Below are positions 1 to 64,000 of a DNA stretch of 64,000 nucleotides, piece by piece (the stretch's first letter is position 1; each line of letters opens with the position of its first letter). The notes under the pieces are model-generated. The model was not told the origin of the DNA, did not search any database, and worked only from the letters and a program-made list of their open reading frames with translations. The DNA is taken from the NCBI RefSeq assembly GCF_003762905.1, contig NZ_RJKS01000001.1:310001-374000 (forward strand), in the 5' to 3' direction. Made by a program: the position numbers and the translations under genes. The DNA comes from Curtobacterium sp. ZW137. GTDB lineage: Bacteria; Actinomycetota; Actinomycetes; Actinomycetales; Microbacteriaceae.

Positions 1-291
1 TCCCGCGGCGTCCGCGAGTCCCGGCTCGTCCGGACCCACGCGTTCCGTCCGGCGCTCGTCCCGATCATCACGGTGATGGGGCTCCAGATCGCCATGCTGC
101 TCGGCGGCTCGGTCCTCACCGAGACCACGTTCGGCTGGCGCGGGCTCGGCTTCGAGCTCAACCAGTACCTGTCGGCCCGTGACTTCGTCGCGGTCCAGGG
201 CATCGTCGCGATGCTCGCGGTGATCGTGGCGGTGACGAACTTCGTCGTCGACGTGGTCGCGGCCCTGATCGACCCGAGAGTGAGGTTCTGA
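1..291 (+). CDS. ABC transporter permease, DppB/OppB type (5' truncated by window edge)
   Basis: C-terminal part of an inner-membrane permease of the oligopeptide/dipeptide/nickel importer family. The open frame runs in from base 1 without a start codon, so the N-terminus lies outside the window. Visible are the cytoplasmic coupling segment (RTHAFRPALVPIITVMG), then two hydrophobic helices and the family-typical ending DPRVRF. It stops 2 bases before the next permease, as expected for a DppB-DppC pair. The substrate cannot be read from this fragment. Confidence 0.9.
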   Translation, partial: SRGVRESRLVRTHAFRPALVPIITVMGLQIAMLLGGSVLTETTFGWRGLGFELNQYLSARDFVAVQGIVAMLAVIVAVTNFVVDVVAALIDPRVRF

Positions 292-293
292 AC

Positions 294-1298
294 ATGTCCG
301 ACACCACACTCGTCGACCGTCACGAGCCGCTGTGGAAGCGCCTGCCCGTCGTCGTCCAGCTGCGCCGGAGCACCGGGTGGCAGCGCGCGATGCTCATCGT
401 CGGCGTGGTCATCTGCGCCGTCTACCTCATCGTCGCGGTGTTCGCTCCGCTCATCGCCCCGTACGGCTTCGGCCAGCTGCAGGGTGACGACGGCGTGAGC
501 TTCCCGCGCACCGGCGCCCCGAGTCCCGAGCACATCTGGGGTACGACCGTCGGCGGCTTCGACGTGTTCAGCCGCGTCGTGTTCGGTACCCGGACCGCCG
601 TCCTCGTCGTCATCGTGGCGGTCATCGTCTCGATCATCATCGGCGTGCTGCTCGGCATGGTCTCCGGCTACATCGGCGGGTGGCTCGACCGGGTCCTCGT
701 CGTGGTCGCGGACGCGATCTACGCGTTCCCGTCGCTGCTCCTGGCGATCGTCGTCTCGATCGTCGTCTCCGGCGGCAACTCGAGCTACTACGGCGGCATC
801 ACGGCGGCGGCGATCTCGATCACCGTGGTCTACGTGCCGCAGTACTTCCGCGTGGTCCGTGCCGAGGCGGTCCGGCTGAAGAACGACGCGTTCGTCGAGT
901 CGGCTCGCGTGATGGGCACGAACCCGTGGCGGATCATGACGCGGCACGTGCTCCGGAACTCGACCCGTTCGCTGCCGCTCATCCTGACGCTCAACGCCTC
1001 GGACGCGATCCTGACCCTGGCCGGCCTCGGCTTCCTCGGGTTCGGCATCGGCCCGACAGCGGGTGCCGAGTGGGGCTACGACCTCAGCCGCGCGCTGTCC
1101 GACGTCGCGTCCGGCGTCTGGTGGACCGGTGTCTACCCGGGTGTCGCGATCGTGGTCCTGGTCCTCGGGGTCACGTTCATCGGCGAGAGCCTCAACGACA
1201 TCTCCGATCCCCGCCTGCGTGCGCGCCGGCGGCTGAAGCAGCTCGTGAGCACCCGCGACAAGCGTGGCACCACCGGAACGGAAGGGGCCGCAGCATGA
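294..1298 (+). CDS. ABC transporter permease, DppC/OppC type
   Basis: 334-residue second permease of the same importer. A cytoplasmic N-terminal tail of about 30 residues is followed by TM1 (about 32-53), a periplasmic-side loop, and the binding-protein-dependent transport domain with about five more helices. The EAA-type coupling loop reads ESARVMGTNPWRIM. ATG follows the upstream stop by 2 bases and its own stop overlaps the ATPase start by 4 bases (ATGA), so the genes are translationally coupled. Family assignment is firm; peptide versus another small solute is open because no binding protein is in view. Confidence 0.9.
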   Translation: MSDTTLVDRHEPLWKRLPVVVQLRRSTGWQRAMLIVGVVICAVYLIVAVFAPLIAPYGFGQLQGDDGVSFPRTGAPSPEHIWGTTVGGFDVFSRVVFGTRTAVLVVIVAVIVSIIIGVLLGMVSGYIGGWLDRVLVVVADAIYAFPSLLLAIVVSIVVSGGNSSYYGGITAAAISITVVYVPQYFRVVRAEAVRLKNDAFVESARVMGTNPWRIMTRHVLRNSTRSLPLILTLNASDAILTLAGLGFLGFGIGPTAGAEWGYDLSRALSDVASGVWWTGVYPGVAIVVLVLGVTFIGESLNDISDPRLRARRRLKQLVSTRDKRGTTGTEGAAA

Positions 1299-3007
1299 GC
1301 ACCCCCAGCAGCATGAGCACCCCCAGCAGCAAGAGCACCGCCAACACCACCGAGCCCGTCGTCGTCGTCGACGACCTCACCGTCACCTTCGCGACCGACG
1401 GCGGCGCCGTCGACGCGGTCAAGGGCGTCAGCCTCGACGTCCGCCCCGGCGAGGTCCTCGCCCTGGTCGGCGAGTCGGGTTCCGGCAAGTCGGTCACGGC
1501 CAGGAGCATGCTCCGCCTGATGCCGGAGACGGCGACCCTCGGCGGCGCGGTGCTCCTCGACGGCACCGACGTCGTCACGGTCGGCTCGCAGAAGCTCCGG
1601 GAGCTCCGCGGAACCGCGGGCGCGATGGTCTTCCAGGAACCCTCGACGGCCCTCAACCCGGTGTTCACCGTCGGGTGGCAGATCGCCGAGGGGCTCCGCG
1701 CCCACGGCGGCGTCTCGAGGAAGGAGGCCCGGGCGAAGGCGATCGACTACCTCGGCCGGGTCGGCATCCCCGACCCCGAGGTCCGCGTCGACCACTACCC
1801 GCACCAGTTCTCCGGCGGGCAGAAGCAGCGCGTCGTGATCGCCAGCGCGCTCGCGCTCGAGCCGAGCGTGATCATCGCCGACGAGCCGACCACGGCCCTC
1901 GACGTGACGGTGCAGGCGGAGATCCTCGACCTGCTGCGCCGGTGTCGTGACGAGTTCGGCACGGCGATCGTCATCATCACGCACAACATGGGCGTCGTCG
2001 CCGACCTGGCCGACCGCGTCGCCGTGATGTACCAGGGCGAGGTCGTCGAGGAAGCCCCCGTCGCCGAGCTCTTCGGGAACCCGCAGGCCGACTACACGAA
2101 GCGCCTGCTGGCGGCGGTGCCCCGGCTCGAGTCGTCGACGGGGGTCGCCCGGCGGGCCATCATCGCCGAGGACGTCGAACCCGTCGTCGAGGCCCGGGCG
2201 CTCGAGATCGAGTACCCCGGCCGGCTCGGCGCGCACGCGTTCAAGGCCGTCAAGGGCGTCGACCTGGCGATCCGTCCCGGCGAGGTCCTCGGCCTGGTGG
2301 GGGAGTCCGGCTCCGGCAAGACCACCATCGGCCGTGCCATCGCGGGGCTGACGCGGGTCACCGGCGGTTCCCTCCGCGTCCTCGGCACCGAGATGCTCGG
2401 CTACCGCGAGCGGGACTTCAAGCGGCTCCGGAAGGACATCGGGTTCGTCTTCCAGGACCCGGCGACGTCCTTCAACCCGCTGCTCACGATCGCCGAGTGC
2501 GTCGCCGAGCCGCTCGTCGTGCACGGCGTGGCGTCCTCGCCGCGTGCGGCGCGCAAGCAGGTCGACGAGCTCATGGAGGCGGTCCAGCTCCCCGCGGCGT
2601 ACGGCGACCGGTACCCGCACGAGCTGTCCGGCGGGCAGCGCCAGCGCGCGTCGCTCGCCCGGTCGCTCGCGCTCCGGCCGAAGCTCCTCATCGCCGACGA
2701 GCCGACGAGCGCGCTCGACGTGTCGGTGCAGGCGCGGGTGCTGGAGCTCTTCCTCGAGCTGCAGCAGGACTTCGGCTTCGCCTCGTTGTTCATCAGCCAC
2801 GACCTCGCGGTCGTCGGTGCGCTCTCCGACCGGATCGCGGTGCTGTACCGCGGCGATCTGGTCGAGACGGGCACCACCGCCGAGGTCCTCGGCTCGCCGC
2901 AGCACCCCTACACGCAGCGACTCCTGGCGTCGCTGCCGGTGCCGGACCCGGCGGAGCAGGCCGAGCGACGGCGTACGCTGGAGCGACTGGAGCAGGCAGG
3001 GGCCTGA
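1295..3007 (+). CDS. Fused dual ABC ATPase (DppD-DppF type)
   Basis: 570-residue protein carrying two complete nucleotide-binding domains in one chain, replacing separate DppD and DppF subunits. Domain 1 has Walker A GESGSGKS at about 59-66, signature FSGGQKQR near 172 and Walker B IIADEP; domain 2 has Walker A near 336, signature LSGGQRQR near 444 and LLIADEP. Each domain ends in the oligopeptide/dipeptide C-terminal extension (YTKRLLAAVP, YTQRLLASLP). The start ATG overlaps the permease stop. An 18-base duplication at the 5' end gives a second in-frame ATG at 1313, so the true N-terminus is uncertain by six residues. Confidence 0.93.
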   Translation: MSTPSSMSTPSSKSTANTTEPVVVVDDLTVTFATDGGAVDAVKGVSLDVRPGEVLALVGESGSGKSVTARSMLRLMPETATLGGAVLLDGTDVVTVGSQKLRELRGTAGAMVFQEPSTALNPVFTVGWQIAEGLRAHGGVSRKEARAKAIDYLGRVGIPDPEVRVDHYPHQFSGGQKQRVVIASALALEPSVIIADEPTTALDVTVQAEILDLLRRCRDEFGTAIVIITHNMGVVADLADRVAVMYQGEVVEEAPVAELFGNPQADYTKRLLAAVPRLESSTGVARRAIIAEDVEPVVEARALEIEYPGRLGAHAFKAVKGVDLAIRPGEVLGLVGESGSGKTTIGRAIAGLTRVTGGSLRVLGTEMLGYRERDFKRLRKDIGFVFQDPATSFNPLLTIAECVAEPLVVHGVASSPRAARKQVDELMEAVQLPAAYGDRYPHELSGGQRQRASLARSLALRPKLLIADEPTSALDVSVQARVLELFLELQQDFGFASLFISHDLAVVGALSDRIAVLYRGDLVETGTTAEVLGSPQHPYTQRLLASLPVPDPAEQAERRRTLERLEQAGA

Positions 3008-3052
3008 TCGCCGTCTGTGGTTCAGCAGACGGGCCCTGATCAGGTCCAGCCG

Positions 3053-3091
3053 GGAGGCGCGACGCACGTCGACGACGCGAGTCGCGCCTCC
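3053..3091 (+). terminator. Hairpin between fused ATPase and next ABC gene
   Basis: Perfect 11-bp inverted repeat GGAGGCGCGAC (3053-3063) / GTCGCGCCTCC (3081-3091) with a 17-nt loop. It sits in the 173-bp gap after the fused ATPase stop. No U-tract follows, so it may attenuate or process rather than fully terminate. The arm resembles the GGGAGGC hairpins found elsewhere in this window. Confidence 0.55.
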
Positions 3092-3180
3092 AGGCTGTCG
3101 GCCCCAGAGCACCACGTACGTCGCGCGGATCGGCCTCCGTCTCCGCGCTGCGCCGCCAGGGGCGGTGCGGAAGGGGTTCC

Positions 3181-4065
3181 ATGATCGGGGTCAACGACCC
3201 GGCCGTCGTCGCGGACGACGTCTCCATCGAGTACCGGGTGCCGGGAGCGCGCCCGATCCGGGCGGTGGACGGCGTCAGCCTGACCGTCCGCAGCGGGGAG
3301 ATCCTCGCGGTGCTGGGGGAGTCCGGCTCCGGCAAGTCCAGCTTCGCCGCCGCGGTCGCCGGCCAGCTCGGTGCCCGTGGTGAGGGGGAGGGCGCGCATC
3401 GTCGCCACATCGTCGGTGGTGAGCTGAGCGTGCTCGGGCAGAAGATGCGCGGGCTCCGGGCGTCGTCCCGTCGGCTCGCCCGACTGACCGGACGGATCGG
3501 GTACCTCTCGCAGGACGCCGCCGACCGGCTGAGCCCCGACCTGACCGTCGGTGAGGCGATCGCGGAGCCGATCTACGCCCGTGACCGCCGCTTCGACCGG
3601 AAAGAGGCCGGGCTCATCGTCGCCCGGCTCGTCGACGCGGTGCACCTGCCGCTCGGTGTGATGCGCCTCAACACGTGGGAGCTCTCGAGCGGGCAGCGGC
3701 AGCGGGTGGCCCTCGCCCAGGCGCTCGTCCTCGAACCGCAGCTGCTCGTCGCCGATGAACCCGCCCGCGGCGTCGACGTCCTCGTCCGCCAGTCCGTGCT
3801 CGAGGCCCTCGCCGGACTGCAGCGGAACCGGCAGTTCTCCGCCGTCGTGGTCTCGAGTGACCTCCGCGAAGCCCGTGCGCTCGCGGACCGCGTCGCCGTC
3901 ATGAACGAGGGTCGACTCGTCGGCCTCGGCACCTTCGACGACGTGCTCGACAGCCCCGTCGACCCCTACGTCCGGACGCTCGCCTCGACGGCGGCGCGCC
4001 CGGTGAAGCGTCCCGCCGCGGCCGGCGGGTCCGGCCCCCGCACGTCCCGACAGGAGCAGTCATGA
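3181..4065 (+). CDS. Additional ABC transporter ATP-binding protein (DppD-like)
   Basis: 294-residue single ATPase. Walker A GESGSGKS at 46-53, Q-loop region SQDAADRLSP, signature LSSGQRQR and Walker B LLVADEP are present. The switch region is atypical: VVSSDLREARALADRV has no clear H-loop histidine where HD or HN is usual. A short Pro/Ala/Gly-rich tail follows the oligopeptide-type segment PVDPYVRTLAS. It is a third nucleotide-binding domain beside the fused pair, an unusual stoichiometry. The ATG follows AGGGGTTCC; the stop overlaps the next start (ATGA). Confidence 0.87.
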   Translation: MIGVNDPAVVADDVSIEYRVPGARPIRAVDGVSLTVRSGEILAVLGESGSGKSSFAAAVAGQLGARGEGEGAHRRHIVGGELSVLGQKMRGLRASSRRLARLTGRIGYLSQDAADRLSPDLTVGEAIAEPIYARDRRFDRKEAGLIVARLVDAVHLPLGVMRLNTWELSSGQRQRVALAQALVLEPQLLVADEPARGVDVLVRQSVLEALAGLQRNRQFSAVVVSSDLREARALADRVAVMNEGRLVGLGTFDDVLDSPVDPYVRTLASTAARPVKRPAAAGGSGPRTSRQEQS

Positions 4066-5072
4066 CCGACACCGACGTCCAGCCCCGCGGCCACCGCGCC
4101 GTCGTGACCGATGCCGGTGCGCCGCTGCCGGTCCCGCCGCCCGCGGCCGGGCCGATCGCGATCCTGCCGTCGCCCGCCGAGCTGCACGTCTCCGCGGTGG
4201 AGGCCGCTGGCGGCACCGTCGCAGCGCTCGGGCCCGACACGCGCGGCATCGTCTGGCTCGACCCGCGTGACCCGTCCGGGCTCGCCGCCGCACTCGACTC
4301 GGCACCGTCCGTGTCCTGGGTGCAGCTGCCGTTCGCCGGCGTGGACGCCTTCGCGTCGCTGATCGCGTCGCACGGGGACTCGGTGCTGTTCACCTCGGCG
4401 AAGGGCGCCTACGCGGAGCCGGTCGCCGAGCACGCCCTCGCGCTGACGCTCGCGACGCTGCGGGTCCTGCCCGCACGCGCCCGTGCGACGTCCTGGGCGA
4501 CGAAGCCCGAGGGCGTGTCGCTCTACGGCCGCTCCGTCGTCGTGATCGGCGCCGGTGGCATCGCGCTCGAGTACCTCCGGCTCCTCGCGCCGTTCGACGT
4601 CGACGTCACCGTGGTGCGGCGCTCGTCCGCGCCGGTGCCCGGTGCTGCCCGCACCGTGACCACCGACCAGCTCGACGAGGTCCTGCCCACCGCGGACGTC
4701 GTGATGATCGCGGCCGCGATGACCTCGGGCACGTCGAAGCTCTTCGGCGCGCACCAGTTCTCCATCATGCGGCCGTCCGCGCGCCTGGTGAACATCGCCC
4801 GTGGCGGGCTCGTCGACACCGACGCGCTCGTCGATGCGCTGCACGCGGGGGAGATCGCCGGCGCCGGGGTCGACGTGACCGACCCGGAGCCGCTGCCCGA
4901 CGGGCACCCGCTGTGGGACGCCCCCGGCGCGATCATCACGCCGCACCAGGCCGACACGCCGGAGATGGTGGCGCCGCTGCTCGCCGAGCGGGTCCGTGTG
5001 AACGTCGCCGCGTTCCTCGGCGGCGCGGGCGAGGGCTTCGTCGGCGTCGTGGACCCCGTCGCCGGGTACTGA
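4062..5072 (+). CDS. D-isomer-specific 2-hydroxyacid dehydrogenase family protein
   Basis: 336-residue NAD(P)-dependent dehydrogenase of the D-2-hydroxyacid family. The Rossmann motif is VVVIGAGGIALEYL (first glycine about 163). The segment NIARGGLVDTDAL carries the catalytic arginine, the following DVTDPEPLP the acidic partner, and ITPHQADTP the catalytic histidine. It overlaps the ABC ATPase gene by 4 bases and probably belongs to the same operon, so it may act on an imported hydroxy- or keto-acid. The exact substrate is not predictable. Confidence 0.88.
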   Translation: MTDTDVQPRGHRAVVTDAGAPLPVPPPAAGPIAILPSPAELHVSAVEAAGGTVAALGPDTRGIVWLDPRDPSGLAAALDSAPSVSWVQLPFAGVDAFASLIASHGDSVLFTSAKGAYAEPVAEHALALTLATLRVLPARARATSWATKPEGVSLYGRSVVVIGAGGIALEYLRLLAPFDVDVTVVRRSSAPVPGAARTVTTDQLDEVLPTADVVMIAAAMTSGTSKLFGAHQFSIMRPSARLVNIARGGLVDTDALVDALHAGEIAGAGVDVTDPEPLPDGHPLWDAPGAIITPHQADTPEMVAPLLAERVRVNVAAFLGGAGEGFVGVVDPVAGY

Positions 5073-5139
5073 GGCGCGCGCCGCGGCGCGGCACGCCCGG
5101 GGTGCGTGCCCGATGCGCGGGGCGCGGCCGATGTCCTGC

Positions 5140-5145
5140 TATGCT
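5140..5145 (+). promoter_or_regulatory. Candidate -10 box for tRNA-Asn
   Basis: TATGCT lies 42 bases before the mature tRNA 5' end in otherwise GC-rich DNA, consistent with a short processed leader. No convincing -35 hexamer is seen. Confidence 0.4.
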
Positions 5146-5187
5146 GTTACCCGTTGTTCAGACCGGCTCGACCGGAAGCGCAACTGA

Positions 5188-5260
5188 TCCTCGATAGCTC
5201 AATTGGCAGAGCAGCCGGCTGTTAACCGGCAGGTTGTTGGTTCGAGTCCAACTCGGGGAG
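5188..5260 (+). tRNA. tRNA-Asn (GUU)
   Basis: Cloverleaf folds by eye: acceptor TCCTCGA pairs with TCGGGGA (one G-U), anticodon stem GCCGG/CCGGC with loop CTGTTAA and anticodon GTT at 5221-5223, T stem GTTGG/CCAAC with loop TTCGAGT. The discriminator is G at 5260. The bases that follow (CAGC) do not encode CCA. A strong terminator starts 7 bases downstream. Confidence 0.96.
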
Positions 5261-5267
5261 CAGCAGG

Positions 5268-5289
5268 CCCCCACCGTTCGCGGTGGGGG
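5268..5289 (+). terminator. Intrinsic terminator of tRNA-Asn
   Basis: Nine-base-pair stem CCCCCACCG / CGGTGGGGG around a TTCG tetraloop, followed by TCTTCGTGTTT. It directly follows the tRNA. Confidence 0.85.
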
Positions 5290-5419
5290 TCTTCGTGTTT
5301 CCGAGGACGTGTTCTCCAGGACGTGTGTTCCCTGCGCGCCGCTCGGGGCGTCCGGGTTCTCGGTCGTCTCATGGCTCGTCCACGGCCGGGCCACCGGGAC
5401 AAGCTGTTAGCGTTCACAG

Positions 5420-5911
5420 GTGCACCCCCTCCGCCGAACCGCCGCAGCAGCGCTCTGTGCGGCTGCGCTCGCGGTCCTCGTCAGCGGGTGCACGTCCGGC
5501 GCCGAGTCGGAACCGGACGACTCCGTGGACCGCACGCCGTCGTCGGAGATCGCCGCGTCGGGGACCTCGCCGATCGTGTTCGCGTTCGTCTGCGACGTCG
5601 ACGGCTCGGACCGCACCGAGACCTACACGACCTACTCCGCGGTGTGGCAGGACGAGCGCACCGAGTGCCGAGCCGAACGGATCACCGGGACCGAGGCGTC
5701 GGCGCAGCAGCAGGCAGCGCTCGACGCGGCGGCGGGGGAGTCCACGCTCGAGCAGCTCGCCAGCGGCTGCGCGGTCACCGGGGTGTCGCCGTGGACCTCG
5801 ACGATCCTGTCCTCGTCCGCCGCCGACACGGCTGCCGGCCTGGCGCTCTACTGCCCCGGTCATCCGCAGATGGACCACCTGCAGGACGCGATCGCCGCCT
5901 ACCGGGGCTGA
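5420..5911 (+). CDS. Putative lipoprotein of unknown function
   Basis: 163-residue protein with a lipoprotein signal peptide: basic start HPLRR, hydrophobic core, lipobox LVSGC with Cys24. The mature part is Thr/Ser/Glu/Asp-rich and has a few scattered cysteines; no known domain is recognised. GTG at 5420 is preceded by TAGCGT (5408-5413) and six bases, with no ribosome binding site, so a leaderless transcript is likely. Confidence 0.72.
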   Translation: MHPLRRTAAAALCAAALAVLVSGCTSGAESEPDDSVDRTPSSEIAASGTSPIVFAFVCDVDGSDRTETYTTYSAVWQDERTECRAERITGTEASAQQQAALDAAAGESTLEQLASGCAVTGVSPWTSTILSSSAADTAAGLALYCPGHPQMDHLQDAIAAYRG

Positions 5912-5960
5912 GCCGAGCCTCCTGGCCGGTGCCCGTCGTCGGTCGGCGTGCGGACCGGCG

Positions 5961-6536
5961 TCAGCCCTCGGGGTGGTCCCGGCCCGGGAGCCAGGACTTG
6001 CCGGGGCCGCCCCAGCTGTTCTTCTTGACGGCCTTCTGGACCTGCTTCGGGTACGGGTGGCCGAGTCGGTCGGCGTAGAGCAGGCCGTCGAGGTGGTCGT
6101 ACTCGTGCTGGAAGATCCGCGCGAGCCAGCCGTGCGCCTCGATCTCGAACGGCTCGCCGTGCTCGTCGAACGCGCGGAGGAGCGCGCCCTCGGAGCGGCG
6201 CAGCGGGAAGCGGAGGCCCGGGATCGAGAGGCAGCCCTCGGACTCCTCGTCCTCGTCGAGTTCCTCCACAGCCTCGGGTTCGGCCGGAGTGATCCACAGG
6301 ACGGGGTTGATCGCCGCGCCGCGCCACTGCACCTCGTCATCATCGACGAATGAGTACACGAAGAGCCGCTTGCCCACCCCGACCTGCGGGCCGGCCAGCC
6401 CGACACCCGGTGCCAGGTCCATGGTCTCGAACATGTCCGCCACCAGGGTGCGGAGTTCGTCGTCGAAGGCGGTGACCTCCGCGGCGCGTTCGTGCAGGAC
6501 GGGTTCACCGGTGATCCGGATCGGGAGGACGGCCAT
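5961..6536 (-). CDS. def: Peptide deformylase
   Basis: 191-residue metallo-hydrolase removing the N-formyl group from nascent proteins. All three signatures are present: GVGLAGPQ (44-51), EGCLSIP with metal ligand Cys102, and HEYDH with His144, Glu145 and His148. An acidic insertion (EELDEDEESE) precedes motif 2. The start has TAACCT six bases upstream on the minus strand and no Shine-Dalgarno, suggesting leaderless expression; the divergent transporter starts 39 bp away. Confidence 0.96.
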   Translation of the reverse strand: MAVLPIRITGEPVLHERAAEVTAFDDELRTLVADMFETMDLAPGVGLAGPQVGVGKRLFVYSFVDDDEVQWRGAAINPVLWITPAEPEAVEELDEDEESEGCLSIPGLRFPLRRSEGALLRAFDEHGEPFEIEAHGWLARIFQHEYDHLDGLLYADRLGHPYPKQVQKAVKKNSWGGPGKSWLPGRDHPEG

Positions 6537-6575
6537 TCACCCAGGTTATCGGGAGGAGTCGGATAGCCTCGACGC

Positions 6576-7490
6576 GTGACGAGCGACCTGCAGATCCCGG
6601 ACGCCGTGAGCAACCTCACCCCGTTCCAGGCCCTCATGATCCCCGTCGCGTTGATCGGGGCGGTGTTCCTCTCGCTCGGGGCGCAGTTCCAGAGCCGCGG
6701 GGTCAAGCGGGTCGAGGCCCGGCTGGGCAAGCAGTCCAAGGGGCTCAGCGTCCGGCACATCGTCGGGCTGGTCTCGAGCGGCTACTGGGTGCTGGGCACC
6801 CTGATGCTCGGCATCGCGGTCGTCCTGCAGCTGATCAGCATCACGTTCGCGCCGCTCATCGTCGTGCAGCCCCTCGGCGCGGTCGCACTGGTCATCACGA
6901 CGTGGTTCTCCTCACGGTCCTCCGGGGTCCCGCTCGGCCGGCGTGCCCGCCGTGCGGTGTGGACGTGCATCATCGGCGTCGGGATCTTCGTCGGCATCGC
7001 GGCGTTCGTCGGGCACGAGAGCCCGATCACCCGGTCGCAGCTGATCACGGTGCTGGTGATCCTGGCGGTCGTGCTGATCCTGGTGCTGGTGTCGTTCCGG
7101 GTCGTGGCCAGGCACAAGAGCGCGCTGTACTACATCATCGGCGCCGGGGTCCTCTACGGGTTCGTGGCGACCCTGGCCAAGGTCACGCTGAACCGGTTCG
7201 TGAACCACACCTTCGACTGGTTGACCGTCCTGGCGATCATCGGCGTCGTCGTCGCGGCGTCGCTCGGCGGGTACTTCGTGCAGAACGCGTACTCGGCGGG
7301 CTCAGCGGACCTCGTCATCGCCGGGCTCACCGTGGTCGACCCGATCGTCGCCGTCGGCATCGGGGTGATCGTCCTCGGAGAAGCGGACGGGGCACCACCG
7401 ATCGCGGTGTTCGGGTTCGTGGTCGCTGCCGCGATCGCGGTCACCGGAGTGTTCCTCCTCGCCAAACACCACCCAGAGGCACAGCGGTAA
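6576..7490 (+). CDS. DMT-superfamily (EamA/NIPA-like) transporter
   Basis: 304-residue integral membrane protein with about nine to ten hydrophobic segments spread over the whole length, in the drug/metabolite transporter arrangement. The segment LSLGAQFQSRGVKR after TM1 and the paired 10-TM repeat pattern resemble NIPA/EamA proteins. The substrate is unknown. GTG at 6576 follows TAGCCT plus six bases, a probable leaderless start divergent from def. Confidence 0.8.
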   Translation: MTSDLQIPDAVSNLTPFQALMIPVALIGAVFLSLGAQFQSRGVKRVEARLGKQSKGLSVRHIVGLVSSGYWVLGTLMLGIAVVLQLISITFAPLIVVQPLGAVALVITTWFSSRSSGVPLGRRARRAVWTCIIGVGIFVGIAAFVGHESPITRSQLITVLVILAVVLILVLVSFRVVARHKSALYYIIGAGVLYGFVATLAKVTLNRFVNHTFDWLTVLAIIGVVVAASLGGYFVQNAYSAGSADLVIAGLTVVDPIVAVGIGVIVLGEADGAPPIAVFGFVVAAAIAVTGVFLLAKHHPEAQR

Positions 7491-7659
7491 CCACTGCGCC
7501 GCACCCTCGGGTGCCGTCCTCCTCTGGCAGGGGGCACCGTCAGCCGCGCGGCGGACGTGCTCGCGCATCGGCGTACGGTAGCGTTTCAGACCCAGACCAG
7601 CCCGGTACCAGCACCACCACCGGTACCGGACGAAGGCCCAGGAGAGGACGACGCCCGCC

Positions 7660-8862
7660 GTGTCAGGAGACGCCACCCCCGTTCCGCTCGACCACCCGAC
7701 GGACCACCGGCCCTTGCGGGTGCTGATGGCCGCGGACACCTTCGCCCCGGACGTCAACGGTGCCGCCACGTTCACCGAGCAGCTCGCCGTCGGCCTCGCC
7801 GAGCGTGGGCACGAGGTCCACATCATCGCCCCGGCAGCGGGTCGCAACCACGGCACCTACGACGAAGAGCTCCACGGCGTGACGCTCGTCGTGCACCGCC
7901 TCCCGTCGTACAAGTGGCCGCTGCACGCGTGGCTGCGGTTCGCGTGGCCGTGGACGGTCCGCAAGCACGTCGCGCCGATCATCGACGCCTTCAAGCCCGA
8001 CGTCGTGCACATCCAGTCGCACATCATCGTCGGCCGTGGTGTCGCTCGTGAAGCCCACGACCGCGGCATCCGCATCATCGCCACGAACCACTTCATGCCC
8101 GAGAACCTGCTCGAGTACACGCCGTTCGGGCGCTTCACGCTGCCGATCGCGCTGAAGATCGCGTGGAACGACGCCGCGCACACGTACCGGCTCGCGGACG
8201 TGATCTCGACGCCGACCAACCTGGCGGCGGACTACCTCCGCAAGGCCATCGCCGGCCAGCGCGTCCTCGCGATCTCCTGCGGCATCGACGCCTCGCGCTA
8301 CCTCGCACGAGAAGGCCGCCCGGCCAACAACGACATCACCTTCGTCGGCCGCATCGCGCCGGAGAAGAACCTCGACGTGCTCTTCCGGGCGCTCCCGCTG
8401 CTGCCCGCCGAGCTGAACGCGACCATCACGATCGTCGGTGACGGTGAGATGATCCCGAAGCTCACCGCGCTGTCGAAGGAGCTCGGCATCGAAGACCGCG
8501 TGACGTTCCTCGGGTTCGTCTCCGACGAGGTCAAGTTCCGCGCGCTCACCAACTCGACCGTGTTCGCGATGCCCTCGACGGCCGAACTGCAGAGCATCGC
8601 TTCGCTGGAGGCGATGGCGTCCGGCCTGCCGGTCGTCGCCGCGAACTCGATGGCGCTGCCGCACCTGGTCGACGGCAACGGGTACCTGTTCGAGCCGGGG
8701 GACGAGCGGGACCTCGCCGACAAGCTCACGACGGTGCTGACGGCCTCGGACGAGGACTACGTGGCGATGCGGACGCGCAGTCTGGCCATGATCGAGGCGC
8801 ACGACATCAACCGCACCCTCGCGACGTTCGAGGCGCTGTATCGTGGGGAACCGGTGGCCTAG
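7660..8862 (+). CDS. Glycosyltransferase family 4 (mannosyltransferase-like)
   Basis: 400-residue GT-B glycosyltransferase. The N-terminal Rossmann domain begins RVLMAADTFAPDVNGAA, with the glycine-containing acceptor loop; the C-terminal domain has FVGRIAPEKNLDVL and the nucleotide-sugar EX7E motif in STAELQSIASLEAMASG. This matches actinobacterial GDP-mannose-dependent alpha-mannosyltransferases that build phosphatidylinositol mannosides or related glycolipids; the precise acceptor is inference. It acts at the cytoplasmic membrane face. GTG start is preceded by AGGAGAGGACGACG. The stop is only 12 bp before a tRNA gene. Confidence 0.87.
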   Translation: MSGDATPVPLDHPTDHRPLRVLMAADTFAPDVNGAATFTEQLAVGLAERGHEVHIIAPAAGRNHGTYDEELHGVTLVVHRLPSYKWPLHAWLRFAWPWTVRKHVAPIIDAFKPDVVHIQSHIIVGRGVAREAHDRGIRIIATNHFMPENLLEYTPFGRFTLPIALKIAWNDAAHTYRLADVISTPTNLAADYLRKAIAGQRVLAISCGIDASRYLAREGRPANNDITFVGRIAPEKNLDVLFRALPLLPAELNATITIVGDGEMIPKLTALSKELGIEDRVTFLGFVSDEVKFRALTNSTVFAMPSTAELQSIASLEAMASGLPVVAANSMALPHLVDGNGYLFEPGDERDLADKLTTVLTASDEDYVAMRTRSLAMIEAHDINRTLATFEALYRGEPVA

Positions 8863-8874
8863 GCCTGCCGACGA

Positions 8875-8949
8875 GGGGCGGTAGCCAAGCTGGTCAAGGC
8901 AGTCTGCTCATAACGGAACGATTCGCGGGTTCGAGTCCCGCCCGCCCCA
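8875..8949 (+). tRNA. tRNA-Met (CAU), elongator type
   Basis: Acceptor GGGGCGG/CCGCCCC, D stem GCC/GGC, anticodon loop CTCATAA with anticodon CAT at 8909-8911, T stem GCGGG/CCCGC. The discriminator is A8949 and no CCA is encoded. The lower anticodon stem has a G-A mismatch at the outer pair. It lacks the three G-C pairs typical of initiator tRNA. A tRNA-Ile with modified CAU cannot be excluded by eye. A protein start codon follows after one base. Confidence 0.88.
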
Positions 8950-8950
8950 C

Positions 8951-10084
8951 GTGCAACTCCGTAAGAAGACCGCCAGCCACGACGTTGACGCCCCCGGCCC
9001 GACCCCGAACGTGACGTTCGAGGCGTCCAAGGGCGGCACCGGCGTGCGCGTCAACGCGTTCCGGATCGGGTTCATGGGCGGCATCGGCGTGCTCGTCGCC
9101 CTGCTCGCCGGGGCCCTCATCGGGCAGCTGTCGACCGTGCTGGTCTACATCGGCGTCGCGCTGTTCATCGCGCTCGGCCTCGACCCCCTGGTGACCTTCC
9201 TCGAGCGGTACATCCCGCGGTGGTCGGCGATCCTCGCGGTCGTCGTCACGGTGCTGCTCGCGTTCGGGGGTGTGGTGTTCGCCGTCGTCCCGATCCTCAT
9301 CAACCAGGCGACGAACCTGGTGCAGAACTTCCCGGACATCGTCCAGGACCTCTCCCAGCAGGACTGGGTGCAGAACCTGTCGAAGCAGCTCAACGGGTCG
9401 TTCGACGTCGACCACTCGCTGCAGCAGCTCCAGAAGTTCGTCGAGGACCCGGGCAACCTGCTGAGCGTCGGCGGCGGCATCCTGGCCGTGGGTACCGGGA
9501 TCCTGTCGGGCCTGACCGGGGCGCTCATCGTCCTCATCCTGATGCTCTACTTCCTCGCCTCGATGCGGAGCATGAAGAGCATGATGTACCGCTTCGTGCC
9601 GGCGTCCCGTCGGCAGAACTACATCGACGTCAGCGAGGAGGTCACGTCCTCCGTCGGCCGCTACGTCGTCGGGCAGATCACGCAGGCGGGCATCAACGGC
9701 GTCCTGAGCCTGGTGTTCCTGCTCATCATCGGTGCACCGCTGCCGGTGCTCCTCGCGACGTTCGCGTTCATGGGCTCGCTCATCCCGCTGGTCGGGACCC
9801 TCGGCGCGGCGATCGTGATCTCGCTGCTGTGCTTCTTCGCGTCGCCCGCGACCGCCCTCGCCGCGGCGATCTACTACCTCGTCTACATGCAGGTCGAGTC
9901 GTACGTGATCTCACCGCGCATCATGTCCCGCGCGGTGCAGGTCCCCGGTGCGCTCGTCGTGATCGCGGCCGTCGCGGGGGCCACCATCGGCGGGGTCCTC
10001 GGTGCGCTCGTCGCGGTGCCGGTCGCCGCGTCGGTGATCATCATCGTGCAGAAGGTCATCTACCCGCGCCAGGAGCAGGCGTGA
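8951..10084 (+). CDS. AI-2E family transporter (UPF0118/PerM)
   Basis: 377-residue membrane protein of the AI-2E/PerM exporter family: two N-terminal helices, a third helix near residue 95, a long amphipathic linker (NLVQNFPDIVQDLSQQDW) and a C-terminal cluster of helices with the family region MGSLIPLVGTLGAA. Substrates of this family are diverse and not predictable. GTG 8951 lies one base after the tRNA-Met discriminator, so there is no room for a ribosome binding site; tRNA end processing could produce a leaderless message. An internal GTG further down is an alternative start. Confidence 0.85.
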   Translation: MQLRKKTASHDVDAPGPTPNVTFEASKGGTGVRVNAFRIGFMGGIGVLVALLAGALIGQLSTVLVYIGVALFIALGLDPLVTFLERYIPRWSAILAVVVTVLLAFGGVVFAVVPILINQATNLVQNFPDIVQDLSQQDWVQNLSKQLNGSFDVDHSLQQLQKFVEDPGNLLSVGGGILAVGTGILSGLTGALIVLILMLYFLASMRSMKSMMYRFVPASRRQNYIDVSEEVTSSVGRYVVGQITQAGINGVLSLVFLLIIGAPLPVLLATFAFMGSLIPLVGTLGAAIVISLLCFFASPATALAAAIYYLVYMQVESYVISPRIMSRAVQVPGALVVIAAVAGATIGGVLGALVAVPVAASVIIIVQKVIYPRQEQA

Positions 10085-10914
10085 CCGACCCCGCGGACGC
10101 TGCCGCCGCTGCCGCTGCCGCTGCCGCTGCCGCTGCGCGCGACCGGTGGGCCCGCAGCCCACGTGGACCGCTCGCCCTGGTGAACGCGCAGCGCGTCGAC
10201 CACGCGCAGCCCGTCTGGCCGGTCCCCGGCACGTGGGCGCCGGCCGTGGGCGGGCTCACGGTCATCGCTGACGCCGCCGACGGGGTCGTCGTGGACGGCG
10301 TCCCGGTCGACGGGACCGTCCTCGTCGCCGGCGACGATGCCGTCGTGCCGTCGGCCGTCGCCTTTCCGGAAGGCTTCGCAGGCACCGTCTCCGGCTCGAC
10401 GCTCCGCGTCTGGGATCCCGCGTCCGATGCGATCGCCCGGTTCGCACGGATCGACCGTTTCCCGTACGCGGCCGATCTGGTCCGTCCAGGCCGGTACACA
10501 CCGGTCGACGACAGCCTGGAGGCCCCTGGTCACGTCCTCGACGCCGCCGGCGATCCGCTCCTGGTCGCGGGCACCGTCGAGACCACCGTCGGTGGGGTGG
10601 TCGCCTCCCTGCTCGCGGTGCGGTCGGCACCGTTCGGCGGGGTCGCGCGGCTGCAGCTCATCGTCCAGGACGGCACGAGTGCGCTGCCCGAGGACGACGC
10701 CGCGAGCTCCTACTCGATGGGCCGGTTCCTCTTCGTCGACGACCCGGGCGGCCCCGCGGACGTCGCGGTGGACTGGAACGGCCTGGTGCTCCCGCCGTGC
10801 GCGTTCTCGTACCAGTACGCGTGCCCGATCCCGCCGCCGCAGAACCGCCTGGTGATCCCGATCCCGGCGGGCGAGCGGCACCCGATCGACCACGACGGCG
10901 CCGTCCTGCACTGA
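10081..10914 (+). CDS. DUF1684 family protein
   Basis: 277-residue soluble protein. The C-terminal signature VDWNGLVLPPCAFSYQYACP followed by PPPQNRL and PIPAGER matches the DUF1684 family, whose biochemical role is unknown. It overlaps the transporter by 4 bases (GTGA). Residues 7-19 are 13 consecutive alanines encoded by a GCTGCC hexanucleotide array (10099-10137), a likely slippage site that would change length without breaking frame. A paralogue is at 60121-60927. Confidence 0.83.
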   Translation: MTDPADAAAAAAAAAAAAARDRWARSPRGPLALVNAQRVDHAQPVWPVPGTWAPAVGGLTVIADAADGVVVDGVPVDGTVLVAGDDAVVPSAVAFPEGFAGTVSGSTLRVWDPASDAIARFARIDRFPYAADLVRPGRYTPVDDSLEAPGHVLDAAGDPLLVAGTVETTVGGVVASLLAVRSAPFGGVARLQLIVQDGTSALPEDDAASSYSMGRFLFVDDPGGPADVAVDWNGLVLPPCAFSYQYACPIPPPQNRLVIPIPAGERHPIDHDGAVLH

Positions 10915-10928
10915 TCGGGCCGGTGTCC

Positions 10929-10958
10929 TTGCCGTTCCCAGCGCCGACGCTGCATAAT
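10929..10958 (+). promoter_or_regulatory. Candidate sigma-A-like promoter for the DUF3145 gene
   Basis: TTGCCG (10929-10934) and CATAAT (10953-10958) are separated by 18 bp, about 120 bp before the ATG. The -10 region stands out in GC-rich surroundings. Confidence 0.55.
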
Positions 10959-11077
10959 GGGCGTGTCCGCCAGGACATCACAATCGGATATCGATGGTTC
11001 CACGGTGCTCTCGAGCACTGGTCCGGATCCTCCAGCACAGGTCGATGGGGAAGTCGCACCTGATGATCGGAGGAACC

Positions 11078-11578
11078 ATGACCGGGACTGCGTCTGGAGT
11101 GCTCTACGTGCACTCCTCCCCACGCGCGCTCTGCCCCCATGTCGAATGGGCAGCAGGTCGCGCGATGAGTCGCGCCGTCAACTTCTCCTGGCTGGACCAG
11201 CCGGCGCAGGACGGCTCGCGTCGTACGGAGTACACCTGGACCGGCGCGGTCGGCACCGGTGCGGCCATCGCCTCCGCGCTGCGCGGGTGGGAGCACCTCC
11301 GCTACGAGGTCACCGAGGAACCCACCGAGGTCTCGGACGGCGGCCGGTGGATGCACACGCCCGATCTCGGCGTCTTCTACGCGCAGACCGACGTCACCGG
11401 GAACATGGTCATCCCCGAGGACCGTGTCCGCTACGCGATGGAGGTCGCCGGCAGCAACGCCCTCGAGCTCCACCGGGAGCTCCGGCTGGCGCTCGGGCAG
11501 GCCTGGGACGACGAGCTCGAGCCGTTCCGCCACGCGGCCGAGGGCAACCCGGTCGTCTGGCTGCACCGCGTCGGCTGA
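11078..11578 (+). CDS. DUF3145 family protein
   Basis: 166-residue protein of an actinobacteria-restricted family of unknown function. Recognisable segments are GVLYVHSSPRALCPHVEWA at the N-terminus and YEVTEEPTEVSDGGRW in the middle. No signal peptide or membrane segment. The ATG at 11078 is chosen because GGAGG lies 5 bases upstream and because homologues begin with this segment; the frame is open further upstream. A strong hairpin follows. Confidence 0.87.
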   Translation: MTGTASGVLYVHSSPRALCPHVEWAAGRAMSRAVNFSWLDQPAQDGSRRTEYTWTGAVGTGAAIASALRGWEHLRYEVTEEPTEVSDGGRWMHTPDLGVFYAQTDVTGNMVIPEDRVRYAMEVAGSNALELHRELRLALGQAWDDELEPFRHAAEGNPVVWLHRVG

Positions 11579-11657
11579 CGCGCACTGCCGACGCTGCCGG
11601 AGCTCGCGCTGCCGGCGCTGACGCTCCTCCTGCGACGGAACACCTCCGAACACACGA

Positions 11658-11683
11658 AAACGCCGCCGATCTCGGCGGCGTTT
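11658..11683. terminator. Bidirectional intrinsic terminator
   Basis: Inverted repeat AAACGCCGCCGA (11658-11669) / TCGGCGGCGTTT (11672-11683), extended by CACGA/TCGTG around it. It lies between the convergent DUF3145 gene and fabF and has A/T-flanked arms that suit both directions. Confidence 0.85.
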
Positions 11684-11763
11684 CGTGGTGTCAGCGGCGT
11701 TCGGCGTGTGGGCGGTGCCACACAGGGCGGAGGTGAGCCGGGCCTCCAGACCGGAGGCGGTGG

Positions 11764-13008
11764 TCAGGCCGTGCGGAACGCGACGACGGCGTTGTGGCCG
11801 CCGAAGCCGAACGAGTTGCTCACGGCGAGCAGGTCGCCCGCCGGGAGCTCGCGTGGCGAGGTCGCGACGTCCATCACGATCTCCGGGTCCTGCTCGGTGA
11901 GGTTGATCGTCGGCGGAGCGACGCGGTTGTGCAGCGCGAGGACGGTGAACGCCGCCTCGATCGCACCGGCACCACCGAGGAGGTGCCCGGTCGACGCCTT
12001 GGTGGCCGACACGACGACGGAGTCGAGGTGGTCGCCGAAGACGCGGCGCATCGCGTGGTACTCGGCGATGTCGCCGACCGGCGTCGACGTGGCGTGCGCG
12101 TTGACGTGCACGACGTCTTCGCGCGACGCACCGGCGTGCTCGAGCGCCATGAGCACCGCACGGGCAGCAGCGCTGCCCTCGGGGTCGGGGGCGGTGATGT
12201 GGAACGCGTCCGAGGTGATGCCGGCACCGGCGACCTCGGCGTAGATCTTGGCGCCGCGGGCTTCCGCGTGCTCCTTCGTCTCGAGGATCAGCGCAGCAGC
12301 GCCGTCCGCGAGCACGAAGCCGTCACGCGTGACGTCGTACGGACGCGAGGCGGTCTCGGGGGAGTCGTTGCGGCGCGACAGGGCCTGCATCGCGGCGAAC
12401 GACGCGAGGGGCATCGGGTGCAGCGCGGCTTCGGCGCCACCGGCGATGACGATGTCGGCTTCACCGGTCGCGACGTGGCGGTACGCCTCGGCGAGGGACT
12501 CGGTGGAGGACGCGCACGCCGAGAGGTAGGTGCGGGCGCCACCACGGGCGCCGAACTCCATCTCGATGGCGGCGGCGGGGCCGTTCGCCATGAGCATCGG
12601 GACCGTCATCGGCAGGACGCGGCGCGGGCCCTTCTCGCGCAGGGTGTCCCAGGCGTCGAGCAGCGTGTTCACGCCGCCGATGCCGGTCGCCCAGTCGACG
12701 ATGAGGCGCTCGGGCACGACGGTCTCGTTGTCGATGCCCGCGTCGGCCCATGCTTCACGCGCGGCGATGAGCGAGAGCTGCGACGACGGGTCGAAGCGCT
12801 TGGTCTCGGGGCGGGTGAGCTGGTCGGTGATGAAGCGGCGCGCCTGCCCGGCGAACTCGACGGGGATGTTGAGTTCGGCGTAGCGCGGGTCTTCGAGCCT
12901 GGTGATCCCGGACTTGCCCTCGAGCAAGGCGTCCCAGGTCTCCGAGGCAGTCGCGGCGAGAGGGGTGATCGCACCGATCCCGGTGACGACGACGGTCTTG
13001 TTGGTCAT
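11764..13008 (-). CDS. fabF: Beta-ketoacyl-[acyl-carrier-protein] synthase II
   Basis: About 414-residue condensing enzyme elongating acyl-ACP with malonyl-ACP. The catalytic triad regions are visible: Cys in YLSACASSTESL, His in VNAHATSTPVGD and His in KASTGHLLGGAG; the C-terminal NSFGFGGHNA loop is intact. Last gene of the fab operon, 93 bp after acpP. Two starts are possible: 13008 (MTNKTVVVTGIG, as in most homologues) and 13038 (ten residues longer). A hairpin at 13042-13089 ends 3 bases before the upstream start, which argues for 13008. Confidence 0.95.
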   Translation of the reverse strand: MTNKTVVVTGIGAITPLAATASETWDALLEGKSGITRLEDPRYAELNIPVEFAGQARRFITDQLTRPETKRFDPSSQLSLIAAREAWADAGIDNETVVPERLIVDWATGIGGVNTLLDAWDTLREKGPRRVLPMTVPMLMANGPAAAIEMEFGARGGARTYLSACASSTESLAEAYRHVATGEADIVIAGGAEAALHPMPLASFAAMQALSRRNDSPETASRPYDVTRDGFVLADGAAALILETKEHAEARGAKIYAEVAGAGITSDAFHITAPDPEGSAAARAVLMALEHAGASREDVVHVNAHATSTPVGDIAEYHAMRRVFGDHLDSVVVSATKASTGHLLGGAGAIEAAFTVLALHNRVAPPTINLTEQDPEIVMDVATSPRELPAGDLLAVSNSFGFGGHNAVVAFRTA

Positions 13009-13041
13009 GGAACGACTTGTTTCTGCTGAGGTGGACATGAC

Positions 13042-13089
13042 GAGCGCCGCGGCCCGTGACCGGAAGGGTCGAGCCGGACCACGGCGCTC
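13042..13089 (-). promoter_or_regulatory. Intercistronic hairpin between acpP and fabF
   Basis: On the minus-strand RNA the arms (13089-13076 and 13055-13042) form 14 continuous pairs including two G-U. The mismatches at DNA level are both compatible with wobble pairing, which suggests a selected RNA structure. It may stabilise the abundant acpP message or reduce read-through into fabF. Confidence 0.55.
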
Positions 13090-13101
13090 AGGAAGTTCGT
13101 G

Positions 13102-13350
13102 TCAGGCCTGGGCCTTGACGATGAAGTCGACGGCGTCACCGACGGTCTTGAGGTTCTTGACCTCTTCGTCCGGGATCTTCACGTCGAACTTCTCTTCGGC
13201 GTTGACGACGATGGTCATCATCGAGATGGAGTCGATGTCGAGGTCGTCCGTGAACGACTTGTCCGACTGCACCGTGTCGGTGGCGATGCCGGTCTCGTCG
13301 TTGATGAGCTCGGCCAGGCCGGCGAGGACTTCTTCGTTGGACAGGGCCAT
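13102..13350 (-). CDS. acpP: Acyl carrier protein
   Basis: 82-residue acidic carrier protein of type II fatty acid synthesis. The phosphopantetheine attachment serine is Ser41 in DDLDIDSISMM. AAGGAG lies 8 bases before the ATG. It sits between fabH and fabF as in other actinobacteria and is flanked by hairpins on both sides, perhaps giving it a separate, more stable transcript. Confidence 0.97.
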   Translation of the reverse strand: MALSNEEVLAGLAELINDETGIATDTVQSDKSFTDDLDIDSISMMTIVVNAEEKFDVKIPDEEVKNLKTVGDAVDFIVKAQA

Positions 13351-13397
13351 GATGGTGTCTCCTTGAGGGGGGTGTCGTTTGACCGTGGACCAGCCTA

Positions 13398-13420
13398 GGG
13401 CACGGGGTGGTCCCGTGCCC
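13398..13420. promoter_or_regulatory. Hairpin between fabH and acpP
   Basis: Perfect 9-bp stem GGGCACGGG / CCCGTGCCC with loop GTGGT, about 50 bp before the acpP start. No U-tract follows on either strand; a processing or attenuation site is more likely than a full terminator. Confidence 0.5.
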
Positions 13421-13481
13421 GCAGCCTGGCGGGACTGTGGAAAGTCTTGCTGCGCTCCGGTGTCCCGGAGCACCGGGCGTC

Positions 13482-14516
13482 CTACGGGAGGACGACCACC
13501 TGGGCGCCGAACACGAGTCCGGCGCCGAACCCGATCTGCAGGGCGAGGCCGCCCGACAGCTCCGGGTGCTCGTCGAGCAGGCGGTGGGTGGCGAGCGGGA
13601 TGCTCGCGGCGGAGGTGTTGCCGGTGGTCTTGATGTCGCGGGCGATCACCACGGACTCGGGGATGCCGAGCTGCTTGGCGAACTCGTCGATGATGCGGAT
13701 GTTCGCCTGGTGGGGCACGAACGCGGCGAGCTGGTCGGGGCGGACGCCCGCGGTGTCCAGCGCTTCTCGGGCGACCTTGACCATCTCCCAGACGGCCCAG
13801 CGGAACACGGTCTGACCGGCCTGCCGTATCGTCGGCCGCGCGGCCCCCGCTTCCCACTCGTTGAAGGTGGCGGTCATGCCGATCGCGTCCCACTTGGAGC
13901 CGTCGGAGCCCCAGATGGTCGGCGCGATGCCGGGGAAGTCGCTCGGGCCGACGATCGCGGCGCCGGCGCCGTCGCCGAGCAGGAACGAGATCGAGCGGTC
14001 GGTCGGGTCGACGATGTCGCTGAGCTTCTCGGCCCCGACGACGAGCACGTGGTCGGCGATGCCGGACTTCACGAACGAGTCGGCCTGGGCGATGCCGTAG
14101 GCGTACCCGGCACACGCGGCGCTGATGTCGTACGCCGCCGCGGGGGCGGCGCCGATGCGCTCGGCGAGGAGCGACGCCATCGACGGGGTGGCCACGGTGT
14201 GCGTGACGGTGCTGACGAGCACGACGCCGATCTGGTCGGGCGTGATGCCGGCCTTGGCGATGGCCTCGAGCGAGGCGGCCTCGGCGAGGTCGACCGCTTC
14301 GACGTCGGCACCGGCGCGCATCCGGGTGACGATCCCGGTGCGCTGGCGGATCCACTCGTCGGAGGAGTCGATCGGGCCGACGAGGTCGTCGTTCGGCACG
14401 GTGTTCTCGCCGCGGGCGGCGCCGAGCGCGAGGATGCGGCTGAACTCGTGGCCGCGGCGCTGCGCGAGGACGGGTCGAGCTGCGTCGGCTGCGGTGGGGG
14501 TGGTGCTGTCGGTCAT
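13482..14516 (-). CDS. fabH: Beta-ketoacyl-[acyl-carrier-protein] synthase III
   Basis: 344-residue initiating condensing enzyme. Catalytic Cys in DISAACAGYAYG, His in FVPHQANIRI and Asn in TTGNTSAASIP are all present. It catalyses the first condensation of an acyl-CoA primer with malonyl-ACP and so helps set straight versus branched chains. The ATG overlaps the fabD stop (ATGA), giving translational coupling. Confidence 0.96.
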   Translation of the reverse strand: MTDSTTPTAADAARPVLAQRRGHEFSRILALGAARGENTVPNDDLVGPIDSSDEWIRQRTGIVTRMRAGADVEAVDLAEAASLEAIAKAGITPDQIGVVLVSTVTHTVATPSMASLLAERIGAAPAAAYDISAACAGYAYGIAQADSFVKSGIADHVLVVGAEKLSDIVDPTDRSISFLLGDGAGAAIVGPSDFPGIAPTIWGSDGSKWDAIGMTATFNEWEAGAARPTIRQAGQTVFRWAVWEMVKVAREALDTAGVRPDQLAAFVPHQANIRIIDEFAKQLGIPESVVIARDIKTTGNTSAASIPLATHRLLDEHPELSGGLALQIGFGAGLVFGAQVVVLP

Positions 14517-15442
14517 GCGGATGCCTCTGCGGTGTTCAGGAGCTCGATCGCGGCCGGCAGGTCCTCGGGGGACTTGACCGCGACGGTGGGCGTGCCCCGG
14601 AGGCCGCGCTTGGCGAGCCCCACGAGGGCGCCGGCGGGGGCGAGCTCGATGATGCCGGTGACCCCTGCCTGCTGGAAGGACTCCATCACGGAGTCCCAGT
14701 GCACGGGGTTCGCGATCTGGGCGACCATGAGGTCGACGAACCGGCGGCCGTCGTCGACGCGGGAGCCGTCCGCGTTGGTCCAGATCGGGAGCGTCGGGTC
14801 GGTGACGGCGGTCGCGGCGGCCACCGGGGCGACGCGCTCGACGGCGGGGGCCATGTACCGGGTGTGGAACGCACCGGCCACCGCGAGGGGGATCACGCGG
14901 GCCTTGGCCGGCGGGTTCCCGGCGAGGGCCGCGATCGCTGCGGCAGCGCCGGCGACGACGGTCTGACCGCCGCCGTTGTGGTTGGCGGCCACGAGCCCGT
15001 TGGCTTCGAGTGCCTGCGCGACCTCGTCCGGGTCGCCGCCGAGGACGGCTGCCATCGAGGTGGGCTCGAGGGCCGCGGCGTCGGCCATCGCCCGGCCGCG
15101 CTCGGCGACCAGTGCGACGGCGTCGGCCGGTGTGAGGATCCCGGCGACCGCGGCGGCGGTGAACTCCCCGACGGAGTGGCCGGCGACGCCACCGACGAGG
15201 GCGCGACGGCCGTCGGCGAGGAGGGCGTCCGCGGTGATGATGCCCGCGGCGACGATGAGCGGCTGGGCGAGCGCGGTGTCCTTGATGGTGTCCGCGTCGG
15301 ACTCGGTGCCGTGCAGCGCCAGGTCGACGCCGATCGCCTCGGACCACTGCCCGACACGGTCACGGACGGCGGCGTCCTCGAGCCACGGGGCGAGGAAGCC
15401 TGGGGTCTGGGAGCCCTGTCCGGGCGCGACGACGACGATCAC
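14513..15442 (-). CDS. fabD: Malonyl-CoA:ACP transacylase
   Basis: About 309-residue acyltransferase loading malonyl groups onto AcpP. GQGSQ near the N-terminus, the nucleophile motif GHSVGEF and the later NHNGGGQTVV segment are typical. GTG at 15442 (IVVVAPGQGSQ) is chosen because AGGA precedes it and it matches the family start; an upstream GTG at 15493 would add 17 unlikely residues. It follows fasR by about 100 bp. Confidence 0.93.
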   Translation of the reverse strand: MIVVVAPGQGSQTPGFLAPWLEDAAVRDRVGQWSEAIGVDLALHGTESDADTIKDTALAQPLIVAAGIITADALLADGRRALVGGVAGHSVGEFTAAAVAGILTPADAVALVAERGRAMADAAALEPTSMAAVLGGDPDEVAQALEANGLVAANHNGGGQTVVAGAAAAIAALAGNPPAKARVIPLAVAGAFHTRYMAPAVERVAPVAAATAVTDPTLPIWTNADGSRVDDGRRFVDLMVAQIANPVHWDSVMESFQQAGVTGIIELAPAGALVGLAKRGLRGTPTVAVKSPEDLPAAIELLNTAEASA

Positions 15443-15548
15443 CGGACAATCCTGTCTGCCGTCGGGCGTGCGGCCCGTGTGGACTCCCGACACGAATCCG
15501 CGCGAGACATTGTGCGACCCCTACCGACGGCGGTCCCGCGGTCGCCCG

Positions 15549-16775
15549 TCACCGTCGTCCGACGCGCCGGCGGCTGGAGGCCGATTCGGACATCGCACCG
15601 AGGATCAGCGCGGACTGCACGATCAGGGCGTCACGGGCGTGGGTGGCGTCCCAGCCGATGATGTCCGCCACACGGCGCAGGCGGTACCGCACGGTGTTCG
15701 GGTGCACGAAGAGCTCGCGCGCCGTCGCCTCGAGCGAACGACCGGTGTCGAGGTAGCACCAGAGCGTCTGCAGGAGCTCGGTGGACTGGTCCTTCAGCGG
15801 CACGTAGATGCGCTGCACGAGCGCGGACCGGGCCAGGGGGTCACCGGCGAGGGCCCGCTCGGGCAGCAGGTCGTCCGCGAGCGCGGGACGGGGAGCACCG
15901 CGCCAGGCCCGTGCGACGGCGAACCCGGCGAGGGCGGCCTTCGCGGAGGTGGAGGCGTCGACGACCCCGGGGACCTCGTTGCCGAGGACCAGGTGGCCCT
16001 CGCCGAACATCGGCTCGAGGGCCTGCGCGATCGCCATGAACGAGACCGGCTCCTCGCCTTCCGGGACGTCGTCCCGCGGGGTGGAGCGGCCGATGACGAC
16101 CACGAGGCGCGAGCCCTGGACCCCGATGAGCACGTCCGCGTCCATGTGGCGGGCGGAGCGCCGGACCTGGTCGACCTCGAGCTGCTTCGGTGCGGTGCCG
16201 ACGAGCACCGCCACCTCGCCGTGGCCGTGCCAGCCGAGCGCCGCGATGCGGGAGGGGAGCTCGTCGTCGTACTCGCCGGAGAGGATCGAGTCGACCACGA
16301 GCGCTTCGAGCCGGGCGTCCCAGAGCCCGCGCGCCTCGGCGGCACGGGCGTAGACGTCGGCGGCCGCGAAGGCGATGTCCCGGGAGTACTTGAGGATCGC
16401 CTCCTGCAGCATCTCGTCGTCCTTGGCGCGTTCCTCCACCACGGTCACGACCACGCGGATGAGCTGCAGGGTCTGCTGCAGGCTCACCGAGCGCAGGAGT
16501 TCCCGCGGCGCGGAGCCGAACACGTCGGCGGCCGCGATCCACGGTGTCGACGCGCTGCCCTCGAGCCAGGAGATGAACGAGGTGATGCCGGCCTGGGCGA
16601 CCATGCCGACCGCGGACCGACGCCCAGGGGGCATCTCGCTGTACCAGGGGAGCGTGTCCTCGAGCCGCTTGATGGTGGCGGTCGAGAGTTCGCCCGACAC
16701 CTGCCGGAGCCAGGAGAGCGCCCGTTCACGGTCGTTCTCCCGGCCCACGGCGGGGTCGGTGCGGGGTGTCGTCAC
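15549..16775 (-). CDS. fasR: PucR/CdaR-type transcriptional regulator of fatty acid synthesis
   Basis: 408-residue regulator with the C-terminal PucR-type helix-turn-helix (GRSLEATARELFVHPNTVRY) and an extended N-terminal sensory region. In Streptomyces and Mycobacterium the FasR activator occupies this exact place, upstream of fabD, and controls the fab genes; the assignment rests on fold plus synteny. GTG start, 7 bp after the aceE stop, so it is probably cotranscribed with aceE as well as driving fabDHF. Confidence 0.88.
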   Translation of the reverse strand: MTTPRTDPAVGRENDRERALSWLRQVSGELSTATIKRLEDTLPWYSEMPPGRRSAVGMVAQAGITSFISWLEGSASTPWIAAADVFGSAPRELLRSVSLQQTLQLIRVVVTVVEERAKDDEMLQEAILKYSRDIAFAAADVYARAAEARGLWDARLEALVVDSILSGEYDDELPSRIAALGWHGHGEVAVLVGTAPKQLEVDQVRRSARHMDADVLIGVQGSRLVVVIGRSTPRDDVPEGEEPVSFMAIAQALEPMFGEGHLVLGNEVPGVVDASTSAKAALAGFAVARAWRGAPRPALADDLLPERALAGDPLARSALVQRIYVPLKDQSTELLQTLWCYLDTGRSLEATARELFVHPNTVRYRLRRVADIIGWDATHARDALIVQSALILGAMSESASSRRRVGRR

Positions 16776-16782
16776 CGGGTGA

Positions 16783-19527
16783 TCAGCTCTCGCCGCCGGC
16801 GCTGCCCGTGGTGCCGGCGGTCACGTCGTGCAGGCGGTACTTGTCGATCGCCTGCTGGACGAGCGCCCCGTCGATCTTGCCCTGGCGGGCGAGCTGCTGC
16901 AGCGTCCGCACGACGACCGAGGGGCCGTCGATGTGGAAGAAGCGGCGGGCGGCCGGACGGGTGTCCGAGAAGCCGAAGCCGTCGGCGCCGAGCGTGGCGT
17001 AGTCGGTCGGCACGAACGGGCGGATCTGCTCCTGGACCTGGTGCATGAAGTCGCTGACGGCGACGACCGGGCCCTCGGTGGCGAGCAGACGCTCGGTGAC
17101 GTACGGCGTGCGGGGCTGCTCGTTCGGGTTGAGGAACGCGTGCTGCTCCGCGGCGAGACCGTCACGGTACAGCTCACCCCAGCTCGTGACGCTCCACACG
17201 TCGGCGGAGACGCCCCAGTCCTCGGCGAGGAGCTGCTGCGCCTCGAGGATCCACGGCACCGCGACACCGGACGCGAGCAGCTGGGCCTTGGGGCCGTCGT
17301 GCTCGCTGCCCTTGAGCAGGTACATGCCCTTGACGATGCCGTCCACGTCGACGCCCTCGGGCTCGACGGGCTGCACGATCGGCTCGTTGTAGACCGTCAG
17401 GTAGTACATGACGTTCGGGTCGTCGTGCTTCGGCGAGCCGTCCTCGTTCGTGCCGTACATCCGGTCGAGGCCGGACTGGACGATGTGGCCGATCTCGTAG
17501 CCGTAGGCCGGGTCGTAGGACACGACCGCGGGGTTCGACGCCGCGAGGAGCAGCGAGTGGCCGTCGGCGTGCTGCAGGCCCTCACCGGTCAGGGTCGTGC
17601 GACCGGCGGTGGCGCCGATCATGAAGCCGCGTGTCATCTGGTCACCGGCGGCCCAGATCGCGTCACCGGTGCGCTGGAACCCGAACATCGAGTAGAAGAC
17701 GTAGACCGGGATGAGCGGCTCGCCCTGCGTCGAGTACGAGGTGCCGACGGCGGTGAACGCCGCGAGGGCGCCCGCCTCGTTGATGCCGACGTGGATGATC
17801 TGGCCCTGCGGGCTCTCCTTGTAGGCCAGGAGGAGCTCACGGTCGACCGACGTGTAGTGCTGGCCGTTCGGGTTGTAGATCTTCGCCGTCGGGAAGTACG
17901 CGTCCATGCCGAACGTGCGCGCTTCGTCCGGGATGATCGGGACCACGCGGTCACCGAAGTCCGGGGAGCGGAGCAGGTCCTTCAGCAGACGGGCGAACGC
18001 CATGGTGGTGGCGATCTCCTGCTTGCCGGAGCCCTTCTTGACGACCTGGTACTTCGCGTCGTCGGGGAGCGTGATGGACGTGTACTTGGTGCGACGCTCC
18101 GGCACGTACCCGCCGAGCGCGTGACGGCGCTCGTGCATGTACTGGATCGCCTCGTCGTCGTTGCCGGGGTGGTAGTACGGCGGCGTGTAGGGGTTCTCCT
18201 CGAGCTGCGCGTCGGAGATCGGGATGCGCATCTCGTCGCGGAACTGCTTGAGGTTGTCGAGCGTGAGCTTCTTCATCTGGTGCGTCGCGTTGCGCCCCTC
18301 GAAGCTCGGGCCGAGGCCGTAGCCCTTGACCGTCTTCGCGAGGATGACGGTCGGCTGGCCCTTGTGCTCGGTCGCCGCCTTGAACGCCGCGTAGACCTTG
18401 CGGTAGTCGTGGCCACCGCGCTTGAGGTTCCAGACCTGGTCGTCGCTGTAGCCGTCGATCAGCTGGAGTGCCTTCGGGTCGCGCCCGAAGAAGTTCTCCC
18501 GGACGTAGGCGCCGTTCTCGGCCTTGTACGTCTGGTAGTCACCGTCGGGGGTGACGTTCATCAGGTTGAGGAGCGCGCCCTCGGTGTCGCGGGCGAGCAG
18601 GTCGTCCCACTCGCGGCCCCAGATCACCTTGATGACGTTCCAGCCGGCACCGCGGAAGTAGCTCTCGAGCTCCTGGATGATCTTGCCGTTGCCGCGCACC
18701 GGGCCGTCGAGACGCTGCAGGTTGCAGTTGATCACGAAGTTCAGGTTGTCGAGGCCGTCGTTCGCAGCGACCTGGAGCTGGCCGCGGGACTCGACCTCGT
18801 CCATCTCGCCGTCGCCGAGGAAGGCCCAGACCTGCTGCTCCGAAGCGTCCTTGATGCCGCGGTTGGACAGGTACTTGGCCTGCTGCGCCTGGTAGATCGC
18901 GTTGATCGGGCCGATGCCCATCGACACGGTCGGGAACTGCCAGAAGTGCGGCATGAGCCGGGGGTGCGGGTAGGAGGACAGACCGCCACCGGTGTGCGAC
19001 TTCTCCTGACGGAACCCGTCGAGCTGGTTCTCGTCGAGGCGACCCTCCATGTAGGCGCGGGCGTACATGCCGGGGGAGGCGTGGCCCTGGAAGAACACCT
19101 GGTCGCCGCCGGACGGGTGGTCCTGCGCGCGGAAGAAGTGGTTGTAGCCGACCTCGTACAGGGCGGCGCTCGACGCGTACGTCGAGATGTGCCCACCCAC
19201 CGAGATGCCGGGGCGCTGCGCGCGGTGCACCGTGATGGCCGCGTTCCAGCGGATCCACCGGCGGTAGCGGCGCTCGAGCTCCTCGTCGCCGGGGAACTCC
19301 GGCTCGTTCTCCGGCGCGATCGTGTTGACGTAGTCCGTCGTCGGGACCATCGGCACGCCGAGGTGCAGTTCCTTGGACCGCTTGAGCAGGCTGAGCATGA
19401 TCTCGCGGGCACGCTCGTGCCCGTGTGCCGCGACCAGTCCGTCGAGGGACTCACGCCATTCGGCGGTCTCCTCCGGGTCCTGGTCCTCGTGCCCTGCGCT
19501 GTACGGGTCCTGGTCGTTCACCGTCAC
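16783..19527 (-). CDS. aceE: Pyruvate dehydrogenase E1 component, homodimeric type
   Basis: About 914-residue thiamine-diphosphate enzyme decarboxylating pyruvate in the PDH complex. The ThDP motif GDGEMDE starts the classical GDG-to-NCN segment; [13 protein letters not shown] and KTVKGYGLG are typical of AceE. Two GTG starts are close together (19527 and 19521); GAGG six bases before 19527 favours the former. It heads the aceE-fasR-fab series and is divergent from ahpE, an order also seen in Mycobacterium tuberculosis. Confidence 0.96.
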
Positions 19528-19618
19528 CCTTGACCTCGGTTCGTTCTCGTGGTGGTGGACATGGTCGGTCCACCGATCGATCGGGTCGCGACCGGCGGTG
19601 GGAGCCTCGACCACTCTA

Positions 19619-19692
19619 GGCCCCACCACCGACCGGTTGGCTGTGGGAGCCACCACCACACAGTGCAGACGTCCGGGCCCCACCACCGACCG
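19619..19692. repeat. Paired 17-bp direct repeats between aceE and ahpE
   Basis: GGCCCCACCACCGACCG occurs at 19619-19635 and 19676-19692, 57 bp apart, in the 316-bp gap between the divergent genes. Each copy is followed within 10-15 bases by further GGTGG/CCACC motifs. Candidate regulator binding sites for aceE or ahpE. The rest of the gap holds the ahpE promoter and nothing else recognisable. Confidence 0.6.
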
Positions 19693-19735
19693 CCTGCCTG
19701 ATGGTGGCGTGTGTCCGCACCCTGTGCACAGGTGC

Positions 19736-19763
19736 TTGCATTCGCGGATCGTCGGCGTACGAT
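19736..19763 (+). promoter_or_regulatory. Promoter of the ahpE-like gene
   Basis: TTGCAT (19736-19741), 16-bp spacer, TACGAT (19758-19763). Transcription would start near 19770, giving a leader of about 75 bases. Confidence 0.6.
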
Positions 19764-19843
19764 TGCCGATCGTGCCCACGCGAACCCGCGAGGGCGTGGA
19801 TGGACGGGCACACCCGCAGCCCGAGGAAGAAGCACACGTACCG

Positions 19844-20332
19844 ATGGCACTGGAGACTGGGTCGCTCGCGCCGGACTTCGAACTCCCGAACCAGTTCGGG
19901 GAGCACGTCCGCCTCAGCGACTTCCGCGGGTCCCGCCCGGTCGCACTCGTCTTCTTCCCCCTCGCGTTCTCGTCGACGTGCACGAGCGAACTCTGCGCAC
20001 TCCGGGACAACATCGCGATGTTCCAGGACAACCGCATCGAGCTGATCGGCATCTCGGTCGACTCGAAGGCGACGCTCCGCTCGTTCGCCGACGCGAACGG
20101 CTACGACTTCGAGCTCCTGGCGGACTTCTGGCCGCACGGTGCCGTCTCCAAGGAGTACGGCGTCTTCCTCGAGAAGAAGGGCTTCGCGAACCGCGCGACC
20201 TTCGTCATCGACGTGCAGGGCCGCATCCGCGCGTCGATCATCTCGGAGCCCGGCGTCGCCCGCGACGTCGCCGAGTACCGCGCGGCGCTCGACCGGCTCG
20301 CCGCCTGCACGGCGCCGGTCCCCGTCGGCTAG
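19844..20332 (+). CDS. ahpE: Peroxiredoxin (AhpE family)
   Basis: 162-residue thioredoxin-fold peroxidase. The peroxidatic cysteine is Cys46 in [10 protein letters not shown], preceded by the conserved PLAF; a second cysteine five residues on (Cys51) could serve as a resolving residue. Length and adjacency to aceE match mycobacterial AhpE, a one-cysteine peroxiredoxin reducing peroxides and peroxynitrite. ATG at 19844 is chosen by homology; GAGGAAG lies about 15 bases upstream. Confidence 0.9.
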
Positions 20333-20396
20333 GCAACCGGCAGCCGGTCCCGTTCCGAACACCCCAGGGGTGCTCAGGCACCGGACTGGAGGCACG

Positions 20397-21425
20397 GTGC
20401 ACCACATCGACACGGCGACGCGACCCGACGTGGTCGGCTCCACCGGCTACGCCCCGTACCCGGTGACGACCGACCCCGCCCCGTGGTCGCTGACGCGCGC
20501 CGTGGTCGACACCGCCGTCGGACCGGTCGTGGTGCACGCCCGACGGGGCCCGCGACCGCTGCTCCTGCTGCACGGGGTCGCCGGCTCGTGGACGACGTGG
20601 ACGCCCCTGCTCCGTGCCGCGGACGGCTTCGACGGCCGCGGACTCGTGCTGGTCGACCTGCCCGGCTGGGGTTCGTCGCCGGCCCCCGCACGACGGCTCG
20701 ACGTCGACGACGCCGTCGCTGTGCTCCGATCGGTCCTCGATTCCGTCGGAGTCGACACGGTCGACGTCCTCGGGCACTCGATGGGCGCGTTCATCGGCAT
20801 GCACCTCGCCGTGGCCGCACCGGAACGGGTCCGCTCGACGACCCTGGTCTCCGGGACGACGTTCGCGGCGATCGACGCCGCCCGGCACCCGGTGCGCGGG
20901 GTCCTGACCCTGCCGTCCTTCGCACTGCTCCGCGCCGGACTCGCCGTCACCCGGAGCGCTGCGGTCCCGCTGCTCCGCGGCCTCGCGCGCGTCGGCCTCC
21001 TCCGCCTGCTCGCCGCGCCGGTGTTCACCCACGTGCGCGCACTCGACCGCAGCGTGCTCGACGCCTTCGTCGAGGAACTGCGGCCCGACGGCTTCCTCGG
21101 TGCGGCACGGACCGGCGCCGGGTACGACACCGACCGGTGGCGGAGCATCACCTGCCCGGTCACGGCGATCGCCGGCCGCGACGACGTCTTCGCGCGGGTG
21201 CGGGACCTCGACGACCTCGCACGGGTGGTGCCGCAGACCCGCACGGTGCTGCTCGACGACTGCGGCCACTTCGCGCACGTGGAGCACCCGGCTGCGGTGC
21301 TGCTGGCCCTCGGCGACGACACGGTCGATGGTGACCGCGCGCTCGGTGACGACGGCGGGGTCAGTGGTACTGCGGTGGCCAGTCGAACGCCGGCGGGCGG
21401 TGCGGCACCTCGCCGATCGTCGTGA
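20397..21425 (+). CDS. Alpha/beta hydrolase
   Basis: 342-residue alpha/beta hydrolase. LLLLHGVAGSWTTW carries the HG oxyanion loop, GHSMGAF the nucleophile serine, GRDDVFARV the acid region and DDCGHFAHVEHP the catalytic histidine. Substrate unknown. GTG has a strong GGAGG five bases upstream. The last 65 bp overlap the 3' end of the convergent lipoprotein gene, and the tail (GVSGTAVASRTPAGGAAPRR) is low-complexity. Confidence 0.87.
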   Translation: MHHIDTATRPDVVGSTGYAPYPVTTDPAPWSLTRAVVDTAVGPVVVHARRGPRPLLLLHGVAGSWTTWTPLLRAADGFDGRGLVLVDLPGWGSSPAPARRLDVDDAVAVLRSVLDSVGVDTVDVLGHSMGAFIGMHLAVAAPERVRSTTLVSGTTFAAIDAARHPVRGVLTLPSFALLRAGLAVTRSAAVPLLRGLARVGLLRLLAAPVFTHVRALDRSVLDAFVEELRPDGFLGAARTGAGYDTDRWRSITCPVTAIAGRDDVFARVRDLDDLARVVPQTRTVLLDDCGHFAHVEHPAAVLLALGDDTVDGDRALGDDGGVSGTAVASRTPAGGAAPRRSS

Positions 21426-21903
21426 CGACGAGGTCGACCTGCTCGAGGTCGCGCAGCTCGATCGACCGCGGGTTCGCGTAGTACCGGCGCCCGTCGACCC
21501 ACACCGTGAGGTCTCCGTGCAGCCCGCCGACGTGCGCGGGGCCGAGGGAGACGTCCCACTCGTCGAAGAACTGCCCGAGGGTGAAGGTCCGGCGCTCGGG
21601 GGACTCGACGTGCACGATGCCCGAGGTGTCGTGCGTGTGGATCTCCGCCGCGAACCGCTGTTTCGCCGAGTGCCCGATGTTGCCGGGGACGACGACGGGT
21701 TCGCCTCCGTCAGTGATCGTCAGGTGCGTGTGGATGTGCTCCGCGAGGCGCTGACCCCACACGTCGTGCAGCCCCGCGGCTTCGGCTCGTGCGGCGAGGT
21801 CCGTCGGCCTCGGCCACGGCGGCGGTCCCGGGGGCGTGGCGCACCCGCTCGCGAGCACCACGACGGCCAGCCCCACCGCCGCTGCCCGCATCGCTCGTCG
21901 CAC
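21361..21903 (-). CDS. Putative lipoprotein with HIHTH motif
   Basis: About 180-residue secreted lipoprotein: basic start VRRAMR, hydrophobic core, lipobox LASGC. The mature part has HIHTHLTI and EIHTHDTSGIVH, two histidine-rich beta-like segments, and VWVDGRRYYANPRSIEL. The repeated H-x-H pattern could bind a metal, but this is inference; no named family is recognised. Start could be GTG 21903 or ATG 21891. Convergent 3' overlap with the hydrolase gene. Confidence 0.7.
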   Translation of the reverse strand: MRRAMRAAAVGLAVVVLASGCATPPGPPPWPRPTDLAARAEAAGLHDVWGQRLAEHIHTHLTITDGGEPVVVPGNIGHSAKQRFAAEIHTHDTSGIVHVESPERRTFTLGQFFDEWDVSLGPAHVGGLHGDLTVWVDGRRYYANPRSIELRDLEQVDLVVTTIGEVPHRPPAFDWPPQYH

Positions 21904-21942
21904 CCGTCCATGCCTACTCGCGTACGTCCCCGCTCGCCCCGA

Positions 21943-22003
21943 GTCGAGCGGGCGAAACACCCGGGTGGCACGTTCCCCGACCGGCATGTTTCGCCCGTTC
22001 GAC
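21943..22003. repeat. 17-bp inverted repeat upstream of the lipoprotein gene
   Basis: GTCGAGCGGGCGAAACA (21943-21959) and TGTTTCGCCCGTTCGAC (21987-22003) are complementary at 16 of 17 positions with a 27-nt loop. It lies between the end of the minus-strand hydrolase (22086) and the lipoprotein start (21903), so it may be a terminator or an operator. No U-tract. Confidence 0.6.
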
Positions 22004-22085
22004 GTGTGGGCTCGACGGGGGTGCGGGGTGCGCGGGCGCGCGGGGGTGCGGGGAGCGGGGAGCGCGGGACGCGGGTGCGCGGCGG

Positions 22086-23672
22086 TCAGGCGTGGACGGG
22101 GAAAGCGGCGGCGACGCGGGAACGGACCTCGGCGAGGACCGCGGCGCGCATGGTCGGGGAGAAGAGGGAGTGGTCCCCGCCGGGGACGTGCACCAGGGCG
22201 ACCGACCCGCCCGGGCCGCCCGGAGCCCACCGCCGGAGCGCGGTGCGGCCGCCGAGGCGGTGGAAGAGCTCGGCGTCCTCGTCCGCCGTGATCAGCACGA
22301 CGTCGGTGCCGTTCGTCACGAGGGGCCGGACGTGCTCGACGACGCCTCCGGCACGGTCCCGGCGGGCGATGCGGGCGCGGAGCTCCTCCGGCACGAGTGC
22401 GTTGTACCGCTCGCGGAGCCACAGCCGTGCCGGCGAGGGGGAGTCCACCGCGCGGACGGCGTCGCTGTAGCTCCCCGGCACGGCCGGACGGCGCCGGTAG
22501 TCGTTCGGGCTGATCTGGACGACGAGCCTCGGTGTCTCGGCACGGGCACGCCCCGCCACCCATGCGCCGGCGCACATCCCGACGAGGGCGAGCCGGTCCG
22601 CCGGGACGCCCAGCGCGGCCACGATCTCGGACTGGTCGTCGATCCACTCCTGCGCGAACAGGTGGTCGCGTTCCTGGCCGCAGACCACGGAGCTCTCGCC
22701 GGTACCGCGGCGGTCGACCCGGACGACCCGCGCACCCTCCCGAGCGAGTGCCCGGGCGAGTGTGACCTGGTAGTCGGTCGCCCCGACGCGGTGCTCGGCG
22801 GCCCCGTTGTGCAGCACGACCACGGGCCCGTCGTCCGCCGGCCGCGCGGGAGCGGTCTCGACGGCGAAGAGGGCCTCCGGTCCGAGGTGCACGATCCGCT
22901 CGGCGACGCCGTGGTCGAGGTCGACGACGGTGTCCAGCACGGGCGGGCGCGTCGGGACCGTGGCAGCCGGGACGTGCTCGTCGATCCAGGACACGACCCG
23001 ATCGACGGCCTCCGACGGGATGCGCGCGTGGATGCTCGTGCCGTCGAGGAGTTCGGCGGTCCCGGGGACCTCGACGGGCTGCACCTCGCCGAGGGCCTTC
23101 GGCGCCCGGCCCCCCGGACGGACGAACACGGCGGTCGCGACGGTCCGCGGTGCGAACCGGAGCGCCGACAGCACCGCCGCCTCCGCCGGGTCGACGTCGA
23201 TGCCGATGAGGCTCTCGACGTCGTCGACCACCCGCGACGGGCCGATCGTGATGGACGCGAGGGCACGCTGCCGACGGAGCCACGCCCGCCCGGACTCCGG
23301 TGCGTCCCAGAGCACGAGGGCGTCCTCGTCCCGGGCCGCCGCGGCAGCGACGAGGGCCGATGAGGCGAGCCCCACGAAGACGATCCGGGACACACCGGTC
23401 GTGCGCAGCACGGCCGCGGCCCGCACGGCGGACCGGACCTGCGCGTCGGGGTCGGCATCGGGACCGGAGTCCCCACGTCCGGACGGGTCGTAGCGCACCG
23501 AGGCCACGCCACGAGCCTCCAGGCGGTCTGCCAGCAGGCGGAGCGTGCGGTACGCGATCACGCCCTCCTGTCCGAGTGGCGGACAGATCACGACACCGGC
23601 GCGTGCCGACGGCGGCACCTGCACGGCGGCGCGGATCGCCGGCGAACCGGACCAGCCGTGGTGCGTGGTCAC
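22086..23672 (-). CDS. Tandem alpha/beta-hydrolase protein of the carrier-protein cluster
   Basis: 528-residue protein with two alpha/beta-hydrolase-like halves. The first (about 1-240) has VVICPPLGQEGV and a degenerate elbow GLASSA. The second has VVLHNGAAEHRVG, the nucleophile-elbow sequence GMCAGAW (cysteine where serine is usual), TADEDAEL as acid region and GGDHSLFSP with the histidine. The organisation recalls tandem hydrolases accompanying other carrier-protein clusters. Overlap by 4 bases with the aminoacyl-CP ligase places it in the pathway, plausibly releasing or transferring the carrier-bound product; that is inference. Confidence 0.82.
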   Translation of the reverse strand: MTTHHGWSGSPAIRAAVQVPPSARAGVVICPPLGQEGVIAYRTLRLLADRLEARGVASVRYDPSGRGDSGPDADPDAQVRSAVRAAAVLRTTGVSRIVFVGLASSALVAAAAARDEDALVLWDAPESGRAWLRRQRALASITIGPSRVVDDVESLIGIDVDPAEAAVLSALRFAPRTVATAVFVRPGGRAPKALGEVQPVEVPGTAELLDGTSIHARIPSEAVDRVVSWIDEHVPAATVPTRPPVLDTVVDLDHGVAERIVHLGPEALFAVETAPARPADDGPVVVLHNGAAEHRVGATDYQVTLARALAREGARVVRVDRRGTGESSVVCGQERDHLFAQEWIDDQSEIVAALGVPADRLALVGMCAGAWVAGRARAETPRLVVQISPNDYRRRPAVPGSYSDAVRAVDSPSPARLWLRERYNALVPEELRARIARRDRAGGVVEHVRPLVTNGTDVVLITADEDAELFHRLGGRTALRRWAPGGPGGSVALVHVPGGDHSLFSPTMRAAVLAEVRSRVAAAFPVHA

Positions 23673-24619
23673 AGTGCCAGCGCGCGACGGACGTCCGTCG
23701 GCCAGGCCGCCGGGTCGGTGCCGTGCGCGGCGAACAGGGCGATCGTGATGCGCTCCAGGCCGAAGGCGAGGCACGCGCTGTGCGCGACCTCGCCGTCCGC
23801 CGTGCGGATCGCGAACGAGCTTCCGAAGTGGTCCTCGTGCAGGTTCGCCGAGCTGATCGCCGTCGGCTCGCCGGCATCGCCGTAGACCGGCGTGACGAAC
23901 TCGAACTTCAGCGACTGCTCGACCTGGTTCCGCGCCAGGATCTTGCCCACCCGGCCGAAGAACGGATCGTTCGCGGGGACGACGTCGATCTCGAGCCCGA
24001 AGCCACCGAGGAGGTCCCGCATCACCGGGATCCGGCCGTCACGGTGCTGCTTCGCCGAGGCGGGCGTGCCGATGTGCACGAACTCGTGCATGTGGAAGGC
24101 CTGCAGGCGCATCGGGTCGAGGGAGGGCTCGCGGCGGAAGGAGTCGCCGACGATGTCGAAGGTCCGGCCCTCCTGCGGGACCGTCCCCGTGACGAGGCCG
24201 TAGACGGGGTGGCAGACGGCCGGCGCGAGCATCAGGTCGGCCGGTTCGAGGAACGACTCCCAGCGCTCGCCGCGTTCCCGCGCCGCGAGGAGCTCGCGGT
24301 GCTTCCGGTCGTCGCCCGTGAACCCGGAGATGGACGCGGCCAGGTCGGGGAACGACGCGATGTAGTCGGTGCGTTCGAACGCGGCGAGGGGCTCGACGGG
24401 CGGGAACCGGAGGACCTCCGCGTCGAGGTCGGCCATCGAGCGGACGGCCGCGGCGTCGACGGCGGTGTACACGCGGTCGAACACGCCCGTGCGGCCGTAG
24501 AGGCCGGGGGAGCCGAGGTCGATGAGGACGCTGTCGGTGAGGAGGCGCGTGCGGAGGGCGGCGCGGGCGCGGTCGAGCGGGGACGTGTCGATCGTGGTGG
24601 TCGGGTCCGTGATGGTCAC
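23669..24619 (-). CDS. Amino acid:[carrier protein] ligase (class II aaRS-like)
   Basis: 316-residue homologue of the catalytic domain of atypical seryl-tRNA synthetases, lacking a tRNA-binding arm. Class II motif 2 is FRREP...AFHMHEF, motif 3 is LAFGLERI. Cys136 (PAVCHP), Glu179 (HMHEF) and Cys283 (HSACLAF) fall where the zinc ligands lie in the characterised Bradyrhizobium and Agrobacterium enzymes, which activate glycine or alanine and attach it to the phosphopantetheine of a small carrier protein. GTG start overlaps the dehydrogenase stop; the probable partner carrier is 25842-26135. Confidence 0.9.
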   Translation of the reverse strand: MTITDPTTTIDTSPLDRARAALRTRLLTDSVLIDLGSPGLYGRTGVFDRVYTAVDAAAVRSMADLDAEVLRFPPVEPLAAFERTDYIASFPDLAASISGFTGDDRKHRELLAARERGERWESFLEPADLMLAPAVCHPVYGLVTGTVPQEGRTFDIVGDSFRREPSLDPMRLQAFHMHEFVHIGTPASAKQHRDGRIPVMRDLLGGFGLEIDVVPANDPFFGRVGKILARNQVEQSLKFEFVTPVYGDAGEPTAISSANLHEDHFGSSFAIRTADGEVAHSACLAFGLERITIALFAAHGTDPAAWPTDVRRALAL

Positions 24620-25845
24620 AGGATCACTCCGGTCATGATGGCCAGTCCGGCGTCGTTCTGGAGGAGACGGTCGTTGCTCACCATGACGGCGGCCCCGTGG
24701 GCGTCCCGGAGGTGTCGGGCGATGCTCATCGGACCGGTCGCCGCGTACCCGGCGATCCCGACGATGCGCATCGCCTTCGTGACGAGGTCGGTGACCCGTT
24801 CGGAGGCCGCGATCTTCAACGCGTTCGCGGCCAGTGCGTGGGCACTCGACTCCAGGGCCTCCGGGTCGTCCGCGATGCCGTCGTACCGCTCGGCGGCGTG
24901 CCGGACGGTGTCCGCGAGGGCCTGCAGGTCGACGAGGAGCTCCGCGAGCCGGAGCGCTCCCGGCGGGGTGCTCCCGACCGAGGCGCGTGCCTGCTTCCGG
25001 ACCGCGGCACGTGCACGCTCGGCGGCCGACGCGGCGATGCCGAGCCAGACGGATGCCCAGAGCACGTGCGAGACGGGGAGGACGGTGTGCGCGGAGATCA
25101 TCGCGTAGTCGTCCCGGAACACCGCGTCCACGGTGGTGGAGGCGTCGAGGACCCAGCCGTTGCTGCACGTGCCGCGGAGGCCCATCGTGTCCCATGTCGA
25201 CGTCTGCGACAGCACGGTGTCCGCCGTCCAGCACACGACGAGGCGCTGGTCGGACGCCGGGGCATCGGGATCGCGGCGGGCGGTCACGAAGACGGCGTCG
25301 GCCTCGGTCGCGTAGGAGATGACCGGGGCGTCCTTGCGGAGGCGGATGCGTCCGGTCTCGCCGTCCGGCCCGTCGGGCTCGTTCGCTTCGGGCTCGATCG
25401 CGCACGTGGACCGGCGGGCATCGCCGCCGACACCCTTCTCGGTCGTCGCGGACGCCACGAGCGCGCCGTTCCGCACGGCCTCGGTCATCGCCAGGACCCC
25501 GGCGCCGTCACCGCCGTGCCGCCACAGGGCCATCGCCTGACCGTGGTGCATCGCGAACACCATGCCGGTCGCCGCACACGCACGGCCGAGTTCGGTCGCG
25601 ATGGCGGAGAGCTCCGACACCGTCGCACCCTCCCCGCCGAGGTCGGCGGGGACCGCTGCGGCGAGGAGGCCGTACTCCCGCATCGCGGCGATCGCCTCAC
25701 GCGGGGGCCGTGCGTCCCGGTCGACCTCGTCCGCGAACTGCGCGCCGATCGCGGCGACCGCGGCTGCGCGTTCGGCGAAGCGGTCGCGGGTCGTGGCATC
25801 GACCGTGTCAGCGGTGCGGTGGGCGTTCGTCTGCAGGAGCGTCAC
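24616..25845 (-). CDS. Acyl-CoA dehydrogenase-like flavoprotein
   Basis: 409-residue protein of the acyl-CoA dehydrogenase fold: N-terminal helical domain with LLAAAVPADLGGEGA, central beta domain, C-terminal helical bundle ending GIAGYAATGPMSIARHLRDA. The usual CoA-dehydrogenase C-terminal signature is altered (ASNDR-like VMVSNDRLLQ). Between a carrier protein and its ligase it probably acts on the carrier-bound aminoacyl group, for example by alpha,beta-oxidation; this is inference from context. GTG start overlaps the carrier protein stop by 4 bases. Confidence 0.87.
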   Translation of the reverse strand: MTLLQTNAHRTADTVDATTRDRFAERAAAVAAIGAQFADEVDRDARPPREAIAAMREYGLLAAAVPADLGGEGATVSELSAIATELGRACAATGMVFAMHHGQAMALWRHGGDGAGVLAMTEAVRNGALVASATTEKGVGGDARRSTCAIEPEANEPDGPDGETGRIRLRKDAPVISYATEADAVFVTARRDPDAPASDQRLVVCWTADTVLSQTSTWDTMGLRGTCSNGWVLDASTTVDAVFRDDYAMISAHTVLPVSHVLWASVWLGIAASAAERARAAVRKQARASVGSTPPGALRLAELLVDLQALADTVRHAAERYDGIADDPEALESSAHALAANALKIAASERVTDLVTKAMRIVGIAGYAATGPMSIARHLRDAHGAAVMVSNDRLLQNDAGLAIMTGVIL

Positions 25846-26135
25846 GAGGCCGTCGCCAGGGCCGCGGCGGCGACGATCGACTCGACCGAGCCGAAGGTCG
25901 CCCGGTTCAGGACCGCGTCCGGGAACTCCGCGTCGAGCTCGTTCTCGACCGCGAGCATCACGTTCACCGTGGCGTGCGACGTCAGCCCGAGCGCGTACAG
26001 ATCGGCGATCGGTGCCACGTCCCACGCGTCGACGGTGAGCCGTCCGTGGTCAGCGAGGGCCTGCCGCACGGCCTGTTCCGCCGCGGGGTCAGCGAGGGCG
26101 ACGGTGGTCGCTCCGGTGTTCGGGTCCTGGTGCAT
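25842..26135 (-). CDS. Small carrier protein (aminoacyl carrier)
   Basis: 97-residue acyl/peptidyl-carrier-like protein. The attachment site is Ser53 in DLYALGLTSHATVNVMLAVE, the GLTSH variant typical of carriers served by aa:CP ligases rather than the DSL of AcpP. First gene of the four-gene overlapping series. ATG has TATCGT seven bases upstream on its strand and no Shine-Dalgarno, so the message is probably leaderless. Confidence 0.88.
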   Translation of the reverse strand: MHQDPNTGATTVALADPAAEQAVRQALADHGRLTVDAWDVAPIADLYALGLTSHATVNVMLAVENELDAEFPDAVLNRATFGSVESIVAAAALATAS

Positions 26136-26142
26136 GCGAGCC

Positions 26143-26206
26143 ACGATAAGGAGCGCTCGGCGCCGGGAAACCGCCGTGCGGGTGCGGGATCCCGCAGGAC
26201 GGTTTC
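26143..26206 (-). promoter_or_regulatory. Promoter and palindromic operator of the carrier-protein operon
   Basis: -10 box TATCGT (26148-26143 on the minus strand). Upstream, GAAACCGCCGTGCGGG (26167-26182) and CCCGCAGGACGGTTTC (26191-26206) form an inverted repeat matching at 14 of 16 positions, enclosing an inner TGCGGGATCCCGCA palindrome. It abuts the -35 zone, a position suited to regulator binding. Confidence 0.6.
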
Positions 26207-26247
26207 GGAACTGAACGCGGGTACAGCCTGCAGCGTTGTAACGCCCG

Positions 26248-26625
26248 TCACCGCTCCGAGAGAGCCACCGCGGTCGCCATCGCAAGCCCCCGTTCGTGGG
26301 ACAGCGAGACAGATACCGTCGTGATCCCGAGGTCCGCGGCGAGCGCCTCCGCGGCCCCGGACAGGACCACGGTCGGGGCACCGTGCTCGTCGAGGACGAT
26401 GGCGACGTCGTGCGGCCCGATCGCGTCCGTGCGGGTCGGACGGAGCAGCTTGATCACCGCTTCCTTGCCGGCGAACCGGGCGGCGAGGCGGTCGGGTGCG
26501 TCGCCGGCGTCCGCACGCTCGCGTTCGGTGAACACGCGGGCGAGGTAGCGCTCGCCGTGCGCCTGGATGCCGGCGGTGACGTCCTCGACGGCGGCGAGGT
26601 CGCAGCCGGTGCGGATGGCGGTCAT
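26248..26625 (-). CDS. acpS: Holo-[acyl-carrier-protein] synthase
   Basis: 125-residue phosphopantetheinyl transferase. TGCDLAAVEDV holds the metal-binding aspartate, RFAGKEAVIK the F-x-x-KEA-x-x-K signature, and VSLSHERGLAMATAV the C-terminal histidine segment. It converts apo carrier proteins to holo form. It may be the only AcpS of the cell or dedicated to the adjacent carrier; the window cannot tell. The ATG overlaps the LysR stop (ATGA) but also has its own TACGCT six bases upstream. Confidence 0.93.
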   Translation of the reverse strand: MTAIRTGCDLAAVEDVTAGIQAHGERYLARVFTERERADAGDAPDRLAARFAGKEAVIKLLRPTRTDAIGPHDVAIVLDEHGAPTVVLSGAAEALAADLGITTVSVSLSHERGLAMATAVALSER

Positions 26626-27566
26626 GACGGAAGCGTAGGGCCGTCGTGATCGGGCGTCGGGGCTTCGTTCGTGCTGCCCGCCCCGCGCCGGAGCGTCCGG
26701 GCCACCAGGCTCCTGAGCCACGCGTGTCCGCGGTCCGTGGTGAACCGGCGGTGCCACGTCAGCACGACGGCGACCGACGGCAGGTCGACCGGCGGCGTGA
26801 ACACGACGGTGTCCCCGGCGGCGGCTGCCCGGGTCGCCACGGACGCGGGGACGACCACCACGGCGTCGGTCGCGCGCACGATCTCGATCGCGGCGCTCGT
26901 CGACGCCACCGATGCGATCACCGAACGGGTGTCACCGGTGGCGCGGTCCACCCGATCGCGGAGGCGTCCGCGGCGGGACACGACGACGTGCGGTGCCGCC
27001 AGCCAAGCGGTGAGGGTGATCTCGTCGTCGCCGAACAGCGGGTGGCCACGGCGAGCCAGCCCGACGAGGGCGTCGTCGGTGACCGTCTCGTGGTCGATGG
27101 CCGGCGCCGTGGGGACCTCCGACCCGATCTCGAGGTCGACGACACCCCGCTGCAGGTCCGTCGTGTCGTCGGGCGCCTCGCCGAGGAAGCGCAGGACGAC
27201 CCCGGGGGCGTCCGCGGCGACCCGCTGCACGAGCGCCGGGGCGAGGACGGTGGCGAGGGCGTCGTGGGCGCGGATCGTGAAGGTCCGCTCCAACGTCCCG
27301 AGGTCGAGGCCGGTCTCCGGGGCGAGGACGTCGCGGCTCCGGAGGACGAGCGAGCGGACCTCCGCCCGCATGGCCAGCGCACGGGGCGTCGGGCGCATCT
27401 CCCGCCCGGCGCGGACCAGGATCTCGTCGCCGGTGGCCCGTCGGATGCGGCCGAGGGTGCGGCTCATCGCGGGTGCCGAGAGGTGCAGTCGGTCCGCTGC
27501 CCCGGTGACGCTCTCCGCTTCGAGCAAGGCGTCCAACGCGGTGAGGAGGTTCAGGTCGAGTTGCAC
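26622..27566 (-). CDS. LysR-family transcriptional regulator
   Basis: 314-residue LysR regulator: N-terminal winged HTH (DLNLLTALDALLEAESVTGAAD, APAMSRTLGRIRRATGD), then the substrate-binding domain. GTG at 27566 is the conserved LysR start and has TAGATT seven bases upstream, a leaderless arrangement. Likely targets are the divergent gene pair at 27674 (site TGCAC-N13-GTGCA between them) and perhaps the carrier-protein operon downstream. Confidence 0.9.
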   Translation of the reverse strand: MQLDLNLLTALDALLEAESVTGAADRLHLSAPAMSRTLGRIRRATGDEILVRAGREMRPTPRALAMRAEVRSLVLRSRDVLAPETGLDLGTLERTFTIRAHDALATVLAPALVQRVAADAPGVVLRFLGEAPDDTTDLQRGVVDLEIGSEVPTAPAIDHETVTDDALVGLARRGHPLFGDDEITLTAWLAAPHVVVSRRGRLRDRVDRATGDTRSVIASVASTSAAIEIVRATDAVVVVPASVATRAAAAGDTVVFTPPVDLPSVAVVLTWHRRFTTDRGHAWLRSLVARTLRRGAGSTNEAPTPDHDGPTLPS

Positions 27567-27583
27567 GGGACGCAATCTACACG

Positions 27584-27626
27584 TGCACGGAATGTCCTTG
27601 TGTGCATCCTGTCGCCTTCCTAGCGT
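27584..27626 (+). promoter_or_regulatory. Divergent LysR/IMPase-like promoter with candidate operator
   Basis: TTGTGT (27598-27603), 17-bp spacer, TAGCGT (27621-27626) would drive the plus-strand operon. An inverted repeat TGCAC (27584-27588) / GTGCA (27602-27606) overlaps the -35 and lies just upstream of the lysR -10, the usual place for a LysR site. Confidence 0.55.
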
Positions 27627-27673
27627 TGCTCCCGGATCGACCACCGGGGCCGACCGGATGCAGGAGACGAACC

Positions 27674-28489
27674 ATGGACGACGACGCACTGCTCGACGAC
27701 GCACTGCTCGACGACGCACTGCTCGACGGGGTGACCCGTGCCGTGTCCGATGCCGGACGAGTGCTGCTCGAGCGGTTCTCCACCGCGAACCGTGTGGACG
27801 ACGCGGCATCGCTGCTCGCCGCCATCGACGCGAACGACGCCGCGTCGGCCGCGGTGCTCCGGCCGGCGCTCGAACGCCTCGCCCCCGACGTGCGGTGGGA
27901 CGACGACGAAGAGGGCCATGGCGTGCTCGGGCCGGGCGCGTGGTGGGTCACGGACGCCGCCGAGGGCAACGTCAACCACGTCCACGGTTCGCCGGACTGG
28001 GGCGTCACCGCGACGCTCGTCCGGGAGGACGTCCCCGTCCTCACCGTCGTGGCGCTGCCCGCGCTCGGACAGGTGTTCACGGCGGTGCGCGGCATGGGTG
28101 CACGGCTGAACGGCGAGCCCGTCACCGTCTCGGCGAAGTCCGAGCTGTCCGCTGCGCTCGTCGGGACCGGGCAGGCGAAGCCCGGCGAGGACCCGGCGGT
28201 CCGTCGGCGGATGAGCACGTCGATCGACCGGATGCTCGACGCCGCACTGCTGGTGTCCGCCACCGTCCCGGCCACCCTGCAGCTCGTGCAGGTCGCCGCC
28301 GGGCACACCGACGCGTTCTGGCAGGAGGGGCAGGTGCGGTCCGGCCTCGTCGCCGGGGCGCTGCTGGTCGCGGAGGCCGGCGGCGCCGTCATCGACTCGA
28401 CCGGAGCGCCGTGGACCCTCGCGAGCGCCGACTTCATCGCCACCAACCAGGGGCTCGGACCGGCCGTCGCGGCCGTCCTCGCCCGATGA
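27674..28489 (+). CDS. Inositol monophosphatase-like protein with altered active site
   Basis: 271-residue member of the IMPase/FBPase fold. The metal motif normally DPxDGT reads TDAAEGNVNHVHG, so one aspartate is Glu and the threonine Asn; the C-terminal WDxAAG reads RSGLVAGALLVAEAGG, losing the third aspartate. This suggests an altered or lost phosphatase activity. The N-terminus encodes three copies of DDALL from a 15-bp tandem repeat (27680-27724). Divergent from LysR; overlaps the next gene by 4 bases if the latter starts at 28486. Confidence 0.8.
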   Translation: MDDDALLDDALLDDALLDGVTRAVSDAGRVLLERFSTANRVDDAASLLAAIDANDAASAAVLRPALERLAPDVRWDDDEEGHGVLGPGAWWVTDAAEGNVNHVHGSPDWGVTATLVREDVPVLTVVALPALGQVFTAVRGMGARLNGEPVTVSAKSELSAALVGTGQAKPGEDPAVRRRMSTSIDRMLDAALLVSATVPATLQLVQVAAGHTDAFWQEGQVRSGLVAGALLVAEAGGAVIDSTGAPWTLASADFIATNQGLGPAVAAVLAR

Positions 28490-28521
28490 CCACCAGCACG
28501 ACGACCACGAAGGACAGCACC

Positions 28522-29181
28522 ATGACCACCACGAACGACGCCACCACGAGCGACGCCATCACCATCGCCGTCCTCGGCTCGGGACGGGTCGGCGGCACGC
28601 TCGCCCGCGGGTTCGCCGCCGCCGGGTACCCGGTCACCCTCGGGGTCCGCGACCCGTCGGTGCACGGCGACGGTCCGGTGCCCGTGACCGACACGGTGAC
28701 CGCGATCAGCACCGCGGCACTGGTCGTGAACGCGACGCCGGGTGACTCGTCCCTGGAACGGTTGTCGGGCCTCCGTTCCGAACTCGCCGGGCGGATCCTG
28801 CTCGACGTGTCCAATGCGACCGTGCGGACCGCCGACGGCCTGCCCGGCGGGTTGCAGTACGCGGACGGGAGCCTGGGGGAGCGGCTGCAGCGGGCGCTGC
28901 CGGAGACGCGGGTCGTCAAGAGCCTCAACACGATGCTGTTCTCCGTGATGACGGATCCGGGGGCGCTGGACGTGCCGCCGACCGTGTTCGTGTCCGGTGG
29001 CGACGGGGGCGCCAAGGGCGTCGTCCGGCAGGCGTTGCACGGGCTCGGGTGGCGGGACGAGTGGATCGTGGACCTCGGGGCGATCGCGACCGCGGCCGGA
29101 CCCGAGGCGATGGCGGTGATGGTGCCGAGCCTGCTCGCGGCGATCGGGTTCGCGCCGTTCGCGCTCTCCGTGGCGCGCTGA
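28522..29181 (+). CDS. NADPH-dependent F420 reductase-like / NAD(P)-binding protein
   Basis: About 219-residue Rossmann protein: ITIAVLGSGRVGGTLARGFAAAGYPVTLGVRDP is the dinucleotide motif plus an arginine typical of NADP binding; RVVKSLNTMLFSVM is a family segment seen in F420:NADP oxidoreductase-like proteins. ATG at 28522 is preferred because AAGGA lies eight bases upstream; ATG 28486 overlaps the previous stop and would add a Thr-rich leader. Forms an operon with the IMPase-like gene. Substrate unknown. Confidence 0.8.
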   Translation: MTTTNDATTSDAITIAVLGSGRVGGTLARGFAAAGYPVTLGVRDPSVHGDGPVPVTDTVTAISTAALVVNATPGDSSLERLSGLRSELAGRILLDVSNATVRTADGLPGGLQYADGSLGERLQRALPETRVVKSLNTMLFSVMTDPGALDVPPTVFVSGGDGGAKGVVRQALHGLGWRDEWIVDLGAIATAAGPEAMAVMVPSLLAAIGFAPFALSVAR

Positions 29182-29182
29182 C

Positions 29183-29205
29183 GCGGCCGCGGGTGCTGCG
29201 GCCGC
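29183..29205 (+). terminator. GC hairpin after the reductase gene
   Basis: GCGGCCGC arms (29183-29190, 29198-29205) with a 7-nt loop begin 2 bp after the stop. No U-tract, so a weak terminator. Confidence 0.45.
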
Positions 29206-29228
29206 TCCGGTCCTAGGATGGCGGGGAA

Positions 29229-29301
29229 GGGCCTTTAGCTCAGCTGGTAGAGCGCCACGTTTACACCGTGGATGTCGTCGGTTCGATCCCGGCAGGGCCC
29301 A
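29229..29301 (+). tRNA. tRNA-Val (UAC)
   Basis: Acceptor GGGCCTT/AGGGCCC, anticodon stem CCACG/CGTGG with loop TTTACAC and anticodon TAC at 29262-29264, T stem GTCGG/CCGGC with loop TTCGATC. Discriminator A29301, no CCA encoded. Confidence 0.95.
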
Positions 29302-29433
29302 CCCCGCAGACCCTCGCGGTCTCGTACGCGAGGAGCCCGTCGGTCTCCGTCGCATCGAGCGCCGAGCGCACCCGATCCAACCGAGCCAGTGCTGACCGTC
29401 GACGCGGCGGCAGGGTGCATGACGCTTCGGGCG

Positions 29434-29477
29434 CTGGAGAAACGGTCAGTCACTGTCACGTTCGCCAGGAGATCGTG
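29434..29477. repeat. Dispersed 44-bp repeat, copy A
   Basis: Shares CGGTCAGTCACTGTCA and TCGCCAGGAG blocks, and most flanking bases, with 38977-39020. The ends (CTGG ... CCAG) are complementary, so the unit can fold. Noncoding on both strands here. Confidence 0.65.
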
Positions 29478-29583
29478 GACGAGCTCGTCGCGCTGCTCGC
29501 CCTCGGCGGTCCGGGATGTGCTGGCGCCGACGCCGGTGAATGAAAACAACGTGTTACAAGGTCAATGTGACGAATAAATTGCG

Positions 29584-29612
29584 TTGACGCCGGTCCAACG
29601 ACCGATTACGTT
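29584..29612 (+). promoter_or_regulatory. Leaderless promoter of the AsnC-type regulator
   Basis: TTGACG (29584-29589), 17-bp spacer, TACGTT (29607-29612), then six bases to ATG 29619. The start of transcription would fall on or next to the A of the start codon. Confidence 0.7.
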
Positions 29613-29618
29613 CACTGC

Positions 29619-30671
29619 ATGACCACCACGGACACCCACGCAGCGGGAGCGGACGACGTCGACCGCGCCGTGCTCCGCGCACTCGCCCACGACGGCCGTG
29701 CATCGTGGGCGACGATCGGGGAGCTCGCGGGCTGCTCGACCTCCACGGCCCAGCGCCGGGTCACCCGACTCGTCGAGGACGGTGCCGTCCGGATCATCGC
29801 CGCGTCGGACGTCCTCGCGTCGGGGTTCGGCGTCTCGACGAAGGTCCGGGTCCGCTCCGGCGCCGCCCGAGCGGACGCGCTGGCCGATGCGCTCGCCCGC
29901 CGGCCGGAGGTGCGGTTCGTTTCGACGCTGACGGGGTCCGCGGACTGTACGGCCGAGGTCGTCCTGCCACGGGTCGGCGACCTGACCGCGTTCCTCAGCA
30001 CGATCGAGGTGGACGGCCGACCCGTCGAGACCGAGGCGCTGCCGATCGTCCGGACGTTCACCGCACCCTTCACGGTCTTCCCCGGCGACGCGCTCGCGCC
30101 GACAGCGGAACGGTCCACGACCGCGAACGCGCCGGCGCCGGACCCGTCGACGGGCCAGGGCGTCACCCCGGTGCACGCCGACGCGACCCCGGAGGAGCGA
30201 GCGGTCTTCGCCGCGCTCGTCCGCGACGGCCGGAAGCCGCTCACCGACCTCGCGCGTGAGGTCGGCCGCTCGGAGGCAGCCACCCGCCGCACCCTCGAGG
30301 ACCTCGTGCAGAGCGGCCGGCTCCGCATCGGGCCGCTCGTGGCGCCGTCGCTGCTCGGCCGGGCGACCGAGCTCGAGGTGTGGATCTCCGTCGCGCCCGA
30401 CCGGCTGTCGGCCGCAGCCGCGCAGCTCGCCGGGCATCCGTCGGTGCACTACGCCGCGGCGTCCCTCGGCCGGTTCAACCTGATCGGACAGGCGTTCCTG
30501 CCGGACTTCGCCTCCGTCTACACGTTCAGCACCGACGTGCTCGGGGCGCTGCCCGGCGTCCGCGAGGTCGACGTGACGGTGCAGCTCCGCACCGTGAAAC
30601 GGATGTGGAGCCGCATCGAGGACGGACGCTTCGTCCCGACGAGCGCCACCTCGGTTCCGGCGATCCCATGA
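29619..30671 (+). CDS. AsnC/Lrp-family regulator with duplicated domains
   Basis: 350-residue protein made of two Lrp-like units: HTH 1 at about 15-60 (DRAVLRALAHDGRASWATIG), a first RAM-like domain, a Pro/Thr linker near 160-185, then HTH 2 (ERAVFAALVRDGRKPLTDLA) and a second sensing domain. Single-unit Lrp proteins are about 150 residues, so this is a fused double version found in actinobacteria. It probably senses a small metabolite and controls the following catabolic genes. No terminator separates it from 30718. Confidence 0.87.
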   Translation: MTTTDTHAAGADDVDRAVLRALAHDGRASWATIGELAGCSTSTAQRRVTRLVEDGAVRIIAASDVLASGFGVSTKVRVRSGAARADALADALARRPEVRFVSTLTGSADCTAEVVLPRVGDLTAFLSTIEVDGRPVETEALPIVRTFTAPFTVFPGDALAPTAERSTTANAPAPDPSTGQGVTPVHADATPEERAVFAALVRDGRKPLTDLAREVGRSEAATRRTLEDLVQSGRLRIGPLVAPSLLGRATELEVWISVAPDRLSAAAAQLAGHPSVHYAAASLGRFNLIGQAFLPDFASVYTFSTDVLGALPGVREVDVTVQLRTVKRMWSRIEDGRFVPTSATSVPAIP

Positions 30672-30717
30672 CCAGCAGCGCACGCATCGCATGACCAGCA
30701 GCGCACGAGAGGACGAC

Positions 30718-31668
30718 ATGGACGACATCGCAAGCCAGCAGCCGTGGCAGTGGGACGAGGCCACCTGGCGCGGCCACGTGGAAGAGGTCCGCGCGGGTCG
30801 CACCCTGCTGCCGCCCGAGGGACCCGAGCGGTGGCCGGGCGGTGCGCGCGTGGCGGTCGCGATCTCCTTCGACTCCGACCACGAGACCCCGTCCCTCCGC
30901 GACGGGGAGACGTCACCGGGCCGGATGGCGATGGGGGAGTACGGCGCCCGCGCTGCGGTCCCGCGCATCCTGCGCCTGCTCGACCGCTACGAGGCACCGT
31001 CCTCCTTCTACATGCCGGCCGTGTGCGCACTGCTCCGACCGGACGAAGCACCGTCCTACGTCGAGCACGGGCACGAGGTTGCGGTGCACGGCTGGATCCA
31101 CGAGCGGAACACGCAGCTCGGCCACGACGACGAGCTCGACCTGCTGAGCCGCGCCGTGGACGTGCTGACGAGCCAGACCGGCGTGCGGCCGACCGGCATC
31201 CGGACGCCGTCGTGGGACTTCAGCGACTCCACCCTCGACGTCGCCCGGGAACTCGGGTTCCGGTACGACTCCTCGCTGATGGCGGACGACGACCCGTACG
31301 AGATCCTGCACCGGGGCGCCCCGACCGGGATCGTGGAGATCCCGGTGGACTGGATCCGCGACGACGCCCCCTACCTGATGATGGAACGCTTCCAGTCGCT
31401 GCGGCCGTACACGCCGCCGCACGAGGTCGGCCGCATCTGGCGCGACGAGTTCGACGTCGCACGCGCCGAGGGCGGCGTGTTCCAGCTCACCATGCACCCG
31501 CACTTCATCGGGCACCGGTCCCGCCTCGTGGTCCTCGAGGCGCTCCTCGCCCACATCCGCTCGTTCGACGACGTCTGGTTCACCACCCACGCCGGCCTCG
31601 CCGAGCACGTCGCGACCGTCAGCGGTCTCGACCCGGTGGTCACGCCCGCCACGGACGTCACCACCTGA
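30718..31668 (+). CDS. Polysaccharide deacetylase-fold hydrolase
   Basis: 316-residue NodB-fold metal hydrolase. Motif 1 is ISFDSDHE, motif 2 HGWIHE, followed by RTPSWDFSDST and a final TMHPHFIGHRSRL. The pattern fits the HpPgdA/PuuE-like subgroup, members of which hydrolyse cyclic amides such as allantoin rather than sugar chains. No signal peptide, consistent with a cytoplasmic small-molecule role. ATG 30718 has GAGAGGA upstream; an in-frame ATG at 30691 is part of a direct repeat. Confidence 0.85.
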   Translation: MDDIASQQPWQWDEATWRGHVEEVRAGRTLLPPEGPERWPGGARVAVAISFDSDHETPSLRDGETSPGRMAMGEYGARAAVPRILRLLDRYEAPSSFYMPAVCALLRPDEAPSYVEHGHEVAVHGWIHERNTQLGHDDELDLLSRAVDVLTSQTGVRPTGIRTPSWDFSDSTLDVARELGFRYDSSLMADDDPYEILHRGAPTGIVEIPVDWIRDDAPYLMMERFQSLRPYTPPHEVGRIWRDEFDVARAEGGVFQLTMHPHFIGHRSRLVVLEALLAHIRSFDDVWFTTHAGLAEHVATVSGLDPVVTPATDVTT

Positions 31669-31674
31669 CGGACG

Positions 31675-31706
31675 GGAGGCTCGGTGCCAGCCCGCGCCGA
31701 GCCTCC
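31675..31706 (+). terminator. GGGAGGC-family hairpin
   Basis: GGAGGCTCGG (31675-31684) / CCGAGCCTCC (31697-31706), preceded by GGACG. Lies after the deacetylase-fold gene and before the transporter gene. Confidence 0.7.
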
Positions 31707-31765
31707 AGTCCGCTGCTCCACCCGTTCCGCACCCCCGTTCCTCCCACCAGGAAGTCGACGCAACG

Positions 31766-33109
31766 ATGACAGCAGAAGCACCCAACAGCACGATCGGCGC
31801 CACCGGCGCCGGATCGACGGCCGTCCACGAGACACGACTCTCGGCCCGCGGCCGCAAGGCGATCCTGGCCGGCGGCATCGGCAACGTCGTCGAGTGGATC
31901 GACTGGGCCGTCTACACCACGTTCTCCTCGGTGTTCGGCCACCACTTCTTCCCGCCGGGGAACGACGCGGCGGCGCTCCTCGCGACGCTCGCGGTCTTCG
32001 CGGTCGGCTTCGTCATGCGCCCCGTCGGTGCGGCGGTGCTCGGCGTGTACGCGGACCGGCACGGCCGCAAGAAGGGGCTGATGCTCACCATCGGGCTGAT
32101 GGCCGCAGCGTCCCTCCTCATCGGCATCACGCCCGACTACGGGACGATCGGGATCGCAGCACCGATCATCCTGCTCCTGGCACGACTCGTGCAGGGCTTC
32201 TCGGCCGGTGGCGAGTTCGGGTCGTCCTCGGCGTTCCTCGTGGAGTCGGCGGCCCCGAAACGACGGGCGTTCGCCGGCTCGTGGCAGCAGGTGTCGGTCG
32301 GCGCGGGCGTCCTGATCGCCTCCGGGATCGGCGCGATCATCACGTCGGTGCTCTCGCCGGCAGCACTCGACGCGTGGGGCTGGCGCGTGGCCTTCGTCTT
32401 CTGCGCCCTCATCGGGCTGGTCGGCATCTGGCTGCGGACATCCGTCCAGGAGACCGAGTCGTTCACCGCGCAGCGGGCCCGCGACGAGGAGTCCGCCGCC
32501 CCGAAGCGCAACCCGGTCGCCGCGATGTTCCGCGACCACCCGGGCGCGACCGCACGGGTGTTCGGCATCACCATCGCCGGCACGCTGCTCTACTACATGT
32601 GGGTCTCGTACATGCCGACCTACGCGCACGTGACCACCGGGCTCCCGCTGAACCAGGCCCTCATCGCGAACGTCATCGCCATGGTCGTGTTCCTGGTGCT
32701 GCTGCCCTTCGCGGGGATCCTGTCGGACCGGATCGGTCGCAAGCCGACGATGTCGATCTTCGCCGGCGGGTTCCTGCTGTTCGCGTGGCCCGCCTTCACG
32801 TTCCTCAACGGCACGTTCTGGTCGCTGCTCATCATCCAGGTGATCGGCATCCTGTTCCTGCTCGGCTACTCGGCGAACTGCGCGGTGATCATGGCCGAGC
32901 AGTTCCCGCCGGAGGTGCGTGCCACCGGCATCGGGCTGCCGTACGCCCTCGCCGTCGCGATCTTCGGTGGCACCGCCCCGTACATCACGACCTGGATGAG
33001 CGGCGCGGGCTTCGGGAACCTGGTGTGGGTGTACTGCGCGGTCGCCGCCGCGATCGGCCTCGTCGTCTACCTGACCATGCCGGAGACGAAGGGCAAGGTG
33101 CTCCGATGA
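31766..33109 (+). CDS. MFS transporter, metabolite:H+ symporter (MHS) family
   Basis: 447-residue 12-TM transporter. The MHS signatures are present: GNVVEWIDWAVY in TM1, the loop DRHGRKKGL between TM2 and TM3, RLVQGFSAGGEFG in TM4-5 and DRIGRKPT in the second half. The family imports carboxylates, betaines and similar compounds with protons. It heads a series of four coupled genes and probably brings in their substrate. Confidence 0.92.
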   Translation: MTAEAPNSTIGATGAGSTAVHETRLSARGRKAILAGGIGNVVEWIDWAVYTTFSSVFGHHFFPPGNDAAALLATLAVFAVGFVMRPVGAAVLGVYADRHGRKKGLMLTIGLMAAASLLIGITPDYGTIGIAAPIILLLARLVQGFSAGGEFGSSSAFLVESAAPKRRAFAGSWQQVSVGAGVLIASGIGAIITSVLSPAALDAWGWRVAFVFCALIGLVGIWLRTSVQETESFTAQRARDEESAAPKRNPVAAMFRDHPGATARVFGITIAGTLLYYMWVSYMPTYAHVTTGLPLNQALIANVIAMVVFLVLLPFAGILSDRIGRKPTMSIFAGGFLLFAWPAFTFLNGTFWSLLIIQVIGILFLLGYSANCAVIMAEQFPPEVRATGIGLPYALAVAIFGGTAPYITTWMSGAGFGNLVWVYCAVAAAIGLVVYLTMPETKGKVLR

Positions 33110-33882
33110 CGCGGCACGTGCTCGTCACCGGGGCTGCGAGCGGGATCGGTCTCGCCGTCGCACAGCGGTTCGCCTCGCTCGGCGATCGCCTGACCCTCGT
33201 CGACCACCGTGCGGATGCGCTCGCCGCGGCCGCCGGGTCGATCGGTCCCACTCCCGTCGGCACGATCGCGGCGGACCTCCGTGACCCCGACGCGCCGACC
33301 CGAGCCGTGTCCACGGCGTGGGAGCAGGCACCGGTCGACGTCCTCGTGAACGCCGCCGGCGTCTACCCCGCGACACCGTTCCTCGAGCTCGACGCCGCAA
33401 CGTGGGACTCGGTGCAGGACGTCAACGTCCGGGCGCCACTGCTGGCCACCGTCGCGCTCGCCCAGCTCGCCACGGCGGCGGGCCGGACGCCCGCCGTCGT
33501 GAACATCACCTCGGGAGCAGCGCTCCGCGCCCGACCGGGCGCCGCGCCGTACAGCACCTCGAAGGCCGCACTCGAGATGGTCACCCGGGCCAGCGCCCTC
33601 GAGCTCGGCGCCGCCGGGATCCGGGTGAACGCCGTGTCCCCGGGGTTCGTCGTCGTCGACAGCGCGGTGAACCGCGTCAGCGACGAGTACGCGGCCGCCG
33701 TCTCCCCGAACCCGCTCGGCCGTCCAGGGGAACCGTCCGACATCGCGAAGGCCGTGGTGTGGCTCGCCGACCCGGAGCAGTCCGGCTGGGTCACCGGGAC
33801 GGTGCTCCGCGTCGACGGGGGATCGTCGACCGGAGCGCACACCCTGCCGCTCAGCACCGCACGAGAGGAAGTCACCGCATGA
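33106..33882 (+). CDS. SDR family oxidoreductase
   Basis: 258-residue short-chain dehydrogenase. TGAASGIG cofactor motif at 8-15, NAAG, the catalytic serine in NITSGAAL and YSTSK; C-terminal VDGGSST. The residue after strand 2 (VDHR) is Asp, suggesting NAD preference. ATG overlaps the transporter stop by 4 bases. Confidence 0.92.
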   Translation: MTRHVLVTGAASGIGLAVAQRFASLGDRLTLVDHRADALAAAAGSIGPTPVGTIAADLRDPDAPTRAVSTAWEQAPVDVLVNAAGVYPATPFLELDAATWDSVQDVNVRAPLLATVALAQLATAAGRTPAVVNITSGAALRARPGAAPYSTSKAALEMVTRASALELGAAGIRVNAVSPGFVVVDSAVNRVSDEYAAAVSPNPLGRPGEPSDIAKAVVWLADPEQSGWVTGTVLRVDGGSSTGAHTLPLSTAREEVTA

Positions 33883-34907
33883 CCGACACCACCCCGTACA
33901 CGATCGTCGGCGCCGGCGCCATCGGGGGCACGCTCGCCGTGCACCTCCACGCCGCCGGCGTTCCCGTCCAGCTCGTCGATGCCGACCCCGACCACGTCGC
34001 AGCCGTCCGGGCCGACGGGCTCCGGCTCCGCACGGCGGACGGCGAACGGGTCGCACGGCTGCCGATCTGGCACCTCGACGATGCCGACGCGCCGCCGGTC
34101 CTCGGACCGGTGCTCCTCGCCGTCAAGGCACTCGCCACCGACGCCGCATCGGCCTGGATCGCACCCCGACTCGCGCCGGACGGGTGGGTCGCGTCGCTGC
34201 AGAACGGGCTCAACGAAGCGACCATCGCGCGGCACGTCGGGGCAGACCGCACGGTGATCGCGTTCGTCGACCTGTTCGCGGACGTCGTCGCCCCCGGCGT
34301 GGTGCAGGACGGCGGACTCGGCGCGATGGCGCTCGGTGAGTACGCCGGGGGCACGAGCGACCGGAACCGCCGACTCGCCGAGGACCTGCGGCTGTGGGGA
34401 TCGCCGGTGGTCACCGACAACGTCGCCGGGTTCCTCTGGTCGAAGCTCGCGTTCGGCGCGATGCTCACGGCCACCGCGCTCGCGGACGAGGACATGAGCG
34501 TCCTCATCGACCGGAACCGTGACGTCATGGCGTCACTGGCCCGTGAAGTGCTCGCGGTCACCGAGGCGCAGGACATCGTCGCGGAGCCGTTCGACGCGTT
34601 CGAACCCGCAGCATTCGCTCCCGGCGCGGACCCGACCGTGACGTCGGCGGCGCTCGACGGCCTCGTTGCGTGGCTCGCCACACAGGCGAAGACCCGATCC
34701 GGCATCTGGCGGGACATCGCCGTCCGGCACCGGAAGACCGAGGTGCCGCTGCACTACGGACCCGTCATCGAGGCGGGGACGTCGCTCGGCGTCGCGACCC
34801 CCGGCATCCGCGCGCTCGTCGCCGAGATCGTCGCCGTCGAGGAGGGCGCGCCGATGGACGAGGACCGGATCCGCGGCCTGGTCGCTGCTGCGGAGGCAAC
34901 CCGGTGA
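33879..34907 (+). CDS. Ketopantoate reductase (PanE/ApbA)-family protein
   Basis: 342-residue two-domain dehydrogenase. TIVGAGAIGGTLAVHLHAAG is the NADP site, VKALATD and SLQNGLNE are family segments, and the C-terminal helical domain has WSKLAFGAMLTATAL with the catalytic lysine. In this operon it probably reduces a 2-keto acid other than ketopantoate. Coupled by ATGA with both neighbours. Confidence 0.88.
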   Translation: MTDTTPYTIVGAGAIGGTLAVHLHAAGVPVQLVDADPDHVAAVRADGLRLRTADGERVARLPIWHLDDADAPPVLGPVLLAVKALATDAASAWIAPRLAPDGWVASLQNGLNEATIARHVGADRTVIAFVDLFADVVAPGVVQDGGLGAMALGEYAGGTSDRNRRLAEDLRLWGSPVVTDNVAGFLWSKLAFGAMLTATALADEDMSVLIDRNRDVMASLAREVLAVTEAQDIVAEPFDAFEPAAFAPGADPTVTSAALDGLVAWLATQAKTRSGIWRDIAVRHRKTEVPLHYGPVIEAGTSLGVATPGIRALVAEIVAVEEGAPMDEDRIRGLVAAAEATR

Positions 34908-36073
34908 CGGGGACGACCGTGCACAGCCCCCTGCTCGACGCCGCGGAGTCCCGGCGCGCCCGGATGGTCGACGACCTCGTGGCGTACGTCGAGACCGAGA
35001 CCCCCTCGGACGACCTGGTGCTGCTCCGGGCCGGTCTCGCACACGTCGAGCGGTTCCTGGCAGAGAGCGTCGGGCCGTTCACCGAGCGGAAGCTGCACGA
35101 GCCCGAGCGCCACGGGCCCGTCGTGGTCGGTGACCTGGCGGCGCCCCGCCCCACCGACTCCTGGGTCGTGGTGCTCTGCCACTACGACACCGTCTGGGCA
35201 GCCGGAACGCTCGAGGGCTGGCCGGTCCGCATCGACGGTTCCCGGCTCACCGGCCCCGGTGCCTACGACATGAAGGCCGGGCTCGTGCAGTTCGCCCACG
35301 CCGTCGCCCTCCTGGACGCCCTCGACCTCGATCGGCCGAACATCCGCCTCGTGCTGAACGGCGACGAGGAGGTCGGCAGCGTCGGCTCCCGCCCGGTCAT
35401 CGAGGACGTGGTCCGGCGTACCCCGGGACCGGTGCTCGTCTTCGAGGCCTCGGCCGGAGCAGACGGCGCGCTGAAGACCGCACGGAAGGGCGTCGGGCTG
35501 TTCGACGTGGACATCCGCGGCGTCGAGGTGCACGCAGGTCTCGACCCGGCCGGCGGAGCCAGCGCCGTGGACGAACTCGCCCGGGTGGTCCTCGCCCTGC
35601 ACGGTGCGGCGGATCACAGCGCCGGCACCTCGCTCAACGTCGGGGTCGTCACCGGTGGGACACGGCCCAACGTCCGAGCCGGCGCGGCGACCGCCGCGCT
35701 CGACGTCAGGGTGTCGTCCGACAGTGAGGCCGCGCGGATCGATGACGTCCTCGCCGGGCTCGTGCCAGCGGCGTCCGCTGCCTCGATCACGGTCACGGGC
35801 GGGTGGAACCGTCCCGTCATGGCACGGACCGACCGGAACGTGGAGCTCTTCCGGACGGCCGAGGCCGCGGCGGCCGCGATCGGTCTCGTGGTCACCGAGA
35901 CGAGCGTCGGCGGCGCCAGCGACGGGAACTTCGCGGCAGCGCTCGGCGCGGCCGTGCTCGACGGTCTCGGGGCCGTCGGGGACGGAGCCCACGCGCGGCA
36001 CGAGTGGGTCGACCTCGACGCGATGGTCGAGCGGACGGCGTTGGCGGCGGAGGTGCTCCGGCGGCTCGCCTGA
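34904..36073 (+). CDS. M20-family metallopeptidase (carboxypeptidase G2-like)
   Basis: 389-residue zinc peptidase. Ligand and catalytic residues are visible: HYDTVWAAGT, AYDMKAG with the bridging aspartate, NGDEEVGS with the catalytic glutamate pair, and the final GDGAHARHEWV. The closest pattern is glutamate carboxypeptidase / N-acyl amino acid hydrolase. GTG overlaps the upstream stop. Last gene of the coupled series; it suggests the operon cleaves an amide-linked amino acid. Confidence 0.9.
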   Translation: MTGTTVHSPLLDAAESRRARMVDDLVAYVETETPSDDLVLLRAGLAHVERFLAESVGPFTERKLHEPERHGPVVVGDLAAPRPTDSWVVVLCHYDTVWAAGTLEGWPVRIDGSRLTGPGAYDMKAGLVQFAHAVALLDALDLDRPNIRLVLNGDEEVGSVGSRPVIEDVVRRTPGPVLVFEASAGADGALKTARKGVGLFDVDIRGVEVHAGLDPAGGASAVDELARVVLALHGAADHSAGTSLNVGVVTGGTRPNVRAGAATAALDVRVSSDSEAARIDDVLAGLVPAASAASITVTGGWNRPVMARTDRNVELFRTAEAAAAAIGLVVTETSVGGASDGNFAAALGAAVLDGLGAVGDGAHARHEWVDLDAMVERTALAAEVLRRLA

Positions 36074-36143
36074 GGCGGGCGTGCCGCGGCGCACCGGTGC
36101 TACGGTCGGGCTGTCCGTGCACGATGCCGAGGAGGTGCTCACC

Positions 36144-36893
36144 ATGCACTTCACCGCAGAACTGCGTCACGACGACGCACTCCTCGAACGCACCTTCGTC
36201 CTCGGCGAGATCCCCGGCATCCTCTGGACGCCCGCGACCGCCGGTCCCTCCGCTCCCGTTCCGCTGCTGCTCCTCGGACACCCCGGTCGCCTGGACGCGA
36301 TGCACCCCCGGCTGCTGGCACGAGCCCGCCAAGCGGCCGAGCTGGGGTTCGCCTCGGCCACCATCGAGCTCCCGCACGCGGGGGAGCGTCCACCGTCCGC
36401 GGCGCTCGATCAGGCACGAGCCGAACTCCGGTCGGCGATCCGCGCGGGCGAGACGCCGAGCGACGACGTCGTCGACCGGCTGGTCCTGCCGCTCGTCGAG
36501 GAAGCCGTCCCGGAGTGGCGAGCGCTCGTGGATGCGGTCCTCGCCCTGCCGGAGGTGGGCGGCCCCGTCGGCTACTCCGGGGGCGTGATCGCGATCGGCA
36601 CGCGACTCGCGGCGGTCGAACCGCGCGTCGTCGCCGCTGTGCTGTTCGCCGGCAGCTACGTCCCGCGTGCTGCGCTGGCCGATGCGGCGGCGGTCAGCAT
36701 CCCCGTCCACGTCCTCCTGCAGTGGGACGACGCGGGGAACGACCGTCGGGCGGCGCTCGAGCTGTTCGACGTGTTCGGTTCGGCCGAGAAGACGCTCGCG
36801 GCCAACACCGGAGGTCACACCGGAGTCCCGGAGTTCGCCGGCGAGGAGGCAGCCCGGTTCTTCGCGCGACACCTCCGGAGCGCGACCAGCTGA
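36144..36893 (+). CDS. Alpha/beta hydrolase (dienelactone-hydrolase-like)
   Basis: 249-residue hydrolase with LLLLGHPGRL as oxyanion region, GYSGGVIAIG as nucleophile elbow (serine), QWDDAGNDR as acid region and NTGGHTGVP with the histidine. Substrate unknown. ATG 36144 is chosen for GAGGAGG about ten bases upstream. It is separated by 70 bp from the M20 peptidase gene and may be a separate unit. Confidence 0.82.
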   Translation: MHFTAELRHDDALLERTFVLGEIPGILWTPATAGPSAPVPLLLLGHPGRLDAMHPRLLARARQAAELGFASATIELPHAGERPPSAALDQARAELRSAIRAGETPSDDVVDRLVLPLVEEAVPEWRALVDAVLALPEVGGPVGYSGGVIAIGTRLAAVEPRVVAAVLFAGSYVPRAALADAAAVSIPVHVLLQWDDAGNDRRAALELFDVFGSAEKTLAANTGGHTGVPEFAGEEAARFFARHLRSATS

Positions 36894-36911
36894 GCGCGAC
36901 GGGTGCGGACC

Positions 36912-37412
36912 TCAGCGGACGAGCCGCAGGGTCGTCTCGATCGGGCCGAAGCTCGAGGTGGCGCCGTCGGCGCTGAACCCGTTCCGTCGGTAGAAGGCGT
37001 GCGCGCGCGGGTTGTCGTCGGCGACCCAGAGCGACGCCGGACGCTCGCCGAGCACGGCGTCGAGCAGTGCTTGGCCCGCACCACTTCCGTGTGCTCGCGC
37101 CAGCACGTAGAGCATCGTCAGTTCTTCGGGGCGGACCGCGTCCGGACCATCAGTGGCCTCCACCGCGGCGAACCCGACGACGCCCGACCCGTCCGTCGCG
37201 ACCGCGGTGGCGGTCCTGATGGACGGGTCGTCGAGGTTCGAGCGCCACATCCCGATCCGCCGTTCGACGCTGAACCACGGGTTGGTGTCCGGGTCGTCCA
37301 CGAAGCGTCCGTACGTCTCACGCCACGATGTGGCGTGCACGCGGGCGATGCCCTCCGCGTCGCCGACGGTCGCGGGCCGGATCGCGGTTCCGCTGATGTC
37401 AGGTTTCCCCAT
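36912..37412 (-). CDS. GNAT-family N-acetyltransferase
   Basis: 166-residue acetyltransferase. LTMLYVLARAHGSGAGQALL is strand 4 plus the acetyl-CoA pyrophosphate loop (normally Q-x-x-G-x-G/A); AHAFYRRNGFSADG is the C-terminal motif. Acceptor unknown. ATG has TACGGT six bases upstream on its strand and no ribosome site, a probable leaderless start. Confidence 0.9.
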   Translation of the reverse strand: MGKPDISGTAIRPATVGDAEGIARVHATSWRETYGRFVDDPDTNPWFSVERRIGMWRSNLDDPSIRTATAVATDGSGVVGFAAVEATDGPDAVRPEELTMLYVLARAHGSGAGQALLDAVLGERPASLWVADDNPRAHAFYRRNGFSADGATSSFGPIETTLRLVR

Positions 37413-37574
37413 GTCTCGACCGTACCGACCCTGGTCCCTCCGATAATTCTGCGTGAACTCTTCTTCAGATGTGACGGATGTTCGCCACACTGACGGTGGG
37501 CACGGCGCGCAGCCCCGAGTCCACTCCCATCCGGAGCTGCCAGCGCTGGCGGCGAAGCGAACGAAGGAACGTCC

Positions 37575-38396
37575 ATGGGCACGATCACCACGACAGACGG
37601 CACCGAGATCTTCTTCAAGGACTGGGGCTCGGGACAGCCCATCGTGTTCAGCCACGGCTGGCCGCTGTCCGCCGATGACTGGGACACGCAGATGCTGTTC
37701 TTCCTGGCTCAGGGCTACCGGGTCATCGCGCACGACCGACGCGGTCACGGCCGATCGACCCAGACGTCGGACGGGCACGACATGGACCACTACGCGGCCG
37801 ACCTCGCGGCGCTCACGGAACACCTCGACCTGCACGACGCCATCCACATCGGCCACTCCACCGGCGGCGGTGAGGTCGCCCACTACATCGCCCAGTACGG
37901 CGAGGAGCGGGTTGCCCGGGCCGTCCTGATCAGCGCCGTGCCGCCGATCATGGTGCAGACCGACGCGAACCCCGGAGGCCTTCCGAAGAGCGTCTTCGAC
38001 GACCTGCAGGCGCAGCTCGCCGCGAACCGGTCGAACTTCTACCGCGCGCTGCCCTCCGGCCCGTTCTACGGCTACAACCGTCCGGGCGTCGAACCGTCGG
38101 AGGCGATCATCCAGAACTGGTGGCGCCAGGGGATGATGGGCGGCGCGAAGGCGCACTACGACGGGATCGTGGCGTTCTCGCAGACCGACTTCACCGAGGA
38201 CCTGAAGAAGATCAGCGTCCCCACCCTCGTCATGCACGGTGAGGACGACCAGATCGTCCCGTTCGCGGACGCCGGCCCGCTCTCGGCGGAGCTCGTCCAG
38301 AACGGCACGCTGAAGGCCTACCCGGGCTTCCCGCACGGGATGCCGACGACGGAGGCCGACACGATCAACGCCGACATCCTGGCCTGGCTGCGCTGA
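37575..38396 (+). CDS. Alpha/beta hydrolase, non-heme chloroperoxidase/esterase type
   Basis: 273-residue cofactor-free perhydrolase/esterase family protein. [25 protein letters not shown], nucleophile GHSTGGGEV, acid GEDDQIVPF and histidine GFPHGMPTT give the full triad and the family's characteristic loops. In vitro members halogenate via peracid; the physiological role is usually ester hydrolysis. ATG has AAGGAACGTCC upstream. Confidence 0.92.
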
Positions 38397-38403
38397 CTCC
38401 GGA

Positions 38404-38432
38404 GTGCGGCGGCCGGTCGATGGCCGCCGCAC
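38404..38432. terminator. Bidirectional terminator hairpin
   Basis: Perfect 11-bp stem GTGCGGCGGCC / GGCCGCCGCAC with a 7-nt loop between the convergent hydrolase and lipoprotein genes. Confidence 0.7.
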
Positions 38433-38445
38433 CTCGGCGCGGCGC

Positions 38446-38880
38446 TCAGCACGCGTCGTTGCAGAACCTCCCGACGAGCGTGAAGCTGCTCGTCGTCGGG
38501 AGCTGGACGTCCAGGTGCACCGTCGACCCGGCGGGCAGGGGGATCTGGTAGTCGCTCGTGTCGTCCAGCCCGGAGCAGGTGTCCTGCTCGAAGACCCGCG
38601 GATCCTCCTGCAGCGTGTAGCCGCCGGTGCCGGTCGAGCAGGCGAACTCCGCCATCAGGTACCGGGGGTGGGATGCGGGGACTCGGACGGTGACGTCCTC
38701 CGGTCCGGTACCGGATGCGTCCACGCCCGCAGGTGCGGCCGCCGTCGTCGGGGAGGCAGTGTGGGCTGGGGCCGTGCGGGCTGCGGCCGTGGTCGTGCCG
38801 GCGCTGGCACATCCGGTCAGCGCCGCGACGACGAGGACGGCGGTGATCGCAGCACCGACCTTGGTGGACCGTCCGTGCAT
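38446..38880 (-). CDS. Putative small lipoprotein
   Basis: 144-residue secreted protein: basic start, hydrophobic core AAITAVLVVAALTGC with lipidated Cys24, then an Ala/Thr-rich linker to about residue 55 and a compact C-terminal domain with four cysteines (FACSTG, QDTCSG, RFCNDAC) that could form two disulfides. No family recognised. GGAGAG lies seven bases before the ATG. Confidence 0.75.
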   Translation of the reverse strand: MHGRSTKVGAAITAVLVVAALTGCASAGTTTAAARTAPAHTASPTTAAAPAGVDASGTGPEDVTVRVPASHPRYLMAEFACSTGTGGYTLQEDPRVFEQDTCSGLDDTSDYQIPLPAGSTVHLDVQLPTTSSFTLVGRFCNDAC

Positions 38881-38976
38881 GGGTGGCTCTCCGATTCCTG
38901 ATCCGGCACCGTCCTCGGTGCCCCACACCGAAGAGCATCCCGGAAGTCGGGGCGCGGTGACAAGCCTCGACGGCTC

Positions 38977-39020
38977 CTGGAGAACCGGTCAGTCACTGTC
39001 ATGATCGCCAGGAGGTCAGG
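38977..39020. repeat. Dispersed 44-bp repeat, copy B
   Basis: Matches copy A at 29434-29477. In this copy CTCCTGG (38975-38981) and CCAGGAG (39008-39014) form complementary ends. The rest of the gap to 39130 is a C-rich low-complexity stretch (CGGCCCC-type blocks) with no gene. Confidence 0.65.
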
Positions 39021-39130
39021 AACAAGCCCGCCGAGCCGCGCAGCCCGGCCCCCGCCGCGGCCCCGCCCGACGGTCACGGCCCCGGGCCCCGCCCACGGCC
39101 CCGCCCGGCCCCGGCCGCAGCGTCGGCGGT

Positions 39131-40429
39131 TCAGGCCACCGTCGCCCGCTCCACGTCCAACGCCCGGTCCGCAACCCGTTGCGCGAGGATCCGGACCTCC
39201 CCGATCGCCGTGGTCTCCCACAGCGCCCCACGGAGCGCGTGCCCGATCCCGAGCAGCCGCCCGTCGGCCACACCGTGCACGTCGCGGAGGGCCCCGCTCG
39301 CATCGGCGTCCGGCCCGAGCCCGACGGGCTCCGGCACGATCCGCCCCGCCGCCAGGAGCGCGTCCACCACCGGGCTCCACCCCGGCGTGGTGACCGCGGC
39401 CGGCCCCGTGCAGAACACCACGACGTCGTACGCCGCCGGGTCCGCGTCGCGCTCGTACCGCAGGGTGCCGGCGTCGACGAGCGCGGTGAGCTCGGCGTGC
39501 ACGGACGGTGCCATCCGGTGCCGGTGCACGTCCCACCGTCGTGCGAAGTGCGACAGGAACCGTCGCCGTTCCGGCTCGCTGAGTCCGAGCCAGTGGTCCA
39601 TGAGCCGCGGGCGGATCCCGTCGATGACCGGCTGCCAGGGGGCGCCGTCGGCGTCGGCCGCGACGAGCTGTGCCCGCAGGTCCGATGCGAGCGAACCGAG
39701 GGAGCGCGCGTCCGGGGAGAGTCCCGGTCCGGGTGCGGCGGGGGAGTCGAGGTGCACGGCCGGCACGAGCAGGTGCCGGCTGGTCGCGGTGAGGCGGATG
39801 CCGTCGTCGCGACGGGCGAGCGACGTGGCGACGTCGACCATGGTGAGTCCGGTCCCGATCAACAGGACGGAGGCTCCTGCCGTGATCCCGGCGATCGCCC
39901 CCGGCTCCCAGGGGTCGTCGATCTGCACCGCAGCTCCGGTCTGCCAGGTGGCGGGCGGCGGGTTGCCGATGGCGAGGACGGCGACGTCGGCATCGATGGT
40001 GGTGCCGTCGGTGAGGGTGACCGACGCCCCGGCGTCGTCCACGCGGAGGTCGACGGCGTCGCCCTGGACGGCGCGCACGCGGCCGTCGGACCGGGCGACG
40101 AGTCGCGCCCAGACGTCCTCGAGGTAGTCGCCGAAGAACCGGCGTTCGATGAAGTCCCCGGGGGCGAGTTCGCGACCGTGCTCGGCGGCCCAGCGCAGGA
40201 AGTGGGTGTCGTCCTCGGCGCTGACGCTCATCTTGCCCGCCGGGCTGTTCAGCCGGTGGTGCTCGTCGGCACGGCCGTACGCCACGCCCCGTCCGATCGT
40301 CGGTTCCGCGGCGACCACGGTGATCGTGGGGGACTCGGCACCGCGGGCGAGCGACCGTTCCTCGAGCGCGACCGCGACGTACACCGCGCTCGCTCCACCA
40401 CCGACGATGACGATCGACGTCCCGGTCAC
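39131..40429 (-). CDS. FAD/NAD(P)-binding oxidoreductase
   Basis: 432-residue flavoprotein. SIVIVGGGASAVYVAVALEE is the FAD Rossmann motif, followed by RLNSPAGKMS and FIERRFFGDYLEDVW, segments typical of the NAD_binding_9 group; a second dinucleotide motif appears at VLLIGTGLTMVDVA. Substrate unknown. GTG 40429 is chosen because GGAGGAACAC precedes it immediately; this trims eleven residues from the longest frame. Confidence 0.85.
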   Translation of the reverse strand: MTGTSIVIVGGGASAVYVAVALEERSLARGAESPTITVVAAEPTIGRGVAYGRADEHHRLNSPAGKMSVSAEDDTHFLRWAAEHGRELAPGDFIERRFFGDYLEDVWARLVARSDGRVRAVQGDAVDLRVDDAGASVTLTDGTTIDADVAVLAIGNPPPATWQTGAAVQIDDPWEPGAIAGITAGASVLLIGTGLTMVDVATSLARRDDGIRLTATSRHLLVPAVHLDSPAAPGPGLSPDARSLGSLASDLRAQLVAADADGAPWQPVIDGIRPRLMDHWLGLSEPERRRFLSHFARRWDVHRHRMAPSVHAELTALVDAGTLRYERDADPAAYDVVVFCTGPAAVTTPGWSPVVDALLAAGRIVPEPVGLGPDADASGALRDVHGVADGRLLGIGHALRGALWETTAIGEVRILAQRVADRALDVERATVA

Positions 40430-40477
40430 GTGTTCCTCCGCCTCCCGCGCACCGTCCGGCACGCGTCTCCACCGACG

Positions 40478-41344
40478 CTAGTGGCTCACCCGTGGCCGCG
40501 CGGCGACGATGCGGTCCGCGCCGACCCGGATCGCCTGGACCAGCTCGGTCATCGCGACGCTCGGCGGGCCCGTCCGCGACACCAGGGTGAACTCGGTGGG
40601 GCCGGGGTCGGGGAGCCCGACGAGGGGGACGAGTCCCGGCGGCAGGATGGCGCCGGCGTGCACCGTGACGCCGAGGCCCGCTGCGACCGCGGCGCGGATG
40701 CCCTGCTGGCTCGCCGAGACGCACGTGATCCGGTAGTGCAGCCCGGCGCGCTCGAGCGCGCCGATCGCGGCCTCCCGCGTGACGCTCGGCCCCGGGTAGG
40801 TCACCAGGCGGACCGGTTCTCCGGGGACGACCCGGTCGTCCGGACGCCCGGCCCAGACCAGGTCGTCGCGGAACACCAGGTCGCCGACGTCCTCGGTCGG
40901 GCGGCGCTTCACGAGCGCGAGGTCGAGCCGGTTGTTCCGCACCTCGTCGCGGAGCTCACCGGTCAGCCCGACGCGGAGCTCGAGGTCGACCGCCGGGAAC
41001 GCCGTCCGGAAGTCGAGCAGGATGTCCGGCAGCCCGGTGGCGACGATGTCCTCGGACGCGCCGAACCGGATGTGGCCGGCGAGCCCGGTGTCGGTGAAGT
41101 AGGCGGCCGCCTGACCCTGGGCGGCCAGGATCTCGCGGGCGAAGCGGACCATCGCGACGCCGTCCGGGGTGAGCTCGACCGTCTGTGTGCCGCGGCGGAA
41201 CAGCTGCCGACCGGTCTGCTGCTCCAACCGGGCGACGTGCCCGCTCACGGTGGACTGGCGGATCCCGAGGTCCTTCGCCGCGGCGGTGAACCCGCCGGTG
41301 CGCTCGATCGCCAGGAACGTCTGCAGCAGTGTCGTCTCGAACAC
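40478..41344 (-). CDS. LysR-family transcriptional regulator
   Basis: 288-residue LysR protein with HTH (LLQTFLAIERTGGFTAAAKD, QSTVSGHVARLEQQTG) and a substrate-binding domain. GTG start with GAGAGGA upstream. It lies directly upstream of the FAD protein on the same strand (48 bp), so control of that gene or of itself is possible; no divergent target is present. Confidence 0.9.
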   Translation of the reverse strand: MFETTLLQTFLAIERTGGFTAAAKDLGIRQSTVSGHVARLEQQTGRQLFRRGTQTVELTPDGVAMVRFAREILAAQGQAAAYFTDTGLAGHIRFGASEDIVATGLPDILLDFRTAFPAVDLELRVGLTGELRDEVRNNRLDLALVKRRPTEDVGDLVFRDDLVWAGRPDDRVVPGEPVRLVTYPGPSVTREAAIGALERAGLHYRITCVSASQQGIRAAVAAGLGVTVHAGAILPPGLVPLVGLPDPGPTEFTLVSRTGPPSVAMTELVQAIRVGADRIVAARPRVSH

Positions 41345-41377
41345 CGGGCCGTCCTCTCATCGTGGATCGTGATGACC

Positions 41378-42217
41378 CTACCCGGCCTGCGCGGGGGATC
41401 CGATGGGCTCCCGGTCCTCCCTCGGGTGCTCGTCGTCCTGTGCGCTGAGGTACAGGCGGTGGCTCGTGATGATCAGGGACAGCCAGCCCGCGCCGGTGAC
41501 CCAGCCCACCGCGACGTCGGTGAACCAGTGCGCGCCGAGCAGCACCCGGGACAGACCGACCGTGACGGCCGTGCCGGCCGCTGCCCCGATCACCGCCGCC
41601 TGCGGGCCGTCGTCCCGTTGCCGGAGCGCGAACAGGTAGGCCAGGACCCCGAGGATCGTCGTCGCGTTCAGGGTGTGCCCGGACGGGAACGACGGGGACT
41701 TCTCGAACGGCGGGATGGCGTCGCGGCGGTGCGGCCGGTTCCGCTTGATGAGGTCCTTGCCGACGAGGGTCATCGCGAGCGAACCGGCTCCCGCGGCGAC
41801 GAGGAGCACCACGGGGCTCGCGCGGCGCTCCCGGACCGCGAACGCGACCGCCGACCCGATGGTCAACGCCGGCATCGCGACGGGGCCGAAGACGTGCGCG
41901 ATGCCCGCGGCGGCACCGTCGGCGACCGGGGAACGGAGCCGCTTGGCCCGCTCGAGCACCGGACGGTCGAGGCTCGCGATGCCGTCCTTGCCGGTGACCC
42001 CGTCGTAGATGTACGCCGCACCGGCCGTCGCCGCGACGGCGATGCTGCCGCCGACGGCGAGGGTCGCGACGAGGGCACGGCGGGCGCCGATCCGGTCGGC
42101 GACCCGCTGGTGTCGCGACGCCAGCCGCCTGCCGGCGCGGCTGCGCCACTCGGTGAGGTCGCGGCGGCCGATCCGCCGGTCGTGGGGGGTCGGGCTGGTG
42201 GACGCGGCGTCGGTCAT
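41378..42217 (-). CDS. PAP2-family phosphatase (membrane)
   Basis: 279-residue membrane phosphatase with all three motifs: KDLIKRNRPHR, FPSGHTLN and SRVLLGAHWFTDV. About six hydrophobic segments follow a basic N-terminal tail of 45 residues. Likely substrate is a lipid phosphate such as phosphatidate or undecaprenyl diphosphate; which one is not determinable. Confidence 0.92.
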   Translation of the reverse strand: MTDAASTSPTPHDRRIGRRDLTEWRSRAGRRLASRHQRVADRIGARRALVATLAVGGSIAVAATAGAAYIYDGVTGKDGIASLDRPVLERAKRLRSPVADGAAAGIAHVFGPVAMPALTIGSAVAFAVRERRASPVVLLVAAGAGSLAMTLVGKDLIKRNRPHRRDAIPPFEKSPSFPSGHTLNATTILGVLAYLFALRQRDDGPQAAVIGAAAGTAVTVGLSRVLLGAHWFTDVAVGWVTGAGWLSLIITSHRLYLSAQDDEHPREDREPIGSPAQAG

Positions 42218-42252
42218 CCCACCACCATGGCCCGACCCGAGGTCGCGCGTGC

Positions 42253-43692
42253 TCACGCGACGCTGCGCAGCGCGGCCGCCGGGCGCAGTCGGGATGCGCG
42301 CCACCCGCCGAAGGCGCCGGCGAGTGATCCGCCGAGGACGGAGAGCCCGACGGCGACGAGGACGATCCCCGCCGTGATCGGGATCTGCAGGACGATGTCG
42401 CTCGCCACGCTCGACGACGCGGCTGCCCCCGGACCACCGGCACCGGCACCGCCGCCCGCCGTCGTGGAGGCGGTGGAGAGCGTCGGGGCGATGACGTTGA
42501 CGACGATGATCCCGATGATCCCCGCCGCCGCACCGATCGCGCCGCCGATGAGCCCGGTCACCATCGACTCGCCGGCGACCTGCCGCACGATCCGGCCGTT
42601 CGACCACCCGATCGCCTTCAGCGTGCCGAACTCCCGCGTGCGCCGGGTCACACCGGACACGGTGAACAGGATCGCGATCGCGAACGCCGCCGCGAGGACG
42701 AGCAGGGACAACCAGGTCCCGAGGTTCGACAGCAGGTTCGACACCGTCGCCAGCGACCCGGAGATGCTCGACGCGAGGTCGGCCTGCGTGGAGACCGTCG
42801 CCTTCGGCAGCGCCGTCTCGATGGCGGCCTTGACGGTGCTGACGTCGGACGCCGAGGTCGCGGCGACGGAGATGTCGCTGATCTTCCCCGTCAGACCGGA
42901 GAGCGCCTGGGCGGTGTCGAGCGGGATGTAGGTGTCGGTCGCGGTGGCGGAGTCCGACGAGGTCGACGCCACGATGCCGACGACGCTGAACGTGGTGCCG
43001 CCGATGTCGAGCGTGTCACCCACGTCGAGGTCGGCACCGGTGGCGTAGGTGCTGTCGAGCACGACCACGTCCTCGCCGTCGTCGCTCGACTTCAGGTACC
43101 GGCCACCGGAGAGCTCCGTCGAGGACATCGGACCGACCGTCGTCGCGGCGGTGGAGATGCCCGTCACCGTGAAGGAGTCGACGCTGAAGGCGCTGTCCCC
43201 GGTCCCGGACGCCGACGGAGCCGCGGTCGACCCGGACGACGGTGCGGCCGTCGAGCCGGACGTCGGCGCCTTCCCGATCGACCCGGAGAACGCGCTGTTC
43301 TGCAGCGACAGCGTCGCGGTCGCCGCGCTGACCCCGTCGATCGCCTCGACCTTCGTCAGTGCACTCGCGCTGTACGTCGCGGTGCCCATCGCCGCGGAGA
43401 GCGTGCTCTTCGCCACGCTCGTGTCCCCGCTGGAGTCGTCGGTCGACCCGTCGCCGGACCCGAAGTCGAACTGCTGCGGCCCGCCGGAACCGGCCGTCGC
43501 CGCCTGCGTGACGGTGATGTCGGTCCCGACGCCGTACACGGACTCGAGCGCGGTGGACTGGGCCTTCGCAACGCCGGCGGAGAACCCGCTGACGACGATG
43601 ACGAGCGCGATCGCGAGGGCCATGCCCAGCGCGATGACGACGCTCTGCTTCTTCCTGTTGACGAGTTCTCGTCGGAGGTACGCGAGGAACAT
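42253..43692 (-). CDS. FtsX/MacB-type ABC transporter permease without adjacent ATPase
   Basis: 479-residue permease: one N-terminal TM (VVIALGMALAIALVIVVSGF), a large extracytoplasmic domain (about 45-325) and three C-terminal TMs with the FtsX-like VTRRTREFGTLKAIGWSNGR. The external domain contains two Ser/Thr/Gly/Ala-rich disordered stretches. Partners normally include a LolD-type ATPase, but none is adjacent; the only LolD-like sequence in the window is the decayed fragment at 59494. GGGAG precedes the ATG. Confidence 0.88.
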   Translation of the reverse strand: MFLAYLRRELVNRKKQSVVIALGMALAIALVIVVSGFSAGVAKAQSTALESVYGVGTDITVTQAATAGSGGPQQFDFGSGDGSTDDSSGDTSVAKSTLSAAMGTATYSASALTKVEAIDGVSAATATLSLQNSAFSGSIGKAPTSGSTAAPSSGSTAAPSASGTGDSAFSVDSFTVTGISTAATTVGPMSSTELSGGRYLKSSDDGEDVVVLDSTYATGADLDVGDTLDIGGTTFSVVGIVASTSSDSATATDTYIPLDTAQALSGLTGKISDISVAATSASDVSTVKAAIETALPKATVSTQADLASSISGSLATVSNLLSNLGTWLSLLVLAAAFAIAILFTVSGVTRRTREFGTLKAIGWSNGRIVRQVAGESMVTGLIGGAIGAAAGIIGIIVVNVIAPTLSTASTTAGGGAGAGGPGAAASSSVASDIVLQIPITAGIVLVAVGLSVLGGSLAGAFGGWRASRLRPAAALRSVA

Positions 43693-43776
43693 CTGGACTC
43701 CCGGTTCGGTGGGTCGGCGGATGCCCGACGCTACGAACGGGGACGTGCAGCGACCCGGCAGCCGCCGGAGGACCGC

Positions 43777-44826
43777 CTAAGAGCGACCGAGCGTCGGGTC
43801 GACCAGCACCTTGGTCTCCTTGCTCGTCCCGCTCCCGAGGTCCCGGAGCACGGCCTCGAGCCCGTCCAGTCCGACGGTGGCGGTGTGCAGCACGTCGACG
43901 TCGACCGCGCCCGACGCGATCGCCGCCATCGCCCCGACGAAGTCCTCGTGGGTGTAGGCGAGCGAGCCGATCACGGTCAGCTGCCGGCTCTGCCAGTCGC
44001 CGTAGCTCACCTCGGAGGTCGTCATCGGGTACCCGAGCAGCGCGAGCGTGCCGCCCCGACGAACCAGCTCCGCGGACGCCTGGAACAGCGTCGGCGCTCC
44101 GGTGCACTCGTAGAGGACGTCGGCCCCGAGCCCGTCGCTGACGCGCTGCAGGTGCGCGCGGAAGTCGTCGCCGGGCGCGAAGACCGCATCGAAGCCGAGC
44201 GCCGTCGCGGTGGCGCGGCGAGCTGCGTTCGGCTCGACGACGATCACGGTGCGGGCCCCGGCATGCCGCGCGTGCTGGGCGGTGAGCAGACCGATCGGAC
44301 CGGCGCCCTGCACGACCACGACGGCACCGAGTCGCTGTCCCGCGCGGCGGACGGCGTGGAACGTGACGGTGGTCGGCTCGACGAGGCCGGCCTGCTCGTC
44401 CGTGAGCCCGTCGAGCAGCGGCTGCACGCGGCGCTCCGAGACGACGACCTCGGTCGCGAACGCCCCGTGTGCCGGAGCGTCCGGGTCGATGCCGTTCGCC
44501 TCCTGGTACACGAGCTCGCACTGGTCCGTCTGGCCGGCGCGGCAGTACGCGCAGCGCCCGCACGCGGGACCGACGCTCGCGACGACGCGCTGCCCGACCT
44601 GGATGGTCGAGACGCCCTCACCGACGGCGGTGACCGTGCCGGTCCACTCGTGCCCGAAGACCGCGGGCGGCAGGAACTCCGGCGCCTGGAAACCGTGCAC
44701 GTCCGTCCCGCAGACGCCGACGTAGCGCACCCGGACGACGACCCGGCCCACTGGTGGAGCAGCGACCTCCTCGTGGTCGACGGTCAGGGTGTCGGGTTCG
44801 ACGACGTGGGCGTACGTGGCGGTCAT
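43777..44826 (-). CDS. Zinc-dependent alcohol dehydrogenase
   Basis: 349-residue medium-chain dehydrogenase. Catalytic zinc ligands in GVCGTDVHGF and GHEWTG; structural zinc cysteines in ACGRCAYCRAGQTDQC; nucleotide motif GAGPIGLLTAQ. Likely a sorbitol/threonine-dehydrogenase-type polyol or alcohol dehydrogenase. ATG is preceded by TACTGT and six bases, so probably leaderless. Confidence 0.92.
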   Translation of the reverse strand: MTATYAHVVEPDTLTVDHEEVAAPPVGRVVVRVRYVGVCGTDVHGFQAPEFLPPAVFGHEWTGTVTAVGEGVSTIQVGQRVVASVGPACGRCAYCRAGQTDQCELVYQEANGIDPDAPAHGAFATEVVVSERRVQPLLDGLTDEQAGLVEPTTVTFHAVRRAGQRLGAVVVVQGAGPIGLLTAQHARHAGARTVIVVEPNAARRATATALGFDAVFAPGDDFRAHLQRVSDGLGADVLYECTGAPTLFQASAELVRRGGTLALLGYPMTTSEVSYGDWQSRQLTVIGSLAYTHEDFVGAMAAIASGAVDVDVLHTATVGLDGLEAVLRDLGSGTSKETKVLVDPTLGRS

Positions 44827-44876
44827 ACCGCCACAGTAATCCGACAGGCGTCGTGTAGTCCGCGGACGGCGACGGC

Positions 44877-44918
44877 GGACGGGAGGCACGGGGCGGGCCC
44901 GACCCGTGCCTCCCGTCC
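44877..44918. terminator. GGGAGGC-family hairpin in a divergent gap
   Basis: Perfect 16-bp arms GGACGGGAGGCACGGG (44877-44892) / CCCGTGCCTCCCGTCC (44903-44918), 10-nt loop. It lies upstream of both divergent genes, where no transcript needs to end, and its right arm is only 11 bp before the -10 box of the plus-strand gene. Confidence 0.7.
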
Positions 44919-44941
44919 GGTTGATGGCTAGGTTCAGGGCC

Positions 44942-45778
44942 ATGGATGCAACGCAGCAGACCGTCACCACCCCCGACGGCACCGCGATCGCGGTGACCCG
45001 CCGCCACGGCGGCGGCCAGGCCGTCGTGTTCCTGCACGCCGGGGTCGCCGACCGCAGGTCGTGGGACGCGGTCGCCGCGCTCCTCGACGACGACGACCTC
45101 GACCTGGTCGCCTACGACCGCCGTGGGTACGGCGAGACACCCGCCGCTGACGACCCGGCCTCGTTCACGCACGCGGCGGACCTGCTCACGGTCCTCGACG
45201 CACTCGGGCTCGACCGGGTGTTCCTGGTCGGGAACTCGATGGGCGGGGCGCTCGCGCTCGACGCGGCGCTGCTCCTGCCCGAGCAGGTCACCGGGCTGCT
45301 GCTCATCGGCGCCGGGGTGTCCGGCATGACCGACGACGACACCCCGTTCGACTGGGAGCTCGACCCCGCGACGGAGCCCCTGCTCGACCGCGCCGAGGAC
45401 GCCTCCGCGGACGTCGAGGCGCGGATCGCCGCCCTCGCGCACCTGTGGCTCGACGGGCCCGTCGCACCCGAGGGACGCGTCGGCGGCGCGCCCAGGGAGT
45501 TGTTCGCGGACATGAACCGGCGGATCCTCGAGGTGGGCGCGCCGGACTCCGCGGGGGACAACGGCATCGAGGCCTGGACGCGACTCGGCGAGGTGTCCGC
45601 CCCGGTGACGTGCACGTGGGGCGACCTCGACATCCCCGCGGACCTGCCGTTCTACGCGGAGATCGCGCGGCGGCTCGACCAAGGGCCGGCGCGGGTGCTC
45701 CCCGGCGTGGCGCACCTACCGGGGCTCGAGCAGCCCGACCTCGTCGCGGGCCTGGTGCGGGACACGCTGCCGCGCTGA
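44942..45778 (+). CDS. Alpha/beta hydrolase
   Basis: 278-residue hydrolase: VVFLHAGVADRRSW, YDRRGYGET, nucleophile GNSMGGALA, acid near GDLDIPADLP and histidine in GVAHLPGLEQP. Substrate unknown. ATG 44942 has TAGGTT seven bases upstream, a leaderless arrangement; ATG codons at 44906 and 44924 in frame would fall inside the hairpin or before the promoter. Confidence 0.88.
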   Translation: MDATQQTVTTPDGTAIAVTRRHGGGQAVVFLHAGVADRRSWDAVAALLDDDDLDLVAYDRRGYGETPAADDPASFTHAADLLTVLDALGLDRVFLVGNSMGGALALDAALLLPEQVTGLLLIGAGVSGMTDDDTPFDWELDPATEPLLDRAEDASADVEARIAALAHLWLDGPVAPEGRVGGAPRELFADMNRRILEVGAPDSAGDNGIEAWTRLGEVSAPVTCTWGDLDIPADLPFYAEIARRLDQGPARVLPGVAHLPGLEQPDLVAGLVRDTLPR

Positions 45779-45823
45779 CGCGACGACGACCCACGCCGCG
45801 GCGCGGGCCGTAGGGTCGTGGGC

Positions 45824-46621
45824 GTGACTGTGACGATCGCGGGCTGCGGCGACCTCGGCATCGAGACGGGGCTGCGGTTCGCGGCGGCGGGGCACCGGGT
45901 GGTGGGGCTGCGGCGTCGCGCCGAGCTGGTCCCGGCGCCGATCGAGGGCCGTGCCGCGGATCTCCGGGGTTCCGTCCCGCCGATCGACGCGGACACCTCG
46001 GTGCTCGTCGTCGCGCTCGCCGCGGGGTCGCGCGACGTCGAGGAGTACCGCGCGACCTACGTCGACGGGCTCCGGAACGTGCTCGACGGGGTCGATGCGG
46101 CCGGAGCGTCGCCGCGGGTGCTCCTCGTCTCGTCCACCTCGGCGACCGGCGGCAGTGGGACCGGGGACGTGCTGCTCGAGGCCGAAGCGTTGCTGCGCTC
46201 GCGGGTGCCGAGTGGCACCGTCGTGCGCCTGTCCGGGATCTACGGACCTGGTCGCACCCGACTCGTCGACCAGGTGCGGACCGGGACCGCGGTGCTCGCG
46301 CCGACACCGGACGGCTCCCGGATGACCAACCGGATCCACCGCGACGACGCTGCTGCCGTGCTCGTGCACCTCGCGTCGTTGGACGACCTGCCGCCGCTCG
46401 TGATCGGCACGGACGACCAGCCCGTCCGGCTCGACGAGGTGTACCGGTTCCTGGCCGCCTCGCTCGGGGTGTCGCTCGAGGTCGCACCAGCAGCGAGCGT
46501 GGGTGGCGGTGTGCCCCTGTCGAACGCGGTGCTGCGGTCGACCGGGTTCACGTTCACGTACCCGACGTACCGCGAGGGCTACCGTGCCGTGCTCGCCGGG
46601 GAGGGCGTCCGCCACCGGTGA
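45824..46621 (+). CDS. NAD-dependent epimerase/dehydratase-like protein
   Basis: 265-residue extended-SDR protein similar to YeeZ-type epimerases: VTIAGCGDLGIETGLRFAAAGH is the nucleotide motif, VLLVSSTSATGGS the strand 5 region, RLSGIYGPGRTRLVDQV the conserved GIYG segment. The canonical YxxxK is not evident. Of three closely spaced GTGs, 45824 lies seven bases after TAGGGT and is preferred. Its 3' end overlaps the convergent TetR gene by 68 bp. Confidence 0.82.
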   Translation: MTVTIAGCGDLGIETGLRFAAAGHRVVGLRRRAELVPAPIEGRAADLRGSVPPIDADTSVLVVALAAGSRDVEEYRATYVDGLRNVLDGVDAAGASPRVLLVSSTSATGGSGTGDVLLEAEALLRSRVPSGTVVRLSGIYGPGRTRLVDQVRTGTAVLAPTPDGSRMTNRIHRDDAAAVLVHLASLDDLPPLVIGTDDQPVRLDEVYRFLAASLGVSLEVAPAASVGGGVPLSNAVLRSTGFTFTYPTYREGYRAVLAGEGVRHR

Positions 46622-47168
46622 TGAGCGCCGCGGCGACCGCGCGGGCGACCGCCGTGTCGTAGCCGGGGTCGCGCAGGCGCATCGCCAGCGTGCCGGAGAC
46701 GACGAGCGTCAGCTGCTCGCCGACCGCGGCGGCCCGGTCACCGACCAGCGGCGAGGCGAGCGTGGTCAGGCGCGTCCGCAGCCCCGACGTCTCGGTGTCG
46801 AGCACCGCGCGGATCTCGGCGGGAGCGTCGGCGTACTCCGAGGCCGTGCCGAGGAACGCGCACCACCGGGAGGCGTCGGACCGGGTGCGGAAGGCGTCGA
46901 GCGCGTCGAAGACGGCCAGCAGCCGCTCGAGCGGGTCGGTCCGGTGCGCGACCGCGGCGGCCCAGGTGTCCTCCCAGTCCCGGTGCCGGCGCGCCAGTGT
47001 CGCGGCCACCAGGGACTCCTTGCTCGCGTACCCCCGGTACAGCGTGGCCGAGGAGATCCCGGCGCGCTCGAGGACGGCGTCCACGGAGGTCGCCGCGATG
47101 CCGTGGGCGAAGAAGAGCTCCTCCGCGGCGTCGAGCAGCTTCTGCTCCGTCCCTGAACGCATGGCCAT
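46554..47168 (-). CDS. TetR-family transcriptional regulator
   Basis: 204-residue repressor: HTH LLDAAEELFFAHGIAATSVD ... LERAGISSATLYRGYASKESL in the first 50 residues, ligand-binding helices after. Divergent from the MFS gene, whose start overlaps the palindrome AAACGATCGTTT, so it probably represses that exporter. ATG is six bases after TAGGGT on its strand. Confidence 0.92.
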   Translation of the reverse strand: MAMRSGTEQKLLDAAEELFFAHGIAATSVDAVLERAGISSATLYRGYASKESLVAATLARRHRDWEDTWAAAVAHRTDPLERLLAVFDALDAFRTRSDASRWCAFLGTASEYADAPAEIRAVLDTETSGLRTRLTTLASPLVGDRAAAVGEQLTLVVSGTLAMRLRDPGYDTAVARAVAAALITGGGRPPRRARHGSPRGTSGT

Positions 47169-47174
47169 ACCAGC

Positions 47175-47206
47175 ACCCTAGACTCCGAAAAGTGAAACGA
47201 TCGTTT
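47175..47206. promoter_or_regulatory. Overlapping divergent -10 boxes and TetR operator
   Basis: TAGACT (47179-47184, plus) and TAGGGT (47180-47175, minus) share two base pairs. The palindrome AAACGATCGTTT (47195-47206) begins one base past the GTG codon of the MFS gene, suited to block both transcription and translation initiation. Confidence 0.65.
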
Positions 47207-48361
47207 TTGTTCGTGCCGGCGGCCACAGCGCTCATCGCCGTGACGTACGGACTCGTCCGCCTCGCGTACGGCCTGGTGCTGCCGGACGTGCAGGGGGATC
47301 TGCACCTCGGCTCGACCGGGGCCGGGTGGATCTCCGCCGGCGCCTCGGTCATGTACTGCGTCGGCGCGGTCGTCGGGTTCCTCCTCGCGTCCCGGTACCC
47401 GCGATCGCTCGTGGTGCTCGCGGCGGCCACGGCGGGCATCGGGTCGGCCGGGGTCGCCGCGAGCGGGAACAGCGCCGTGTTCGGGGCCGCCGCGGTGCTC
47501 GCGTCCGCGGGTGCCGGGCTCGCCTCGCCGGCACTCGTCCGCCTCGTCGTCCGCAACACCCGCGCCGATGCGGTCGCCCGGACGCAGTCGATCGTCAACG
47601 CGGGGACCGGGCCGGGGCTCGTCGTGGCGGGCGTCCTCGCGCTCGTGCTGCTGCCGGAGTGGCGGACCGCGTGGGTGATCAGCGCCGTGTGCGCGTTCCT
47701 GGCCGGCGCGGCGGTGCTGTGGTCGGACCGCGCAGCGCCGGGCGCGCCGAGCGAGCGGCCGTCCCTGCCGTCCGGCGACTGGTGGTCGCGGCACCGCGGA
47801 CTCCTCCTCGGGGCGCTCCTGCTCGGCGCCGGGTCCGCCGCCGTCTGGAACTCCGGCCGCGCGGTGCTGATCGCGAGCGGTGCCGACCGCACCACCTCGG
47901 TGCTGGCCTGGATCGCGCTGGGTCTCGGTGGCGCCGCCGTGATCGTGACGGAGCGGTGGATCGGTCGGCGGTCGCCGTCGCGGGCGTGGGCCGTCACCGC
48001 GCTCGGCGTGGTGGTCGGCACCCTCGCGCTCGGCGTCGCACCCGCGGTGGTCCCCGTCGCGCTCGTGGCGTGCGTGCTGTTCGGCTGGGGCTACACGGCC
48101 GCCACCGGGGCGTTGATCGCCTGGACGAGCGAACTCGACCAGGAGCACGCGCCGTCGGGCACCTCGATGCTGTTCGTCACCCTCGTGCTCGGGCAGGCAC
48201 TGGGCGCCGCCGCTGCCGGCGTCGTCGTGGACACCGCGGGCTACGGGGTGATGTTCGTCCTCGCCGCGGCGGTCACCACGGCGGGAGTGGTGGTCCCGAC
48301 CCTCGCCACGCGCCGGGCACACCCGACGCGACGAGCGGTACGGCAGGATGGTCTCCCGTGA
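47192..48361 (+). CDS. MFS transporter
   Basis: 389-residue transporter with 12 predicted helices, starting KRSFLFVPAATALIAVTYG. No strict MFS loop motif (the TM2-3 loop reads ASRYPRSLVV). The TetR neighbour suggests export of a toxic or signalling compound. GTG 47192 lies seven bases after TAGACT, so the mRNA is probably leaderless. Confidence 0.87.
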   Translation: MKRSFLFVPAATALIAVTYGLVRLAYGLVLPDVQGDLHLGSTGAGWISAGASVMYCVGAVVGFLLASRYPRSLVVLAAATAGIGSAGVAASGNSAVFGAAAVLASAGAGLASPALVRLVVRNTRADAVARTQSIVNAGTGPGLVVAGVLALVLLPEWRTAWVISAVCAFLAGAAVLWSDRAAPGAPSERPSLPSGDWWSRHRGLLLGALLLGAGSAAVWNSGRAVLIASGADRTTSVLAWIALGLGGAAVIVTERWIGRRSPSRAWAVTALGVVVGTLALGVAPAVVPVALVACVLFGWGYTAATGALIAWTSELDQEHAPSGTSMLFVTLVLGQALGAAAAGVVVDTAGYGVMFVLAAAVTTAGVVVPTLATRRAHPTRRAVRQDGLP

Positions 48362-48579
48362 ACGGACAACCCCAGCAGCCGAAGTGGCGGACCACGTGGT
48401 CGACGATCCAGGTCGGCGTGCTGTCCGCCGCCGTGATCACCTGCATCGTGCTGCTCGTCGTCGGCGACCGCACGCTGGCCCGCGTGTGGGCGGTCGCGCT
48501 CGTCTTCTTCGGGATCGCGCTCCTCGGGCACATCGCGTTCCTGCTGTACACCCGGCACACGGAACGCGACCGGCCCTGA
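48358..48579 (+). CDS. Small membrane protein of unknown function
   Basis: 73 residues, two hydrophobic segments (TIQVGVLSAAVITCIVLLVV and VWAVALVFFGIALLGHIAFLLY) with a basic/acidic tail. GTG overlaps the MFS stop by 4 bases, so it is cotranscribed. No family recognised. Confidence 0.65.
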   Translation: MNGQPQQPKWRTTWSTIQVGVLSAAVITCIVLLVVGDRTLARVWAVALVFFGIALLGHIAFLLYTRHTERDRP

Positions 48580-48613
48580 ACCGGGACCGGCCGCGCTCGG
48601 ACGTGGTTCGCGG

Positions 48614-49513
48614 TCAGGGTGTGACCATGCCGCCGTTCACGTTGAGCGTCTCACCCGCGACGTAACTCGATTCCTGCGACGCCAGGAAGACGTACGCCGG
48701 TGCGAGCTCCGCCGGCTGCCCGGCGCGGCCCATCGGCGACTCGCTGCTGCCGAACTCGGGCAGCGACTCCGGGTCGACGCCGCCGGTGACCTGCAGCACC
48801 GACCAGGTCGGTCCCGGGGCGACGACGTTCACGCGGATGCCGCGCTCGACGAGCAGCTGTGAGAGCCCCTTCGAGAGGTTGTTGATCGCGCCCTTCGTCG
48901 CCGCGTAGTCGAGGCGGTCCGGGGCGGGCTTGTACGCCTCCATCGACGCGGTCGTGGTGATCGTCGCCCCCGGGTGCAGGTGGGGCAGTGCCGCCTTCAC
49001 GAGTCGGAACAGGGCGAACACGTTGACGTCGAACGTCTCCTCGAACTGCTCGTCGGTGACGTCGAGCACGTCCGGTTGCCAGCGCTGCTTGCCGGCGACG
49101 CTGACCACGGCGTCGATCCCGCCGAGCCCGGCCACGGCCTCCTCGACGAGCCGTCCCGCGTAGGAGCGATCCCGCAGGTCGCCGGGGATCGCGACCGCCG
49201 TGCGTCCGGCCGCGCGGATCTGTTCGATGACGTGGTCGGCGTCCTCCTGCTCGTCCGGCAGGTAGGCGAGCGCCACGTCGGCGCCCTCACGGGCGAACGC
49301 GATGGCGACGGCGCCGCCGATCCCGGAGTCCGCCCCGGTGATCAGGGCCTTCCGGCCGGCGAGCCGGCCGGTCCCGCGGTAGCTCGACTCGCCGAGGTCC
49401 GGAACCGGCGTCATCCTGGACTGGAGGCCCGGCTCGGCCTGCGTCTGCGGCTGCGGGCTGACATCGGGGTAGCGCGAGCGGGGGTCGCCGAACTCGTACT
49501 GGTCGGTGGGCAT
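48614..49513 (-). CDS. SDR family oxidoreductase (YghA/GsiB-like, N-terminally extended)
   Basis: 299-residue short-chain dehydrogenase with the extended N-terminus (QAEPGLQSRMTPVPDLGE) of the general-stress YghA group. TGADSGIGGA cofactor motif, catalytic serine in TTTASMEAY, YAATKGA, and NGGMVTP at the C-terminus. GGAGG is seven bases before ATG. Confidence 0.92.
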   Translation of the reverse strand: MPTDQYEFGDPRSRYPDVSPQPQTQAEPGLQSRMTPVPDLGESSYRGTGRLAGRKALITGADSGIGGAVAIAFAREGADVALAYLPDEQEDADHVIEQIRAAGRTAVAIPGDLRDRSYAGRLVEEAVAGLGGIDAVVSVAGKQRWQPDVLDVTDEQFEETFDVNVFALFRLVKAALPHLHPGATITTTASMEAYKPAPDRLDYAATKGAINNLSKGLSQLLVERGIRVNVVAPGPTWSVLQVTGGVDPESLPEFGSSESPMGRAGQPAELAPAYVFLASQESSYVAGETLNVNGGMVTP

Positions 49514-49602
49514 CAGTTGGCCTCCAATTCGTTCGACGCCCAGCGAACCCGGGTGGCCCTCGGAACACGTCCAGCGAGGTCGGCGCCGCGGGGGAGTAGG
49601 CA

Positions 49603-49646
49603 AAAGCGACAGTGCTCGGCGCTGGACCGACGAGCACTGTCGCTTT
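49603..49646 (-). terminator. Terminator of the sugar importer operon
   Basis: Perfect 16-bp inverted repeat AAAGCGACAGTGCTCG / CGAGCACTGTCGCTTT with a 12-nt loop; on the minus strand it is followed by a short T run. It lies just past the last Gfo/Idh gene. Confidence 0.85.
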
Positions 49647-49689
49647 CGTGGACCTGATCAGCCAGAACCGGGGTCGTCCGGAACCGGGG

Positions 49690-50709
49690 TCAGGCGGAGA
49701 CGGGGTCGACCTGCAGCACCGAGGCGATGCTGCCCGCGCGGGCGCCCTCGTACGCGGCGAGGATCATGCCGAGCACCGCGATGCCCTCACGCTCGGTGTG
49801 GATCGGTCGGGTGCCGTCCCGGAGGCACGCCCCGAACGCGCCGATCTCCGCCGCGAAGGTGTCGACCTCCTCGAACGTGACGGTCTCGCTGGTGCCGTCG
49901 AGCAGGTCCCACCGCAGGGTGGTGCCGTCGCTCGTCAGGGACCCGAGCTCCCCGACGACGCTGAACCGTTCCGTCCCGGCGGCCGGCTCGTAGGCCCAGC
50001 TCGTGACGAGCTGGCCGACGGCGCCGTTGTCGAAGCGGAACAGCGCCTGCGCGGAGTCCTCGCCCTCCATGAACGTCAGACGGTGCGTGGAGAGCATCGC
50101 GGTTGCCTGCACCGGGACGCCGCCGGCGAGGTGCATCATCAGGTAGCTGGGGTGGTAGCCGGTGTCGATGAGCTCCCCGCCGCCGCTCGTCGACGCGTGT
50201 GCACGCCAGCCCATGTTCGTCGGGTCGAAGTGGTTGCGGAAGCTGTCCGTGGTGCGGACCTCGTACACGGTGCCGAGCGCGCCGCTGTCGATGAGTTCCT
50301 TGGCGCGGGCGACGGCGGGCATGAACAGCTGGTTGTGGGCGCACATCAGGGTGACGCCGGCCTCGGCGATCGCGGCCTGCACGTCGCGTGCTTCCTCCGG
50401 GGTGAGGCAGAGGGGCTTCTCGCAGAGGACGTGCTTGCCGGCCTGCGCCGCGGCGACGATGGCGTCGCGGTGCAGGTGGTGCGGCAGGCAGATGTCGACG
50501 GCGTCGATGTCGGCGCGCTCGAGCATCTCCCGGTAGTCGGTGAAGGACGGCACGCCGAGCTCCTCGCCGCGTGCGGACGCGGTGGCCTCGAAGGCGTCCG
50601 CCACCGCGGTGATGCGGATCAGGTCCGGGTGCTGGGCGTACCCGTTGATGTGGACGGTGGCGATCCCGCCGCCGCCGATGAGTCCGACGCGGATGGTGTC
50701 GGTGGACAT
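49690..50709 (-). CDS. Gfo/Idh/MocA-family oxidoreductase
   Basis: 339-residue NAD(P)-dependent dehydrogenase of sugars or inositols. RVGLIGGGGIATVHINGY nucleotide motif, GKHVLCEKPLCLTPEEA with the catalytic lysine, and DTGYHPSYLMMHL in the C-terminal domain carrying the conserved histidine. Last gene of the importer operon; probably oxidises the imported sugar. GGAGTCACC precedes ATG. Confidence 0.93.
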   Translation of the reverse strand: MSTDTIRVGLIGGGGIATVHINGYAQHPDLIRITAVADAFEATASARGEELGVPSFTDYREMLERADIDAVDICLPHHLHRDAIVAAAQAGKHVLCEKPLCLTPEEARDVQAAIAEAGVTLMCAHNQLFMPAVARAKELIDSGALGTVYEVRTTDSFRNHFDPTNMGWRAHASTSGGGELIDTGYHPSYLMMHLAGGVPVQATAMLSTHRLTFMEGEDSAQALFRFDNGAVGQLVTSWAYEPAAGTERFSVVGELGSLTSDGTTLRWDLLDGTSETVTFEEVDTFAAEIGAFGACLRDGTRPIHTEREGIAVLGMILAAYEGARAGSIASVLQVDPVSA

Positions 50710-50749
50710 GGTGACTCCTGTTGGTGCTGGGGGGCGTACTGGTGGTCGG

Positions 50750-51736
50750 TCAGGCGGCGACGGGGGTCCGAGCCGCCTCGTTCGCGGCGACGACGAGCCT
50801 CGTGAGCTCGACGGCGCGCGCGATGTTGTCGTCGGCACGTGTGCCGGTGGTGATGTGGTCCACCCACTGGCCGAAGGCGTCCTGCGCGTCCTCGGGGACC
50901 GGGATGGTGACCGGCTCGTCGCCGTAGGCCGACCCGCCGGCGGTGAGCCGGGCCTCCAGGTCGGAGAACGAGAGCCAGCCAGCGGTCCCGGCCACGTCGA
51001 TCGTGAACGGGGTGCCCGCGACGAAGCCGGCCTCGATGATGCCGATGGCCTGCGAGGGGTAGCCGACGGTGACGACGGCGTGGTCCTCGACGGCACGGCC
51101 GGTGACGGAGCGGTAGACGGCCTCGACCGTGTCGGGGCGGGCGCCGAGGAACAGCTGCGTGAGGTACACGGGGTGGCAGCCGAGGTCGGTGAGTGCGCCG
51201 CCGATCGCGGTCGACGGGTCGAAGAAGCGCTCCGGGAGCCACGGCCGGACGGCGCCGTCGTGGGAGAGCCGGACGCGGGCGTGGTTGACCTCGCCGAGGC
51301 GGCCCGACGCGATCTCGTCGAGGATCGCCTGCGTGTACCCGTGGTACAGGCGGGGGAGCGAGACGATGAGCTTGACCCCGGCGGCGTCGCAGGTGGCGAC
51401 GATCTCCTCGCACTCCTCCACCGTCGGGGCGAGGAGCTTCTCGGTGAAGACGTGCTTGCCGGCGCGGGCTGCGCGGGTGATGACGTCGCGGTGCGCGTCG
51501 GTGGACGTGGTGATCGTGACCGCGTCGACGTCGTCGCGGGCGAGCAGGGCGTCGAGGTCGTCGGTGAACTCGACGCCGAACTGCGCTGCTCCCTCCTGCC
51601 CGCGGGCGATGTCGTCGTCCCACACGGCGACGAGCTCGGTGCCGGGGTGCTCGACGGTCTGGCGGGCGTAGTCGCCGGCGTGGACGTGCCAGAAGCCGAG
51701 GACGGCGACGCGGATCGGTGTGGTGGTGCTGGGCAT
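50750..51736 (-). CDS. Gfo/Idh/MocA-family oxidoreductase
   Basis: 328-residue second member. RVAVLGFWHVHAGDYARQ (variant nucleotide motif with His), GKHVFTEKLLAPTVEE (EKLL in place of EKP), and DLGCHPVYLTQLFLG. The two changes suggest a different cofactor pocket or substrate from its neighbour. 40 bp from the next gene on the same strand. Confidence 0.92.
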   Translation of the reverse strand: MPSTTTPIRVAVLGFWHVHAGDYARQTVEHPGTELVAVWDDDIARGQEGAAQFGVEFTDDLDALLARDDVDAVTITTSTDAHRDVITRAARAGKHVFTEKLLAPTVEECEEIVATCDAAGVKLIVSLPRLYHGYTQAILDEIASGRLGEVNHARVRLSHDGAVRPWLPERFFDPSTAIGGALTDLGCHPVYLTQLFLGARPDTVEAVYRSVTGRAVEDHAVVTVGYPSQAIGIIEAGFVAGTPFTIDVAGTAGWLSFSDLEARLTAGGSAYGDEPVTIPVPEDAQDAFGQWVDHITTGTRADDNIARAVELTRLVVAANEAARTPVAA

Positions 51737-51758
51737 GGTTGCCTTTCGCGGCTCCGGG

Positions 51759-53147
51759 TCAGACCCGGACCTTGTCGTAGTCCTTGGGCAGGGTGAACGG
51801 GCAGTAGGTCTGCATCATCGGGTCGACACGCGCCTGGGCACGCTCGACCGCCTCCTGTGGCGACGCGGTGCCGAGCAGGACGCTCGAGCGGGCGTCGGCG
51901 AGGGAGTCCCACCACGCGCCACCGACGGGCAGTGGCGGGCGGCAGGTGGAGGTGGGCATGGCCTCGACGAAGTACTCGATCGACTTCGCCGAGCCCTTGG
52001 GGTCCTTCAGTGCCGCGATGTTCGAGGGCACCGTCGTCGCCGGTGGCATGTAGATCTCCTGGCCGCGCTTGCTCGTGTAGTACTTCATGAACTCCCACAC
52101 GGCGCGGTTCTTCTTCGACCCCTTCGGCAGGCACAGCGCGAAGCCGCCGGACCACGTGTACGGGTCGTCGCCCTGCTCCATGGTGGGCAGGTAGGTGACG
52201 CCCCACTCGAGGTCCTTGACGTAGTTGTCGAAGGTCTGGATGGTCGACGGGACGCTCACCATGAACGCCAGGCGGTTGTTCTGGAACGAGGTCTGCGCGG
52301 GCGGGTGCCCGGTCGGCTCGTACGTGGCCTGGAACGTGTCCGTGGCCTTGTAGTTCAACTGCTTCGCCCAGTCGTCGTAGAACTCGAAGATCTTCCGGAC
52401 CTTCGGGTCGTTCATCGTCATGCCGCACTGCTGCTGGTCGAAGTACGTCGCGCCGAAGCCGAGGCCCCACGTGAACGGCCAGCCTTCGCCGTACCAGGGG
52501 ATGAAGCCCATGTGCGTGTAGTCGGCGCCGTCCTTCTTCGACAGCTGGTCGTTCAGCTCCGCCATCCGGGCCATCGTGACCGGGCCGTTCTGCTTCCAGT
52601 CGAACTCGTCCTGGTCGATGCCGGCGTCGCGGAGCATCTTCCGGTTCACGAAGAGCCCGCGGGCGTCGGTGTCGAACGGCAGCCCGTACGTGTTGCCCTG
52701 GTAGGTGAGCTCCCCGACGGTGAAGCCGAGCCAGTCGGCGAGGAACTCCTCCTTGGACTTGTCCTCGAACTCGTCGATGAGCCCGTCGATCGGTTCGATC
52801 AGGCCGATCGCGGCGTACTGGGCCGCGCTGAACCGGTCGAGCAGCCAGAGGTCGGGTGCGGTCCCACCGCGGACGGCCGTGATGACGCTCGTGGCGTCGC
52901 CGGTGCCCTGGGAGGGGACCTGGTTCACGTCGACCTTGATGTCCGGGTGCAGCTTGTTGAAGTCCCGGATCATCTTCGTCTGGTACGGGACGAACGTGCC
53001 CGTGACGCCCCACAGTGAGACGGTGTTCGGGTCGCTCTTGGCCCCGGAACCCGCAGCGCACGACGCGGCGAGGAGGGCGAGGGCTCCGGCACCGCCGGCG
53101 GCTGCGGCGCTCCGGATGAACGTGCGGCGGTCGAATGCGTTGCTCAC
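51759..53147 (-). CDS. Sugar ABC transporter substrate-binding lipoprotein (Tat signal)
   Basis: 462-residue family 1 solute-binding protein. The signal DRRTFIRSAAAAGG has twin arginines and ends in lipobox LAASC, so it is probably exported folded by Tat and lipidated. The binding domain starts VSLWGVTGTF and includes PDLWLLDRFSAAQYA and YGLPFDTDARGLFVNRKML. Ligand is presumably a mono- or oligosaccharide. GTG overlaps the permease stop. Confidence 0.92.
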   Translation of the reverse strand: MSNAFDRRTFIRSAAAAGGAGALALLAASCAAGSGAKSDPNTVSLWGVTGTFVPYQTKMIRDFNKLHPDIKVDVNQVPSQGTGDATSVITAVRGGTAPDLWLLDRFSAAQYAAIGLIEPIDGLIDEFEDKSKEEFLADWLGFTVGELTYQGNTYGLPFDTDARGLFVNRKMLRDAGIDQDEFDWKQNGPVTMARMAELNDQLSKKDGADYTHMGFIPWYGEGWPFTWGLGFGATYFDQQQCGMTMNDPKVRKIFEFYDDWAKQLNYKATDTFQATYEPTGHPPAQTSFQNNRLAFMVSVPSTIQTFDNYVKDLEWGVTYLPTMEQGDDPYTWSGGFALCLPKGSKKNRAVWEFMKYYTSKRGQEIYMPPATTVPSNIAALKDPKGSAKSIEYFVEAMPTSTCRPPLPVGGAWWDSLADARSSVLLGTASPQEAVERAQARVDPMMQTYCPFTLPKDYDKVRV

Positions 53148-54082
53148 TTAAAGCTCCCGATCTGGATGCCCTTGAGGAAGGTCCGCTGGAAGAAGAAGAA
53201 GAGGATCACGAGCGGCAGGATGATGAGGACCGAGGCCGCCATCAGCTGGTTGAACTGGAAGTCCCCGGCGTTGTTGAGGCGGAACACCTGCAGGCCGATG
53301 GACAGCGTCTGCACGCTCTGGTCCTGCAGGTAGATCAGCGGCCCGAGGAAGTCGTTCCACGCGCCGACCGCGGCGAAGATGCCGACGGTGACCAGCGCGG
53401 CACGGGCCTGCGGGAACACGATCCGCCAGAGGATGCGCCACTCCGACGCACCGTCCATGCGGGCGGCGTCGAGCAGGTCCTTCGGGATCTGCAACAGGAA
53501 CTGCCGGAGCAGGAACACGTAGAACGCGGACCCGAACAGGCTCGGGACGACGAGCGGCAGGAAGGTGTTGATCCAGCCGAGCCGCGCGTAGAGGTCGAAC
53601 ATCGGGATGAGCGTCACCGGGAACGGGATGAACAGCGTCGCCAGGACGACGTAGAACAACCGGTCACGGCCACGCCACTGGATGCACGAGAACCCGTACG
53701 CGATGACCAGGTTGGACACCATCGAGAACACCGTCACGAGCACCGTGATGATCAGCGTGTTCCGGAAGAACGTGAAGAACGGCATCGCGTTCACGGCGTC
53801 CGCGAAGTTCGACCAGTCCAGCCACTTCGGGAACCAGGTGGGCGGGAAGGCGCCGAGTTCCGCGTTCCCCTTCAGCGCGGAGATGATCATCCAGTAGATC
53901 GGGATGAGGAACAGCAGGCTCATCGCGATGAGGACCACACGGGCCCCGATCGACGACCACGGGGACCGGATCGAACCGTCGGCGTTCCGGGAGCGTTCGC
54001 CCTTCCGACCGGCGCGGCCCTTCGGCCGGACCGTCTCCAACGACGAGGTCACGGTCTCGTCCTTCGTTGCGTGCAGCGTCAT
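53144..54082 (-). CDS. Carbohydrate ABC transporter permease (MalG type)
   Basis: 312-residue permease: basic N-terminal tail of about 45 residues, TM1 VVLIAMSLLFLIPIYWMI, six TMs in all, coupling loop DLLDAARMDGASEWRILWRI. The C-terminus FQRTFLKGIQIGSFK is typical. It follows the MalF-type gene by 3 bases. Confidence 0.94.
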   Translation of the reverse strand: MTLHATKDETVTSSLETVRPKGRAGRKGERSRNADGSIRSPWSSIGARVVLIAMSLLFLIPIYWMIISALKGNAELGAFPPTWFPKWLDWSNFADAVNAMPFFTFFRNTLIITVLVTVFSMVSNLVIAYGFSCIQWRGRDRLFYVVLATLFIPFPVTLIPMFDLYARLGWINTFLPLVVPSLFGSAFYVFLLRQFLLQIPKDLLDAARMDGASEWRILWRIVFPQARAALVTVGIFAAVGAWNDFLGPLIYLQDQSVQTLSIGLQVFRLNNAGDFQFNQLMAASVLIILPLVILFFFFQRTFLKGIQIGSFK

Positions 54083-54085
54083 CGC

Positions 54086-55075
54086 CTACTCCCCGCTCAC
54101 GTCGTAGTTCACGAACCGCTTGGACAGCCAGTACACGAGCCCGGAGAGGAGCATGCCGGCGATGAACAGCAGGACCGCCATCGCGCTCGCGAACCCGAGC
54201 TGCGCGTAGCTGAAGGCGTTCTTGTAGAGGTAGAGCATGTAGAACAACGTCCCGTTGTCCGGTGACCCGAGACCACCGGTCCCGGACGAGATCACGTACG
54301 CCTCGGTGAACACCTGCAGGCCGTTGCTGATCCCGGTGATCAGGTTGAACAGGATCGCCGGGGAGATCAGCGGCAGCGTCAGTGCGAAGAACTGCCGCAT
54401 CGGGCCGGCACCGTCGACACGGGCTGCCTCGTACAGGGTCTTCGGGATGCCGCGCATGCCGGCCAGGAACACCAGCGCCGCGTTGCCGGCACCCATCTGC
54501 GCCAGCGCGACGATGACGAGCTTCGCCGTCGTCGGGTCACCGAGCAGGTTCGTCGCCGGGACCCCGACGAGCTTCAGCGCCTGGTTCACGATGCCCGTCT
54601 GCGGGTTCACCAGCACGACGAAGATGAACGCGAGCGCGAACGTCGGGATGAGCGACGGGATGTAGAGCGCCGTCCGGTACCAGCTGATCTCCTTGACGTC
54701 CTGGTTCATCGCCAGGGCGATCACGATCGCGACGACGATCCCCACCGGGACGGCGATGACCGCGTAGAACAGGGTGTTCTCCACCGCGGTGTGCACCAGC
54801 GGGTCGATCACCGCCGCCACGTAGTTGCCGAACCCGACGAACGTCGCCGCGTTCATGCCCGAGTAGCGGGTGAGGCTGATCACGAAGGAGTAGATCAGCG
54901 GGTACGCGATGAAGACCAGCACCCCGAAGATCCACGGGGAGATGAACGCGATCCCGATGCGGAGTCGTCGTTTCTCCGCCGCGGTCCAGGGGTGTTTCTT
55001 CCCCGCGCGTCGACCGGTGCTGCTGGTCGAGGTCGCGGGTCGCACTGCGGTGTCCGGGCGAGCGGTCGTCGTCAC
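54086..55075 (-). CDS. Carbohydrate ABC transporter permease (MalF type)
   Basis: 329-residue permease with six TMs, first at about 40-62 (IGIAFISPWIFGVLVFIAYP), coupling loop TLYEAARVDGAGPMRQFFAL and C-terminal WLSKRFVNYDVSGE. First gene of the operon; GTG with AAGGGACGCCC upstream. No ATPase gene accompanies it, so a shared MsiK-type ATPase is presumably used. Confidence 0.94.
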   Translation of the reverse strand: MTTTARPDTAVRPATSTSSTGRRAGKKHPWTAAEKRRLRIGIAFISPWIFGVLVFIAYPLIYSFVISLTRYSGMNAATFVGFGNYVAAVIDPLVHTAVENTLFYAVIAVPVGIVVAIVIALAMNQDVKEISWYRTALYIPSLIPTFALAFIFVVLVNPQTGIVNQALKLVGVPATNLLGDPTTAKLVIVALAQMGAGNAALVFLAGMRGIPKTLYEAARVDGAGPMRQFFALTLPLISPAILFNLITGISNGLQVFTEAYVISSGTGGLGSPDNGTLFYMLYLYKNAFSYAQLGFASAMAVLLFIAGMLLSGLVYWLSKRFVNYDVSGE

Positions 55076-55156
55076 GGGCGTCCCTTCGGGTTCCCCTCGG
55101 CCACCTCACTGTGACCGCGGGCGCCGCCACCTCGGTGTGGCTGCTGACGAGAGTGT

Positions 55157-55199
55157 TCAATCCAATTGATTGACAAATTCGCTTGGAGAGTGATGCTAG
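55157..55199. promoter_or_regulatory. ROK promoter and candidate ROK operator
   Basis: Inverted repeat TCAATC (55157-55162) / GATTGA (55168-55173) in an AT-rich patch between the divergent importer and ROK genes. For ROK, TTGACA (55170-55175) and TGCTAG (55194-55199) with 18-bp spacing overlap the repeat, so a bound repressor could block it and probably the importer promoter. Confidence 0.6.
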
Positions 55200-55238
55200 G
55201 GAGCATGACCGGAACTCGTCAAGCAGCAACGCCCTGAG

Positions 55239-56486
55239 ATGTCTGCAGGGCAGAACCACACGTCCATCGGCGCGCACAACCGCGCCGTGGTGCTCGACAT
55301 CGTGCGCCGGAACGGACCCGTCACGCGCACCGACCTCCGCGACCGGACCGGCCTCACCGCACAGACCGTGTCGAACATCGCCGCACGCCTGGTCGCCGAC
55401 GGGCTCGTCCGCGAGGACGGCCGCGCGCTGACGCTCGACCCCGACGGCCGCTTCGGCATCGGCATCCACCTCGACCCCGCGCAGGTCACGGTCGTCCTCG
55501 TCGACCTGGCCGGAGGACTCGTCGAGGAACGGTCCCTCGGCGCAGCCGACACCGACGACCCGACGTCCACCATCGACGCGATGGCCGACGCCGTCGACGA
55601 CCTGCTGACCCGCACCGACCGCAGCCGCACCCGCGCCGACCGCACGCGCGCCCGCACCCGCACCGACCGCACCCGCGCCCGCACCGCCGGCATCGGGGTC
55701 GCCGTCCCCGGCCCGATCCACCCCGGCGGCAGCACCCTCGGCCGCCCCGCACAGCTCACCGCATGGGCCGGCATCCCGATCGCCGCCGAACTCACCGCAC
55801 GCACCGCCCTCCCCGTCCTCGTCGAGAAGGACGTCGTCGCCAGCGCCCTCGCCGAGTGGTGGACCGCATCGAGCACCGACGACCTGGTGTCCGTGTACCT
55901 CGGCCACGGTGTCGGCGCCGGCATCGTCACCGGCGGCGAGGTCGTCCGCGGCAGCACCGGCAACGCCGGCGAGTTCGGCGGGATGCCCGTGCACGCACAC
56001 GGCGGGTGGACCGAGCTCTGGGAGGCGTGCCAGCCCCTCCAGCAGGTCCGACGCGCGATCACCGCCGGACTGCTCGACCCCACCGACGACGAGAGCCCGG
56101 CCGCCGTCCGCCTGGCCTTCGAACGGCTCTGCGCCATGCCGGCCGCGCGCCCGCTCCTCACCGAGGCCGGCACCGCACTCGGCTCGGCACTCGCCCACGT
56201 CGTGGAACTCCTCGACCTCCCCAGGGTCGTCATCGGCGGGAGCGCGGCGCTCGCCGGGGGACCGACCCTGCTCGACGCGCTCGGTGCACGGCTCGTCGAG
56301 CGTCTGCCCACCGGGACGGCACCGACGGTCGCCTTCACCACGCTCGGTGAGGACGTGGTCGCCCGGGGAGCCGCGTGCGCCGTGCTCAGCGGCGAGCCGG
56401 CGTCGTCGGCGTCCGTCCCGCGGGCGGTGCGGATGGTCCGGACGGGAGGCCCGGCTCGGCCCCGCGACATCGCGCACCCCTGGTAG
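55239..56486 (+). CDS. ROK-family transcriptional repressor
   Basis: 415-residue ROK protein. N-terminal winged HTH at about 10-60 (VLDIVRRNGPVTRTDLRDRT), then a ROK sugar-kinase-like domain with VAVPGPIHPGG, VEKDVVASALAEWW, GHGVGAGIV and STGNAGEFGGMPVH. The usual zinc CxCGxxGC motif is absent (WEACQP). Residues about 125-150 are an Arg/Thr/Asp low-complexity insertion. It presumably releases DNA when the imported sugar binds. Confidence 0.9.
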   Translation: MSAGQNHTSIGAHNRAVVLDIVRRNGPVTRTDLRDRTGLTAQTVSNIAARLVADGLVREDGRALTLDPDGRFGIGIHLDPAQVTVVLVDLAGGLVEERSLGAADTDDPTSTIDAMADAVDDLLTRTDRSRTRADRTRARTRTDRTRARTAGIGVAVPGPIHPGGSTLGRPAQLTAWAGIPIAAELTARTALPVLVEKDVVASALAEWWTASSTDDLVSVYLGHGVGAGIVTGGEVVRGSTGNAGEFGGMPVHAHGGWTELWEACQPLQQVRRAITAGLLDPTDDESPAAVRLAFERLCAMPAARPLLTEAGTALGSALAHVVELLDLPRVVIGGSAALAGGPTLLDALGARLVERLPTGTAPTVAFTTLGEDVVARGAACAVLSGEPASSASVPRAVRMVRTGGPARPRDIAHPW

Positions 56487-56533
56487 GTGGTCGCGCTGGG
56501 CTCACCCGGGCGCGGTGCGTGGCCGCGGTCGGC

Positions 56534-56818
56534 TCACTCGGCCGCGATGCGCAGGAGCAGGGGGCCGAGCAGCCCGATCACCCAGACCGCGACGAGGGCC
56601 GCCGCACCGACGGCGAGCATCCGCCGCTTCCAGCGTCGACGGGGTGTCGGCGGGGTCTCGCCCCACATCTGGGTGCGCACCAGGATCCGGTTCGCCTCAC
56701 CCACGAGCTTGCGGATCTCCGGGTCGTCGAGTTGCAGGCGACCTTCGCGGGCGTGCTCGGCGATCGCGGTGGCCTCCTCCAGCGAGAGCCCGTCGCTCGT
56801 GCCGTCGCGACCTGTCAT
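56534..56818 (-). CDS. Small C-terminally anchored membrane protein
   Basis: 94 residues: acidic helical N-terminal part (LSLEEATAIAEHAREGRLQL), basic stretch TPRRRWKRR, then one TM (MLAVGAAALVAVWVIGLLGPLLL). No known family; the charge pattern predicts a cytoplasmic N-terminus. Confidence 0.6.
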   Translation of the reverse strand: MTGRDGTSDGLSLEEATAIAEHAREGRLQLDDPEIRKLVGEANRILVRTQMWGETPPTPRRRWKRRMLAVGAAALVAVWVIGLLGPLLLRIAAE

Positions 56819-56905
56819 GCCGCCATCGTCCCACGCGGGACGGCCCGCCGACCGGGGGACGCCGCGCACGGGCGAACCCCAGCGCCGACGGCGTAGCAGG
56901 GACGC

Positions 56906-57865
56906 ATGGCACATCGTTTCCGTGGACAGGTCGTCGTCGTCACCGGGGCATCGAGCGGCATCGGACGCGCCGCCGCCCACGAGTTCGCCCGGCAGGGCGC
57001 GACGGTGGTGCTCGCCGCCCGCAGCCACGACAGCCTCGAGGCCGCGGCCGCCGAGTGCCGGGCGCTCGGCGCCGAGGCGCTCGCGATCCCGACCGACGTC
57101 GCCGAGGAGCACCAGGTCAAGGACCTCATCGGGACCGTCACGAGCCGGTACGGGCACATCGACGTCTTCGTCGGCAACGCGGCGCTGTTCGTCTACGGTC
57201 TGTTCGAGCAGACCCCCACGAAGGCGTTCAAGCGTGTCGTGGACACGAACCTCTACGGCCACCTCAACGCCATCACGCACCTGCTCCCGCACTGGAAGCA
57301 GCGCGGGCGTGGCACGTACGTGCTGGTCGGCAGCATCCAGTCGCTGCTCTCCGCGCCGTACCAGTCGGCCTACGTCACGAGCAAGCACGCGGCGCTCGGC
57401 CTCGTCGACGTGCTCGGCGACGAGTTCGCCCACACCGGCATCCACTTCACCACGCTGATGCCGTCGACGATCGACACCCCGATCTACCAGAACGGCGCGA
57501 ACTACACCGAGAAGAACTCGCACCCGCTGCCGCCGACGGTCTCCGTCGAGCGTGCGGGGAAGGCGGTCGTGACCGCGGCACTGCACCCGAAGCGCTACCG
57601 GTTCGTCGGACGCATCCAGGCATCGCTCGTGCCGCTGCAGTACGTGTTCCCCGGTCTGTTCCACATGATCACGAAGCCGATGGTCGAGACCTTCGCGCTC
57701 CGCGGGCGGCAGGCGCCGACCGACGGGAACCTCTACGAGCCCGCCGACGCGGGCAACGCGACGGACGGCGGGTGGGTCGCGAAGCGACGGCGCGTCACGC
57801 GCCCCCTGCTCTGGATCGGTGCCGCCGCTGCGGTGGCGACCGTGGCCCTCGGCCGACGCCGGTGA
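56906..57865 (+). CDS. SDR family oxidoreductase with C-terminal membrane anchor
   Basis: 319-residue short-chain dehydrogenase: TGASSGIG, NAALF in place of NNAG, catalytic serine in VGSIQSLLS, YVTSK. A C-terminal extension ends in basic residues and a hydrophobic segment (LLWIGAAAAVATVAL), implying membrane association. TAGCAG lies six bases before ATG, possibly a weak leaderless promoter. Confidence 0.9.
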   Translation: MAHRFRGQVVVVTGASSGIGRAAAHEFARQGATVVLAARSHDSLEAAAAECRALGAEALAIPTDVAEEHQVKDLIGTVTSRYGHIDVFVGNAALFVYGLFEQTPTKAFKRVVDTNLYGHLNAITHLLPHWKQRGRGTYVLVGSIQSLLSAPYQSAYVTSKHAALGLVDVLGDEFAHTGIHFTTLMPSTIDTPIYQNGANYTEKNSHPLPPTVSVERAGKAVVTAALHPKRYRFVGRIQASLVPLQYVFPGLFHMITKPMVETFALRGRQAPTDGNLYEPADAGNATDGGWVAKRRRVTRPLLWIGAAAAVATVALGRRR

Positions 57866-57867
57866 CG

Positions 57868-57907
57868 GACGGGAGGCCCGGTGCCAGCTGGCACCGGGCC
57901 TCCCGTC
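57868..57907. terminator. 40-bp perfect palindrome, GGGAGGC family
   Basis: GACGGGAGGCCCGGTGCCAG (57868-57887) is followed directly by its reverse complement (57888-57907). It lies between convergent genes and works in both directions; the most perfect copy of this hairpin family here. Confidence 0.85.
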
Positions 57908-57922
57908 GGTCGCTCGATCGCG

Positions 57923-59149
57923 TCAGAAGAGCTTCGCGGACGCGCGACGGGCGCCCTCGCCGAGCGTCTCCAGCTTCGCCGCGGCGATCTGCGGGTGGAT
58001 GCGCCCGCCGAGGCCGCAGTCCGTGCCCGCGATGACGCGCTCGCGCCCGACGACCGAGGCGAAGCGCTCGATGCGCTGCGCGACCAGGTCAGGGTGCTCG
58101 ACGACGTTCGTGGCGTGCCCGACGACACCCGGGACGATGACCTTGCCGTCCGGGAGCGTGACGTCCTGCCAGACGGTCCACTCGTGCTCGTGCCGGGCGT
58201 TGGCGGCCTCGAACGAGTACGCGCCGGCGTCGATGTCGAGCATCAGGTCGACGATGTGGCGGAGCTCGATGTCGGTGGTGTGCGGGCCGTGCCAGGAGCC
58301 CCAGCAGAGGTGGAAGCGCACGCGGGACGTGTCCAGCCCCTGGAGGGCGTGGTTCAGCGCCTCGACGCGGATCCGGGTGAAGGCGCGGTAGTCCTCGATG
58401 CTCGGCTCCGGGTTGATCTGGTCCCAGTTCTCCGCGATCGACGGGTCGTCGATCTGCAGCACGAGGCCGGCGTCGAGGATGGTCTTGTACTCCTCGCGGA
58501 GGGCGTCGGCCCATGCCCAGATGTGGTCCTCCTCGGTCGCGTAGTACTCGTTCGCGACGCGGGCGGCCGAGCCGGGGGAGAGCGCGGTGATGAATCCGTT
58601 GTCGGCGCCGGCGGCCTCGACCGCGTGCTTCAGGTTCGCGGCGTCCGTGGCGGCGGCCTGGTGCCCCGTGTACGTGATCGGGCCGGTCGTCGTCGGGAAG
58701 GCCGTGGCGTTCTTGCCGGTGCCGATGCCCGACTCCGGGTCGGTGTACGCCTCGCGGAAGATCGTCCAGTCGCGGCGGTCCGGGAAGCTCGTCAGCCGGA
58801 CGTTGCCCGGGGAGGAGCGGACCGGCTCCTGCGAGAAGATGTTCGCGTCCGTCAGGCTCAGGCCGCTGACGCGCTGGAACGAGTAGCCCCACCAGGCGCC
58901 GTAGTCGACGGAGTTCGACATCGCCTTGCCGAACTCGCCGTCGCCGGGCTGCGTGATTCCGAGCCGGGTCTGCCGGGCGACGACGTCGTCGACGGCCTTG
59001 CTCGTGAGGGCCCGGACCTCGTCGGTGGTCTCCAGCGTGAAGCCGTCCGCGGCGAGCGGCCGTGCGGCGTTCGCGGCGATGAGCTCCGGCGTGCGGGGGA
59101 GCGAGCCGGCCGTGGTGGCCTGGATGTGGTCGGTGTTCTCGAAGGTCAT
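57923..59149 (-). CDS. MetE C-terminal-like (cobalamin-independent methionine synthase II family) protein
   Basis: 408-residue protein resembling only the C-terminal half of MetE. The zinc-site pattern FHLCWGSWHGPH and the distal cysteine in GTDCGLGGR are present, together with LQIDDPSIAENW. Such short versions transfer methyl or alkyl groups to thiols with varied donors. AAAGG precedes ATG. No SAM or B12 riboswitch is evident upstream. Confidence 0.88.
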   Translation of the reverse strand: MTFENTDHIQATTAGSLPRTPELIAANAARPLAADGFTLETTDEVRALTSKAVDDVVARQTRLGITQPGDGEFGKAMSNSVDYGAWWGYSFQRVSGLSLTDANIFSQEPVRSSPGNVRLTSFPDRRDWTIFREAYTDPESGIGTGKNATAFPTTTGPITYTGHQAAATDAANLKHAVEAAGADNGFITALSPGSAARVANEYYATEEDHIWAWADALREEYKTILDAGLVLQIDDPSIAENWDQINPEPSIEDYRAFTRIRVEALNHALQGLDTSRVRFHLCWGSWHGPHTTDIELRHIVDLMLDIDAGAYSFEAANARHEHEWTVWQDVTLPDGKVIVPGVVGHATNVVEHPDLVAQRIERFASVVGRERVIAGTDCGLGGRIHPQIAAAKLETLGEGARRASAKLF

Positions 59150-59306
59150 GCGGGTGCCTTTGCAGATCGGGGTGGATCGGTGTCTGCGCGCGAGGCTTCG
59201 CGGTGCGCTGCTGCGTCCAGCGTGCCACGCGGGGTCGCGGTGCGCGGGGTCGCGTTACGGGATGCGTCCGCGCGCTGCCGCCGGCGCTGACTCGGATCGA
59301 CAGCGT

Positions 59307-59445
59307 CGCTGTCGTACGACAGCGCGGGTGTCGTCACTTGCGCGCGCGGACTGTTGCGGACGCCGGGCAACGACATCCTCCGTGTCGTACGACAGCGCGG
59401 ATGTCGTACCGCGGCACTCTTCCGACACGGCGGGCGTCGTTCGAC
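59307..59445. repeat. Array of TGTCGTACGACA palindromes
   Basis: Perfect palindrome CGCTGTCGTACGACAGCG at 59307-59324; a second TGTCGTACGACA at 59383-59394. Both continue as GCGGRTGTCGT, giving two 25-bp near-identical direct repeats (59310-59334 and 59383-59407) 73 bp apart, about seven helical turns. A degenerate third, GTCGTTCGAC, is at 59436-59445. The 59150-59493 gap holds nothing else recognisable except GCGCGGGGTCGCG duplications near 59230-59255. Confidence 0.75.
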
Positions 59446-59493
59446 TTCTGCGGTGTCGAAGCATGCGCACGCAGCGATGGCGAGGGGTGCGGG

Positions 59494-59766
59494 CCGCGCG
59501 TGGCGCTGGCCCGACTGCTCGTGCAGGCGCCGACGGTCGTCCTCGCCGACGAGCCGACGGGTGCGCTCGACCACGACAACGCCGAGGTGGTGCTCCGCGT
59601 GCTGCGCGAGTTCGCGCAACAGGGCAGCGCGGTGCTCATCGCGACCCACTCGGACGCGGTGCGGGCGACCTGCGACCGAGCGTTCGCGCTGCCCGGCGTC
59701 GTGGGCTCACGCGGTCAGTCGACGACGGCGGCGACCGCCTCGACCTCGACGAGCTGGTCGTCGTAG
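59494..59766 (+). pseudogene. LolD/MacB-type ABC ATPase fragment (5' truncated)
   Basis: Homology begins abruptly at RVALARLL, just after where LSGGEQQ should be, and continues with Walker B VVLADEPTGALD and the H-loop IATHSDAVRATCD. The Walker A half is missing and no start codon with family resemblance exists upstream, where palindromic repeats lie instead. The 3' end runs antisense into the RidA fragment. Confidence 0.75.
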
Positions 59767-59990
59767 CTGAGCACCGTCACACCGAGGAGGGTGCTCGGGA
59801 CGTCGTGGTCGCCGAAGGCATCGCGGACGACCTCCCACGCGGCGACGAGGTCCGCCTGCCGCGAGGACGCCACCAGCACCCGGGTCGAGACCACGTCGGT
59901 CAGGGTGGCTCCGGCGTCCGCGAGCGCCTGGCGGAGGTTCGCCACGCACGCAGCCGCCTGTCCGGCGTGGTCACCGACCGCGATGAACGA
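59715..59990 (-). pseudogene. RidA-family fragment (N-terminally truncated)
   Basis: About 91 residues homologous to the C-terminal two thirds of RidA enamine/imine deaminases: HAGQAAACVANLRQALADAG, DVVSTRVLVASS and the end QLVEVEAVAAV. The N-terminal strands are absent; the frame runs into a 13-bp tandem repeat with no start codon. Trimeric RidA needs the missing part, so it is probably non-functional. Confidence 0.7.
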
Positions 59991-60023
59991 CCGCGACGAA
60001 CGACCGCGACGAACGACCGCGAC
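59985..60023. repeat. Three 13-bp tandem repeats
   Basis: GAACGACCGCGAC repeated three times without gaps, at the truncation point of the RidA fragment. As 13 is not a multiple of three, changes in copy number would shift any frame through it. Confidence 0.85.
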
Positions 60024-60041
60024 GAGCCGGAGCGACGAGGT

Positions 60042-60066
60042 CGCTGTCGGACGACAGGGACTGTGT
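60042..60066. repeat. Outlying TGTCGNACGACA palindrome
   Basis: CTGTCGGACGACAG at 60044-60057 followed by TGTCGT, matching the two copies near 59310-59407 in the same orientation, on the far side of the decayed segment. Confidence 0.65.
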
Positions 60067-60120
60067 CGTTCCGAGTCGACCACGCCACCACCGCCGACCC
60101 GGACGACGTACCGTCGGAGC

Positions 60121-60927
60121 ATGACCACGACGACCGACGGCACCGCGTTCGCAGCGGACTGGCAGACCTGGCACGACGAGCACGAGGCAGCCCGGGCGAG
60201 CGAGCACGGCTTCCTCGCGATCACGAGCATCCGGTGGCTGACCGCGACGCCCGAGCGGTTCGAGGACGCCCCCGGCTCGTGGTCGACGGACGTGGACGGG
60301 CCCGTCGTCGAACTCGCAGACGGGGAGTCCCTCGAGATCGACGGCGCGACCGTCACGGGCACGCACCGCTTCGGCCCGCTCCCGGAACGTTCGTCCACGA
60401 ACCTCGTCTGGCACGCCCCCGACGGGGACGTCGTCATCGAGGTCGCGCGCCGCGGCGGCAGCGACGTCATCCGCCCGCGGCACCCGGCGAACCCGACCCG
60501 GGTCGAGTACAGCGGCACGCCGTCGTACGCACCGGACGAGCGCTTCGTCGTCGACGCCCGGTTCGCGCCGTTCGACGAGCCGCGTGCGGTCACGGTCGGG
60601 TCCGTCGTCGACGGACTCCAGCACGTGTACACCGCTCCCGGAACGCTGTCGTTCGACCTCGACGGCCCGCGGACGCTCCTGGCGTTCAACGGGCACGGCG
60701 ACGGGCTGCACGTGCTGTTCACCGACCGGACGAGCGGTGTGACGACCTACGCCGCGAACCGGAGCCTGGACATCGCGGCTCCGGACGCCGAGGGGCGCAC
60801 GACGATCGACTTCAACCGCGCCACGAACCTGCCGTGCGCCTACACGGAGCACGCGACCTGCCCGCTGCCGCCGGCGGAGAACCGGCTCGACGTCGCGGTC
60901 GAGGCGGGGGAGCGCCTCCCCGCCTGA
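60121..60927 (+). CDS. DUF1684 family protein
   Basis: 268-residue soluble protein. Signature IDFNRATNLPCAYTEHATCP, then PPAENRL and VEAGER. Function of the family is unknown. ATG 60121 follows TACCGT plus six bases, of which GGAG could also act as a ribosome site. Paralogue of 10081-10914, with which it shares the fold but not the polyalanine tract. Confidence 0.87.
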   Translation: MTTTTDGTAFAADWQTWHDEHEAARASEHGFLAITSIRWLTATPERFEDAPGSWSTDVDGPVVELADGESLEIDGATVTGTHRFGPLPERSSTNLVWHAPDGDVVIEVARRGGSDVIRPRHPANPTRVEYSGTPSYAPDERFVVDARFAPFDEPRAVTVGSVVDGLQHVYTAPGTLSFDLDGPRTLLAFNGHGDGLHVLFTDRTSGVTTYAANRSLDIAAPDAEGRTTIDFNRATNLPCAYTEHATCPLPPAENRLDVAVEAGERLPA

Positions 60928-61010
60928 CGAGCGCCCGCGGATGGGTCGCGGGACACATCCCCGAGCGCCGATGCGCGAGGACCAGCCGCGCCCGCCCTAG
61001 GCTGCCGGTC

Positions 61011-62195
61011 GTGGACACGGGGGAATCGATCGCCGACCGCTCCGAGCGGGCGGCGCGGGTCCGACCAGTCGTCCCGATCGCCGCCGTCGCCGGCGCGGTC
61101 GTGTGGCTGCTGGTCGGACTCGCCGGCGCCGGACTCTCCTGGTCCGCCGGGACGTCGCGGTACTCGTCGGTGATCGACCTCGTCCTCCCGCCGACCGCGC
61201 CGCCGGTGGTCTGGGCGCAGGTCGCACCGTGGAACGTCGTGCAACCTGTCCTGGTCGCGGTGCTGTTCGGCGCGCTGCTCGGACTCGGACTCGCCCTCGT
61301 CGCGGGCCGACCGGGATGGGCCACGTCCTCCCGGTTGCTCCGCATCGGTGCCGCGTGGCTCGTCGCCGTGTTCGCGGCAGACCTCACCGCCCTGCTCTGG
61401 ACCGTCGGCACTGCGGTCGTCGACCCCGGCCCGAACGGGTACATGTGGGTGCTCCGCGACGCGATCCCGACCGCGGTGGCGACCGGGTGGTTCGGGACCG
61501 TGTGGGGCTGGGTACCGGCGGTCATCGTCGGAGGCGCACCGCGCCTCCCGGCCGGGTCGACGTCGAGGACGCGAGCCGGTCGCCGGACCGCCGCCGTCGC
61601 CGGAGCCACCGCGCTCGTGCTCGCGGTCGTGCTGATCGCCGTCCAGCCGACCATCGCTCGCGACGCGCGGGTCGCCGCCGGCGGCACGCCGGACGGGCTG
61701 CCGACCGAGACCGTGACCCCGACGCCACGGCCGGCGGCGCCGGCGCCCGTTGCTGCCGATCCCGTCACGCCGGGCGCGGGCTGGTGCTCCGCGGAGGACG
61801 TGCAGCTGTCGCTGTCCGGGGTCGACGGCGCGCTCGGACACCGGGCCATGTCGGTCGTGCTGGTGAACCGGTCGTCCTCGGCGTGCATCGTCGACGGGTT
61901 CCCGGACGTCGCGTTCGCGGCCGACGACGGGGCGACCGTCGCCGTGCCGCTCGAGCACGGGGCCTCGTACATGGGCGGGGCGGCGACGCCCGCTCCGGTG
62001 ACGGTGGCGCCCGGAGCGACCGCGGTCGCCGCGCTGGCGTGGGGTGCCGGCGGGACCGGCGAGGCCGTCTCGACGTTCTGGCTCGCGCCCTACGCCGGGG
62101 CGTCCCGGACGCCGCTCACGGCGGACACGGACCTGGCCGCGGACGCGACGGTCACCGTGAGCGCCTGGGCGGCGCCGACCACGGGCAGCGACTGA
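61011..62195 (+). CDS. Membrane protein with C-terminal DUF4232-like domain
   Basis: 394 residues. Cytoplasmic N-terminus, about five TMs up to residue 210, then a Thr/Pro-rich linker (TETVTPTPRPAAPAP) and an extracytoplasmic domain starting GWCSAEDVQLSLSGVDGALGHR, with CSA...ACIVDGFP as in DUF4232 domains. Function unknown. GTG 61011 is seven bases after TAGGCT; leaderless. Confidence 0.78.
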   Translation: MDTGESIADRSERAARVRPVVPIAAVAGAVVWLLVGLAGAGLSWSAGTSRYSSVIDLVLPPTAPPVVWAQVAPWNVVQPVLVAVLFGALLGLGLALVAGRPGWATSSRLLRIGAAWLVAVFAADLTALLWTVGTAVVDPGPNGYMWVLRDAIPTAVATGWFGTVWGWVPAVIVGGAPRLPAGSTSRTRAGRRTAAVAGATALVLAVVLIAVQPTIARDARVAAGGTPDGLPTETVTPTPRPAAPAPVAADPVTPGAGWCSAEDVQLSLSGVDGALGHRAMSVVLVNRSSSACIVDGFPDVAFAADDGATVAVPLEHGASYMGGAATPAPVTVAPGATAVAALAWGAGGTGEAVSTFWLAPYAGASRTPLTADTDLAADATVTVSAWAAPTTGSD

Positions 62196-62199
62196 GCGG

Positions 62200-62760
62200 T
62201 CAGGGCGTGACGCGCGACCACCGGGAGCGGGCGCTCCAGGCGCGCGGGTCGAACGTGAACACGCTGCCCATGCCGTGCTGGTCGAGCGCGCGCGAGATCG
62301 GCTCACCGAGCAGGTCTGCCAGGAGCAGCGCCCCGACGGCACCGTGCGACACGATCGTGACGTCGGACCCGTCCGCGGTGTGCGTCCGGACCGCGGCGAC
62401 GATGCGCGCCTGGGCGTCGACCGCCCGTTCCCACCCGCGCACCGACTCGGTCGGGCGGGCGAAGAACGCGTCGACGACGGGTTCGAACTCGGCGGGCGGC
62501 AGGTAGCCCGTTGCGCTCCGGTCGATCTCGCCGAGCAGCGGGTCCGTCGTCGGGGTGATGGACACGGCCCCGCCGAGGAGCGCCGCGGTCTCGACGGCCT
62601 TGCGCTCCTCGCTCGAGACGATGCGGGCGATGGCCGGGTCCCAGGCGGTCCGGTGCGCTGCCCCGGCACGGGTGCGTCCGGTGGCGGACAGCCTCCACGA
62701 CTCGATCGGTTCGGCGGGGTCCACGTCCACTTCGGCGTGGGTCAGGAAGTACGAGGGCAC
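62200..62760 (-). CDS. Histidine phosphatase superfamily protein with altered RHG motif
   Basis: 186-residue phosphoglycerate-mutase-like protein. The N-terminal RHG motif reads LTHAEV, keeping the histidine but losing the arginine; the second histidine is in VSHGAVGALL and EERKAVETA matches the usual SxxxRAxxTA region. The lost arginine suggests altered substrate binding. GTG with AGGA upstream; a tandem repeat lies 58 bp further up. Confidence 0.8.
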   Translation of the reverse strand: MPSYFLTHAEVDVDPAEPIESWRLSATGRTRAGAAHRTAWDPAIARIVSSEERKAVETAALLGGAVSITPTTDPLLGEIDRSATGYLPPAEFEPVVDAFFARPTESVRGWERAVDAQARIVAAVRTHTADGSDVTIVSHGAVGALLLADLLGEPISRALDQHGMGSVFTFDPRAWSARSRWSRVTP

Positions 62761-62817
62761 TCGTCGATCCTGGCAGGTGCGCGGGTCACGTTGCCCAGTT
62801 CGCGCTCGCGCGTGGTC

Positions 62818-62932
62818 GATCCGCGCGTAGGGGGTCGGATCGCGCGTAGGGGGTCGAATCGCGCGTAGGGGGTTGGATCGCGCGTAGGGGGTCGGATCGC
62901 GCGTAGGGGGTCGAAACGCGCGTAGGGAGTCG
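62818..62932. repeat. Six-copy 19-bp tandem repeat
   Basis: Unit GATCGCGCGTAGGGGGTCG, six adjacent copies (the first with one extra C; copies 3 and 6 diverge slightly). A partial inverted copy (CCCCCGTACGCGCG) follows at about 62942. It sits in the 444-bp gap 62761-63204, upstream of the histidine phosphatase. The rest of the gap holds hairpin repeats at 63049-63145 and no gene. Confidence 0.9.
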
Positions 62933-63048
62933 ATTCTTTTGCCCCCGTACGCGCGTTCCCACTTCCCAGCGCGAGCGTCATGGGAAGGAACGCGCAGCGT
63001 CAGGCGATCTGCGCGGGCCCGGCAGGGGCGGTTGCGCCGACCAGCTGA

Positions 63049-63092
63049 CGGACGGGAGGCTCGGATCGGGCCGGTCACGAGCCTCCCGTCCG
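63049..63092 (-). terminator. GGGAGGC-family hairpin with duplicated right arm
   Basis: CGGACGGGAGGCTCG (63049-63063) / CGAGCCTCCCGTCCG (63078-63092). The right arm and its flank recur at about 63123-63142 (GTCACGGGCCTCCCGTCCGG). Placed about 110 bp past the end of the MgtC-family gene on the minus strand. Confidence 0.7.
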
Positions 63093-63204
63093 GTGGTTGC
63101 CGGGTGGTGTTCCGGGGTGACGGGTCACGGGCCTCCCGTCCGGCAGTCGGCGGGTGCAGCCCGCGGTGACGGGCCGCGACGTCGTTGCGGGGAACGACCC
63201 TGCC

Positions 63205-63921
63205 TCACTCCAGGTCGTCGGCGACCGTGGGGTCGACCACGCGGACGCCCTCGACCTCGCCGAGGCGCGCCAGCAGCACGTCGGGCTCCCGAGCGCCGGT
63301 GACCTCGAGGCGCACCGCCGTCGCGCCGTCGCGGTCACTCTCCTGCTGCACGAGCCGGCCCACGTGCCACCCGCCGGCGGTGACGAGCGCGAGGACCCGG
63401 GGGAGCACCCCGCGACCGGCGTCGTACACGACGTCGAGCGTCAGGGACGTGTCGGCGGACCGCGGGAGCGCGCGGATCAGCGCGGTGTAGCCGAAGACGA
63501 CGACGAAGTGCAGCGCGGTGACCACGAGGGCGAGGAGCCACAGCCCGGCGCCGGCGGCCATGCCGATCGCCGCGGTCTCCCACACCGAGGCCGCGGTCGT
63601 CAGTCCCCGGACGGCTCCGCGCCGGGTGAGGATGAGCCCGGCACCGAGGAACCCGACGCCGGAGACGATCTGCGCGGCGACGCGGGACGGGTCGAGCACG
63701 ACGTGGCCCTCGACGAGGACGTCGCTGAAGCCGTACTTGCTGACGAGGAGCATCAGGGCGGACGCGGTGCCGACGATCGTCTGGGTGCGCATGCCGGCGC
63801 TCTTCGACCGGAGCTGCCGTTCGAGTCCGATGAGGGACGCGAGCCCGAAGGCGAGGAGCACCTCGCCGATCTGGAGCAGCCCCTGTCCGGCGAACGGCGC
63901 GGTCAGGTCCTGGATGCTCAT
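63205..63921 (-). CDS. MgtC/SapB family membrane protein
   Basis: 238-residue protein: four to five N-terminal TMs with the family signatures IGLERQLRSKSAGMRTQTIVG and GVGFLGAGLIL, then a C-terminal cytoplasmic ACT-like domain. MgtC proteins affect Mg2+ homeostasis, acid tolerance and ATP synthase activity; the substrate, if any, is unresolved. ATG has TACCGT seven bases upstream and no Shine-Dalgarno. Confidence 0.92.
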   Translation of the reverse strand: MSIQDLTAPFAGQGLLQIGEVLLAFGLASLIGLERQLRSKSAGMRTQTIVGTASALMLLVSKYGFSDVLVEGHVVLDPSRVAAQIVSGVGFLGAGLILTRRGAVRGLTTAASVWETAAIGMAAGAGLWLLALVVTALHFVVVFGYTALIRALPRSADTSLTLDVVYDAGRGVLPRVLALVTAGGWHVGRLVQQESDRDGATAVRLEVTGAREPDVLLARLGEVEGVRVVDPTVADDLE

Positions 63922-64000
63922 CGGGTCGACGGTACGCCTGTGACGCCGTGTTGCGTCCGGTTCCGTCCCGTTGCGGCAGGGCTCCCGCGGGCGTGAGCGC

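Follow-up and report, generated by a model that had tools for sequence, protein, structure and literature searches.

A conserved cassette, proposed to act on a carrier-bound amino acid, in Curtobacterium sp. ZW137, with a candidate oxidising flavoprotein and a predicted cysteine acyltransferase or thioesterase

Which pathway might be served by a compact group of genes in which an amino acid:[carrier protein] ligase is joined by its carrier, a flavoprotein and a hydrolase, in a genome that yields no condensation domain? This question is raised by a locus of Curtobacterium sp. ZW137, examined here within a window of 64,000 nucleotides (contig NZ_RJKS01000001.1, positions 310,001 to 374,000). The search for the condensation domain (PF00668) gave no match in the whole genome, while the same search matched 4 out of 14 control genomes. 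The initial annotation of the locus proposed a self-contained cassette that loads an amino acid onto a carrier, oxidises it there and then releases or transfers it. Our analysis supports the cassette, the gene order of which recurs in relatives, and retains the proposed logic as the likeliest reading, with oxidation most likely at nitrogen followed by transfer from a cysteine to an acceptor; we place the probability of this reading at about 0.45.

Gene order and its conservation

All genes lie on the minus strand. The cassette begins with an AcpS-type phosphopantetheinyl transferase of 125 amino acids (26248-26625; PF01648, with TIGR00556 over its cut-off), which accounts for one of the genome's three PF01648 matches. 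After a spacing of 112 bases, without overlap, follow the carrier protein of 97 amino acids (25842-26135; NF005480), an ACAD-fold flavoprotein of 409 amino acids that is predicted to be an oxidase of the carrier-bound amino acid and perhaps an N-oxygenase (24616-25845; PF02771/PF00441), the ligase of 316 amino acids with an atypical SerRS catalytic core (23669-24619; NF005479) and a tandem alpha/beta hydrolase of 528 amino acids, a predicted acyltransferase or thioesterase (22086-23672; assigned from an alignment and from halves resembling TIGR03101 and TIGR03100 below their cut-offs). The gene coordinates bear out the 4-base overlaps described earlier from carrier to hydrolase (carrier/flavoprotein, flavoprotein/ligase and ligase/hydrolase). 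Another such overlap links the AcpS gene to that of a LysR-family regulator (26622-27566; PF00126/PF03466), which the initial annotation listed along with the unit. No relative of this regulator at E ≤ 1e-10 was present in any of the 80 related loci, so it is regarded as a neighbour only and was rejected as the cassette regulator.

The order AcpS-carrier-flavoprotein-ligase-hydrolase is identical in 49 of the 80 related loci (31 from Curtobacterium and 18 from elsewhere), a survey that the initial annotation had itself named as one that could refute the unit, and which the unit passed. Within the genus, 50 out of 66 genomes contain the ligase. Homologues of the flavoprotein, AcpS and hydrolase occur in 75, 74 and 68 of the 80 loci, respectively, and a dedicated carrier is encoded near the ligase in 78; these counts come from HMM searches of all six reading frames, because the gene caller misses genes in some loci. 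Median dN/dS values per gene range from 0.23 to 0.34 (31-32 Curtobacterium sequences each). Among viral contigs the pattern matched six times, none of these matches being a relative of the ligase. It could be argued that unrelated genes merely adjoin a fatty-acid synthesis cluster, as aceE/fab-like genes do flank the cassette in 30 of 32 Curtobacterium loci. However, aceE or fabD flank none of the 48 loci outside the genus, yet 18 of these display the exact five-gene order, and the core of the cassette recurs in Priestia. Chance neighbourhood is thus refuted by the five-gene order across the 80 loci, and we regard it as extremely improbable.

Ligase and carrier protein

The ligase scores 379.6 bits against NF005479 (curated cut-off 357) and the carrier 82.5 bits against NF005480 (cut-off 72), and the ligase matches the solved Bll0957 structure (PDB 4h2w/3mey) with an E value of 3.2e-71. 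By these scores the ligase belongs to the known Bll0957 family, as had been proposed. The carrier has no Pfam match at E 0.001 and is missed when PF00550 is used as a net, and the sole Pfam match of the ligase, PF00587, falls just under its cut-off. Of the 518 positions of the SerRS model NF002120 the ligase covers only 307-503, the tRNA-binding domain being absent. C136, E179 and C283, highlighted earlier as conserved, are invariant in 10 out of 10 aligned ligases, and we take them to form a putative Cys/Glu/Cys metal site. The phosphopantetheine attachment residue of the carrier, Ser53 in the motif GLTSH, was likewise confirmed.

The closest known system is that of Bradyrhizobium Bll0957 (3mey, 4h2w), which shares the ligase family, the adjoining carrier and the atypical SerRS core without a tRNA-binding domain, and which has reportedly been studied as an isolated ligase/carrier pair. 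The relatives that have been studied load glycine or alanine. To our knowledge, the flavoprotein, the Cys hydrolase and the pathway of Bll0957 systems have not been worked out. A 2022 review (PMC9437257) calls the biological role of the family unknown.

Active sites of the flavoprotein and the hydrolase

The flavoprotein has an ACAD fold, in agreement with the earlier description of an acyl-CoA-dehydrogenase-like protein, but the position of the dehydrogenase glutamate is occupied by V389. Residue 389 is valine or isoleucine in 33 out of 33 aligned flavoproteins and in 6 out of 6 plasmid sequences, and residue 259 is Ser, Ala, Cys or Thr in all 39; we take these to be the places of the MCAD-type and the IVD-type glutamate, respectively. 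The glutamate column was fixed by same-genome paralogues because the PDB alignments end before it, and it was set by the four of the six PF00441 matches in the genome, the window gene included, that reach the HMM. As a control, the dehydrogenase-like paralogue L115 has glutamate in this column; the paralogue closest to the flavoprotein lacks it, and in all one of the three aligned PF00441 paralogues has it and two do not. The same loss occurs in flavoproteins from actinobacteria, Rhizobium, Azospirillum, Burkholderiales and Priestia. No named dehydrogenase equivalog was matched over its cut-off, the best being Rv1679_FadE16 (96.5 vs 600 bits). Since the catalytic glutamate is absent in 39 out of 39 sequences, the flavoprotein is, judging from its residues, not a standard acyl-CoA dehydrogenase.

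What it would be instead is indicated in part by a phmmer comparison with solved structures, in which the amine N-oxygenase KijD3 ranks first (3m9v; E 2.2e-12), a match suggesting that it may be a group D monooxygenase/N-oxygenase. The precedent is ChmG of the chalkophomycin/hormaomycin system, an ACAD-fold enzyme that N-oxygenates a prolyl group on a carrier, has methionine in place of the glutamate and resembles KijD3 in fold at 24% identity; its authors describe N-oxygenation of a carrier-bound substrate as without earlier example among flavin enzymes (PMC11177257). The likeness, an ACAD fold without the catalytic glutamate and a resemblance to KijD3, is drawn from that published description, and KijD3 is the match of ChmG by fold but the best match of the cassette flavoprotein by phmmer only. 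The ChmG system further differs in that an adenylation enzyme (ChmJ, with ChmI as carrier) loads proline and that pyrrole formation falls to a further flavoprotein, ChmH.

Alternatively, the flavoprotein could be a dehydrogenase in which another base does the work of the customary glutamate, and its product on the carrier would be either an imine or an alpha,beta-dehydro amino acid. Profile and whole-fold comparisons do place acyl-CoA dehydrogenases first, the latter slightly, by a Z difference of 2.9 over KijD3, and dehydrogenases acting on carrier-bound amino compounds are described for CaeB1/ColB1 of caerulomycin/collismycin biosynthesis, where CaeB1 dehydrogenates a cysteinyl-carrier, and for AzsF of azaserine biosynthesis, which acts on hydrazinoacetyl-carrier. 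The comparison with AzsF concerns the carrier-bound substrate. For CaeB1, however, E372 is reported to be required and the E372L variant to be dead, and this residue has no counterpart in the cassette flavoprotein, which lacks glutamate at both 389 and 259 in all 39 sequences. An alpha,beta-dehydro product is, moreover, impossible from glycine, and the top phmmer match is an N-oxygenase. We consider dehydrogenation the less likely reading. N-oxygenation, the preferred reading, would call for reduced flavin from elsewhere, the cassette containing no flavin reductase. The flavoprotein is absent within the examined flanks of 5 of the 80 related loci, so oxidation appears to be an optional step.

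In the hydrolase, for which the predicted structure has a pLDDT of 91.2, two alpha/beta halves are present as the initial annotation described, but only the second retains a conserved catalytic centre, and its nucleophile is a cysteine: Cys367-Asp500-His501 is invariant in 23 out of 23 aligned sequences, whereas the N-terminal domain lacks a conserved nucleophile. Judged from its residues, this triad fits acyl transfer or release. The N- and C-terminal halves each match one exosortase A-associated hydrolase (TIGR03101, hydr2, and TIGR03100, hydr1), but in the cassette the two are fused in a single chain and lie far under both cut-offs (65.5 vs 168.45 for TIGR03100; 46.7 vs 202.75 for TIGR03101). 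In relatives the hydrolase is supplemented or replaced by DUF1839, a papain-like Cys family found in 23 of the 80 loci, and just one locus, L078, on a contig of 3.9 kb, lacks both. DUF1839 gave no match in the genome of strain ZW137, in a search where no control genome matched either; over 396 genomes, this one included, two others matched.

Fate of the tethered amino acid

From the genes, their families and their active-site residues we infer the substrate, every reaction and the acceptor as follows. AcpS would attach the phosphopantetheine arm to Ser53 of the carrier, and the ligase would activate a small amino acid (by analogy glycine or alanine) with ATP and load it as a thioester. The flavoprotein, as a two-component monooxygenase, would then oxidise it on the carrier, with nitrogen as the likeliest site (to the N-hydroxy, oxime or nitroso level), and Cys367 of the hydrolase would take over the acyl group and pass it to an acceptor. 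This acceptor could be a sugar in a surface glycan; with water or an amine in its place, a small molecule would be freed.

Two options are live for the outcome. One, a sugar acceptor, is suggested by the glycosyltransferase neighbours and the GH2 glycosidase that relatives possess; the other is the product put forward by the initial annotation, a small modified amino acid or amide. GH2 together with DUF1839 occurs in 22-23 of the 80 loci and in the six Proteobacterial plasmids examined, a six-gene version that is not the form in the window genome. Polysaccharide genes adjoin the ligase in several lineages other than Curtobacterium, and in Tsukamurella the ligase sits inside a polysaccharide cluster. 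A Bac_transf-type sugar transferase is present in 15 of the 80 loci, and either this or a GT4 glycosyltransferase in 25, counts that include seven loci picked after glycan genes had been noticed in some of them and that rely on HMMs built from the same loci. Among ten unselected ligase-positive genomes of the family (10 of 11, G105 being left out), PF02397 lies ≤10 kb from the ligase in three (G041, G113 and G179), where copy number and genome size would predict about 0.08. Butirosin BtrH, Dlt (DltA) and AlmEFG (AlmE/F/G) similarly pass an amino acid or acyl group from a carrier to a sugar or glycan; they use other ligases and transferases, so that the likeness is one of logic only, and the sugar acceptor of the cassette is putative.

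The cassette could instead yield a free small molecule, the hydrolase acting as a thioesterase that releases the oxidised amino acid for export or for joining to another amino acid, for example as an antimetabolite. This would involve no glycan, would fit either flavin chemistry and agrees with the lack of glycan neighbours in the Curtobacterium copies. On a Priestia plasmid, AcpS, carrier, flavoprotein and ligase are followed by a DMT transporter, an ATP-grasp protein, a PF00975 thioesterase, an alanine permease and an alanine racemase; the score of the ATP-grasp protein for an L-amino acid ligase domain is 25, under the cut-off of 29.4, and a gene annotated as a D-Ala-D-Ala ligase lies ~4.3 kb upstream. 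Three ATP-grasp-like genes, identified by eye, also adjoin the ligase in locus L025. The polysaccharide and GH2/DUF1839 neighbourhoods of the other lineages speak against a free product, which we hold to be a reasonable but tentative possibility. Far less probable is delivery from the loaded carrier to an NRPS-like enzyme encoded elsewhere in the genome. Two candidates are present in the genome, a Pls/PosA-type adenylation-carrier protein and an adenylation-carrier-thioesterase protein, but both have adenylation and carrier domains of their own, they are located on another contig or at a distance of 0.55 Mb, one of them has its own PPTase gene nearby, and the genome gave no match to a condensation domain.

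A bolder extension of the preferred reading, which we consider speculative and rather improbable, is that a widespread but overlooked family of flavin N-oxygenases acts on glycine or alanine loaded onto a carrier by an aaRS-derived ligase, and that Cys transferases (the tandem hydrolase or DUF1839) place the N-oxidised aminoacyl groups on surface glycans, decorating polysaccharides with N-hydroxy- or oximino-acyl groups. In the CC-licensed PubMed Central literature no paper on the product of such a pathway was found, and a single one came up for DUF1839. The amino acid:[carrier protein] ligase family joins ribosomal and non-ribosomal chemistry, and its conserved partners now provide it with testable steps, namely which amino acid is loaded, whether it is N-oxygenated or dehydrogenated and which acceptor receives it. 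ChmG would no longer be a lone example should the flavoprotein prove to be an N-oxygenase. DUF1839, a family almost without literature, can now be given a likely role, that of the transferase in this carrier-bound amino acid system.

Organisation and spread of the cassette

The ligase of the window (24619-23669, minus strand) belongs to the known family of amino acid:[carrier protein] ligases (NF005479, 379.6 bits versus a cut-off of 357), and its carrier (26135-25842, minus strand) matches NF005480 (82.5 bits versus 72). These are the two genes named by NCBIfam; the others on this strand, encoding LysR (27566-26622), AcpS (26625-26248), the flavoprotein (25845-24616) and the hydrolase (23672-22086), were recognised by domain. 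The transcription order is LysR, AcpS, carrier, flavoprotein, ligase and hydrolase, with 4-base overlaps at LysR/AcpS and at each junction from carrier to hydrolase, and a 112-base gap between AcpS and carrier. The window (64 kb, 72% GC) lies in contig C1 of the 3.9 Mb genome and also contains, on the minus strand, a small lipoprotein-like gene (judged by eye; 21361-21888) without Pfam family and a cluster (11764-19527) of fatty-acid synthesis and aceE-like genes (by eye), whose carrier was confirmed with PF00550. Elsewhere the genome encodes a single-module NRPS part of the Pls/PosA family (C1:886623-889811; TIGR02353 above cut-off), another PPTase (C1:891883-892167) about 3.6 kb from the carrier domain of that protein, and an adenylation-carrier-thioesterase protein (C2:27312-30518).

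A genome scan yielded 210 ligase relatives among 241 pattern matches, and in the best 80 of these 210 loci partner genes were sought with HMMs from Microbacteriaceae sequences. The first 27 loci in the scan's list are Curtobacterium (one is given as Microbacteriaceae), with 78-91% ligase identity, which assigns the window to this genus. The carrier was found in 78 of the 80, the flavoprotein in 75, AcpS in 74 and the hydrolase in 68, some absences being accounted for by short contigs (L033, L059, L078); the flavoprotein was not found in the flanks of L077, L094, L098, L100 and L104. The exact order of the five window genes from AcpS to hydrolase, on a single strand, recurs in 49 of the 80, namely 31 Curtobacterium loci and 18 from Frigoribacterium, Frondihabitans, Leifsonia, Rhodoglobus, Salinibacterium, Propionibacteriaceae and several MAGs. 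LysR, listed just upstream in the initial annotation, has no relative at E<=1e-10 among these best 80 loci and is removed from the unit. The aceE- and fabD-like neighbours occur in 30/32 Curtobacterium loci versus 0/48 others. Ligases were present in 50/66 genomes of the genus (48 above cut-off), 11/199 of the family and 10/396 of the phylum (4 above cut-off), and median dN/dS in Curtobacterium ranged from 0.23 (ligase) to 0.34 (hydrolase).

Other settings were also encountered. A Propionibacteriaceae MAG carries a second ligase copy directly downstream of the hydrolase (L061, 12637-13536), and in L025 (8255-13664, Microbacteriaceae) ligase and carrier are surrounded by three genes judged by eye to be ATP-grasp-like, with no flavoprotein gene called. 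On a Rhizobium gallicum plasmid (L107, 8506-15398) the cassette lies inside a nitrogen-fixation region: it comes after a nifHDKENX-fdxB run, with a single small gene for an annotated exopolysaccharide production repressor in between, and ahead of a PLP enzyme whose annotation is ACC deaminase. A divergent relative (about 32% identity) on a Streptomyces clavuligerus plasmid (L112, 7839-10023) adjoins a small hypothetical protein and a PPTase, opposite a condensation-domain protein and a phytanoyl-CoA dioxygenase, perhaps a different pathway with the same kind of ligase. Small plasmids of honeybee-associated Apilactobacillus kunkeei (6 records by organism count) gave partial ligase-like matches; those listed cover half the query at about 31% identity.

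Cassette variants and the putative release enzyme

The cassette is split in 17 loci, mostly Mycobacteriales but including one Kitasatospora and one acidobacterial record. One strand encodes a GH2-like protein of about 800 aa together with DUF1839 and the carrier, joined in 16 of these loci by AcpS; the flavoprotein and the ligase are encoded on the opposite strand, and 12 of the loci have a hydrolase nearby. Five Rhodococcus loci have the order AcpS-carrier-flavoprotein-ligase-DUF1839-GH2 without hydrolase, and the six Proteobacterial plasmids examined have carrier-flavoprotein-ligase-DUF1839-GH2, to which Azospirillum and Mycetohabitans add a downstream hydrolase (about 600 aa).

DUF1839 accompanies this ligase in the collections tested. 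It occurs in 23 of the best 80 of 210 loci (GH2 in 22) and in 2/396 phylum genomes, both within the 10 ligase genomes (hypergeometric about 6e-4, own arithmetic) and in both <3 kb from the ligase. The 60 ligase records listed, with 33 further rows outside the list, include 56 of the 59 DUF1839-bearing plasmid records and show no match for CP071635 and CP104145; CP018229, from a separate listing, is one further DUF1839 plasmid record with a ligase match. A hydrolase, DUF1839 or both are present in all of the best 80 of 210 loci except L078 (a contig of 3.9 kb), which suggests that one can stand in for the other. Passages of a review of papain-like enzymes (PMC10318531) give the DUF1839 site as Cys-(Thr/Ser)-His and, from genomic context, glycan processing as a possible role. 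All aligned DUF1839 sequences with a complete N-terminus contain the NCY-motif Cys.

A possible glycan acceptor or a soluble product

A glycan could be the acceptor of the loaded amino acid. Bac_transf-type sugar transferases occur in 15 of the best 80 of 210 loci, and these or GT4 glycosyltransferases in 25/80 (24/48 non-Curtobacterium), counts that carry selection bias, compared with only 0-6 Bac_transf matches per whole genome. In L098, L100 and L104 such a sugar transferase directly adjoins the ligase, and a Tsukamurella plasmid copy lies among glycosyltransferases (no annotated flavoprotein, in an incomplete plasmid gene table). These neighbours count for a glycan acceptor; however, the Curtobacterium copies are not in glycan-gene surroundings, which counts against it. 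So does the cassette core of a Priestia megaterium plasmid (L111, 833-14656), downstream of which lie genes for a DMT transporter, an ATP-grasp protein (sub-threshold match to an L-amino acid ligase domain), a thioesterase, an alanine permease and an alanine racemase, as if the product were soluble and alanine-related. A D-Ala-D-Ala ligase lies upstream of this core, and the gene set looks suited to making a small product related to alanine, with some genes possibly serving self-protection. Across the family a glycan acceptor is judged somewhat less likely than not, and for Curtobacterium itself less likely still.

A conserved and probably carrier-bound pathway

The proposal that an amino acid is loaded, oxidised on the carrier and released or transferred by the hydrolase stands, with corrections to its regulator, its flavoprotein and its release enzyme. 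From family membership, the ligase is predicted to load the carrier (probability about 0.9), and oxidation of the amino acid on the carrier is likely. Rather than a plain dehydrogenase, the flavoprotein may be an N-oxygenase; N-oxygenation itself is put forward tentatively, at slightly below even odds. The release enzyme is predicted to work through a Cys. The cassette around the ligase is a conserved pathway.
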